Positions 1 through 36,987 of a DNA stretch of 36,987 bases are shown here, one piece after another; the stretch's first letter is position 1, and each line of letters begins with the position of its first letter. Below the pieces are notes generated by a model. It worked only from the letters and a program-made list of their open reading frames with translations, ran no database searches and was not told the origin of the DNA. Location of the stretch: contig CALXHO010000019.1 of assembly GCA_944388125.1 (NCBI GenBank), positions 1-36,987 on the forward strand, in the 5' to 3' direction. The stretch comes from an uncultured Gemmiger sp. (GTDB taxonomy: Bacteria > Bacillota > Clostridia > Oscillospirales > Ruminococcaceae). The position numbers were made by a program, and so were the translations under genes.

Positions 1-1144
1 TCTTGGTGCAGACGCCGCCCAGGGTCTCAATGCCCAGGCTCAGCGGGGTGACATCCAGCAGCAGCAGGCCCTTGACATCGCCCTGCAGAACGCCGCCCTG
101 GATGGCAGCGCCCACAGCAACGCACTCATCGGGGTTGATGCCCTTGAACGGCTCGCAGTTGAGCTCCTTCTTGACGGCATCGTAGACAGCGGGGATACGG
201 GTGGAACCGCCGACCATCAGGACCTTCTTCAGGTCGGAAGCCTTCAGACCTGCATCGGCCAGAGCCTTGCGGACAGGGGTCATGGTGCGGTCGACCAGAT
301 CAGAGGTCAGCTCGTTGAACTTTGCGCGGGTCAGGGTCATATCCAGATGCTTGGGGCCGTTGGCGTCCGCGGTGATGAAGGGCAGGTTGATGTTGGTGGA
401 GGTAGCGCTGGACAGCTCGATCTTTGCCTTCTCGGCAGCTTCCTTCAGGCGCTGGGCAGCCATCTTGTCCTTGCGCAGGTCGATGTTGTTCTCACGCATG
501 AAGTCCTCGGCCATCCAGTCGATGATGCGCTGGTCGAAGTCATCGCCGCCCAGGTGGGTATCGCCGTTGGTGGCCAGAACTTCGGTGACGCCGTCGCCCA
601 TCTCGATGATGGAGACATCGAAGGTGCCGCCGCCCAGGTCGTAGACCATGATCTTCTGGTCGGCTTCCTTATCGATGCCGTAAGCCAGGGATGCAGCAGT
701 GGGCTCGTTGATGATACGCTTGACGTTCAGGCCTGCGATGGTGCCTGCGTTCTTGGTGGCCTGACGCTGGCTGTCGTTGAAGTAAGCGGGGACGGTGATG
801 ACCGCCTCGGTGACCTTCTCGCCCAGGTAAGCCTCGGCATCCGCCTTCAGCTTGGACAGGATCATCGCGCTGATCTCCTCAGGGGTGTAATCCTTGCCGC
901 CGGCGTGGACCTTCTCGGCAGTGCCCATCTTGCGCTTGATGGAAGAAATGGTGTTTTCGGGGTTGGTGATGGCCTGGCGCTTTGCCACCTGGCCCACCAG
1001 ACGCTCGCCGGTCTTGGTGAAGCCGACGACGGAAGGCGTGGTGCGGGCGCCCTCAGAGTTTGCGATAACGACAGGCTCGCCGCCTTCCATAACGGCGACG
1101 CAGCTGTTGGTAGTACCAAGGTCGATGCCAATGATCTTGCTCAT
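1..1144 (-). CDS. dnaK: Chaperone protein DnaK (Hsp70), N-terminal part, cut by window edge
   Basis: Cytoplasmic ATP-dependent chaperone that works with GrpE and DnaJ. About 381 codons are present, covering the ATPase domain. The start ATG (1142-1144) gives [17 protein letters not shown], the phosphate-1 loop of Hsp70. Further in are the [10 protein letters not shown] phosphate-2 motif and the VGGSTRIP adenosine motif, all intact, and the reading is clean to the left edge. A GAGGAG ribosome binding site lies just upstream of the start. It is the third gene of hrcA-grpE-dnaK and is separated from grpE by an 89-bp gap that holds a small hairpin. Expression should follow the CIRCE/HrcA promoter upstream of hrcA. 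The substrate-binding domain and any dnaJ lie outside the window. Identity is certain from motifs and context. Confidence 0.98.
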
Positions 1145-1207
1145 GATAATGATCTCCTCTCGAATGATTGCATATTCAAAATGTTGGTGATTGTCGATTT
1201 ATATGAC

Positions 1208-1225
1208 CGGTCCCTTGCGGGACCG
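1208..1225 (-). other. Intercistronic hairpin between grpE and dnaK
   Basis: A perfect 7-bp inverted repeat (CGGTCCC / GGGACCG, 4-nt loop) lies in the gap between the grpE stop and the dnaK start. No U-run follows it on the minus strand, so it does not look like a terminator. It could mark an mRNA processing or stabilising site that raises dnaK over grpE; that role is inference. Confidence 0.5.
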
Positions 1226-1233
1226 ATACGGCT

Positions 1234-1899
1234 TTATTCAGCCACGACCACGGTGGCGTGGCGGATGATGCGGTCGCCGATCTGGTAGCCCTTCTGGAAC
1301 ACCTTCACGACGCTGCCGCTCTCCTGGCCTTCCTCGGGCGGGACCTGCTGGACGGCGTTCATGAAGTTGGGATCAAAGGGCTTGCCCAGCGCTTCGATCT
1401 CCACCACATGCAGGGTATCCAGTGCCTTGGCCGCTTTGTCCAGGGTCATGGTCACGCCCTTCTTGTAGTTTTCATCGGTGCAGGGGGCGTTGGCGGCCAT
1501 GTCCAGCGTATCCAGGATGCCCAGGATCTGGGTCACTGCATGGGAAACGCCGTCATTGAACTTCTGGTCGGCCTCACGCGCCGAGCGCTTGCGGTAGTTG
1601 TCATATTCGGCTGCGGTGCGCAGCAGCTGGTCACGCAGTTCGGCGGACTTTTTCTCGGCCGCTTCCAGCTTGGCCTTGGTGGCCTCCAGCTCTTTTGCCT
1701 TGCCACCGCCGAACCAGTCCTTCTTCTCCTTGCCGGAGTTCTTGGACTGGTCTGCCTTGTCGGTGGATTCTTCTTTTCCGGAGGTCCCGGCGGCAGCTTG
1801 GGTTTCCTCCTTCGCTGCAGCGGGCGCTTGTTCCTCCGGTGCGGGCTTGGCGTCCGCTTCGGGCTGTTGGGCGCCCTTGGCCTTGGTTTCTTCGCTCAT
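1234..1899 (-). CDS. grpE: Nucleotide exchange factor GrpE
   Basis: Cytoplasmic dimeric co-chaperone that releases ADP from DnaK. The protein is 221 aa. Residues 1-75 are an acidic, Ala/Lys/Glu-rich disordered tail (MSEETKAKGAQQPEADAKPA). A long coiled coil follows (LEATKAKLEAAEKKSAELRD, then EYDNYRKRSAREADQKF), and then the C-terminal beta domain with the conserved ALGKPFDPNFMNAV segment. The start ATG at 1897-1899 is chosen because it overlaps the hrcA stop as ATGA and has a GGAGG site 8 nt upstream inside the hrcA end, a typical translational coupling arrangement. An in-frame extension to 2061 exists but lies inside hrcA and has no GrpE character. Confidence 0.97.
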   Translation of the reverse strand: MSEETKAKGAQQPEADAKPAPEEQAPAAAKEETQAAAGTSGKEESTDKADQSKNSGKEKKDWFGGGKAKELEATKAKLEAAEKKSAELRDQLLRTAAEYDNYRKRSAREADQKFNDGVSHAVTQILGILDTLDMAANAPCTDENYKKGVTMTLDKAAKALDTLHVVEIEALGKPFDPNFMNAVQQVPPEEGQESGSVVKVFQKGYQIGDRIIRHATVVVAE

Positions 1900-2921
1900 T
1901 CTTGGTCCTCCTGTCTTTTGCCGGACATGCTCTGTCCGAGCTTGCCGGTAAAGTAATCCAAAATGGGAATCAGTTTCTGGAACGGCATCCGGCTGGAACC
2001 GATGATCGCCATAGTCCCGGTCAGGCCTCCGCCTGCGAGATACCGCTTGCAGACAATGCACAGACCCGGCATTTCGGGGTCCAGGTCCTCGCCCAGCTTG
2101 GCGGTGACCCGCCCGCCTTCCGGCTGCAGCAGCTCGGTGGCCGCCTCATTGTCGGAGAAGACCTCCAGCAGGGTGCCGAGGTTTTCCCGGACGTCGGCGT
2201 TCTGTGCCAGGTACTGGGCGCCCTCCAGGTAAGCCTGGGGGCCGGTGCGGACCAGTGCTTCGGCCGCCGCCACAACGGGTGCCAGCCTCTGCCCTGCTGC
2301 CGCCCGGAGGCTCGCGCTGAGCATGGGGGTCAGGTCCTCGGGGGAGACAAAGGTCAGCCCCCGGTTGAGCAGCTGTGCCAGGGCCGCCGCATCGCTGCGG
2401 GAAAGTCCGGTGTCCACGCGGGCCACACGGGTGCGGACGCCGCCGGCGCTGGTCACTGCCAGGATCGCCGCCGAGTAGCGCCCCACCTGCACCACCTCAA
2501 AGTGGGCGATGCAGAGGTCGTCGGCCCGGGGGGTCGTTGCGGCGGCTGCGCAGCCGGTGTAGTCGGCCAGCGCTCTTGCCGCGGCGGGAGCCAGCTTCTC
2601 CGGTTCCACGTCCATGGTGGCGAACAGATCGTCGATGCGCTGCCGGTCGGTATCCTCCAGCTGCATGGCGTCGGGGCCTTCCAGCAGGTGATCCAGGTAA
2701 TACCGGTAACCCTTGGTGCTGGGCACCCGGCCCGCACTGGTGTGGGGCTGCTCCAGCAGTCCCAGCCGTGTCAGCGCCGCCATCTCGTTGCGCAGCGTCG
2801 CGCTGGACACCGCCATGTCGAAGTAGTGCGCCAGCAATCCGGAACCTACCGGCTCGCCGTCCAGAGCATACAGGGCAACGATGGCCTCCAGGATCCGCTG
2901 CTTGCGTGCATCCATTGCCAC
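1896..2921 (-). CDS. hrcA: Heat-inducible transcription repressor HrcA
   Basis: DNA-binding repressor of class I heat-shock genes that binds CIRCE; its activity is known to depend on GroEL. The protein is 341 aa, the family's usual length. The N-terminal winged helix (about residues 1-75) has the typical run SSATLRNEMAALTRLGLLEQ followed by PHTSAGRVPSTKGYRYYLD, the HrcA signature. The rest is the GAF-like and dimerisation region. The start is read as GTG (2919-2921), with AGGAGG about 9 nt upstream; an ATG six bases further in (MDARKQ) would have a spacer of about 15 nt and is less likely. It is the first gene of hrcA-grpE-dnaK and overlaps grpE by 4 bp. A perfect CIRCE and a near-consensus promoter sit just upstream, so it should repress itself. 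Confidence 0.97.
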   Translation of the reverse strand: MAMDARKQRILEAIVALYALDGEPVGSGLLAHYFDMAVSSATLRNEMAALTRLGLLEQPHTSAGRVPSTKGYRYYLDHLLEGPDAMQLEDTDRQRIDDLFATMDVEPEKLAPAAARALADYTGCAAAATTPRADDLCIAHFEVVQVGRYSAAILAVTSAGGVRTRVARVDTGLSRSDAAALAQLLNRGLTFVSPEDLTPMLSASLRAAAGQRLAPVVAAAEALVRTGPQAYLEGAQYLAQNADVRENLGTLLEVFSDNEAATELLQPEGGRVTAKLGEDLDPEMPGLCIVCKRYLAGGGLTGTMAIIGSSRMPFQKLIPILDYFTGKLGQSMSGKRQEDQE

Positions 2922-2957
2922 CTTTCCCCGCCTCCTGTTCTCACGTTTCTGTTTGTT

Positions 2958-2984
2958 TTAGCACTCTATGTTCCCGAGTGCTAA
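2958..2984 (-). promoter_or_regulatory. CIRCE operator (HrcA binding site)
   Basis: A perfect 9-bp inverted repeat, TTAGCACTC and GAGTGCTAA, separated by exactly 9 bp. This is the textbook CIRCE sequence without a mismatch. It lies 4 bp downstream of the -10 box and 36 bp upstream of the hrcA start, so bound HrcA would block initiation. Confidence 0.98.
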
Positions 2985-2988
2985 GTTT

Positions 2989-3016
2989 ATTATATTCCAA
3001 CCTTCGCCGGTGTCAA
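2989..3016 (-). promoter_or_regulatory. Sigma-A promoter of hrcA-grpE-dnaK
   Basis: On the minus strand TTGACA (3011-3016) and TATAAT (2989-2994) are both perfect consensus hexamers with a 16-bp spacer. The predicted start of transcription falls at the edge of or inside CIRCE. Confidence 0.92.
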
Positions 3017-3239
3017 GGGGTTTTGCAAAAATCTTTGAAAGTTTAACAGTTTCGTCACAAAGGCCGTCAAAAGCGGCTGCCTCCCCGCCCCCACCGGCCT
3101 GCAACCGCCCCGCAAACAGCAAAGCCGCCGGCCGGCTGCTGCCTTTCCGGGCCTTTGCGGGGCCTGGGGCAGCGGGCGGCCGGCGGTCGGTCTGACGCCG
3201 GGGAATACGGTGCTGCGGGGACAAAACGGAGGTTGGCTG
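3017..3239. other. Intergenic stretch between the hrcA promoter and spoVT
   Basis: About 220 bp, GC-rich, with no convincing open frame or RNA gene. It contains a weak GC-rich inverted repeat near 3122-3139 (AGCCG / CGGCT). No U-run makes a convincing spoVT terminator, so spoVT transcripts may end by an unrecognised signal. Confidence 0.4.
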
Positions 3240-3785
3240 TCATTCCTCCATCCAGCGTGCCAGAAAGGCTGCGGCAATGCGCATGGCCTCGGTCCGGGAG
3301 GCATCGGGCGGATCAGTCCTGGCACTGCCCAGCAGGCAGACGCCCCCCTCCATGTCACCGCTGACCACGATGGGCGCCGCGCATTCCAGCATGCGGCTCT
3401 CCACCCCGGTCACGGCATGGACCCGCCGGGCGGGATCCCGGGGAGCGGTGTAGACTCCCCGGGCGGACAGCAGCTTTTCCAGCTCGGGGGTGATGTGCTT
3501 GCCCAGCAGTTCCCCCCGGGTGCCGCCGGCCACCGCCACCACCGTGTCCCGGTCGCAGATCATGACCGGGGCGCTCAGCTGTTTGGCCAGCACCTCGGCG
3601 TAGACCCCGGCCAGCTCGTTGAGTTCGGCCATCTGGGAATATTTGCGGAAGATCACCTTGCCGTCCGCCTCGGTAAAGATTTCGAGTGCGTCCCCCTGAC
3701 GGATGCGCTGGGTACGGCGGATCTCTTTGGGGATCACCACACGGCCCAGTTCGTCAATGCGGCGCACAATGCCGGTTGCTCTCAT
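3240..3785 (-). CDS. spoVT: Stage V sporulation protein T (AbrB-type regulator)
   Basis: Transcription factor that in Bacillus and Clostridia tunes sigma-G-dependent forespore genes. The protein is 181 aa, matching the roughly 178 aa of B. subtilis SpoVT. Residues 1-50 are the AbrB/SpoVT swapped-hairpin DNA-binding domain (MRATGIVRRIDELGRVVIPK, then EIRRTQRIRQGDALEIF). The rest is a GAF-like domain. The start at 3785 is supported by GGGAGGG about 8 nt upstream and by the canonical first residues; longer in-frame starts have no homology. In many Clostridia it lies next to mfd, but here it is about 26 kb from mfd and divergent from a NUDIX gene. The upstream region shows a sigma-G-like promoter containing a palindrome. 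The gene implies that the organism or a recent ancestor sporulates. Confidence 0.95.
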   Translation of the reverse strand: MRATGIVRRIDELGRVVIPKEIRRTQRIRQGDALEIFTEADGKVIFRKYSQMAELNELAGVYAEVLAKQLSAPVMICDRDTVVAVAGGTRGELLGKHITPELEKLLSARGVYTAPRDPARRVHAVTGVESRMLECAAPIVVSGDMEGGVCLLGSARTDPPDASRTEAMRIAAAFLARWMEE

Positions 3786-3844
3786 TGCGGAACCCTCCCT
3801 CTGGTTCTCCCGGCCATGCAGCCGGGGCAATTTGGTTTCCTCTC

Positions 3845-3873
3845 TAGTGTGCCGTGGCACAGCCAAAATATAC
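3845..3873 (-). promoter_or_regulatory. Sigma-G-like promoter of spoVT with embedded palindrome
   Basis: On the minus strand GTATA (3869-3873) fits the sigma-G -35 consensus GHATR. CACACTA (3845-3851) fits the -10 consensus CATNHTA with one mismatch, and the spacer is 17 bp. A 6-bp inverted repeat TGTGCC-GT-GGCACA (3848-3861) covers the -10 edge and spacer and could be an operator. The start of transcription would be about 55-60 nt before the spoVT start. The assignment rests on consensus matching only. Confidence 0.5.
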
Positions 3874-3904
3874 CTGTCAGTTCCGTGCCGTCCGGATACA
3901 AGGC

Positions 3905-3933
3905 TTTTCAAACCGGTCCGCTCCCCTTATAAT
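3905..3933 (+). promoter_or_regulatory. Promoter of the NUDIX hydrolase gene
   Basis: A perfect TATAAT at 3928-3933 lies 30 bp before the start codon. A poor -35 (TTTTCA, 3905-3910) is 17 bp upstream of it. Confidence 0.65.
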
Positions 3934-3963
3934 AGGGTCAAGATCATTCACAGGAGGCCGCCC

Positions 3964-4443
3964 ATGGAGGAACTTTTACAGACAACGCTGTGCTATCTGG
4001 AGCAGAACGGCTGTTACCTGATGCTCCACCGCGTCAAAAAGAAAAACGACGTCAACAAGGACAAATGGATCGGTGTGGGCGGCAAGTTTGAGCCGGGAGA
4101 AGACGCCCTGGCCTGCGTCATGCGGGAGGTGCGGGAAGAGACCGGCTACGTCATGGACCAGCCCCGCTACCGGGACATCGTGGAGTTTTACTGTCCGCCC
4201 TGGCAGCCCGAGCGGATGCACCTGTACACCTGCGACCGCTTTTCCGGGGAACCCCATCCCTGCAACGAGGGGGATCTTGTCTGGGTGCCACGGGATCAGG
4301 TGCAGTCGCTGCCCATCTGGCAGGGGGACAAGATCTTTTTTGACCTGCTGGACCGGGAGGCACCCTTTTTCCATCTGGAGCTGTTCTACAACGGCGACAC
4401 CCTGGTCCGCGCCGTGCTGGACGGCCGGGAGCTGGCCATCTGA
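3964..4443 (+). CDS. NUDIX hydrolase, MutT/8-oxo-dGTP diphosphatase type
   Basis: Predicted cytoplasmic hydrolase of nucleoside diphosphate-X substrates, probably a nucleotide-pool sanitising 8-oxo-(d)GTP diphosphatase. The protein is 159 aa. The complete Nudix box is at residues 40-62: G-KFEPG-E-DALACVM-RE-VR-EE-T-G, with both metal-binding glutamates. It begins MEELLQTTLCYLEQNGCYLM and carries the DKWIGVGGKFE run common in Firmicutes MutT homologues. AGGAGG at 3951-3956 fixes the ATG at 3964; longer in-frame starts would overlap the spoVT promoter region. It stands alone, divergent from spoVT, and ends at a bidirectional terminator. The exact substrate cannot be read from the sequence. Confidence 0.9.
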   Translation: MEELLQTTLCYLEQNGCYLMLHRVKKKNDVNKDKWIGVGGKFEPGEDALACVMREVREETGYVMDQPRYRDIVEFYCPPWQPERMHLYTCDRFSGEPHPCNEGDLVWVPRDQVQSLPIWQGDKIFFDLLDREAPFFHLELFYNGDTLVRAVLDGRELAI

Positions 4444-4471
4444 TGTCCGGTGCCTTCCTTATATAAAAGAA

Positions 4472-4516
4472 AAACCGGGCGGCAGTCCTCTTTCGGATTG
4501 CCGTCCGGTTTGTTTT
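4472..4516. terminator. Bidirectional intrinsic terminator between NUDIX gene and membrane protein
   Basis: A 17-bp stem (4472-4488 with 4495-4511, two G-U pairs, 6-nt loop) has TTTGTTTT on the plus side and an A-rich run at 4464-4474 that reads as U-rich on the minus strand. It sits between two convergent genes and can serve both. Confidence 0.9.
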
Positions 4517-4535
4517 GATTGGAGTACTTTTTCTG

Positions 4536-5864
4536 TCAGCGGTGAAGAATGCGGCCCAGCCGGGCGGCTCCCGCCTTCAGGCTGCAGGAATACCAGAGGA
4601 AAGCAAATCCTGCGAACAGTTTCACGCCCAGTGCCCGCCAGGTGAACCAGCCGTGCTGGATGGAGTGGGTGCGCAGCAGCGCCAGCCACGCCGGGGCGGA
4701 CAGCGCCACAAGGGCAAGGGGCAGCGCCCGCAGGAGTGCCTCCCGGCTGCGCAGGCAGAGCACAAAGGCAGCGATGCCGGCCACCGTCAGCACCGCCAGC
4801 GGGATCAGCAGTTCCCGGGAGGACAGCGCATCAAACACGAAGCGGAAGATGTTGCCCCAGGTCAGTTCCATGCCGTGCCAGGTATCGGCGGAGGTGCGCA
4901 CCGAAGCCTGATGCAGGGCGTCCCCGATGATGTCCTGCCCGGTCACGGCGCTCGCCAGCACCCACTTGGACGCCCAGCAGAGGGCGTAGCCCGCCCCCCA
5001 GCAGACTGCCCCGCCGCAGACAACGCCGCAGCGGCGCAGGGGCTTGTCCTCCCCGACACGGCGGTCCAGCAGCCAGACGGTCACGGGCAAACCAAAGGTC
5101 AGGATGGGGGTGACCAGCAGATCGAGAAAGGCAGTGCAGACACCGGTGACCGCCAGCCCCACCGCCAGGGTGTCCGCCCTGCGGGGGCGCGCCAGCACCC
5201 AGATGCAGGCTGCGTAGGCCACCGCGAAGCAGGTGAAGAACTGCATCTGCCGGGGCACAAAGAAGCAGGACACCAGCAGCTGGCTCACCGCAAACCAGAG
5301 GACAGCCCGCCAGCCGCAGGCCCGCCAAAGCTGCCACAGCAGCAGGCAGGCCAGCGCCGCAAAGAGCAGATAGTTTGCCACCCGCACCTGTCCGTAGGTC
5401 AACACCAGGAGAAGGGGCCGCAGCCAGATCAGGTAGCCGTGCCAGTACCGGGCGTAGGAAAAGGGTTCCAGCCTTGTATCGGCACCGGTCCTGCCCTGGG
5501 AGCGGGCATCCAGGTAAGCGGCCAGATCGTCGGGCAGTGTCTCGAAGTTGTCCACATTGTAGGCGGTGGAGGTCATCATGGCCTGCAGCGGGATGGTCTC
5601 GTCGGCGCTGGCCGCCTCAAACAGCATGATGGTATCGGTGTAGTTGTCCATCTGGAACAGCTTGAAACCGAAATATTCCGGGTACAGTCCTTCTTCCTGC
5701 AGCAGCGGCACCGAGCGGGCAATGTTTTTCCGCACCGGTTCCCCCGGCAGGGCATAGGCCGCAAAGAGCAGGACAAAGAGAATCACCAGCGCCGCGGCGG
5801 CGGACAGAACCGCACGGCCTGCAAAGCGCAGGGCAGCAGGCGTTTGCGGATGGGAATTGGACAT
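4536..5864 (-). CDS. Polytopic membrane protein of unknown function
   Basis: The protein is 442 aa. I do not recognise the family with confidence. There is one membrane segment near residues 15-38 (ALVILFVLLFAAYALPGEPV), then a roughly 110-residue loop, likely outside the cell (Asp/Thr/Tyr-rich, ending SYARYWHGYLIWLRPLL), then about eight to ten hydrophobic segments. One membrane segment, a large outer loop and then many helices resembles GT-C-type glycosyltransferases or polymer-synthesis membrane proteins, but no diagnostic motif was found. The start at 5864 has AAGGAGG 8 nt upstream. It has its own promoter, is downstream of the SEDS gene on the same strand, and ends at the shared bidirectional terminator. 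Confidence 0.85.
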   Translation of the reverse strand: MSNSHPQTPAALRFAGRAVLSAAAALVILFVLLFAAYALPGEPVRKNIARSVPLLQEEGLYPEYFGFKLFQMDNYTDTIMLFEAASADETIPLQAMMTSTAYNVDNFETLPDDLAAYLDARSQGRTGADTRLEPFSYARYWHGYLIWLRPLLLVLTYGQVRVANYLLFAALACLLLWQLWRACGWRAVLWFAVSQLLVSCFFVPRQMQFFTCFAVAYAACIWVLARPRRADTLAVGLAVTGVCTAFLDLLVTPILTFGLPVTVWLLDRRVGEDKPLRRCGVVCGGAVCWGAGYALCWASKWVLASAVTGQDIIGDALHQASVRTSADTWHGMELTWGNIFRFVFDALSSRELLIPLAVLTVAGIAAFVLCLRSREALLRALPLALVALSAPAWLALLRTHSIQHGWFTWRALGVKLFAGFAFLWYSCSLKAGAARLGRILHR

Positions 5865-5925
5865 ATGGGGCCTCCTTTTGGGAGTCTGGCAGACTTGCGG
5901 CGGCCGTCCCCGGATGAAACGCCAA

Positions 5926-5956
5926 AAGAGGGCAGGCGGTCCGCCGCTGCCCTCTT
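5926..5956 (-). terminator. Hairpin with short U-run after the SEDS gene
   Basis: A 9-bp outer stem (AAGAGGGCA / TGCCCTCTT) with an inner GCGG/CCGC pairing is followed on the minus strand by TTTT. It lies just downstream of the promoter of the 5864 gene, so its outer arm overlaps the predicted start of transcription. It probably ends transcription from the SEDS gene, while new initiation for the next gene occurs inside it. Confidence 0.55.
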
Positions 5957-5985
5957 ATTATAGTGGAAAACCTAGGATGCTTCAA
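5957..5985 (-). promoter_or_regulatory. Promoter of the unknown membrane protein gene
   Basis: On the minus strand TTGAAG (5980-5985) and TATAAT (5957-5962) have a 17-bp spacer. The -35 starts a few bases after the stop codon of the SEDS gene. Confidence 0.8.
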
Positions 5986-5991
5986 CCGCGG

Positions 5992-7155
5992 CTAATCGGC
6001 CTGCCGGGACACCGACAGTACAATGCCCATCTCCCCCAAAAGCATCATCAGGCTGGTGCCGCCTGAGGAGAAAAAAGGCAGGCTGATGCCGGTGTTGGGG
6101 ATGGTGTTGGTGACGACCGCAATGTTCAGCACCGCCTGCAGAATGACCTGCACCACAAAGCCCACCACCAGCAGGGCGCCGAACCGGTCCCTGGCCCGCA
6201 CTGCGATGGACAGTCCCCGCAGCAAAAGCAGCAGGAACAGCAGAATGACCAGCGCTGCCCCCACAAAGCCCAGTTCCTCGCACAGGATGGAGAAGATAAA
6301 GTCGTTCTGGGGCTCAGGGACGTAGAGATATTTCTGGCGGCTGTTGCCCAGCCCCAGCCCGGCCAATCCGCCCGACGCAATGGCATAGAGGCTCTGGATG
6401 GTCTGGTGGCCCTCCCCCAGCGGGTCGGCAAAGGGATTCTGCCAGGATTCCAGGCGATCGGTGGCATAGGGGACCAGCTCCGGCAGCAATACCACCGCCG
6501 CCGCGATGGCCCCTGCCGCCGCGCCCCCGGCCAGCCCGAACCACTTGAGCCCGGTCCCGCCCACAAACATCAGCACCGCGCCGATGCCCAGGATCAGCAG
6601 CGTGCCCGACAGATGGGGCTCCAGCAGCATAAGCACCGTGACAACGCCCAGGATCAGGGCAAAGGGCAGCACCCCGGTGGAGAAGGTCTTCATCCGGTCA
6701 TGGTTGAGGGAGATGATGTGGGAGAACACCAGCACCACCGAAAACTTGGCGATCTCGCTGGGCTGCAGGGTGCCCAGTCCCGGCAGCACGATCCAGCGCT
6801 TGCAGCCGTTGTACTCCGGCATGAACAGCACAATGGTCAGAAGGACCAGCGAGATGCCCATCATGGGCCAGGCCAGCTTGTGCCAGATGTGATAGTCAAC
6901 GAAGGATGCCGCGTACATGGCAATGACCCCCAGCACGGCAAACAGCAGCTGGGGGCGGATGTAGGTATAGGCATCGCCCCGGCGGTAAAGGGCTACCGCA
7001 TACCCGGCCGAGAAGAGCATCATCAGCCCGAAGCAGAGCAGCAGCAGCAAAATCACGAGAAAGGGCAGGTCCAGTGCCGGAGCCAGGGCAATGCGCCGGC
7101 GTACCCGGGCCAGCGCCCCGGCTGTCCGGGGCCTGCCTTTGGAAAGCTGTGACAT
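5992..7155 (-). CDS. SEDS peptidoglycan glycosyltransferase (FtsW/RodA/SpoVE family)
   Basis: Membrane enzyme that polymerises lipid II into glycan strands, normally with a class B penicillin-binding protein. The protein is 387 aa with about ten membrane segments. Family signatures are clear: RWIVLPGLGTLQPSEIAK (residues 120-137), the extracellular loop with QSLYAIASGGLAGLGLGNS, and PEPQNDFIFSILCEELGF, where Asp285 occupies the catalytic SEDS position. It ends with SLPFFSSGGTSLMMLLGEMG. The motif set favours FtsW/SpoVE over RodA. The start at 7155 is chosen for GGGAGGAGG about 9 nt upstream; a GTG at 7179 would place the ribosome binding site inside the gene. No class B PBP or division gene is adjacent, so whether it acts in division or spore cortex synthesis is open. 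Confidence 0.93.
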   Translation of the reverse strand: MSQLSKGRPRTAGALARVRRRIALAPALDLPFLVILLLLLCFGLMMLFSAGYAVALYRRGDAYTYIRPQLLFAVLGVIAMYAASFVDYHIWHKLAWPMMGISLVLLTIVLFMPEYNGCKRWIVLPGLGTLQPSEIAKFSVVLVFSHIISLNHDRMKTFSTGVLPFALILGVVTVLMLLEPHLSGTLLILGIGAVLMFVGGTGLKWFGLAGGAAAGAIAAAVVLLPELVPYATDRLESWQNPFADPLGEGHQTIQSLYAIASGGLAGLGLGNSRQKYLYVPEPQNDFIFSILCEELGFVGAALVILLFLLLLLRGLSIAVRARDRFGALLVVGFVVQVILQAVLNIAVVTNTIPNTGISLPFFSSGGTSLMMLLGEMGIVLSVSRQAD

Positions 7156-7186
7156 CCTTGTTCCCTCCTCCCGGTTCACTCTGTCT

Positions 7187-7192
7187 ATTGTA
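7187..7192 (-). promoter_or_regulatory. Possible -10 box for the SEDS gene
   Basis: TACAAT on the minus strand, 32 bp before the start codon. No good -35 is visible at 16-18 bp. Because a strong terminator lies just upstream (7242-7285), the gene needs its own promoter, and this is the best candidate. Confidence 0.35.
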
Positions 7193-7236
7193 CGCGGAGG
7201 GCAGGCGGTTTAGTCGTCCCGGGCGGCAGAAGATGC

Positions 7237-7285
7237 AAAAAACGGCTGCCTGTCCATCCCCGGAAAGGGGCGGGCAGACAGCCGT
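7237..7285 (-). terminator. Strong intrinsic terminator of the desulfurase-thiI-cinA-fusion operon
   Basis: A long stem (outer arms 7242-7255 and 7272-7285, pairing ACGGCTG with CAGCCGT, and an inner CCCC/GGGG) is followed on the minus strand by TTTTTT. It lies 20 bp after the stop codon of the 1204-aa gene. Confidence 0.93.
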
Positions 7286-7305
7286 CCTGCAGAAAAAATC
7301 GGTGC

Positions 7306-10300
7306 TCAGTAGGTGGTGATGGTGGTGCCGGGATAGTAATGTCTGAGAATGTCCTGATAGTTCCAGCCGTTGTTGGCGTAGCCGACGGCCCCCCACTGGC
7401 TCATGCCGCAGCCGTGGCCGTAGCCGTACACATCAAAGATGAAGCAGTCGGTGCCCGCGTCATAGCTCACCGTGAAACACTGGCTGCGCAGGCTGCGGCC
7501 GTCCACGCTCTGGCGGGCCAGCAGAGTTTCCCGGAACCAGGTGCCCCGGCAGGTGGTGTTGGGGCCCTCATCGGGGCCGATCTGCATCTTGGTGACCCAG
7601 CCGTACTGGTTGGCCGACAAAATCTTGAACCAGTTGTTGGGGTCCACCCCCGACAGGTCGATGCCCAGCACATCCAGGATGCGCTGCTGTACCGTGGCGC
7701 GGGAGAAACGGGCCGTGCCCGATGTGGCGCCGCTGGTGTGCCAGTTGGTGGCAGTGGTCTCATCATAGGGGCTGTCCACGGCCTGCAGCCAGGCACGGTC
7801 GCTGCCCCACACATCCGCCGCAGAGGCCGTGCCCTTGGAGGCCGACGCAAAATAGGGCGTGAAGCAGACATTGCCGTTGTATGTAACCAGCACCCGGGCC
7901 ATCTCCTGGGCCGCAGCCGTGGCGGCGGCACCCGGTGTGGCGCCCGCCACCGACGGATACCCGCCCTGGCTCAGGATCCAGCAATGGGCCGCCACACACT
8001 GTGCCTTGTAGGCCTCGGCGGGCGCATTGGGGCCCAGCTCGTTCTGGGCGATCATGGCCAGGCAGGTTACCAGATCCATGGTCTGCTGGGTGCCGTTCAT
8101 CGTCACATTGATGGTCTCCGCCGGGGCGGAAGAACCGCCGCCGGTGCTGCCCGAGTTGTCAGTACTGCCCGAGCTGCCGGAATCCGTTCCGCCCGTGTTG
8201 GACGAGTCGCTGCCGCCCGAACCGTCCGTGCCTCCGGTACTGCTGTCCGGGCCAGGCGTGGGCGTCGGGGTCGGGGTGGAAGTGATGCTGTCCACCGAGA
8301 CGGTCTGCTCCGGCAGAGTTCCCTCCGCGCCCTGGTTCAGGTCGGACTCGGAGGCACCGGCCTCCCCTGCCTTGTCGGTCAGACCGGCCAGCAGCTGGTC
8401 GGCACTGGTGATCAGGTTATCGGTTTTCTGCTGCAGATCCTGGATGCTCTGGCTCAGATCGGTGGAGGAGGCAGCCTGGCCGGGCTGCCCCTCCTGATTG
8501 GGCTGGATATTCTCGCTGCCGGCGCCGGTCTGCTCCCCGGAGCCCGAGGCCGTCTTGGCGCGGATGGTGCTGACACCGGCGTACCACTCCAGCTGAGCCT
8601 TGAGCAGCGAGGCCGTGTCGGGCGCCTCCTGACCGGATGCCGCATACTGGGTGGCTGTGAGCAGCGGGCTCTCCTGCATCTGGATGGGAGCGGCAGCCAG
8701 CTGGGCGTTTTCATCCTCCTCGATCATGCGGCCGGTCATGCAGAAGTTGACCCCCGCCACATCGGAAGCGCCCACCAGCGTCAGGAAGCTGGAGCCGTCC
8801 TCCACATCAATGTCGGTATCATAGAGCGAGCGCATGTGCGCCCCCAGAACAAAGCTCAGGTAATCGGAGTAGGAGGACAGGTCGCCGTAAGCCGTGGGGG
8901 CAAAACCGCCTTCCTCCGCCGGGTCCTGATACCACACCGCCATGACTTTGTAGCGGTAGGTGGCATCCCCCAGGTAGAGGGTGAAGCCGGCATTGTCCCG
9001 CAGCGTCTCAATGCTGGAAAGTTCCGACAGCGAGACACTGTCCATGTTCAGTACCGTGTTGGACGGCATGGAGGACCCCAGATAGCTGGTTCCCTCGATC
9101 TGTGGCCGGGGCTCGGCGGCATCCTCCGCTGTGGCGCCCACCACGTAGACAAGCTGTCCCTCCCAGCCGGGGAAGGCCAGATAGCCCACAACGCCTTCCT
9201 TTTTCCGGCTGGCGTTGGCCAGGTATTCGGAGGCGCTCTCATCAAACTGGGCGGTGCCGTATCCCTTGGGGGAGGGCTTGCTGCCCAGATTGTTGCTGAA
9301 ATAGTACCACAGCCCCACAGCGCCCGCCGCCAGCAGCAGCAGGAAAATGACGAACACCGCCGTCATGGTCCGGCGCTGTTTGCGCTCGGTTCGTTCAATG
9401 GCCGCCAGACTGCGGTTTTTGGTGGGATCCAGCACATCGTCCGGAGAATCGGCATCGTACAGGTGCTTGGCCGCGGCCTGGAAATCCTCCAGGCTGCGGG
9501 GTTCCTGGGCATCGTCGGCCTTCTGGGCGGCACGGATGGTTTCCGGGTCCAGGGAGGCGGTGAAATCGGGCACGTCATCGTCCAGAATGGAGTGCTGGCG
9601 GGCCCGGGCCACCTCCTTGGCCGCGTCGGGGGAAATGCGCACCGTGCCGGTGGCCTGGGAGGCCGCCGGACGCTGGGGCGCAGCCGTCCGCGGCTGGGCC
9701 GAGCTGCGGGCTGCCCGGTAGGCTGCCGCCGCCTGGGCACCGCCCGTGGTAAAGGTCAGCGGCGTCTCGCCGTCGCTGTCCCCGCCCGCAGGCTGCTGGG
9801 CCGAGGCCTGGGGCCGGGGCGTTGCGGCAGTGTCCACCGGTGTCTCAAAGGTGATGGTCCCGGTGGGTGCGCCGCTGCGGGCGCCGGCGGTGACCGGCGT
9901 GCGGTTGGCGGAGTCCTTCCAGTCCTCCTCCGCTGCTGCCCAGGCGGAAGCCGCCACCGAGGCCGCATTGTCGGGAACGGGGCGCTTGGACACGGTCTTG
10001 GCCGCCTTGGTCGCAGCCCGGACCGATGCCCCCACTGCCGCTGCGGCAGCCGCCTTGGCAGCCTTGGGGATCTGGGCGGTGTTGAAGTCCAGCATGGGTT
10101 CAAAGTCCGCCTTGGTGGCGGTGTTCTTGCGGCGGCGCAGGGAGAACCGGGTGGTGTCCCCCGGCTTTTGCTGGCCCGCCTGGGAGACCAGCAGCAGCGG
10201 CCGCTCGTGACCGGGGCGGAACTGGATGGTTCCCTGGCTGAACTTGAGGCCCAGCGCGCGGCGGCGTGCCAGGTCCAGGATGTTGTTGCCGATGGCGGCG

Positions 10301-10920
10301 TCGCTCATTTCGGGGCTGACGGCACAGGCCACCGCCCCCCGCTTGTCGCACAGCAGCACAAAGGGCGCCTGGCCCACCGTGGCAGGCATATAGATGGCCG
10401 CATAGTCGGCCTGGCCCACCTGCATGGCAAGCTGGGCACGGCCTGCGGCGGCCTGCATCACATCGCCGGGGAACTTCTTGAGCAGGGCCGGCGGAGTGAT
10501 GATCTTGCGGGCGTTGGCGGCGTTGGCGTAGGTCTGGGTGCCGAAGTCAAACACAGCCTCGCTGTGATCCAGCGGCTGCAGCAGGCTGCCCAGCAGGCGG
10601 CCGGTGGTCTCGTCGGCAGCGACGATAAGGCGGCGCTTTTTGACCAGGGCATCCAGCGCGGCCTGGGCCAGGCTGATCTCCCCCATGCCGTAAAAGGCAT
10701 CGCCAAAGCGGGCACGCAGCTTCTGCGCCCATTTGTCGCAGTGCTCGTCCGCCATCGCCTGTGTGGGGGCCGATGCCTGCACGCAGACGGCAAATTCGCC
10801 GTCCCGCTCCAGCAGGCGCAGTCCCGGGCATCCATCGTCCTGCGCCGCGCGCAGAATGGCCGTGACCTCCGCCGAGGTCAGACCGAACACACGCAGGATA
10901 CGCAGTTGTGTCGACACCAT
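7306..10920 (-). CDS. CinA-like pseudoamidase / membrane segment / sortase-like / SpoIID (LytB) fusion protein
   Basis: A 1204-aa multidomain membrane protein. Residues 1-230 align along their length with residues 178-410 of the neighbouring CinA, including LRILRV~TLRVLG, LRARFGDAFYGM~LRQRLGDNAYDV and TYANAANARK~TYAEAAKTAL. The amidase motif TAESCTGG has become AADETTGR, so the catalytic Ser is Glu104. Residues 231-515 are an Ala/Pro/Thr-rich linker. A basic run (RTERKQRR) precedes one membrane segment at 519-541, giving N-in, C-out topology. Residues 560-735 resemble a class B sortase lacking His, Cys and Arg. Residues 741-935 are a Thr-Pro and Gly/Ser linker. Residues 945-1204 are a SpoIID/LytB domain with IAQNELG (catalytic Glu961 kept) and YGHGCGMSQWGA. 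GGAGG lies about 7 nt before the ATG. It is the last gene of the operon, 72 bp after cinA. SpoIID is known as a lytic transglycosylase; the role of this fusion is unknown. Confidence 0.9.
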   Translation of the reverse strand: MVSTQLRILRVFGLTSAEVTAILRAAQDDGCPGLRLLERDGEFAVCVQASAPTQAMADEHCDKWAQKLRARFGDAFYGMGEISLAQAALDALVKKRRLIVAADETTGRLLGSLLQPLDHSEAVFDFGTQTYANAANARKIITPPALLKKFPGDVMQAAAGRAQLAMQVGQADYAAIYMPATVGQAPFVLLCDKRGAVACAVSPEMSDAAIGNNILDLARRRALGLKFSQGTIQFRPGHERPLLLVSQAGQQKPGDTTRFSLRRRKNTATKADFEPMLDFNTAQIPKAAKAAAAAAVGASVRAATKAAKTVSKRPVPDNAASVAASAWAAAEEDWKDSANRTPVTAGARSGAPTGTITFETPVDTAATPRPQASAQQPAGGDSDGETPLTFTTGGAQAAAAYRAARSSAQPRTAAPQRPAASQATGTVRISPDAAKEVARARQHSILDDDVPDFTASLDPETIRAAQKADDAQEPRSLEDFQAAAKHLYDADSPDDVLDPTKNRSLAAIERTERKQRRTMTAVFVIFLLLLAAGAVGLWYYFSNNLGSKPSPKGYGTAQFDESASEYLANASRKKEGVVGYLAFPGWEGQLVYVVGATAEDAAEPRPQIEGTSYLGSSMPSNTVLNMDSVSLSELSSIETLRDNAGFTLYLGDATYRYKVMAVWYQDPAEEGGFAPTAYGDLSSYSDYLSFVLGAHMRSLYDTDIDVEDGSSFLTLVGASDVAGVNFCMTGRMIEEDENAQLAAAPIQMQESPLLTATQYAASGQEAPDTASLLKAQLEWYAGVSTIRAKTASGSGEQTGAGSENIQPNQEGQPGQAASSTDLSQSIQDLQQKTDNLITSADQLLAGLTDKAGEAGASESDLNQGAEGTLPEQTVSVDSITSTPTPTPTPGPDSSTGGTDGSGGSDSSNTGGTDSGSSGSTDNSGSTGGGSSAPAETINVTMNGTQQTMDLVTCLAMIAQNELGPNAPAEAYKAQCVAAHCWILSQGGYPSVAGATPGAAATAAAQEMARVLVTYNGNVCFTPYFASASKGTASAADVWGSDRAWLQAVDSPYDETTATNWHTSGATSGTARFSRATVQQRILDVLGIDLSGVDPNNWFKILSANQYGWVTKMQIGPDEGPNTTCRGTWFRETLLARQSVDGRSLRSQCFTVSYDAGTDCFIFDVYGYGHGCGMSQWGAVGYANNGWNYQDILRHYYPGTTITTY

Positions 10921-10992
10921 GGTAACACCTCCAAAGTCCTTTGCTTGGGTCGTAACATCCGCCGCATCCGGCGGCAGACGGGAAACATCCTC

Positions 10993-12300
10993 TCAGAAAT
11001 CCAGCGCCTCGGGATGGTCGAGGCAGTCGGATGTGGTCAGCACCGCGTCGGGCACATCCAGCCCCAGGGCCATCCGGCGCAGCATGTCCAGAGCATACAT
11101 GGCGGCGCGGGTGCGGATGATGGCCCGCTCCCGGTAGCTGCCCAGGGTCAGGCGCATGACCCAGACCTTGCCGCTGCGCACATCGGTGCCGCCCAGATAA
11201 ACGGTGCCCACCGGTTTGCCGGGAAGTGCCCCGCCGGGGCCCGCTATGCCGGTGATGCCCACCGCCAGCTCGGCGCCGGAGGCACGCTGTGCCCCCAGGG
11301 CCATGGCCGCGGCCACCGGCCCCGACACCACATTGAAGCGCTCGATCATGGCGGGATCCACCCCCAGCAGGGCAGTCTTGGCGGCCTCGGCATAGGTGAC
11401 GAAACCGTAGCCGAACACCTCGCTGGAGCCGGGGACGTTGGTAAGCTTTTCGGCAATGAGACCGCCGGTGCAGCTTTCCGCCGTGGAGGCATGAAGTCCC
11501 TTCTCCCGCAGGGTGCGGACGACGGTGTATTCCAGTCCCGGCACATCCACATCGTAGGCATTGTCCCCCAGACGCTGGCGCAGACGGGCCACCGCAGCGT
11601 CGCAGGCGGCCTCGGCACTGGCCTCGTCGGGTTCCCGGGCAGTGACGCGGATCTCGCTCTCCCCCACCTTGCAGTAGATGGCCACTGTGGGGTTATTGCT
11701 CTCAAACAGATCCCCCACCTTGGAGGCGATGCTGCTCTCGCCGCCCAGCACCCGCAGCGTCCGGCTGCGGATGGTGCAGTTCTGCCCCGCTTCCAGCTTG
11801 GGGCGGACCTGCTCGGTCCACATGGCTTTCATCTCCCGGGGGACGCCCGGCATCAGCACGGCGCAGTGGCCGTTCTCATCCTCGAACCAGGCGCCGGGCG
11901 CCGTGCCGTGGGCGTTGGGCAGTTTATGGCCTTTCACCGGCACCATGGCCTGCTTGCGGTTGTTGGGGGTAGGCTGGCGGTTGATGCGGGCAAAAAAGTC
12001 CACGATCTTCTGCCATTCTTCCTCGTCAAACTGCAGCGTGTCCCCGAAGGCCTCGGCTACCGTCTCCTTGGTCAGGTCGTCCTCGGTGGGGCCGAGCCCG
12101 CCCGAAAAGACCAGCAGCTCACTGCGTTCCTTCGCCTCCCGGACCAGGTCCCGCAGCCGCTGGACATTATCCCCGACGACATGCTGATGCAGCACACTGA
12201 TGCCCAGCTCGGCCAGTTCCCGGCTGAGAAACTGCGCGTTGGTGTTGACAATGTCCCCCAGCAGCAGTTCGGTGCCCACACAAATGATTTCGGCGTTCAA
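10993..12300 (-). CDS. cinA: CinA family protein, nicotinamide-nucleotide amidohydrolase
   Basis: Bifunctional-type CinA, 435 aa, acting on NMN (deamidation, NAD recycling); the N-terminal domain in the family hydrolyses ADP-ribose-type substrates. Residues 1-170 are the MoaB-like domain (EIICVGTELLLGDIVNTNAQ, FSGGLGPTEDDLTKE, LMPGVPREMK). Residues 178-255 are the KH-like middle domain. Residues 256-410 are the amidase with TAESCTGG (catalytic Ser276), SEVFGYGFVTY and GITGIAGPGG. All key residues are present. The start is a TTG (12298-12300) giving MNAEIICVG, with GGGAGG about 10 nt upstream that overlaps the thiI stop region. The gap to thiI is 18 bp. The next gene downstream encodes a degenerate copy of its middle and C-terminal domains. 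Confidence 0.96.
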   Translation of the reverse strand: MNAEIICVGTELLLGDIVNTNAQFLSRELAELGISVLHQHVVGDNVQRLRDLVREAKERSELLVFSGGLGPTEDDLTKETVAEAFGDTLQFDEEEWQKIVDFFARINRQPTPNNRKQAMVPVKGHKLPNAHGTAPGAWFEDENGHCAVLMPGVPREMKAMWTEQVRPKLEAGQNCTIRSRTLRVLGGESSIASKVGDLFESNNPTVAIYCKVGESEIRVTAREPDEASAEAACDAAVARLRQRLGDNAYDVDVPGLEYTVVRTLREKGLHASTAESCTGGLIAEKLTNVPGSSEVFGYGFVTYAEAAKTALLGVDPAMIERFNVVSGPVAAAMALGAQRASGAELAVGITGIAGPGGALPGKPVGTVYLGGTDVRSGKVWVMRLTLGSYRERAIIRTRAAMYALDMLRRMALGLDVPDAVLTTSDCLDHPEALDF

Positions 12301-12318
12301 ATTCCGTCCGCCTCCCTC

Positions 12319-13512
12319 TCAGAATTCCGGTTCGCCCCCGATATGAATGGGGATCTTTTCCACATTGGCGGCCGCTTCCGCTTCCAGCTCCTCCAGCCCG
12401 GGCATGGCGGCCTCGGCTGCCTCGATCTCCTCGAGAGAGGGCCGGGTCTTGGGGTGCGGCGGGGTGAAGATGGTGCAGCAATCCTCATAAGGCTCGATGG
12501 AAGTCTCAAAGGTGCCGATCTCCCGGGAACGGGCGATGATCTCGGTCTTGTCCATGCCGATGCAGGGACGCAGCACCGGCAGGCTCTGGGCCGCATCGGT
12601 GCAGGCCAGGGCGGGCAGCGTCTGGCTGGCCACCTGGGCCAGGCTCTCACCGGTGACGAGGGCCTCCATGCCGGTGGTCTCCGCCACCCGCTTGGCGATG
12701 CGCAGCATGCTGCGGCGCATCAGGACGGTGAACAGCACATCGGGGGCGTTGTCCCGGATATACTCCTGGGGCTTGGTGTAGGGCACCACAAACAGCACGC
12801 AGTTGCCGGTGTACTCACTGATGAGCCGGGCCAGAGACACCACCTTGAGCTTGGCCCGCAGGCTGGTGTAGGGCGGCGAGGCAAAGTGGATGTGATGCAG
12901 CGCCAGACCACGCCGGGCCATGCACCAGGCCGCCACGGGGCTGTCGATGCCGCCGGACAGCAGGTTGAGGGCGCGGCCGCTGGTGCCCACAGGCAGGCCG
13001 CCTGCGCCGGGGACCTTGGGGCCGTGGATGTAGGCGCCGAAGTCCCGGATCTCCACCATGATCTCCAGCTGGGGGTTGTGGACATCCACCCGCAGATAGG
13101 GGTGCTTGGACAGCAGATAGGCGCCCAGTTCCCGGCAGAGTTCGGGGCTCTTCATGGGATAGGTCTTGTCCGAGCGCTTGGCCTCCACCTTGAAGGTCTT
13201 GATGCCCCGCAGCGTCTGGCCCAGATAGGCCTCGGCGGTGGCGCAGATGCTGTCGAAGTCCTTGTCGCAGACGGCGGCACGGCTGAGCTTGACGATGCCG
13301 AAGATCTTGGAAATGCGGCGGAAGGCCTCGTCCATGTCGATGTCGTCGGACAAAGGCTGGATGAAAACGGTGCTCTGGGCCTGGCGGATCTTGAACTCGC
13401 CCAGGTCGGCAAGGCGGTGGCGGATGGCTTTGTTCAGCTTTGCCTCAAAGGTTCCGCGGTTGAGGCCTTTCAGGGTCATTTCGCCCTGGTAAGCCAGGAT
13501 GATCTCTTTCAT
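12319..13512 (-). CDS. thiI: tRNA 4-thiouridine synthase / thiamine sulfur transferase ThiI
   Basis: Cytoplasmic enzyme that adenylates U8 of tRNA and inserts sulfur from a cysteine desulfurase; in many bacteria it also supplies sulfur for the thiamine thiazole ring. The protein is 397 aa. The N-terminal ferredoxin-like and THUMP domains (about 1-165) lead to a PP-loop ATPase with LLSGGIDSPVA (PP-loop at 186-192). The SIEPYEDCCTIF segment carries conserved cysteines. There is no C-terminal rhodanese domain, as is usual for Firmicutes ThiI. The start is the ATG at 13512 (MKEIILAYQGEMTLKG), preceded by a weak AAAGG; a TTG nine bases upstream adds MPI only. The desulfurase gene lies directly upstream, 40 bp away, the same pairing as nifZ-thiI in Bacillus. 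Confidence 0.97.
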   Translation of the reverse strand: MKEIILAYQGEMTLKGLNRGTFEAKLNKAIRHRLADLGEFKIRQAQSTVFIQPLSDDIDMDEAFRRISKIFGIVKLSRAAVCDKDFDSICATAEAYLGQTLRGIKTFKVEAKRSDKTYPMKSPELCRELGAYLLSKHPYLRVDVHNPQLEIMVEIRDFGAYIHGPKVPGAGGLPVGTSGRALNLLSGGIDSPVAAWCMARRGLALHHIHFASPPYTSLRAKLKVVSLARLISEYTGNCVLFVVPYTKPQEYIRDNAPDVLFTVLMRRSMLRIAKRVAETTGMEALVTGESLAQVASQTLPALACTDAAQSLPVLRPCIGMDKTEIIARSREIGTFETSIEPYEDCCTIFTPPHPKTRPSLEEIEAAEAAMPGLEELEAEAAANVEKIPIHIGGEPEF

Positions 13513-13552
13513 AATTGGCAACTACCTTTTCTTTTATGTGTAATAGGGTGGT

Positions 13553-14689
13553 TCAGATATGCTGAAGTTCCTGCATACCGGCGCGCAGGCCCGCCAGCAG
13601 GGCGTCCACATCGACCTCGTCGTTGTCGGCGCAGAAGCTCACCCGCAGCGCCGTGGCGATGGCGGTCCCGTCACAGCCCATGGCCTGCAGGGTATGGCTG
13701 GGTTCGCCCTTGTCGCAGGCGCTGCCCCCTGAGACGTAAATTTTGCGGTCGCTCAGGTAGGTAATGAAGGTCTGGCTGTTGACGCAGTTGGTGGAGAAGT
13801 TGAGCACTTCCGGCACGGCGCCCTCGGGGGAATGGATGGTCACCCCGGGCAGTTCGGCCAGGCCCGCCCGCAGCCGGGCGTTGAGGGCGGCGGCTGCTCT
13901 GGCGTTGGCTGCGATCTTTTTGGCACCCTGCTCCGCCGCCACGCCCAGGCCCACCGCGTAGGGCAGGTTCTCGGTGCCGGGGCGGATGCCCCGCTCCTGA
14001 TGCCCGCCCAAGTAGGGCGGCACCAGATGCTGGCGCTGGTTCTCACACAGGTACAAAGCGCCGATGCCCTTGGGGGCATGGACCTTGTGGCCCGACACCG
14101 CCAGGGTATCCACGTGGGAGAGGGTCTTCATGTTGAGGGGGATGCGCAGCCACGCCTGCACCGCATCCACATGGACGGCGGTGCGGCTGTTTTTGGCCTT
14201 GACCCCGTCGGAAAAGCGCTTGATGTCCTGCAGGGCCCCCGTCTCATTGTTGACGGCCATGCAGCAGGCCAGCACGGTGTTTTTGTCCACATTCAGATGG
14301 CCGTCGGCTTCGGGCAGGATCTCCACCACCTCAAATCCCTGGTCCTTCAGGGCGCGGATGGGGCGCTGGACGCTGGGATGTTCAAACCCGGTGACCACGA
14401 TCCGGTTGCCCCAGGCCCTGCGGGCCATGGCGGCGCCCAGAATGGCAAGGTTGTTGCTCTCGCTGCCGCAGGCGGTGAAGTAGATCTCTTTGGCGGCACA
14501 GCCCAGACTGCGGGCGACCTTGCCCCGGGCGGAGGCCAGCTGCTGTTCGGCCAGGATGGCCGGCTCATACAGGCTGGACGGATTGGCCCAGCTGTTGCGC
14601 ACTGCCCGGTCGATGGCATCCGCCACCGCCGGGTCCACCATGGTGGTGGCGGCGTTGTCCAGATAGTGCAGTTCGGCGTTTGTTCGCAT
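13553..14689 (-). CDS. Cysteine desulfurase, NifS/IscS-type partner of ThiI
   Basis: PLP enzyme that takes sulfur from cysteine and hands it to acceptors as a persulfide. The protein is 378 aa. It begins YLDNAATTMVDPAV, has the GSESNNLAI cofactor loop, EHPS with His104, the PLP lysine Lys202 in VSGHKVHAPKG, RPGTENLP, and the active-site Cys325 in SGGSACDKGEPSH. The start at 14689 (MRTNAELHYL) has AGAGG upstream; an apparent 64-residue extension to 14881 lacks homology and covers the promoter. It is the first gene of desulfurase-thiI-cinA-fusion and fits the dedicated desulfurase (NifZ-like in Bacillus) for tRNA thiolation. No SUF or ISC scaffold gene is nearby. Confidence 0.94.
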   Translation of the reverse strand: MRTNAELHYLDNAATTMVDPAVADAIDRAVRNSWANPSSLYEPAILAEQQLASARGKVARSLGCAAKEIYFTACGSESNNLAILGAAMARRAWGNRIVVTGFEHPSVQRPIRALKDQGFEVVEILPEADGHLNVDKNTVLACCMAVNNETGALQDIKRFSDGVKAKNSRTAVHVDAVQAWLRIPLNMKTLSHVDTLAVSGHKVHAPKGIGALYLCENQRQHLVPPYLGGHQERGIRPGTENLPYAVGLGVAAEQGAKKIAANARAAAALNARLRAGLAELPGVTIHSPEGAVPEVLNFSTNCVNSQTFITYLSDRKIYVSGGSACDKGEPSHTLQAMGCDGTAIATALRVSFCADNDEVDVDALLAGLRAGMQELQHI

Positions 14690-14785
14690 ACCTTGCGGTT
14701 CCTCTTTTCCCCTCGATTGTGCCGGGTCCCGCCCGGGGCGGATGTGCTTCCGGCACTTAAAAATGTACAAACCAATACAGAATAG

Positions 14786-14814
14786 ATTATACACGGTTGC
14801 CGGGGCAAACACAA
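14786..14814 (-). promoter_or_regulatory. Promoter of the desulfurase-thiI-cinA-fusion operon
   Basis: On the minus strand a perfect TATAAT (14786-14791) with TTGTGT (14809-14814) 17 bp upstream. The -35 is weak, and the leader before the start is about 90 nt. Confidence 0.65.
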
Positions 14815-14848
14815 GGACACCCCACAGGAAAAATGTCGCCTGCCGTAC

Positions 14849-14896
14849 AAAAAGCCCGCCGCAGTGCAGGGGAATCCCCATGGCACCGCGGCGGGC
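14849..14896 (-). terminator. Intrinsic terminator of the aldo/keto reductase gene
   Basis: A 9-bp perfect stem GCCCGCCGC / GCGGCGGGC (14854-14862 with 14888-14896), with an inner GGGGA/TCCCC pairing, is followed on the minus strand by TTTTT. It lies just after the stop of the 14919-15932 gene. Confidence 0.9.
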
Positions 14897-14918
14897 GGGA
14901 AATTGTGGAAAATGCAGA

Positions 14919-15932
14919 TCACTCGCCGAAGTCGGCGGCGACCTTTTTCAGCATCTGACGGATGGGCAGCTGGTAGGGGCAGCGGGTCTCGCAGGCACCG
15001 CACTCCACGCAGGCACTGGCCTTGACCTTGAGGGTGGCGTAGCGTTCCCGGGCCCAGCCTTCCAGGCCGTAGCGGTCCAGATACCCGTGGAAGAGGAAGC
15101 AGCTGGGGATCTGGATGCCCACGGTGCAGGGGGCGCAGTAGTTGCAGCGGCGGCAGAACTGGGTGCCCAGAGCATGGCGGACTTCCTCGCAGCGGGCAAG
15201 CTCCTCCTGGGTGAGGGGGCTGGTGTCGGCGGCGGCCTCGATGTTCTGGGACAGTTCCTCGGGGGCGGCCATGCCGGGGATGGCAACGGTCACGTTGGGG
15301 TTGCTCAGCACATAGCGCACGGCAAGACGGCCGTCCTCCAGTGCGCCGCCGGCCAGGGGCTTCATGGCGATGAAGCCCCTGCCAGACGCCACACACCGGG
15401 CCATGAGGTCGGCGCCCTGCTGCTCCACAATGTTGTAGGGGAACATGACCGTCTCGATGTCGGGGCAGTCGAGGGCCTTCTCAAAGGTGGCGGCCAGGTG
15501 GGCGGTGATGCCGATGTGTCCCACCATCCCCGCTGCCTTGGCGGCCTTGAGGGCTTCCATGGCGCCGCCGGGGGCCAGGATCTTGTCAAAGTCCGCCGGG
15601 CTGGGGTTGTGGAACTGGTAGAGTTCGATATGGTCGGTGCGGAGGTTTTTCAGGCTGGTGGCCAGCTCCTTCTCCATGTCCTCTTTGGTCAGGGCGCGGC
15701 ACTTGGTGGCCAGAACGAACTGGTCCCGCAGACCGCTCTCCTCCAGGGCCTGACCGATCCACTCCTCACTGACGGTATAGCCGCGGGCCGTGTCGATGTA
15801 ATTGATGCCCGCCTTGTGGGCGGCTTCCAGCAGGGCGCGGGTGCCCGGCTGGTCGATGCGCTGGATGGGAATGCCGCCGAAACCCAGGCGGGAAATCTTG
15901 AGCCCGGTGCTGCCCAGCATGACATACTGCAT
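14919..15932 (-). CDS. Aldo/keto reductase with C-terminal ferredoxin-like [4Fe-4S] domain
   Basis: Predicted cytoplasmic oxidoreductase, 337 aa. Residues 1-250 are the aldo/keto reductase barrel starting MQYVMLGSTGLKISRLGFGG, with the catalytic set Asp47 and Tyr52 (IDTARGY), Lys77 (ATKCRA) and His108 (YQFHNP). Residues 255-325 carry two cysteine clusters, C260-x2-C263-x2-C266-x2-C269 and C308-x2-C311-x2-C314-x3-C318-P, the second a classic [4Fe-4S] signature. This subgroup is common in anaerobic Clostridia; the natural substrate is not known. GGGAGG lies 8 nt before the ATG. It is a single-gene unit with its own promoter and terminator, placed between the sulfur operon and the divergent proline operon. 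Confidence 0.93.
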   Translation of the reverse strand: MQYVMLGSTGLKISRLGFGGIPIQRIDQPGTRALLEAAHKAGINYIDTARGYTVSEEWIGQALEESGLRDQFVLATKCRALTKEDMEKELATSLKNLRTDHIELYQFHNPSPADFDKILAPGGAMEALKAAKAAGMVGHIGITAHLAATFEKALDCPDIETVMFPYNIVEQQGADLMARCVASGRGFIAMKPLAGGALEDGRLAVRYVLSNPNVTVAIPGMAAPEELSQNIEAAADTSPLTQEELARCEEVRHALGTQFCRRCNYCAPCTVGIQIPSCFLFHGYLDRYGLEGWARERYATLKVKASACVECGACETRCPYQLPIRQMLKKVAADFGE

Positions 15933-16040
15933 AGTCGTTTCCTCCCTGTTTTTGTGCACGGATTTTGCGCCGTACCTTTTCCTGACTGGCCGGACGCAGA
16001 CCTTGCTTTCCGGCCCTTTTTGCAATGCATTTACGGTATC

Positions 16041-16049
16041 ATTATAGCA
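16041..16049 (-). promoter_or_regulatory. Extended -10 promoter of the aldo/keto reductase gene
   Basis: On the minus strand TGC-TATAAT, an extended -10 with a perfect hexamer (16041-16046). No good -35 is visible, which is acceptable for an extended -10 promoter. The leader is about 105 nt. Confidence 0.6.
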
Positions 16050-16150
16050 GGTCGCAAACCGAAATGCACCGTTTCTTTCCCGGAAAGGGGTTGCGGCATG
16101 CGCCGGCCGGCATTTTCCCGCGCGCACCCGTGTTTTTTCCTCTTTGTGAA
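16050..16150. other. Divergent intergenic region between aldo/keto reductase and proC
   Basis: About 100 bp between the two divergent promoters. It contains a GC-rich imperfect inverted repeat near 16095-16115 and a T-run at 16132-16138. No open frame or RNA is convincing. Confidence 0.4.
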
Positions 16151-16179
16151 TTGACAATGCCGTCCCTGTGCGATACCAT
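16151..16179 (+). promoter_or_regulatory. Promoter of the proCBA operon
   Basis: A perfect TTGACA (16151-16156) and TACCAT (16174-16179) have a 17-bp spacer. The leader to the proC start is about 48 nt, and no attenuator or T-box signature is visible in it. Confidence 0.75.
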
Positions 16180-16233
16180 AAATGCAAGCATTCCGCACTG
16201 TGAAGCGGAAAAGAGCAAGAGGGGGTTTGGTGT

Positions 16234-17034
16234 ATGCGATACGGGTTTATCGGATGCGGAAATATGGGCGGTGCGGTGGCGCGCGCCGTCTGCAAGGGCG
16301 CCGGGGCGGAGAACGTCCTGCTGGCCAACCGCACGCCCGCCAAGGCCGAGGCCCTGGCCGCCGAGCTGGGCTGCTCTGTGGGGGATAACCCGCAGGTGGC
16401 CCGGGACTGCCATTTCATCTTTCTGGGCGTGAAACCCCAGGTCATGCCCGGCATGCTGGCTCAGATTGCCCCGGTGCTGGCCGGGCGCAAGGACGCCTTT
16501 GTGCTGGTCACCATGGCCGCGGGCCTGAGCATGGCGCGCATCCGGGAACTGGCGGGAGGCAACTACCCCATCATCCGCATCATGCCCAACACCCCCGCCG
16601 CGGTGGGGGCCGGCATGGTACAGTACTGCTCCCGGGATGTGAGCGACGCCGACCTGCAGGAGTTTCTCTCCGCCATGGCGCCCGCGGGACTGCTGGACGC
16701 CATCGACGAGAATCTGATCAACGCGGCCAGCTGTGTATCCGGCTGCGGCCCCGCCTGGGCCTACCAGTTCATCGAGGCACTGGCCGACGGCGGCGTGGCG
16801 GCGGGTCTGCCCCGGGCCAAGGCCCAGATGTATGCGGCCCAGATGCTGCTGGGCAGCGCCCGGCTGGTGCTGGAAAGCGGGCAGCATCCCGGCGCCCTGA
16901 AAGACGCAGTGTGCAGCCCGGGCGGCTCCACCATCCAGGGTGTCCGCGTGCTGGAGGAGCGGGCCTTCCGCGGCGCCGTGACCGACGCGGTGCTGGCGGC
17001 CTACGACAAAACGCGCGAGATGGGCAAAGGCTGA
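16234..17034 (+). CDS. proC: Pyrroline-5-carboxylate reductase
   Basis: Last step of proline synthesis, the NAD(P)H-dependent reduction of pyrroline-5-carboxylate. The protein is 266 aa, the usual length. The N-terminal Rossmann motif is GFIGCGNMGGAVARAV. IMPNTPAAVGAGM and the C-terminal signature DAVCSPGGSTIQGVRVLEE are typical. GAGGGGG lies upstream of the ATG at 16234. It is the first gene of proC-proB-proA, 30 bp before proB, and the operon has its own near-consensus promoter. Confidence 0.97.
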   Translation: MRYGFIGCGNMGGAVARAVCKGAGAENVLLANRTPAKAEALAAELGCSVGDNPQVARDCHFIFLGVKPQVMPGMLAQIAPVLAGRKDAFVLVTMAAGLSMARIRELAGGNYPIIRIMPNTPAAVGAGMVQYCSRDVSDADLQEFLSAMAPAGLLDAIDENLINAASCVSGCGPAWAYQFIEALADGGVAAGLPRAKAQMYAAQMLLGSARLVLESGQHPGALKDAVCSPGGSTIQGVRVLEERAFRGAVTDAVLAAYDKTREMGKG

Positions 17035-17064
17035 TGCCCCGCGCAGAGGGATGAGGAAAACAAA

Positions 17065-17829
17065 ATGCGTATCGTTGTCAAGATCGGCACCAGCACCCTG
17101 GCCCACGCGGGGGGACGGCTGAACATCCGCCACACGGAGGAGCTGGTGAAAACCCTGAGCGACCTGAAAAACGCGGGGCATGAGCTCATTGTCGTGTCCT
17201 CCGGCGCCATCGGCATGGGGGCTGGCAAGCTGCAGATCGCCCGCCCCAAGGACATGCCCACCAAGCAGGCAGCGGCCTCGGTGGGACAGTGTGAGCTGAT
17301 GTATACTTACGACCGGCTGTTCTCCGCCTACAACCATACGGTGGCCCAGATCCTGGTCACCCGGGAGGACTTTGACCGGGTGACCAGGCTGGAAAATCTG
17401 CAGAACACAGTCTACCGCCTGCTGCAGCTGGGGGCCATCCCCATCATCAACGAAAACGACAGCGTCGCCACCGAGGAGATCGCCGTGGGCGACAACGACA
17501 CCATGGGCGCACTGGTAGCCAAATATGCCCGGGCTGACCTGCTGGTGGTGCTCAGCGACATTGACGGCCTGTACACCGCCGACCCCCACACCCATCCCGA
17601 TGCCAGACGCATCGAGCGGGTGGAGGAGATCACCCCCGAGATCGACGCCCTGGCAGGCGGCACCCACAGCGGGCTGGGCACCGGCGGCATGGCCACCAAG
17701 CTGATTGCCGCCCACATCGCCACCGGCGCTGGGGTAGACATGGTCATTGCCAACGGCTCCTACCCTGCCCTGCTCTACGACATTGTGGAGGGCAAGCCGG
17801 TGGGCACCCGTTTTCTGGGCAAGCACTGA
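17065..17829 (+). CDS. proB: Glutamate 5-kinase without PUA domain
   Basis: First step of proline synthesis, ATP-dependent phosphorylation of glutamate; usually feedback-inhibited by proline. The protein is 254 aa and holds only the amino acid kinase domain: [50 protein letters not shown] and the [12 protein letters not shown] motif. The C-terminal PUA domain of the long form (about 365 aa in E. coli) is absent. The gene ends cleanly and is followed 44 bp later by proA, so this is a natural short form rather than a truncation. A GAGGAAA sequence precedes the ATG. Confidence 0.97.
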
Positions 17830-17873
17830 ACAAGCCGGGGCCCGGCCCCGTGCAAACAAAGGGAGGTTTTTTC

Positions 17874-19166
17874 ATGACCACGCACGAGATCCTGCTGGCG
17901 GCGCAGTCGGCCCGTCAGCCCCTGGCCCTGGCCGACACCGACACCAAAAACCGGGCCCTGGAAGCCATGGCCACTGCTCTGACCGCCGCCTCCGATGAGA
18001 TCCTGGCAGCCAACCGCAAGGATCTGGACGCGGCCCGGGGCAAGGTATCCGAGGTCATGCTGGACCGTCTGGCCCTGACTCCCCTGCGCCTGACCGACAT
18101 GGCCAAAGGCATGCGGGAAGTCGCCGCCTTGCCCGACCCGGTGGGCGCCCTGCTGCGGCAGATCGTCCGCCCCAACGGGCTGGTGATCGAAAAGCGGGCC
18201 GTGCCCATGGGGGTCATTGCCATCATTTATGAGAGCCGCCCCAACGTCACCTCCGACGCCGCCGCCCTGGCCCTGAAGGCCGGCAGCGCCTGCGTGCTGC
18301 GCTGCGGGCGGGATGCCTGGCAGAGCTGCCACGCCATCGTGCAGGCCCTGCGCAGGGGGCTCGTCTCTGCGGGGCTGCCTGAGACCGCCGTCAGCCTGAT
18401 CGAGGACACCACCCATGCCTCCGCCAACGAACTGATGACCGCCGACGGGCTGGTGGACCTGCTGATCCCCCGGGGCGGTGCGGGGCTGATCTCCGCCTGT
18501 GTACGCAACGCCACAGTGCCCTGCATCCAGACCGGCACCGGCATCTGCCACGTGTATGTGGATGCCGCCGCCGACCTGGACATGGCGGTGCGCATCATTG
18601 AAAACGCCAAGACCTCCCGTCCCAGCGTCTGCAACGCCGAGGAAGTCTGCCTGGTCCACCGGGATGTGGCGGACAGATTCCTGCCCATGCTGCGCGCCGC
18701 CCTGGTGGATGCCCGCGCCGCCGAGGGCCTGACCCCCGTGGAGCTGCGCCTGGACGAGCGCGCCGCCGCCATCATTCCCGGCACTCCCGCCTCGGCGCAG
18801 GATTTCGACACCGAGTTCCTCAACTATATCCTGGCGGTGGGGGTGGTGGACAGCCTGGACGATGCCATCGCCCACATTGCCGCCCACTCCACCCACCACA
18901 GCGATGCCATCGTCACGGCGGATGACAGGGCGGCCGCACGCTTCACCGCCTGCGTGGACAGCGCCGCGGTCTATGTCAACGCCTCCACCCGTTTCACCGA
19001 CGGCGGCGAGTTCGGCCTGGGCTGCGAGATGGGCATTTCCACCCAGAAGCTCCACGCCCGCGGCCCCATGGGTCTGGCCGAGCTGTGCACCTACAAATAC
19101 ATTATCCGGGGCAGCGGTCAGACCCGCGGCGGCGCTTCCGCCAAACTGCAGACTCCCTGCTGCTGA
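17874..19166 (+). CDS. proA: Glutamate-5-semialdehyde dehydrogenase (gamma-glutamyl phosphate reductase)
   Basis: Second step of proline synthesis, NADPH-dependent reduction of gamma-glutamyl phosphate. The protein is 430 aa. Signatures are [20 protein letters not shown], the catalytic Cys253 in RPSVCNAEE, and [20 protein letters not shown] with RGPMGL near the end. GGGAGG at 17861-17866 fixes the ATG at 17874; an in-frame GTG at 17850 would add eight residues without support. It is the last gene of proCBA and is followed by a perfect palindromic terminator. Confidence 0.97.
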
Positions 19167-19190
19167 CCTTTGCGCTTTGAACCGGCACAA

Positions 19191-19233
19191 CAAAAAAAGC
19201 CCTCACGCACCGCGGTGCGTGAGGGCTCTTTTT
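19191..19233. terminator. Perfect palindromic bidirectional terminator after proA
   Basis: A 30-bp perfect palindrome (19198-19227) is flanked by seven A residues on the left and TCTTTTT on the right, so it works on both strands. It separates proA from the convergent GH25 gene. Confidence 0.95.
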
Positions 19234-19262
19234 GCTGTTAGGGGGAGACCATGCGCTGAAGA

Positions 19263-21278
19263 TCAGCCCAGGTTCATATCCACACCGCCGGGAACGCCGC
19301 TGACCTTGCCGGTGCTGGTGTACTGCCAGATGTCATAGCGGTACTTGAAATCCAGCGAATCCCGGTACTGGGCGATCCAGATGCGGTACTTGCTGATGTT
19401 GGCGTAGTTGAGCGAGTTATAGAACCAGCTTGCGTAGGAGTAGACGCCCGCCGCATAGCCCGCATTGCGGATGGTCTCGCAGAAGGCGACGGCGCAGGCG
19501 GTGCGCTCGGCGGCGGAGATGGTATCGGCACGGCCGGTATCACCCGCCACCTTCTCGGTGTCGTAGTAGACGCCCAGGGGCAGGCCGTAGCCGCTGCAAA
19601 GGCTCAGGACCATGCTGGCTTCCTCCACGGCCTCAGCCTCATTGACGGCCTGGCTGTAGAAGTAGACGCCAACCTTCAGGCCGGCGGCGGTAGCACCCTG
19701 GATGTTGCGGCGGAAGGTGGAATCCTCGACCAGGGCGCCGCTGCCGTAACCGCGGTAGCCCACGCGGATGATGGCAAAGGTGATACCGTCCGCAGCGACT
19801 GCGTTCCAGTCGATGTTGCCCTGATACTTGGAGACGTCGATGCCCCGGGCCGTCTGGTTGAGGGCGCCGTCCGCAGCAAAGGTGTAGACATTGCCCTGAA
19901 TGACCTGGGTGCCGGTGACAGGCTGATGGTTCGCGGGATCGTAGTAGTAGTTCTTGCCGTCAATGTTCTGCCAGCCGGTATATTCATATGTAATCTTCTC
20001 GCTGGAAGAGACGTCAAAGCCGTAGCCCGCCAGATCCGATGCCTTGATCTCACCGGGCCAGCCCGCCATGGGATCGCTGCTGGGGGTGGGAGTCACCGGC
20101 GTGGGCGTGGGAGTTGCCACCGGGGTCGGAGTGGGGGTAGCCTCCGGTGTCGGAGTGGGAGTGGGTGTGGGCGTGGGTGTCGGGGTGGGCGTCGGCGTGG
20201 GAGTTGCCTCCGGCGTCGGGGTCACTTCCGGGGTGGGGGTCGGGGTCTGCTCCGGCACGGGGGAGGGAGTTTCCTCCACCACACCGTTTTCATCCAGCGG
20301 CTGCACTTCGGAACTGGTATCCGGCTCATTGTTGCCGTGGCGCAGAGCCGGGCCGGAGAGCCCGTTCAAAGAGAACATCCGCAGCGCTGCCCCGGCCGCC
20401 GCATAGGTCGCGGCTCCTTCCCGCTTGGCGCTCACCAGATTCTTGTTGTCGTCGTAGACAGGCGTATAAGGAGAGGTGGAGCCGTCCTTCATCATCAGAT
20501 GGCCGTCCGAGCTGAGCTTGGCGGTGTAGACCGTCACGCGGGAGACTTCCTTCTGGCTGGAGTCGGCGTAGGCAACCGTATCCACGATCTCCTCCTGCAC
20601 TACGGAGCCTCCGCCGTAGCTGGAGTCTTCCTGGCTTTCCACGACCTGACTGGACTGGACGATCTTATCCTTGACCGCCTCCACGTCCGCCTTGTACTCC
20701 ACCTTTTCCTGAACCGTGACCTCCACGGCGGCAGGCAGACGGTAGCCTTCCACTTCTGGGAAGCTGACGGTATAATCGCCCGGCTCCACATCCTCAGCCA
20801 GCATGGTGCCGGTTTCGGTGTCCACCGGGTAGGCGGTGGCATTGCCGTCCTTGTCGGTGACGGTCACGTCCAGGGCAATACCGGTCAGGGGGATCTTGGT
20901 GAGCTCCTCCGCGTCGGTACCGGCCTCATTGACCTCCACCGTGGAGGAATCCTCCTCCGCGTTTTCCTCCGAGGCGGCGGGCAGGGTGTACAGCTGGACA
21001 CCGATGTCCTGCTGCACCACCGACACGTCACACAGCACATCCTGCACCGGGGTGGGGGTGGGGCTGGGGGTCGGGGTGGGGGTGGCTGCCGTCTCAAGGG
21101 TCGGCCCCGCCGTGGGGGACGTCTGTTCCGGCACGGCATTCAGAAAGGCCGACGCCATGACGCTGACGCCGATGCTGGCACACAGCAGCACCGCAACGCC
21201 GCCCATGGCCACTTTGTACAGCGGCAGCCGCTGGAAAGTGCTGCCGGAAAAACATTTCATGACTTCGCGTTTTTTCAT
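19263..21278 (-). CDS. Cell-surface GH25 lysozyme with Thr-Pro stalk and wall-binding-like repeat
   Basis: Predicted secreted or membrane-anchored muramidase, 671 aa. Residues 20-48 form an N-terminal membrane anchor or uncleaved signal. Residues 63-77 and 338-400 are Thr-Pro linkers. Residues 130-195 look like a prealbumin/SpaA-type beta domain ([19 protein letters not shown]). Residues 433-475 form one cell-wall-binding-like repeat ([14 protein letters not shown], then [12 protein letters not shown]). Residues 476-671 are the GH25 domain: [14 protein letters not shown] with Asp481, [10 protein letters not shown], the active-site pair in YYDTEKV (Glu575 the likely acid), and [12 protein letters not shown] to the VDMN end. 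The start at 21278 follows AGGAG 12 nt upstream; MKCF six codons later is possible. It has its own promoter. The enzyme probably cleaves the organism's own wall, but a toxin or defence use is not excluded. Confidence 0.92.
20076..20263 (-). repeat. Thr-Pro codon repeat inside the GH25 gene
   Basis: Low-complexity tandem codons for Thr-Pro (about 28 TP units, some broken by Glu-Ala or Val-Ala). Such runs can vary in length by slippage. It encodes the stalk between the anchor region and the enzyme domain. Confidence 0.85.
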
Positions 21279-21350
21279 TAAACCTGATTTCTCCTGTTCC
21301 TGATGCGCTCACGGCGCAAAAAACACATAATACTCCCAGAGATAGTTTTC

Positions 21351-21379
21351 ATTATATACCGCCCTCCGGCCGGGTTCAA
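21351..21379 (-). promoter_or_regulatory. Promoter of the GH25 gene
   Basis: On the minus strand TTGAAC (21374-21379) and a perfect TATAAT (21351-21356) have a 17-bp spacer. The leader is about 65 nt. Confidence 0.85.
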
Positions 21380-21475
21380 GAGGGAGTTGCTGGAAACAAA
21401 TGTAAATCTTATCGCTGCATCGACGGTTCCGGCTACATCTGGTAGATTGTCTCTTTTCTTGCCACAAGTCAGGTG

Positions 21476-22588
21476 TCAAAGGGGCTGTTTTTCGCCCGCC
21501 AGCGGCAGATATTTTTCCACCAGAAGATCCACGCAGGCGCCGTAGCTGCGCATGCCCAGTTTCTGGTCATAGCTCTGCAAAAAGCCCTCGTACACCGTCT
21601 CCCCCAGTGTTTCCACCGGACCTTCCCAGGAGGCCCAGTAGGCGTCGTTGCAGCCAATGTCCGCCCGGGCCTCGGGGCACAGCTGCTCCCACGCCGCCAG
21701 GGCCTGCTCCGGGTCGGCGGAGTAGAGCGCATTGAACAGATGCACGAATCCGTACAGCCAGCCGGAATAGACATACTCCGCCTTGCCGCTGGTAACCGAG
21801 GCATAGATGCCGCAGAAGTTGGCCTCCTGCTCCGCCGCCACACCCCGCTGGTGGGCAAACTCGTGGGCCACCGTCACCGGCAGAAACACCGCCGGGCAGT
21901 CCACATTGACGGTACTCTCCCCGAACAGCGGACAGAGATACCCGGTGAATCCCGCCGCGCTCATGATCCTGGAGTAGAACGCGGGCTTGGCGCTGCGCTC
22001 CGGGCCTGCAAGGCAGGGGTATTCAGCCACAGCATTATCATACACGCCGGAGCTGTGGGACAGAATCTCCTGTACGGACACGGCAAATACGCCCTCACCG
22101 TCCCTGGGGACGGCATCCGCCGTCTCGTTTGCCTGCCGGGCAAAGTAAGCGGCCACCGCCGCCAGATCCCCGGTTTCCACCGCACCTCCGGTCATACCAG
22201 CTTTTTCGGCAAAGGTGGTGCCGTAGTACTGGGTCCCCCACAGGGCGCAGACCAGCAGATACACCCACACCGCCGCCGTGACGAAGTGCAGCACCAGAGT
22301 GCCGAAGCGGTTTTGTCCCCGGCGCACCAGCTGCCAGACGGTACGCCCCGCCATGAACAGTACAAACAGGATCAGCACCGTCACCGAGGCCTCGCACACA
22401 CTGAAGGGCAGCGGATCCACCAGGGCCGAGACTGCCCCTTTGACGGGCATGGAGACATGGGCCAGCCAGGCATCCATCCAGACACGGTTTCCTCTTGCCG
22501 CCCAGAACAGGCAGAGCCCGGCCAGTGCTGCGACGAAAAGCCCCAGGGCAATGCGATGGGCACGGCAGTACCGGAACAGTTGGGACAT
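21476..22588 (-). CDS. DUF3810-like membrane protein with HExxH metallopeptidase motif
   Basis: Predicted membrane-bound zinc metallopeptidase of unknown substrate, 370 aa. There are three membrane segments (about 13-31, 66-82, 100-118), then an outer or periplasm-facing domain. It holds VAHEFAHQRG (His242-Glu243-xx-His246) and EQEANFCG (Glu253/Glu255 as possible third ligand), the gluzincin pattern seen in DUF3810 proteins. No function is established for this family that I know of. The start at 22588 (MSQLFRYCRAH) has GGGAGGT 8 nt upstream; a longer frame to 22681 lies over the promoter and is rejected. It has its own promoter and is divergent from glgB. Confidence 0.85.
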   Translation of the reverse strand: MSQLFRYCRAHRIALGLFVAALAGLCLFWAARGNRVWMDAWLAHVSMPVKGAVSALVDPLPFSVCEASVTVLILFVLFMAGRTVWQLVRRGQNRFGTLVLHFVTAAVWVYLLVCALWGTQYYGTTFAEKAGMTGGAVETGDLAAVAAYFARQANETADAVPRDGEGVFAVSVQEILSHSSGVYDNAVAEYPCLAGPERSAKPAFYSRIMSAAGFTGYLCPLFGESTVNVDCPAVFLPVTVAHEFAHQRGVAAEQEANFCGIYASVTSGKAEYVYSGWLYGFVHLFNALYSADPEQALAAWEQLCPEARADIGCNDAYWASWEGPVETLGETVYEGFLQSYDQKLGMRSYGACVDLLVEKYLPLAGEKQPL

Positions 22589-22633
22589 ACAGGACACCTC
22601 CCGGTTTGGTTGTGCAAGGGTAACGATACTGCT

Positions 22634-22662
22634 ATTATATCGGAGATCCTGTCGGGTTGCAA
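22634..22662 (-). promoter_or_regulatory. Promoter of the DUF3810-like gene
   Basis: On the minus strand TTGCAA (22657-22662) and a perfect TATAAT (22634-22639) have a 17-bp spacer. Confidence 0.8.
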
Positions 22663-22726
22663 CGAATCCGGCGTTTTCCACACTTCAGAAGCGGTACAGG
22701 AGGCAGTCGCGTTTTTTGTACAGATA

Positions 22727-22735
22727 TGCTATGAT
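22727..22735 (+). promoter_or_regulatory. Extended -10 promoter of glgB
   Basis: TGC-TATGAT on the plus strand, 31 bp before the glgB start. There is no clear -35 box. Confidence 0.5.
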
Positions 22736-22766
22736 ACTGAGAGAATCGGGCGCGGGAGGTGAGCAG

Positions 22767-24473
22767 ATGCGGCCGGATATTGCGGATTTTTATCTGGGCG
22801 TCAGCAGAGATGCCGCCGGACTGTTTGCCCCGCGTCCCGCGGGCGGCGGGGACGGGTGGCTGTTCTGTGTCTTTGCTCCCCACGCCCGGCGGGTGCAGGT
22901 GCTGGGAGACTGGAACGGCTGGGACCTCTACTCCGCCGCCGAGCTCACCCCCTGCGAGGACGGGCTCTGGCGCGGCAAGGCGGCCGGGGCACGGCATGGT
23001 CAGCTGTACAAGTACAACATCCTCTGTGCCGACGGTGTCTGGCGGCTGCGCACCGACCCCTTTGCCCCGGGATATGAACCCTCCGCCGTGGCGGCAGCCC
23101 GGCTGCAGGGTCTCCCCTGCCCGCCTGCGCCGCTGCGCCCGGCCGCCGGGGCCGACCATCCTCTCAACATCTACGAACTGCACGCCGGGAGCTGGCGGCG
23201 CCACTGGGACGGCCGCTACTACGGTTTTGACGCCCTGGCCGACCGGCTGGTTCCCTGGGCGGTGGAACATCATTTCACCCACATTGAGCTCATGCCCCCG
23301 GCCGAGTATCCCTTTGATGGCAGCTGGGGCTATCAGCTCACCGGGTACTTTGCCCCGTCGGCACGGTTCGGGGGTGCAGACGCTTTTGTGCGGCTGGTGG
23401 AGCGCTGCCACGGGGCGGGGCTGGGAGTACTGGCCGATTTTGTGCCCATCCATTTTGCCCCCGACGACGGCGCCCTCACCTGGTACGACGGCACCGCCCT
23501 GTTTGAGGCCGGTCCCAGCGACTGGGGCAGCCTGGTCTTTGACCTGGCCAGCGGGCCGGTGCGGAGTTTCCTTTTGAGTGCTGCCTGCCGCTGGGTGGGC
23601 GACCTGGGCTGTGACGGGCTGCGGGTGGATGCGGTGGGCTACGCCCTGAACCGCTGGCCGGGGGGCGAGGCCGCTTCCTTCTTCCGCCTGCTCACCGACA
23701 CGCTGCATGCCCGGTATCCCGGGGTACTGCTGATTGCCGAGGACACCCTCCCCGGCTGCCGGGCCACCGCCCCCACGGACGAGGGCGGGCTGGGCTTTGA
23801 TTACGTCTGGGATGCCGGGCCCATGCGGGCGCTGGCAGATACCCTGGCCGCCCCCTTCGGCTGCCGGGGGGAGGGGCCCGTCTTTGGCCGGACGGGAGAA
23901 CGCTGCGTCCAGGCATTCAGCCATGACGACTGCGCCTGGCCCGGCGGCGCACTGCTGCCCCGGCTGTACGGGGACCGGATGCAGCAGTTTGCCCAGGCAC
24001 GGCTGTTTTTGCTCTACCAGACGGCACTGCCGGGCAAGCAGCTGATCTTTTCCGGCTGCGAGTTCGGCCAGCTTGCCCCCTTTGACCCGGGCCGGGAACC
24101 CGACTGGTACCTGCTGGCCGACGGGGAGCACCGGGCGCTGTCCGACTACTGCGGGGCGCTGTGGCAGTTTTACGCCGGACATACCGCCCTTTTCCGGGAA
24201 GGATCCGGGGCGGCATTTCACCTGGCGGCCAACGGGCCGGTGCGGGCCTGGGTGCGCCGGGCGGACGGCGAGACCTTGCTGTGTGTGTTCAATCTGGAGC
24301 CGGCTTCCCGCCCCGGTGTACGGCTGGATCTGGGGATGCCGAGCTGCCGCGGCCAGCTGCGGGAGATCTTTGGCACCGGCGCCACTGCCCCGGTGCCAAC
24401 CGCACAGGTGTGGGACGGCCAGGTCACACTGGAGCTGCCGGGATTCTGCGGGGCGGTGCTGACCCTCTGCTGA
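22767..24473 (+). CDS. glgB: 1,4-alpha-glucan branching enzyme, compact form
   Basis: Forms alpha-1,6 branches in glycogen or related glucans. The protein is 568 aa, shorter than the usual 630-730 aa because the extra N1 domain is missing. Residues 28-110 are a CBM48 domain (FCVFAPHARRVQVLGDWNGW). A GH13 barrel follows: YELHAGSW, HIELMPPAEYPFDGSWGYQ, nucleophile Asp288 in GLRVDAV, acid/base Glu325 in LLIAEDT, and SHDD with His386/Asp387. All four GH13 regions are recognisable. Region I reads LADFVPIHF, a branching-enzyme-like variant of the common amylase DxxxNH. GGGAGGT lies 6 nt before the ATG. No other glycogen gene (glgA, C, D, P) is adjacent, so the substrate link is inferred from the enzyme only. 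Confidence 0.9.
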   Translation: MRPDIADFYLGVSRDAAGLFAPRPAGGGDGWLFCVFAPHARRVQVLGDWNGWDLYSAAELTPCEDGLWRGKAAGARHGQLYKYNILCADGVWRLRTDPFAPGYEPSAVAAARLQGLPCPPAPLRPAAGADHPLNIYELHAGSWRRHWDGRYYGFDALADRLVPWAVEHHFTHIELMPPAEYPFDGSWGYQLTGYFAPSARFGGADAFVRLVERCHGAGLGVLADFVPIHFAPDDGALTWYDGTALFEAGPSDWGSLVFDLASGPVRSFLLSAACRWVGDLGCDGLRVDAVGYALNRWPGGEAASFFRLLTDTLHARYPGVLLIAEDTLPGCRATAPTDEGGLGFDYVWDAGPMRALADTLAAPFGCRGEGPVFGRTGERCVQAFSHDDCAWPGGALLPRLYGDRMQQFAQARLFLLYQTALPGKQLIFSGCEFGQLAPFDPGREPDWYLLADGEHRALSDYCGALWQFYAGHTALFREGSGAAFHLAANGPVRAWVRRADGETLLCVFNLEPASRPGVRLDLGMPSCRGQLREIFGTGATAPVPTAQVWDGQVTLELPGFCGAVLTLC

Positions 24474-24504
24474 ACCGGGCGGGCACTATGGGGGATTGCG
24501 GGTC

Positions 24505-24532
24505 TTGACAATTTTAACAAAACGTTTATACT
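24505..24532 (+). promoter_or_regulatory. Promoter of the TPP riboswitch-thiT transcript
   Basis: A perfect TTGACA (24505-24510) and TATACT (24527-24532) have a 16-bp spacer. The transcript would start a few bases before the riboswitch. Confidence 0.85.
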
Positions 24533-24547
24533 GTCTTTGGACATAAG

Positions 24548-24645
24548 AACAGGGGCGCTGAGAGTTCTTCTCGGCTGAGATTGGGACAAATTGCAGTCCC
24601 AGGTCGCCTTGAACCTGATCCGGGTAATGCCGGCGTAGGAAGTTT
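24548..24645 (+). promoter_or_regulatory. TPP riboswitch (THI element)
   Basis: Contains the conserved TPP aptamer pieces in order: GGGGCGCTGAGAG, a second CTGAGA (the P2-P3 core), then GAACCTGATCCGGGTAATGC and CGGCGTAGGAAGTT. Binding of thiamine pyrophosphate to this aptamer is well established. A clean intrinsic terminator follows 28 nt later and thiT lies behind it, so control is by transcription termination. Confidence 0.97.
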
Positions 24646-24673
24646 GCGGTTTGATCACCAATGGACGACTTGG

Positions 24674-24716
24674 CGCGCCTGCATGTGTTGTGCAGGCGCG
24701 TTTTCTTTGTTTTTAT
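24674..24716 (+). terminator. Riboswitch-controlled terminator before thiT
   Basis: A perfect 10-bp stem CGCGCCTGCA / TGCAGGCGCG (24674-24683 with 24691-24700) with a 7-nt loop is followed by TTTTCTTTGTTTTT. It is the expression platform: high TPP should leave it free to form and switch thiT off. Confidence 0.93.
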
Positions 24717-24747
24717 GTACCTTGTATCGTTGAAGGAGCGTATTTTC

Positions 24748-25377
24748 ATGTCTGCCACCTATTCCAAGACCCGTACCCTGGTGGAGGCTGCGCTGATGAT
24801 CGCGCTGGCCACCGTCCTGTCCGAGATCCAGTTTCCCCTCATGTGGACCCATGGCGGTTCCATCACTCTGCTGTCCATGCTGCCCATCGTGCTGATGGGT
24901 CTGCGCAATGGTCCCAAGTGGGGTCTGGGCACTGCTTTTATTTTCAGCCTGATCCAGTTCTTCCTGGGCATCAGCAACCTGGCCTATTGCCAGACCCTGG
25001 CCGCCCAGATCGGCTGTGTGCTGCTGGACTATCTGCTGGCATTCAGTGTGCTGGGCCTGGCCAGTCTGCCCGCCCGTGCGCTGAAAAACGGTGCCGTGGG
25101 CATCGGCGTGGGCACGGCTGTGGTCTGCCTGATCCGCTTTGTCTGCAGCTTCCTGTCCGGCTACATTGTCTGGAAAGATTACGACTACGCCTTTGAATGG
25201 CTGAACAACTTCGGCTGGGGTGCCTGGTTCACCGCCAACCTGGGCGAGGATGCCCTGTGCTGGTTTTACAGCTTTGCCTACAACTTCAGCTACATGCTGC
25301 CCGAGACCATTCTGACGGTGATCGGTGCCCTGCTGCTGTACAAGGCGGCTCCCCGTCTGTTCCAGGCTGCGGACTGA
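24748..25377 (+). CDS. thiT: Thiamine ECF transporter substrate-binding component ThiT
   Basis: Membrane S-component that binds thiamine and docks on the shared EcfA-EcfA'-EcfT energising module, which is not in this window. The protein is 209 aa with about six membrane segments. The N-terminal ALMIALATVLSEI is the S-component docking motif, and GGSITLLSMLPIVLMGLRNG and the late Trp/Tyr-rich loop fit ThiT. The start is the ATG at 24748 (MSATYSKTRTL), with AAGGAG upstream. An earlier in-frame ATG at 24661 would put the riboswitch terminator inside the coding region and is rejected. The TPP riboswitch independently confirms thiamine as the substrate. Confidence 0.96.
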   Translation: MSATYSKTRTLVEAALMIALATVLSEIQFPLMWTHGGSITLLSMLPIVLMGLRNGPKWGLGTAFIFSLIQFFLGISNLAYCQTLAAQIGCVLLDYLLAFSVLGLASLPARALKNGAVGIGVGTAVVCLIRFVCSFLSGYIVWKDYDYAFEWLNNFGWGAWFTANLGEDALCWFYSFAYNFSYMLPETILTVIGALLLYKAAPRLFQAAD

Positions 25378-25399
25378 TTTTTCCCTTTTCTCCGTTTCA

Positions 25400-25434
25400 G
25401 GCGGTGCAGGGCTTTGGCTCTGCGCCGCCTTTTT
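25400..25434 (+). terminator. Intrinsic terminator of thiT
   Basis: A 10-bp stem (25400-25409 with 25420-25429, one G-U pair) is followed by TTTTT. It ends just before the -35 of the next promoter. Confidence 0.88.
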
Positions 25435-25436
25435 GG

Positions 25437-25465
25437 TTGCAAGCCGCCGCCCGCCGTGATAAAAT
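25437..25465 (+). promoter_or_regulatory. Promoter of the small membrane protein gene
   Basis: TTGCAA (25437-25442), a 17-bp spacer and TAAAAT (25460-25465), preceded by TGA as an extended -10. Confidence 0.7.
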
Positions 25466-25536
25466 GGGCACAGTTTCCCCTGCGCAGTACCCCTGTCCCG
25501 CGCGGGGTCCGATGGATACAGGAGGTCATTGTACAT

Positions 25537-26088
25537 ATGGATCTTACCACTCTGATCAGCAGCATTCCCTCCGCCGCCATCTCGTTGGTGGTTGCGGTGC
25601 TGATCTGCTTTATGGGCTACCGGCTGCGCAAGGCGGGCATCATGCTGGCTGGGGCTCTTCTGGGCTATACCATCGCCCACAACATCGCCGCCCGCTACGC
25701 GGATGCCTCCACCGCCCTGCTCATCGGACTGGTCGTCGGCGTGCTGCTGGCCCTCATGTGTTCCTGGCTGTACGATGCAGGCATCTTCATCCTGTGCGGC
25801 GCCTGCGGTGCGCTGTACGTGGCCTCCCTCATTGAGCAGTTCGCCATGATCTGGTGGGTGGAGCTCATCATCCTGCTGGCGGCCTTCATCGCCGTGGGTG
25901 TGCTGGCCCTCCAGTTTGTGCGGCCGGTGCTCATCATTGTGTCGGGCCTGGCAGGTGCCAGCAGCATCCTGTCCAGCCTTGCCCTGCTGGGCCTTCCCCT
26001 TCCCGCCGGCAACGTCCGGCTGGTCTGTGCCCTGGTTCTGGCACTGGTGGGCATGGCCGTCCAGTTTACCACCACCCACGGCCGCTGA
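25537..26088 (+). CDS. Small polytopic membrane protein (TMEM198/DUF4203-like)
   Basis: The protein is 183 aa with six or seven hydrophobic segments filling nearly the whole length. Repeated Gly-rich helices (GYRLRKAGIMLAGALLGYTI, GLVVGVLLALMCSWLYDAGI, GACGALYVASLI) recall the TMEM198/DUF4203 type of membrane protein, whose function in bacteria is unknown. That assignment is by general pattern only. AGGAGGT at 25520-25526 supports the ATG at 25537. It is a single-gene unit with its own promoter and a bidirectional terminator. Confidence 0.82.
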   Translation: MDLTTLISSIPSAAISLVVAVLICFMGYRLRKAGIMLAGALLGYTIAHNIAARYADASTALLIGLVVGVLLALMCSWLYDAGIFILCGACGALYVASLIEQFAMIWWVELIILLAAFIAVGVLALQFVRPVLIIVSGLAGASSILSSLALLGLPLPAGNVRLVCALVLALVGMAVQFTTTHGR

Positions 26089-26113
26089 CCGGCCCGGTTC
26101 CATACGATTCCAT

Positions 26114-26153
26114 AAAACAAGCGCCCGATGATCCGTCATCGGGCGCTTGTTTT
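26114..26153. terminator. Bidirectional terminator between convergent genes
   Basis: A perfect 18-bp stem (26114-26131 with 26136-26153, loop TCCG) starts with AAAA and ends with TTTT, so it works in both directions. Confidence 0.95.
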
Positions 26154-26171
26154 GTCAGAAATGCTGTATGG

Positions 26172-28028
26172 TCACTTTTTTCTGCTGTGGTAGGTTCTGC
26201 GGGGCTTGGGTGCCTCCTCCATCCGGCGGCGGATCAGCACCACCGCCACCACGGCGGCTCCCAGAACCAGCACGCCGATGCCCACATACAGCGGCAGGCG
26301 GCTGGACAGTTCCGCGGTCTCCTCCACCTTCTGCTGCTCCTCCGGGGAGAGGGTCGGCTCCGGTGTGGGGGACGGCGTGGGTGTGGGCGTCATGGTGGGA
26401 GCGGGCGTCACACCGATGATGGTCCCTGCCATGGGGTCCTCCACGGGGGCTGCCGTGCGGGCGGGTCTGGGTGTGGCGGTCGCCGCAGGGGCAGCCGGGG
26501 CAGGCGTGGGCGTCGGCGTGGGGGCCGGGGTGCTTTCGGTCTCCTGGGCGCCCTGGGCGGTGACGTTCTGGGTCTGCGCCTGACCGGCGGGGGCCGGTGT
26601 CGGGGACGGCGTCGGCGTCGCAAGGGGCTGGGTCACGGTCCCTGCCGGCAGCGCACCGATGGAATAGGATACGGTTTCTCCCAGTCCGCTGATGCTGCTG
26701 ACAAACCATGCCGCGCCGTCGCTGGTCAGGCGGATGGTGTGGGAGCCGTAGGACAGGTTTTCAATGATCAGCCTGCCCTCGCCGTCGATCCGGGCGGTGG
26801 TCTTGACACCGTCCACATACACCTCCACGGTGCAGTTGGTCACCGCCTTGTCCGTTTCCAGGCTGACCGTATAGGATTGTCCCGCCGTCACCGGCAGGCT
26901 GCGCCCGAGGGATCCCTGCCGGGCCAGCAGCGCGGCCAGCGTGGCAGCGTCCGCATTTTTGGGCAGATCCAGCAGGGCGCTGTGTACCGTCAGGGCCGTG
27001 GGCTGTGTCTGTTCGTCTCCGGCGCTCATGGTCATGACGGCGGGTGCCGCCTGGGCGAGATAGTCCACATATCCTTCCCCATCCAGCCCATAGGCACTCA
27101 CCAGGTCGGAAGGGATCACCAGGGCCAGCGCGGCAGTGTCATCGTCCAGCCGGAGCTCGGTCTCGCCGTCCAGGCCGGGCAGCCAGGCCTTTACCAGCTG
27201 ACGATCATTGTTGATGGTCTGATAGGTAAAGCGCAGTCCGCTGATCTGCGGGAAGGAACCGCTGTTGTCCTCCCCTGTTTCCAGCATATCTTCCAGCGCA
27301 TAGTTGAGGATGTCGTGGAGTTTGTACGGCGTCACCACAAAGAGGGACAGACTGCTGTCCTCCAGATATTCAGAGAGGTTTTCCGCTGTCAGCGTGGTAC
27401 CGGCAGGAACATTTTTCAGAAAGCTTGCCCCGTCCACAATGGACACCAGCGGCAGGCCCTGCAGGGCGGGGGTGTTCTTCCAGACGGTGCCGGATGCCAC
27501 CGCATAAGACATGGCGTCGGCCACCAGATCCCCGAAGTTGGTCTCCTCCCGGTAGGCAACCGAGGTTGCGGCATCCCCGATGGACTGTTCCGTCCAGAGC
27601 TGGGCGGCGGGCGTCAGGGCAGGCTGAGCCTCCGGGTCTCCGGCGGGATACTGGCCCCGGGGTGAGACGGCCCCCACCATCCATCCGGCCGCCCAGCTGT
27701 CCGGCGTGATGACGGCGTGCTGCGCCGTCTCCTCCGTGGCGTTTTCGGGGGTGGCATCCTCAGGGGTGGCGGTTTCCGGCGTGGCGGCATCCTCCGCGGT
27801 GGAAGCTCCCTCCGGGGTGGATGCATCCTCCGCGGTGGCTTCCTCATCCCCGGCAAAGAAACGCAGGATGCTGCCCAAAATAGGCACATCCATCAATGCT
27901 TCCAGCACACTGCCGGCAGGCTGGACCGCAGCTGCACGAGCTGTCTCCGCCGAAACCGGGGCAGCGACCGACAGGACCAGGCAGACAGCCAGCGCGAGGC
28001 TGACCAGACGGGATCGGATCTGTTTCAT
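26172..28028 (-). CDS. Surface-anchored protein with orphan 5'-nucleotidase C-terminal domain
   Basis: Secreted, membrane-anchored protein of 618 aa. Residues 1-28 are a signal peptide (VSLALAVCLVLSVAAPVSA). Residues 61-103 are an acidic Thr-Pro-Ala repeat. Residues 155-335 match the 5'-nucleotidase C-terminal (substrate-specificity) domain: REETNFGDLVADAMSYA, LVSIVDGASFLKNVPAGTTL, FPQISGLRFTYQ and the DGEGYVDYL end. The N-terminal metallophosphoesterase domain that carries catalysis in this family is absent. Residues 380-460 look like a beta-sandwich. Thr-Pro linkers (470-560) lead to a membrane anchor at 578-599 and a basic tail (RRRM to HSRKK). The start at 28028 is chosen because AGGAGG is 8 nt upstream; ATG 28034 is too close to it. 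It likely binds rather than cleaves a ligand (inference). Confidence 0.87.
   Translation of the reverse strand: MKQIRSRLVSLALAVCLVLSVAAPVSAETARAAAVQPAGSVLEALMDVPILGSILRFFAGDEEATAEDASTPEGASTAEDAATPETATPEDATPENATEETAQHAVITPDSWAAGWMVGAVSPRGQYPAGDPEAQPALTPAAQLWTEQSIGDAATSVAYREETNFGDLVADAMSYAVASGTVWKNTPALQGLPLVSIVDGASFLKNVPAGTTLTAENLSEYLEDSSLSLFVVTPYKLHDILNYALEDMLETGEDNSGSFPQISGLRFTYQTINNDRQLVKAWLPGLDGETELRLDDDTAALALVIPSDLVSAYGLDGEGYVDYLAQAAPAVMTMSAGDEQTQPTALTVHSALLDLPKNADAATLAALLARQGSLGRSLPVTAGQSYTVSLETDKAVTNCTVEVYVDGVKTTARIDGEGRLIIENLSYGSHTIRLTSDGAAWFVSSISGLGETVSYSIGALPAGTVTQPLATPTPSPTPAPAGQAQTQNVTAQGAQETESTPAPTPTPTPAPAAPAATATPRPARTAAPVEDPMAGTIIGVTPAPTMTPTPTPSPTPEPTLSPEEQQKVEETAELSSRLPLYVGIGVLVLGAAVVAVVLIRRRMEEAPKPRRTYHSRKK
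27717..27846 (-). repeat. Acidic Thr-Pro-Ala coding repeat
   Basis: Imperfect repeats of about 21-24 bp encode EDASTPEGASTAEDAATPET-like units. They form a flexible stretch after the signal peptide region of the 5'-nucleotidase-domain protein. Confidence 0.7.
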
Positions 28029-28099
28029 AAACATTCCCTCCTTTTGACGGGCCGGCATCTGCCCTGCCCGGATTCCAAACGTTTTCTTACATCCTGTGA

Positions 28100-28138
28100 A
28101 GAGCAAAGGCCGGGACTGCACGCCCCGGCCTTTGCTCT
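28100..28138 (-). terminator. Strong hairpin after the PrsA-like lipoprotein gene
   Basis: A perfect 15-bp stem (AGAGCAAAGGCCGGG / CCCGGCCTTTGCTCT, 9-nt loop). The minus strand continues TTTGCTCTTC, an interrupted U-run partly within the stem, so termination is likely but less certain than at other sites. A second GC-rich hairpin (28144-28151 with 28166-28173) lies just before it. Confidence 0.6.
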
Positions 28139-28224
28139 GAAATGCGGCTGCAAGGCGCCGCGGCGGCAGCCGCAGGCGTCTCGACGGCCCCGCATGGTTA
28201 CCGTGAAAGAGGTTCTGTCAGCGG

Positions 28225-29370
28225 TCAGACTTTCCGCTTGATGTTGGATGCCTTGTAAGTATTCATGGCACTGTCGCTGAGATTGTGCTCCATGGCAGCA
28301 CCCTCGGCGTACAGCTCATTGGTGAAGTCGTCGCTCTTCAGCTCGCTGAGCAGATCGTACTGGGTCTGATAGTTGGACACCGTTCCCTGCTGCAGGGGAT
28401 CGACCTTGCGCATCAGGGCGATGGAAGTGCCCAGGTTCACCTTGACCCACTGGCCGTAACCGGCGGCGTCCAGGGCGTCGGTGATGGTGTTGCCGCCGTT
28501 GCCGTCGTCATAGCTTGCCAGGGTGGAAGGGGTGTACAGCTGGGAGCCGAAGTAGTACATCGACTGGGATTTGTCGAAATCGGTGGAGCCCAGGATCTCC
28601 ATGGCCTCGGGCACATACTCCAGTGCAGCCTGGTACATGACCATATAGGCGCTGGTGGAATTGGCATCGGCCGGGGCACCGGACTGGAGGTCGGCCAGAC
28701 ATTCATCGGCCAGGCTGTCGATGGAGGCGGCCTGCTCGCTGGAAGCAAAAGCATAGGTGCTGGTGTCCATCAAGGGCAGGAACAGGGCATCGACAAAGCG
28801 GCAGTCATTTTCCAGGAACTCCTCGTACTCCGCCTCGGTGACCGGCTGCTGGCCGTTCTCACCGTACATGTACTCCAGGCAGGCCTGGGCTTTCTGGGAG
28901 TTGAGCAGGTAGGTTTCCAGCGTGTCCTTGGAGATACCGTTGGCCTCATACAGATCGCCGTTGGACTCCCACATGGAATCGGCGTTCTCGGCAGCCTCGG
29001 AGGTAGCGGCGTCTTCCAGGGTGGCGCCCAGTTCGTCAAACTTGGTCTCCACAGCGGCATAATACTCGATGGCGCGCAGCGTCAGGCGGGAGATGAAATC
29101 GGCGCCGTCGGTGATGACTTCCTCACCCCCGATGGTGCCGGTCACGCTGGCCTTGAGCACGGCGGAGACATCCTGGGAGGTCTCACCGGTGGCCAGATCG
29201 GCGTTGGAGGCGGCGGTGCTGTAAGCATTGTACTGGGCCAGCAGGTAGATGCCCGCCGGGATCTCAACGCCGCCGATGCTGCCGACGGTGGCCGGAGTGG
29301 TGATGTTACAGCCGGCGACGCCGAGCAGCATGGCCAGCGCCAGACCCAGGCTGATGAATTTCTTCTTCAT
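28225..29370 (-). CDS. PrsA/SurA-N-like lipoprotein without PPIase domain
   Basis: Predicted membrane-anchored lipoprotein, 381 aa. It has a lipobox, LLGVAGC, with Cys21 after a lysine-rich start (MKKKFISLGLALAM). The mature start, TVGSIGGVEIPAGIYLLAQY, resembles the N-terminal helix-swap domain of PrsA/SurA foldases. The rest is helical and acidic, with LTEAEYEEFL-like stretches, and no parvulin (rotamase) motif is visible. Position supports the link: a PrsA-type gene commonly sits directly downstream of mfd in Clostridia. GGAGAG lies about 10 nt before the ATG. It has its own promoter, with a small hairpin in the leader. It probably chaperones exported proteins; the assignment is moderate. 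Confidence 0.8.
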   Translation of the reverse strand: MKKKFISLGLALAMLLGVAGCNITTPATVGSIGGVEIPAGIYLLAQYNAYSTAASNADLATGETSQDVSAVLKASVTGTIGGEEVITDGADFISRLTLRAIEYYAAVETKFDELGATLEDAATSEAAENADSMWESNGDLYEANGISKDTLETYLLNSQKAQACLEYMYGENGQQPVTEAEYEEFLENDCRFVDALFLPLMDTSTYAFASSEQAASIDSLADECLADLQSGAPADANSTSAYMVMYQAALEYVPEAMEILGSTDFDKSQSMYYFGSQLYTPSTLASYDDGNGGNTITDALDAAGYGQWVKVNLGTSIALMRKVDPLQQGTVSNYQTQYDLLSELKSDDFTNELYAEGAAMEHNLSDSAMNTYKASNIKRKV

Positions 29371-29402
29371 GGGTGTGGGTTCTCTCCTTTATATAGCTTT
29401 CG

Positions 29403-29416
29403 ATGCGAAAACGCAT
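29403..29416 (-). other. Leader hairpin of the lipoprotein gene
   Basis: ATGCG-AAAA-CGCAT, a 5-bp stem with a 4-nt loop in the 5' leader, between the -10 box and the ribosome binding site. Its function is unknown; it may only stabilise the mRNA. Confidence 0.4.
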
Positions 29417-29427
29417 GATATAAAGCC

Positions 29428-29456
29428 ATTATAGCTTTTTTGCCCTGCCATTTCAA
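29428..29456 (-). promoter_or_regulatory. Promoter of the PrsA-like lipoprotein gene
   Basis: On the minus strand TTGAAA (29451-29456) and a perfect TATAAT (29428-29433) have a 17-bp spacer. It lies between mfd and the lipoprotein gene, so the lipoprotein need not depend on mfd transcription. Confidence 0.85.
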
Positions 29457-29501
29457 GCCGGACATTCCGCCGGGATGTGTAAATTGTGTGGCAGGCCGCA
29501 C

Positions 29502-32500
29502 TCAGGCGCCCGGGGCCTTTGCCCCCGGCAGCTGGGCCACCGCATCCCGCAGGATGACCACAGGGTCCTCCCCTTTTGCCACATGCAGCATGATGCAGGG
29601 CCGCCCCAGACCGTTGTACAGAACCCGGCCGGGCATGCTCTCGGACAGGGCGCCCAGCTGTTTGGGGCCGATGACATCGGAGTAAAGCAGCAGTTTGTCC
29701 CCCTTCTGGGCGATCTCGGCCACTCCCGCCCGGGCCGCCGTGACCCGGATGAGGGAGATGTCCACCAGTCCCTGCACGCTGCGGGGCGGGTCGCCGTAGC
29801 GGTCGATAAGTTCGTCCAGCACATCGGTGGCGTCCTCGGCAGTCTGGATGGCCGCAATGCGCTTGTAGGCCTCGATGCGTCCCGCTGCGTCGGGGATATA
29901 GCTCTCGGGCAGGTAGGCATCCGCCGTGATATCCACCAGGCAGTCGCTCTTGTCCGGGGCGGGCGGTTCGCCCTTGGCCGCTGCAATGGCCTGGCCCAGC
30001 ATCTTGACGTAAAGCTCATAGCCCACGGCCTCCATGTGGCCGTGCTGGCTGTGGCCCAGCAGGTTGCCCGCGCCGCGGATCTGCAGATCCCGCATGGCGA
30101 TGCGGAACCCGGAACCGAAAGCCGTGAATTCCCGGATGGCGGACAGCCGCTTGGAGGCGATCTCGGTGAGTACTTTGTCCCGCTGGAAGGTGAAGTAGGC
30201 GTAGGCCTTGCGGCTGGAACGCCCCACCCGGCCGCGGATCTGGTACAGCTGGGACAGCCCCATGCGGTCGGCGTTTTCGATGATGAGGGTGTTGCAGTTG
30301 CGCACGTCCACCCCCGTCTCGATGAGGGTGGTGCAGACCAGCACGTCGATCTCGGCGTCCAGCAGCTGCTGCCATACCGAGGAGATCTGCTCCTCCGTCA
30401 TCTTGCCATGGGCGATGCCCACCCGCGCCCCGGGGGCCAGTTTGCCCACATGGGCGGCGCATTCCTCGATGGTCTCCACCCGGTTGTGCAGGTAGTAGAC
30501 CTGGCCGCCCCGGGCCAGTTCCTTCTTGATGGCCTCCCCGATGATGCCGTCGTCGTACTCCATGACGTAGGTCTCCACCGGGCGGCGCTCGGTGGGGGGC
30601 ATCTCGATGGTGGACATGTCCCGGATGCCCGACAGGGCCATATTGAGGGTTCGGGGAATGGGAGTAGCCGACAGGGTCAGCATATCCACCCCGATGAAGT
30701 TCTCCTTGAGTTTTTCCTTGTGCTTGACGCCGAAGCGCTGTTCCTCGTCGATGATGACCAGGCCCAGGTCCTTGAACTTGACGTCGCTGGAGAGCAGGCG
30801 GTGGGTGCCCACCACAATATCCACGGTGCCGTCCTTCAGGCCGCGGATGGTCTCCTTCTGCTCCTTGGCGCTGCGGTAGCGGCTGAGCAGCCCGATGCGG
30901 ATGGGGAATGCCTCCATGCGGGAGATGGCGGTATTGAAATGCTGCCAGGCCAGGATGGTGGTAGGGGCCAGGATGGCACACTGCTTGCCGCCCATGACGC
31001 ACTTGAAGGCCGCGCGCAGGGCGACCTCGGTCTTGCCCACGCCCACGTCGCCGCAGAGCAGCCGGTCCATGGGCCAGGGCTGTTCCATGTCGTGCTTGAT
31101 GTCGGCGGTACAGGTCAGCTGGTCGGGGGTCTCCTCGTAGGCAAAGCGCTGCTCGAACTCGGTCTGCCAGGTGTCGTCGGGCGGGAAGGCATAGCCCTTG
31201 GCCTGACGCCGCCGGGCATACAATTCGATGAGTTCTTTCGCCATCTGCTCGGTGGCGGCCCGGACCTTTTTGCGGGTCTTGGTCCACTCGGCGCCGCCCA
31301 GACGGCTGAGCTTGACCTTCTCGCTGTCGCCGGGGGCGGTGTAGCGGGAGAGCAGGTCCAGCTGGGTGACCGGCACATAGAGCACGTCCTTCTTGTTGTA
31401 CTCGATGCGCAGATAGTCCTTGGTGACGCCCTGCACCTCCATGCGGCGGATGCCCGCATAGCGGCCGATGCCGTGGTTCTGGTGGACCACCAGGTCCCCC
31501 GGCGTGATGTCGGTGAGGCTGGCCAGGGCATCCCGGCTCTTGCGCGCTTTCTTCTGCTTGGCGGCCGACGATTCCCCGAAGGCCCGCCCGGTGATGAGGG
31601 CGTACTTGGCAAAGGGGTACTCGCAGCCGGAGGAGAGGTGCCCCGGCAGCACCTGCACAAGTCCCGGCACCGGATTCACCTCGGCGGACTCGGTGGTGTT
31701 GAGGCCGCGGTCCCGCAGGTCGCGGGCCAGACCTTTGGCGGCGCGCTCGGTGCCGGCCAGCACGGTGACGGCGTAGCCCTGGCGGCACAGCGGCCCCAGG
31801 TCGTCGTCGGCCAGGGAGGCCACCTCCCCGCTCCAGGCGGGCAGGGTGTGGGCGGGGGCGTTGATGATTTCCTTTAAACGGATGTCCGGCATGCTGCGGG
31901 CAAAGTTTTCGGCGCAGAGGGTGGGATAGTGTTCCGCCTGGGCCCAGAGCCAGGCCGGGTCAGCGTAGAGCGCGTCCAGCCCGTCGCAGAGAACGCCGTC
32001 CTCGTACAGGCTCTTGGCCTCCTCCTCCCGGCGGAACTGGTTGGCCCGCTCCGCCTCGTGGAGGGAGGCAGGTTCCTCCAGGATCAGGATGGGCTCGTCA
32101 AAGTAATCCAGCAGGGTGGCGGGCTCGGGATATCGGATGCCCAGATATTTGTCCATGGCTTCCGGCAGGGCGCCGCCGTCCATCATGGCCAGATCCTGCT
32201 CCATGCAGGCGGCCATGGCCGTTTTTTTCTTGCCCCGGCGGTGGGACAGCGCCTCGCGCAGCAGGGCCGCTGCATCGGCGGGGGCGCCGAAGAGCACCTC
32301 CCGTGCCGGGCTGAGGTAGAGCTTTTCCAGGGTATCCTCCCGGCGCTGGGTGGCCAGATCAAAGCTGTGCAGGCTGTCGATCTCATCATCCCAGTACTCG
32401 ATGCGGGCGGGAGATTTCATATCAGGAGCAAAGATATCCACAATATCGCCGCGCACCGAGAACTGTCCCGGGCCGTCCACCCGGTCCCGCCGGGTATAGC

Positions 32501-32966
32501 CCGCCCCATACAGAGCGGCGGTCAGCTCCTCCCGGGGCAGAACATCCCCGGGATGGATGGTGCGGGTGTTGGAGCAGAACTCCTCCCGGGGCATGGTGTA
32601 CTGGGTCAGGCCCTCACAGGGGACGCAGACCGCAGCCAGACGCCCTCCCACCAGGTCGCCCAGCACCCCCAGGCGGCGGTACTCGTACTCCCGGGCGGTG
32701 CTCTCGATGGGCCGCAGGACGTAGTCCCGGGCCGGGAACACCGCCGCCGGGATGCCCAGTGTATTCAGGTCGGCGGCAAACCGGGTGGCCTCCGCCTCGC
32801 CGGGGGTGACGATGCAGAGGGGACGGTTCAGCGCCCTTTGCAGCACCGCGTACATCTGGGCGCGGCCGGCTCCCGGCAGCCCGAACAGGGCCGCCGCACC
32901 GGGTGTTCCCAGTGCGCCGGCCAGACGCTGATATTCACTTGTCTGTAAAAATAGATTGTGAAACAT
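29502..32966 (-). CDS. mfd: Transcription-repair coupling factor Mfd
   Basis: ATP-driven translocase that removes RNA polymerase stalled at DNA lesions and recruits UvrA. The protein is 1154 aa, the usual size. The N-terminal UvrB-like module includes PGQFSVRGDIVDIF. The RNA polymerase interaction domain includes GDLVVHQNHGIGRYAG. The RecG-like motor has Walker A GDVGVGKTEVALR (near residue 640), a DEEQ box in VIIDEEQRFGVKH (near 740), SATPIPRTLNMALSGIRD, and the QIRGRVGRS arginine-finger motif. A C-terminal TRCF domain follows. The start at 32966 (MFHNLFLQTSEYQ) is preferred: the ATG at 32999 lies only 2 bp after the predicted -10 box and would be at the start of transcription. The ribosome binding site is weak. 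Confidence 0.96.
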   Translation of the reverse strand: MFHNLFLQTSEYQRLAGALGTPGAAALFGLPGAGRAQMYAVLQRALNRPLCIVTPGEAEATRFAADLNTLGIPAAVFPARDYVLRPIESTAREYEYRRLGVLGDLVGGRLAAVCVPCEGLTQYTMPREEFCSNTRTIHPGDVLPREELTAALYGAGYTRRDRVDGPGQFSVRGDIVDIFAPDMKSPARIEYWDDEIDSLHSFDLATQRREDTLEKLYLSPAREVLFGAPADAAALLREALSHRRGKKKTAMAACMEQDLAMMDGGALPEAMDKYLGIRYPEPATLLDYFDEPILILEEPASLHEAERANQFRREEEAKSLYEDGVLCDGLDALYADPAWLWAQAEHYPTLCAENFARSMPDIRLKEIINAPAHTLPAWSGEVASLADDDLGPLCRQGYAVTVLAGTERAAKGLARDLRDRGLNTTESAEVNPVPGLVQVLPGHLSSGCEYPFAKYALITGRAFGESSAAKQKKARKSRDALASLTDITPGDLVVHQNHGIGRYAGIRRMEVQGVTKDYLRIEYNKKDVLYVPVTQLDLLSRYTAPGDSEKVKLSRLGGAEWTKTRKKVRAATEQMAKELIELYARRRQAKGYAFPPDDTWQTEFEQRFAYEETPDQLTCTADIKHDMEQPWPMDRLLCGDVGVGKTEVALRAAFKCVMGGKQCAILAPTTILAWQHFNTAISRMEAFPIRIGLLSRYRSAKEQKETIRGLKDGTVDIVVGTHRLLSSDVKFKDLGLVIIDEEQRFGVKHKEKLKENFIGVDMLTLSATPIPRTLNMALSGIRDMSTIEMPPTERRPVETYVMEYDDGIIGEAIKKELARGGQVYYLHNRVETIEECAAHVGKLAPGARVGIAHGKMTEEQISSVWQQLLDAEIDVLVCTTLIETGVDVRNCNTLIIENADRMGLSQLYQIRGRVGRSSRKAYAYFTFQRDKVLTEIASKRLSAIREFTAFGSGFRIAMRDLQIRGAGNLLGHSQHGHMEAVGYELYVKMLGQAIAAAKGEPPAPDKSDCLVDITADAYLPESYIPDAAGRIEAYKRIAAIQTAEDATDVLDELIDRYGDPPRSVQGLVDISLIRVTAARAGVAEIAQKGDKLLLYSDVIGPKQLGALSESMPGRVLYNGLGRPCIMLHVAKGEDPVVILRDAVAQLPGAKAPGA

Positions 32967-32980
32967 GGTTTTCTGCCTGC

Positions 32981-33009
32981 TTGCGCTGGTGTTCTCCATC
33001 GCTTATACT
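32981..33009 (+). promoter_or_regulatory. Promoter of the acyltransferase gene
   Basis: TTGCGC (32981-32986), a 17-bp spacer and TATACT (33004-33009) on the plus strand. The -10 overlaps that of the opposing mfd promoter. Confidence 0.6.
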
Positions 33010-33029
33010 GAAACTGATCTTGCGGCAAA
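33002..33029 (-). promoter_or_regulatory. Promoter of mfd
   Basis: On the minus strand TATAAG (33002-33007) with TTTGCC or TTGCCG 15-16 bp upstream. The hexamers are imperfect. Transcription would begin near 32995, giving about a 30-nt leader to the 32966 start. Confidence 0.5.
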
Positions 33030-33083
33030 GACAGCCGGTGCATCCGGCAGCCGCCCATCCGTCCACAAGGGGGAATCCGAACC

Positions 33084-34181
33084 ATGAAGCCGTCCTCATC
33101 CCGTACCATGCAGCCCGCGCTGGATGTCCTGCGTATTCTGGCCGCCCTGATGGTACTGACCGTACACACCGGCCTGCTCACCGGTCTGCAATCTCAGACC
33201 GCTTTCGGGGCCAACGGTGTGACGCTGTTCTTTATCCTGAGCGGCTACCTGACGCAGATTTCCCTGGAACGGACCTCCAGGATCTCCGACTATTACCGGC
33301 GGCGCGCCCTGCGCATTCTGCCGCTGTACTGGCTGACCCTGGCGATCCGATACCTCTACGACCTGATTGCTGTCCTTGCTGCAGGGATCCCCGCAGCGGA
33401 GATTTTCTCCCTGCAGGGCACCTGCGGGCCAGGGTGGCTGCGGTACGTCTTTTTCCTGCAGATGTGGATCCCCAGCGACAACTGGATGCTCTGGAACAAC
33501 CGCAACGTTCTGTGGACCATGAGCGCCTTCGCCTTTTTCTATCTGGCGGTGCCGTGGCTGCACCGTCTTGTCGTCCGGTTCCGCAGCCGGTTTGCCGCCA
33601 GCTTTGTGCTGCTGTTGCTGTGCATCGGCGGCAAGGGAATGCTGGGCAGAGGGATCGAAGTTTCTCTTTCCGCTCTGCCCCAGGGCAGCGTGGATCAGAT
33701 TTCCGAGTTCAGCGCCAAGATGCCGCTGATGGTGCTGTATGCCTTTTTGTTCGGCACAACCCTGTACTGGGCGGTGCGGGAGGGCCACCAGCTTTTCTAC
33801 GGCGGTTTCTGCCTGCTGCTGCCTGCCCTGTTCGGCTTTGAGCGCATGGCATACGAGGGGGCATTCACCGCGCTCCTGCTGCTGGCTGTACAGTCGCCCG
33901 GCGGAGAGCGGCTGTCGCCCCGGGCGGCCGGGGCGCTGCACTTTCTCAGTGCGGGAAGCTTCTTCCTCTATCTTGCCCATCCCATGCTGCTGGGACTGCT
34001 GCCCACCCTTTCCGACGCTCCGGGCTGGATGCGCTGGGGGATGCAGCTGGCGGTGACGGTCGGCTGCTGTGCCGTCTGCTACCTTCTCTACGGGCTGGTT
34101 GTCCGGCGGTATGAGCAGGCCATCGCCCGGCGGTTTTCCCCTTCAGCCCGGCGGTTTTCCCCTTCAAAAGAGCGTCAGTGA
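33084..34181 (+). CDS. Membrane acyltransferase, acyltransferase-3 (OafA/YrhL-like) family
   Basis: Integral membrane O-acyltransferase that probably modifies a cell-surface sugar, wall polymer or lipid. The protein is 365 aa with about ten membrane segments. The family's first helix is ALDVLRILAALMVLTVHTG, with the conserved His at residue 28. VTLFFILSGYL and SDYYRRRALRILPLYW (the RxxR-type motif) follow. GGGGGAA precedes the ATG at 33084. It is placed divergently between mfd and pth, which are adjacent in many Firmicutes, so it looks like a later insertion. The last 21 codons contain a perfect duplicated 21-bp unit, and the stop overlaps the end of pth by 7 bp. The acceptor is unknown. Confidence 0.9.
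   Translation: MKPSSSRTMQPALDVLRILAALMVLTVHTGLLTGLQSQTAFGANGVTLFFILSGYLTQISLERTSRISDYYRRRALRILPLYWLTLAIRYLYDLIAVLAAGIPAAEIFSLQGTCGPGWLRYVFFLQMWIPSDNWMLWNNRNVLWTMSAFAFFYLAVPWLHRLVVRFRSRFAASFVLLLLCIGGKGMLGRGIEVSLSALPQGSVDQISEFSAKMPLMVLYAFLFGTTLYWAVREGHQLFYGGFCLLLPALFGFERMAYEGAFTALLLLAVQSPGGERLSPRAAGALHFLSAGSFFLYLAHPMLLGLLPTLSDAPGWMRWGMQLAVTVGCCAVCYLLYGLVVRRYEQAIARRFSPSARRFSPSKERQ
34125..34166 (+). repeat. Two perfect tandem 21-bp copies at the 3' end of the acyltransferase gene
   Basis: Units 34125-34145 and 34146-34166 are identical and each encodes ARRFSPS, giving a doubled basic C-terminal tail. The repeat keeps the frame. It probably arose by slippage or a local duplication. Confidence 0.95.
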
Positions 34182-34768
34182 TTGTATTTGTTCTGGGCCT
34201 CGGCCAGCTTGCCGTCCATGAGCAGACGGCAGGCATCCTCGATGTCGGGCAGGCGGTCGGCGATGGCCTTGGCGTCCTCCGCCGGGAACTTGCCCAGCAC
34301 CCAGGCGGCCAGGTCGTACTGGGGGTTGGGCTTCTCCCCCACCCCGATGCGCACCCGATAGAAGCCGTCGGTGCCCAGGGAGGCGATGATGCTCTTGAGG
34401 CCGTTGTGCCCGCCTGCCGAGCCGGAAGGCCGGATGCGGACGTGGCCCGGCTTCTGGGCGATGTCGTCGCACAGGACGATGACGTGGTCGGGCTTGATCT
34501 TGTAAAAGTTGGCGGCCGGGGCAATGCTCTGGCCCGAAAGGTTCATATAGGTCAGGGGCTTGAGCAGGACCACCTTGTGGTCCCCCACCTCGGCAATGCC
34601 GTAAAGGCCCTGCCACTTGGCCTTGGTGACGCTGGCGTTCCAGCGGCGGGCCAGCTCATCCAGGGCAACGAAGCCGGTGTTGTGGCGGGTGCCGTCGTAT
34701 TTGGGTTCGGGGTTGCCCAGGCCGGCGATCAGCCAGTCAGCCCCCGATGTGCTGCTGAAAAAAGACAT
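34175..34768 (-). CDS. pth: Peptidyl-tRNA hydrolase
   Basis: Releases tRNA from prematurely dropped peptidyl-tRNA, an essential cytoplasmic step of tRNA recycling. The protein is 197 aa, the usual length. Signatures are WLIAGLGNPEPKYDGTRHN with catalytic His29, KPLTYMNLSGQS, VLCDDI, and GSAGGHNGLKSI with FYRVRIGVG. AAGGAG lies about 13 nt before the ATG, a slightly long spacing. It is the third gene of glmU domain-yccF-pth (40-bp gap to yccF). Its stop codon overlaps that of the convergent acyltransferase gene and no terminator is visible between them. Confidence 0.97.
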   Translation of the reverse strand: MSFFSSTSGADWLIAGLGNPEPKYDGTRHNTGFVALDELARRWNASVTKAKWQGLYGIAEVGDHKVVLLKPLTYMNLSGQSIAPAANFYKIKPDHVIVLCDDIAQKPGHVRIRPSGSAGGHNGLKSIIASLGTDGFYRVRIGVGEKPNPQYDLAAWVLGKFPAEDAKAIADRLPDIEDACRLLMDGKLAEAQNKYNH

Positions 34769-34808
34769 AGAATTACGGGTTTCTCCTTTTAACGAATTCA
34801 GAGCGCGC

Positions 34809-35180
34809 TCAAAATGCCGCTGTGATCCGGCTTCCGAAAGGCATGAGCGCCAGACGGGCGAGCTTGAAAAATTGCAGCCCGAAGGGAATGCCGATGATGG
34901 TGATGCAGAGCACGCAGCCCCACAAAGCGTGGGCCAGAGCCATGGGCAGCCCGGTAATAATCAGCCAGATGATGTTGAGCAGCAGCGAAGGCGCACCGCC
35001 GCCGTAGACGACCTCCTTGCCGAAGGGAAAGAGGCTGAGGGAGGCAAACTTGAAGCACTGCATCCCGACCGGGATGCCCACGATGGTGACACACCACAAA
35101 ATCCCGGCGCAGAACCATCCCAGGGCGCTGGCCAGTCCTCCCAGCAGGCACCACAAAATGTTGCCAAGCAGATTCATCAT
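34809..35180 (-). CDS. YccF domain membrane protein
   Basis: Small membrane protein, 123 aa, made of two copies of the YccF repeat. The first copy has NILWCLLGGLASALGWFCAG and TIVGIPVGMQCFKFASLSLF; the second has NIIWLIITGLPMALAHALWG and TIIGIPFGLQFFKLARLALM. Each copy ends with PFG. The family has no established biochemical role. GGAAGG precedes two adjacent ATG codons (35180 and 35177), and the first is used here. It lies between the glmU-domain gene and pth with about 40-bp gaps, so it is probably cotranscribed. Confidence 0.9.
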   Translation of the reverse strand: MMNLLGNILWCLLGGLASALGWFCAGILWCVTIVGIPVGMQCFKFASLSLFPFGKEVVYGGGAPSLLLNIIWLIITGLPMALAHALWGCVLCITIIGIPFGLQFFKLARLALMPFGSRITAAF

Positions 35181-35221
35181 TTTTCCTTCCTGTCTGGATG
35201 TATGTCCGGCCGGGCAGCGGG

Positions 35222-35959
35222 TCAGCCCTTCTTTTCAGCCTCCAGCTTCTGCTTTTTGGCAATGTACTTCTGAAGCTTCTTCTCGCCCCATCCCTCGATG
35301 GCGGCCTGCTTGCCCCGCTCGATGCCCAGCGCACCGGCGGGCACATCCCGGCCGATGGTGGAGCCCGCGGCGGTGTAGGCATGGTCGCCCACCTTGACCG
35401 GCGCCACCAGGTTGGTGTTGCAGCCGATGAAGGCATAGTCCCCGATGGTGGTGCGGAACTTGCCCTCGCCGTCATAGTTGCAGGTGACGGTGCCGCAGCC
35501 GAAGTTGCAGTACTTGCCCACATCGGCATCCCCGATGTAGGTCAGGTGGCTGACGGTATTGCCCTCGGCAAAATTGACGTTCTTGGTCTCCACGTAGGCC
35601 CCCAGATGGACGCCCTCCTGGGTGACGGTGCCCGGGCGCACATGGGTGAAGGGCCCGATGCGGTTGTTTTTGCCCAGGCAGCTGTCATAGCACTGGCTGG
35701 CGTTGACGGTGGAGCCCTCCCCTACCGTGGTGTTTTCCAGCAGGGTGTTGGGGCCGATGACACAGCCTGCTTCCACCTTCGTCTTGCCCCGCAGGATGCA
35801 GCCGGGCAGGATCACTGCACCGGGCGCGATCTCCACCTCGGGGTCAATATAGACATCACGGCTGACGAACTCGACGCCGTTGTCCAGATGTTTTTCAAAC
35901 GTTTCGGCATATTGGCGCTGTGCAGCTTCAAAGCGCTGGCGTGCAGTCATGTTTTCCAT
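35222..35959 (-). CDS. GlmU-type acetyltransferase domain protein (left-handed beta helix) lacking the uridyltransferase half
   Basis: Predicted glucosamine-1-phosphate N-acetyltransferase or related acyltransferase, 245 aa. It matches only the C-terminal half of GlmU: EIAPGAVILPGCILRG, RIGPFTHVRPGT, HLGAYVETKN, then VSHLTYIGDADVGKYCNFG with catalytic His138, CGTVTCNYDGEGKF, IGCNTNLVAPVKVG and AAGSTIGRDVPAGALGI. The hexapeptide repeats form the left-handed beta helix. The first 30 residues correspond to the GlmU linker, so the pyrophosphorylase half is cleanly absent, not broken. The start at 35959 has GGGAGG 12 nt upstream; MTARQRF nine bases in is possible. Acetyl transfer in UDP-GlcNAc synthesis is the best guess, with the other half encoded elsewhere. 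Confidence 0.88.
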   Translation of the reverse strand: MENMTARQRFEAAQRQYAETFEKHLDNGVEFVSRDVYIDPEVEIAPGAVILPGCILRGKTKVEAGCVIGPNTLLENTTVGEGSTVNASQCYDSCLGKNNRIGPFTHVRPGTVTQEGVHLGAYVETKNVNFAEGNTVSHLTYIGDADVGKYCNFGCGTVTCNYDGEGKFRTTIGDYAFIGCNTNLVAPVKVGDHAYTAAGSTIGRDVPAGALGIERGKQAAIEGWGEKKLQKYIAKKQKLEAEKKG

Positions 35960-36029
35960 ACCTTATAATAGCCTCCCTGCCCGTGCGGGCATTTTCGTGC
36001 TGCCCGGCGGGCAGCGGTGTACCGTGCGT

Positions 36030-36038
36030 ATTATATCA
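36030..36038 (-). promoter_or_regulatory. Extended -10 promoter of glmU domain-yccF-pth
   Basis: On the minus strand TGA-TATAAT (hexamer 36030-36035) with only a weak TTTTGT 17 bp upstream. The leader is about 65 nt. Confidence 0.55.
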
Positions 36039-36221
36039 GATTTCCATGGCAAACAAAAGCAGGGCGTGCCGCTTTTTGCGGCGCACCTGCCGTCCAAAAT
36101 GATATGAATCCGAAATTTAAGCCATTATAATTCTAGCATTTTTTATACAAATTGCAACCCTCTCGCTGTAAAAAATCGGCATTTTTTGGTCAAATCATTG
36201 CTCGTTTTTTTAACAATATGC

Positions 36222-36250
36222 TGGAAATTCCTGCAAGAGTCTGTTATAAT
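36222..36250 (+). promoter_or_regulatory. Promoter of ppdK
   Basis: A perfect TATAAT (36245-36250) with TGT before it (extended -10) and TGGAAA (36222-36227) 17 bp upstream. The leader is about 73 nt. Confidence 0.75.
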
Positions 36251-36281
36251 GGATTCTGCCGAACATGAAACATGCGACGCG

Positions 36282-36298
36282 GGTGTGCACGGCACACC
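36282..36298 (+). other. Leader hairpin of ppdK
   Basis: A perfect 7-bp stem GGTGTGC / GCACACC with a 3-nt loop in the 5' leader, 22 bp before the ribosome binding site. It may stabilise the mRNA of what is usually a highly expressed gene. Confidence 0.45.
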
Positions 36299-36329
36299 GG
36301 GAAGAAACCGTATTTGTATGGAGGTAACT

Positions 36330-36987
36330 ATGAGCAAAAAGTACCTGTACCTGTTCAAGGAAGGTCATGACGCCTTTGGCGGCGATCAGACCAGCATGAA
36401 GAACATCCTTGGCGGCAAGGGTGCCGGCCTGGCCGAAATGACCCATGCCGGCATGCCGGTGCCCCAGGGCTTCACCATCACCACTGAGGCCTGCACCCAG
36501 TACTACGCAGACGGCCGTGAGATCAACGAAGAGATCAAGGCCGACATCTTCAAGTACATGGGCATTCTGGAGGAGCAGACCGGCAAGAAGTTCGGTGATA
36601 TCGACAACCCCCTGCTCGTCTCCGTCCGTTCCGGTGCGCGTCAGTCGATGCCCGGCATGATGGACACCATCCTCAACCTCGGCCTGAACGATCAGGCTGT
36701 TGAGGGCCTGGCCAAGAAGACCAGCAACCCCCGCTTTGCTTACGACTGCTACCGCCGCTTCATCCAGATGTACTCCGACGTCGTCATGGAGCTGGGCAAG
36801 AGCTTCTTCGAAGAGCGCATCGACGCCATGAAGGAGCGCAAGGGCGTCAAGCAGGACATCGAGCTGGATGCCGATGACCTGAAGGAGCTCGTCGCTGAGT
36901 TCAAGGCTATCTACCTGGAGAAGCAGGGCAGCGAGTTCCCGCAGGATCCCAAAGAGCAGCTGATCGGCGCCGTCAAGGCCGTCTTCC
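36330..36987 (+). CDS. ppdK: Pyruvate, phosphate dikinase, N-terminal part, cut by window edge
   Basis: Interconverts pyruvate, ATP and phosphate with PEP, AMP and pyrophosphate; in anaerobic Clostridia it often serves glycolysis. About 219 codons are present. The start is MSKKYLYLFKEGHDAFG, followed by NILGGKGAGLAEMTHAGMPV with PQGFTITTEACTQYY, and SVRSGARQSMPGMMDTILNL, all hallmarks of the ATP-grasp domain of PPDK. GGAGG lies just before the ATG. The codon choice favours C-ending codons, in line with strong expression. The phosphohistidine and PEP domains lie beyond the right edge. Confidence 0.97.
   Translation, partial: MSKKYLYLFKEGHDAFGGDQTSMKNILGGKGAGLAEMTHAGMPVPQGFTITTEACTQYYADGREINEEIKADIFKYMGILEEQTGKKFGDIDNPLLVSVRSGARQSMPGMMDTILNLGLNDQAVEGLAKKTSNPRFAYDCYRRFIQMYSDVVMELGKSFFEERIDAMKERKGVKQDIELDADDLKELVAEFKAIYLEKQGSEFPQDPKEQLIGAVKAVF

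Follow-up and report, generated by a model that had tools for sequence, protein, structure and literature searches.

Pseudo-CinA, a probable decayed class B sortase and a SpoIID/LytB domain in one predicted membrane protein of Gemmiger

The fusion gene and its surroundings

The analysed window comprises 36,987 nucleotides of contig CALXHO010000019.1 from an uncultured Gemmiger species. On its minus strand, which carries all features described here, an open reading frame at 7306..10920 starts with an ATG at 10920, with GGAGG just ahead of it, and codes for a protein of 1204 amino acids with the layout pseudo-CinA (KH and PncC domains), membrane segment, pseudo-sortase B and SpoIID. The named isolate Gemmiger gallinarum DSM 109015 has the same architecture in an unbroken frame, as do three Gemmiger MAGs (intact orthologues: L003-L006, L040, L041). 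Because these orthologues come from an isolate as well as from MAGs, and the median dN/dS stays below 1 in every part of the gene, a chance reading frame or an assembly artefact is ruled out. The single frame described in the first-pass annotation is therefore intact and conserved in Gemmiger, and the frameshift or misassembly of two genes considered there is ruled out by the orthologues.

The next gene upstream, which the first-pass annotation had missed, is a full-length cinA (10993..12300) with MoCF, KH and PncC domains and intact motifs, as identified by Pfam and NCBIfam. It is preceded by two conserved neighbours, thiI for a tRNA uracil 4-sulfurtransferase (12319..13521; TIGR00342 over cut-off) and a gene for a NifS-like cysteine desulfurase (13553..14881), which was assigned by synteny and reached no NCBIfam equivalog cut-off. 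Of 36 aligned fusions with checked loci, 34 show the order nifS, thiI and CinA(-sortase)-SpoIID. Between the fusion gene and an ftsW/spoVE-like gene lies a terminator-like hairpin (7235..7291; -38.2 kcal/mol, z -4.29) with a U-tract after the stem. The pattern scan, limited to loops of 3-8, did not list it.

Domains of the fusion protein

The N-terminal region consists of a CinA KH domain (residues 6-80; 10681..10905; PF18146) and an inactivated PncC, or NMN deamidase, domain (residues 81-226; 10243..10680; PF02464). Pfam matched CinA_KH at residues 7-78 and CinA/PncC at 83-174, with whole-protein scores slightly below the cut-offs (26.7 vs. 27 and 21.9 vs. 23.5, respectively); residues 1-240 alone exceeded both (29.5 and 24.7 bits). 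The NCBIfam CinA model PRK00549 covered residues 5-174 (E 4.4e-17, 62.2 bits) without reaching its equivalog cut-off of 379, and Foldseek and VIA-align matched the KH region to CinA, albeit using a low-confidence structural model. The Pfam search gave no match at E<=1 for the MoCF/COG1058 ADP-ribose pyrophosphatase domain in the fusion protein. PF02464 also scored over its cut-off in a further search. The CinA-like region previously placed at residues 1-230 is supported by these profile matches, including CinA-C, and extends over about residues 6-226. The first-pass annotation had missed that residues 6-80 form a KH domain outside the amidase.

The amidase motif, TAESCTGG in live CinA, reads AADETTGR at residues 101-108 (10597..10620), as noted in the first-pass annotation. 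Compared to CinA of Thermus thermophilus, the ES pair is changed to DE, Lys301 is replaced by Asn136 and Thr340 is lost, while Tyr296 is kept as Tyr131; in the Thermus enzyme, Tyr296 contacts the phosphate, and Lys301 and Thr340 contact the ring. The fusion protein therefore fails a site test based on the E and S of AESCTGG, Tyr296, Lys301 and Thr340, and judged by these residues the fused part is a CinA-derived pseudoenzyme rather than an active CinA. In the KH domain, Glu187, which reaches into the ADPR site of the partner subunit, is also replaced according to the alignment (GIGES to GLTSA), so the module cannot complete a partner's ADPR site in that way. Among 15 pseudo-CinA sequences representing eight genus codes, we found common positions absent from live CinA, namely Cys31 of a GCxGL motif, Trp64 and Asp125, and Asp103 is present in 14 of the 15.

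An inactive enzyme serving as a sensor is a known theme, and the pseudo-CinA might bind NMN, NaMN or another pyridine or ADP-ribose nucleotide in the cytoplasm and gate SpoIID outside. Such a role would fit the retention of the phosphate-contacting tyrosine (11 of the 15 pseudo-CinA sequences have Tyr, while L044, L049, L051 and L070 have Trp), the TG of the old motif, which is present in all 15, and the strong constraint on the domain. However, both ring contacts are lost in the Gemmiger protein, the MoCF ADP-ribose site is absent, and 12 tabulated Gemmiger-type fusions differ at the Lys301 position (N, S, A, V, R, K). The pyridine-nucleotide sensing proposed in the first-pass annotation is therefore not supported, and we regard it as unlikely.

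An Ala/Pro-rich, presumably cytoplasmic linker (residues 227-515; 9376..10242) leads to a single hydrophobic segment at residues 519-537 (9310..9366; Kyte-Doolittle 2.59), which had been annotated as a membrane segment at 519-541. The domain behind it (residues about 560-742; 8695..9243) had been recognised but left unnamed and appears to be a decayed class B sortase. In a profile-profile comparison, ten Gemmiger-type members matched six CinA-fused sortases at 98.4% (controls: 0.2 and 1.9%), and with a low-confidence model of the domain all nine Foldseek matches at E<=0.001 were sortases. The fusion protein alone reached only E 0.21 with TIGR03064 and had no Pfam sortase match at E<=0.1; TIGR03064 was matched by 29 of the 39 aligned fusions. 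It reads LTLVGA where TLSTC is expected and contains no YGHN, but keeps Arg731. The catalytic Cys and His are lost in the ten aligned Gemmiger-type members, and both are kept in 16 of all 39 fusions. On these profiles and motifs, the middle domain is probably a class B pseudo-sortase. With one membrane segment, CinA would lie inside, and sortase and SpoIID outside, the cell membrane.

A Ser/Gly/Thr-rich linker (residues 743-935; 8116..8694) connects the pseudo-sortase to the SpoIID/LytB domain, which covers residues 936-1204 (7309..8115) rather than the 945-1204 given earlier. It exceeds the cut-off of TIGR02669 (109 vs. 83.3 bits) and stays below that of the Pfam SpoIID model (16.7 vs. 23). 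The YGHG.GMSQ motif and the catalytic Glu961 (codon at 8038..8040) are retained, the latter in all 39 aligned fusions; the corresponding residue described as catalytic in Clostridioides difficile SpoIID is E101 (PMC6221140). The SpoIID domain is thus predicted to be active, and profiles, site residues and hydropathy support the earlier description of a dead CinA joined via a membrane segment to an apparently live SpoIID.

Could the fusion be the sporulation SpoIID of these bacteria, working with SpoIIP in engulfment? Among 46 genomes with long SpoIID frames that were searched, 41 contain SpoIIP and 41 an over-cut-off Spo0A (each count including our genome; G150, with a SpoIID frame of 1183 aa, was left out of this set), and the spore_II_D model TIGR02870 matched all 39 aligned fusions at E<=0.01. 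Against this, our fusion reaches only 100 bits of the equivalog cut-off of 234.75, while a second SpoIID frame of 463 aa in the same genome scores higher (207 bits), yet also below the cut-off. Moreover, two genomes have fusions with intact deamidase residues and no SpoIIP, one of them (G017, 96% complete) also without an over-cut-off Spo0A, the other being G041 (94%). We consider a role in engulfment quite improbable.

Constraint and occurrence across genomes

Within Gemmiger, the KH domain is the most constrained part of the protein, with a median dN/dS of 0.088 (15 pairs), followed by SpoIID (0.138) and PncC (0.228), compared to 0.232 for the stand-alone live CinA. The linkers gave values of 0.342 (227-515) and 0.513 (743-935), and the pseudo-sortase (0.362) is hardly more constrained than these. 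Because the dead CinA region is under constraint as strong as that on live CinA, it probably retains a function, which agrees with the non-catalytic role suggested earlier, as do the positions of its own common to eight genus codes.

These values also bear on whether the CinA and sortase remnants are mere passengers, kept only to provide the start codon, the membrane anchor and the spacing of SpoIID. The linker-like dN/dS of the pseudo-sortase would fit, as would the fact that CinA and sortase sites were lost repeatedly, in particular lineages, with the SpoIID Glu invariant throughout, and the state of L064 and L075, which have lost PncC and retain only N-terminal CinA pieces. But a passenger would drift like the linkers, so the constraint on KH and PncC, equal to or stronger than that on stand-alone CinA, counts against it, as do the new positions shared by the 15 sequences. 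We therefore find this explanation doubtful.

The assumption that the protein is confined to its own genome was rejected, since relatives with the same domain order were found, which make it a degraded member of a large family. Among 197 genomes of the taxonomic family, at least 39 combine CinA and SpoIID in a single frame, usually with a sortase in between, and other families of the order contain CinA-sortase proteins without SpoIID (L084-L090). A sample of 147 other genomes from across the class yielded no long CinA frame. Apparent split forms in G008, G012 and G152, whose fragments stop at contig edges or close to them, were not counted as real splits. The earlier statement that no protein of this architecture has been described stands in so far as a full-text literature search, judged by titles and the beginnings of abstracts, returned none linking CinA, sortase and SpoIID in one membrane protein, and the accessible part of a paper on engulfment genes (PMC7924749) contains nothing on such fusions; but the protein is no singleton.

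By the five-residue test, 8 of the 39 aligned fusions have an intact PncC. None of these eight genomes contains another CinA (PF02464), although two are incomplete (G039, 64%; G050, 86%), vs. 29 of the 31 others; in the exceptions, G032 and G026 (91% and 87% complete), the fused CinA is broken and a second CinA was not found. The Fisher test gives p 7e-7 but ignores kinship, and a kinship-aware view leaves two independent pairs on supported branches, both of which point the expected way in nearly every pairing, without significance. The call also depends on the residues chosen, as Tyr296 was added after a four-residue flag (E, S, K, T) had classified 11 of 39 as intact, three of which (L055, L061, L097) do have another CinA. 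MoCF motifs and deamidase residues are both intact only in L062, L063, L065 and L066. Regarding PncC and sortase together, both are live in 1 of the 39 fusions, PncC only in 7, sortase only in 15 and neither in 16; a strict reciprocal loss was dropped as an explanation (Fisher p 0.11, few independent events).

In the KH+PncC tree, 15 stand-alone CinA rows of the Gemmiger clade sit next to the fused, intact CinA of L063 (97/87), and in the SpoIID tree ten Gemmiger-type fusions group beside the same protein (98/90), which combines an intact fused CinA with a dead sortase. The live CinA upstream of the fusion in Gemmiger thus seems to have arisen by duplication of the fused copy. We infer an ancestral trifunctional fusion of a cytoplasmic CinA (ADP-ribose pyrophosphatase, KH and NMN deamidase), one membrane segment, an extracellular class B sortase and SpoIID. 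On the way to Gemmiger, the loss of sortase activity probably came first, followed by a local duplication of the fused CinA, after which the upstream copy would have kept catalysis and the fused copy would have lost the MoCF domain and the deamidase site.

Proposed function and comparison with known systems

We tentatively favour the reading that the protein is a membrane-anchored SpoIID/LytB glycan-cleaving enzyme, a worn-down trifunctional fusion whose pseudo-CinA serves as a non-catalytic docking or dimerisation module. Domain identities, the loss of active-site residues, gene order and purifying selection are its directly supported parts. In the T. thermophilus CinA dimer, the KH and NMN deamidase domains are described as related by one two-fold axis (PMC4246079), and KH and PncC, the pair on this common axis, are what remains of the fused CinA, presumably in the cytoplasm. 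The pseudo-CinA may dock or dimerise, its partner being a second copy of itself or the CinA encoded next to it, and position or regulate the wall-cutting SpoIID on the outer side, where the dead sortase would serve as a stalk. A more speculative and rather unlikely extension is that one transmembrane polypeptide, which arose in a family of gut Clostridia, couples the NAD cycle (CinA), anchoring of wall proteins (sortase B) and wall cutting (SpoIID), and that in Gemmiger the dead CinA heterodimerises with its live neighbour, so that the wall hydrolase on the other side of the membrane would respond to pyridine-nucleotide turnover or CinA occupancy.

All three domain families are known, whereas our literature search found no membrane protein combining a glycan-cleaving enzyme with a sortase and an enzyme of NAD recycling. 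The wider role of CinA, including its association with competence and drug tolerance, is still puzzling. The live/dead pattern across genomes makes both a role of CinA at the membrane or wall and a regulation of wall hydrolysis by pseudo-CinA testable.

T. thermophilus CinA/PncC is a bifunctional ADP-ribose pyrophosphatase and NMN deamidase (PMC4246079), with which the fusion shares KH and PncC in the same order, by profile match and the fold match of a low-confidence model; unlike it, the fusion has no MoCF domain, has lost the catalytic Lys and Thr and is joined to a membrane segment, a sortase remnant and SpoIID. It resembles C. difficile SpoIID (PMC6221140) in its TIGR02669 domain, catalytic Glu, YGHG.GMSQ motif and presumed action outside the membrane, but carries more than 900 residues ahead of the catalytic domain and stays below the spore_II_D cut-off. 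Class B sortases are matched by profile-profile comparison, by the low-confidence fold model and by Arg731, but the fusion has lost their Cys and His and is joined to CinA and SpoIID. The CinA-sortase proteins L084-L090 show the same order of CinA (or PncC), membrane segment and sortase, with nifS-thiI upstream in L084, L085, L087, L089 and L090 (the DNA of L086 and L088 is too short to tell), but contain no SpoIID in frame, and, unlike the Gemmiger fusion, L084, L085, L086, L088 and the PncC-only L089 have intact deamidase and sortase residues. Within the lineage of the fusion, forms range from an intact fused enzyme to a pseudoenzyme under constraint.

Domain composition of the fusion protein

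The fusion protein P0001 is encoded on the minus strand at 10920..7306, a frame of 1204 open codons with an ATG start preceded by GGAGG. Using its 240-residue N-terminal piece as query, both CinA_KH (7-78, 29.5 bits) and CinA (83-174, 24.7 bits) passed the curated Pfam cut-offs, which bears out the CinA-like N-terminus proposed in the first-pass annotation, whereas the whole protein as query scored slightly under these cut-offs (26.7 vs. 27 and 21.9 vs. 23.5, respectively). The NCBIfam CinA model matched residues 5-174 (4.4e-17, under its equivalog cut-off), and all 13 Foldseek matches at E ≤ 0.001 to a low-confidence model of this region were CinA proteins. Residues 6-80 are the CinA KH domain, and the amidase motif TAESCTGG is altered to AADETTGR, as originally read. 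A single hydrophobic segment (519-537) and a SpoIID/LytB domain (949-1202, 109 bits vs. the NCBIfam cut-off of 83.3) follow. An assembly error as the source of the gene was rejected because uninterrupted frames with this architecture also occur in Gemmiger gallinarum DSM 109015 and three Gemmiger MAGs.

The first-pass annotation had correctly recognized an outer middle domain but missed its identity: it is probably a class B sortase which has lost its Cys and His. The domain of P0001 alone gave no Pfam match and reached only E 0.21 with the NCBIfam class B sortase model. A profile of the middle domains of ten P0001-like (Gemmiger-type) fusions matched profiles of six CinA-fused sortases with 98.4% and of sixteen live fused sortases with 98.8% probability, vs. 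1.9% and 0.2% for two control domains, and all nine Foldseek matches at E ≤ 0.001 to a low-confidence model were sortases. Four further sortases are present in the same genome.

Directly upstream of the fusion lies a complete cinA gene (MoCF, KH and PncC domains) with intact motifs, which had been overlooked. An antisense open frame of 2141 codons (7339-13764, plus strand) opposite the fusion, cinA and thiI was regarded as an effect of the GC-rich codon usage and probably not a gene. Elsewhere in the window, another probable wall hydrolase is encoded at 19263-21278 (minus strand), a GH25 (lysozyme-like) protein in which long TP repeats are combined with a choline-binding-like repeat.

Distribution and origin of the fusion

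SpoIID matches inside open frames of more than 850 aa were found in at least 47 of 197 genomes of the same family. An N-terminal CinA match was present in 39 of the 41 long frames examined, including the window (weak in locus L067), and absent from those of G018 and G067. The long-frame genomes outside these 41 are G062, G091, G109, G114, G150 and G175. We aligned 39 fusions (the window, L004, L006 and those of 36 fetched genomes, without the near-copies L003, L005, L043 and L048), a number equalling that of the CinA-matching frames by coincidence. Pfam (E ≤ 0.01) detected SpoIID in 33, CinA_KH in 28, CinA in 25, MoCF in 24 and Sortase in 18 of them, and NCBIfam detected SpoIID_LytB in all 39, CinA in 37 and class B sortase in 29; the motif scan revealed no sortase motif at all in L096. 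By our own threshold, 38 contain exactly one hydrophobic segment (two in L074). The catalytic Glu (E961 in P0001) is conserved in 39/39; the equivalent E101 is described as required by C. difficile SpoIID (PMC6221140).

A 1297-aa frame of genome G022 (L100:4187-8077) lacks SpoIID and contains a decayed CinA, five Big_2 stretches and a sortase in which Cys and His are preserved; another frame of this genome (L067) joins a sortase to SpoIID and shows a weak trace of CinA.

Our order-level sample comprised 117 genomes, 7 of the same family and 110 of others. CinA frames of at least 600 aa occurred in at least eight of the 110, and all seven that were fetched (the eighth, G242, is outside this set) contain a sortase, identified by Pfam (L084, L087, L088, L089, L090) or catalytic motifs (L085, L086). 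Both the deamidase and the sortase residues have been preserved in L084, L085, L086, L088 and the MoCF-lacking L089; in L087 and L090, the deamidase residues and the sortase Cys remain, and the YGHN pattern found no sortase His. In these two loci, the next gene codes for a SpoIID protein and overlaps the CinA/PncC-sortase frame, an arrangement from which the single polypeptide may have arisen. Both frames (CinA-sortase-Big_9, L087:3904-9022; PncC-sortase-Big_9, L090:5172-9999) are followed by a SpoIID gene with a Big_2 domain. A class-level sample of 148 genomes, of which 131 gave a CinA match, contained no CinA frame longer than 532 aa except that of the window. NifS and ThiI are encoded upstream in 34 of 36 aligned fusions with checked loci (exceptions: L067, L103). 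Reading the distribution of long CinA frames together with this synteny, a CinA gene beside thiI would first have become CinA-TM-sortase, then acquired SpoIID as a neighbour and finally merged with it into one polypeptide. In another family of the order, the thiI-cinA junction has given rise to a further, separate fusion, in which ThiI is joined directly to a PncC domain with intact residues (L091:3846-5567, 574 aa).

Deamidase integrity and probable CinA duplication in Gemmiger

Deamidase integrity was judged by five residues (motif E and S, Tyr296, Lys301 and Thr340) known from T. thermophilus CinA, whose numbering is used (PMC4246079). They are intact in 8 of the 39 fusions (L058, L062, L063, L065, L066, L092, L093, L094), and no other PF02464 match was found in any of these eight genomes, two of which are incomplete (G039, 64%; G050, 86%). 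A separate CinA exists in 29 of the 31 genomes with a broken fused site (27 by genome search, those of L004 and L006 from the gene adjoining the fusion) and was not found in G032 and G026. All 25 separate copies examined, i.e., all but those of G022, G038, G048 and G149, have intact residues. For the association of an intact fused site with the absence of another CinA, Fisher's test gave p 7e-7 (five-residue version, ignoring kinship); once kinship was considered, just two independent pairs remained on supported branches, which pointed in the expected direction in nearly all pairings, without significance. Tyr296 joined the test only after the residue table had been seen; omitting it, 11/39 sites count as intact, and L055, L061 and L097 of these do have a separate CinA. 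Sixteen of the 39 fusions retain the sortase Cys and His; in 15 of these the deamidase is broken, a weak association (p 0.11).

In a tree of KH and PncC domains, whose bootstrap had not settled, the 15 stand-alone CinA rows of the Gemmiger clade have the intact fused CinA of L063 as their sister (97/87). Of the 20 remaining stand-alone rows from the family, 18 fall together with rows from two other families of the order (97/93). The SpoIID tree likewise places the ten Gemmiger-type fusions as sister to L063 (98/90). Because both trees agree on this position, the stand-alone CinA is most simply explained by a local duplication of the fused CinA, with the fused copy becoming the pseudoenzyme. 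The position of the pseudo-CinA sequences on the CinA tree is uninformative because of their long branch (2.0). Next to the fusion in G110 and G189, the upstream stand-alone copy consists of PncC alone (190 aa; L042:9541-10110, L043:9823-10392).

Possible roles of the pseudo-CinA domain

Median dN/dS values (Nei-Gojobori, 15 pairs from six Gemmiger species) were 0.088 (KH), 0.228 (PncC) and 0.138 (SpoIID), vs. 0.362 (pseudo-sortase), 0.342 and 0.513 (linkers) and 0.517 (TM stretch); stand-alone CinA gave 0.232. Cys31, Trp64 and Asp125 are common to all 15 pseudo-CinA sequences (eight genus codes), Asp103 to 14, and all four are absent from nine live CinA. Judged from these sequence data, the dead domain looks as if it had taken on a new job, which low dN/dS and shared new positions would fit. 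We consider it doubtful that this job is sensing a cytoplasmic pyridine nucleotide to gate SpoIID outside, as the first-pass annotation suggested: the phosphate-contact Tyr is kept in 11/15 pseudo-CinA sequences (Trp in the other four), but the nicotinate ring contacts are lost in P0001 and the Lys301 column is variable among the 12 Gemmiger-type fusions tabulated.

From its Glu and family, SpoIID would act outside the cell on glycan strands. That the fusion is the sporulation SpoIID acting with SpoIIP in engulfment appears improbable. Although SpoIIP and Spo0A (above cut-off) each occur in 41 of 46 searched genomes, that of the window included, G017 lacks both by the same searches, yet carries a fusion whose deamidase residues are intact, and another SpoIID (463 aa) is encoded in the genome of the window. 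The 46 genomes include two without CinA in the long frame and five with unexamined frames; G150 was left out. Sporulation alone does not account for the fusion. Gemmiger is not known as a spore former. Above-cut-off Spo0A and SpoIIP and a second SpoIID-domain frame of the window's genome are located at C3:61052-61795, C9:33392-34003 and C83:3691-4458.

Full-text literature searches (most subscription journals and domain-database architecture lists being outside their scope) yielded no paper on a CinA-SpoIID fusion, none on CinA-sortase or sortase-SpoIID fusions as judged by titles and abstract starts, and nothing relevant among the ten listed of 68 matches to a four-term search. The cytoplasmic remnant has kept the KH and deamidase domains and shed MoCF. 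Because Glu-187 is replaced in the KH domain of P0001, the known mode of completing a partner's ADP-ribose site is not available to the remnant. We propose that it is a docking or dimer module, which may pair with itself or the neighbouring CinA and would position or regulate SpoIID, because the two retained domains are those lying on the common two-fold axis described for the CinA dimer (PMC4246079).
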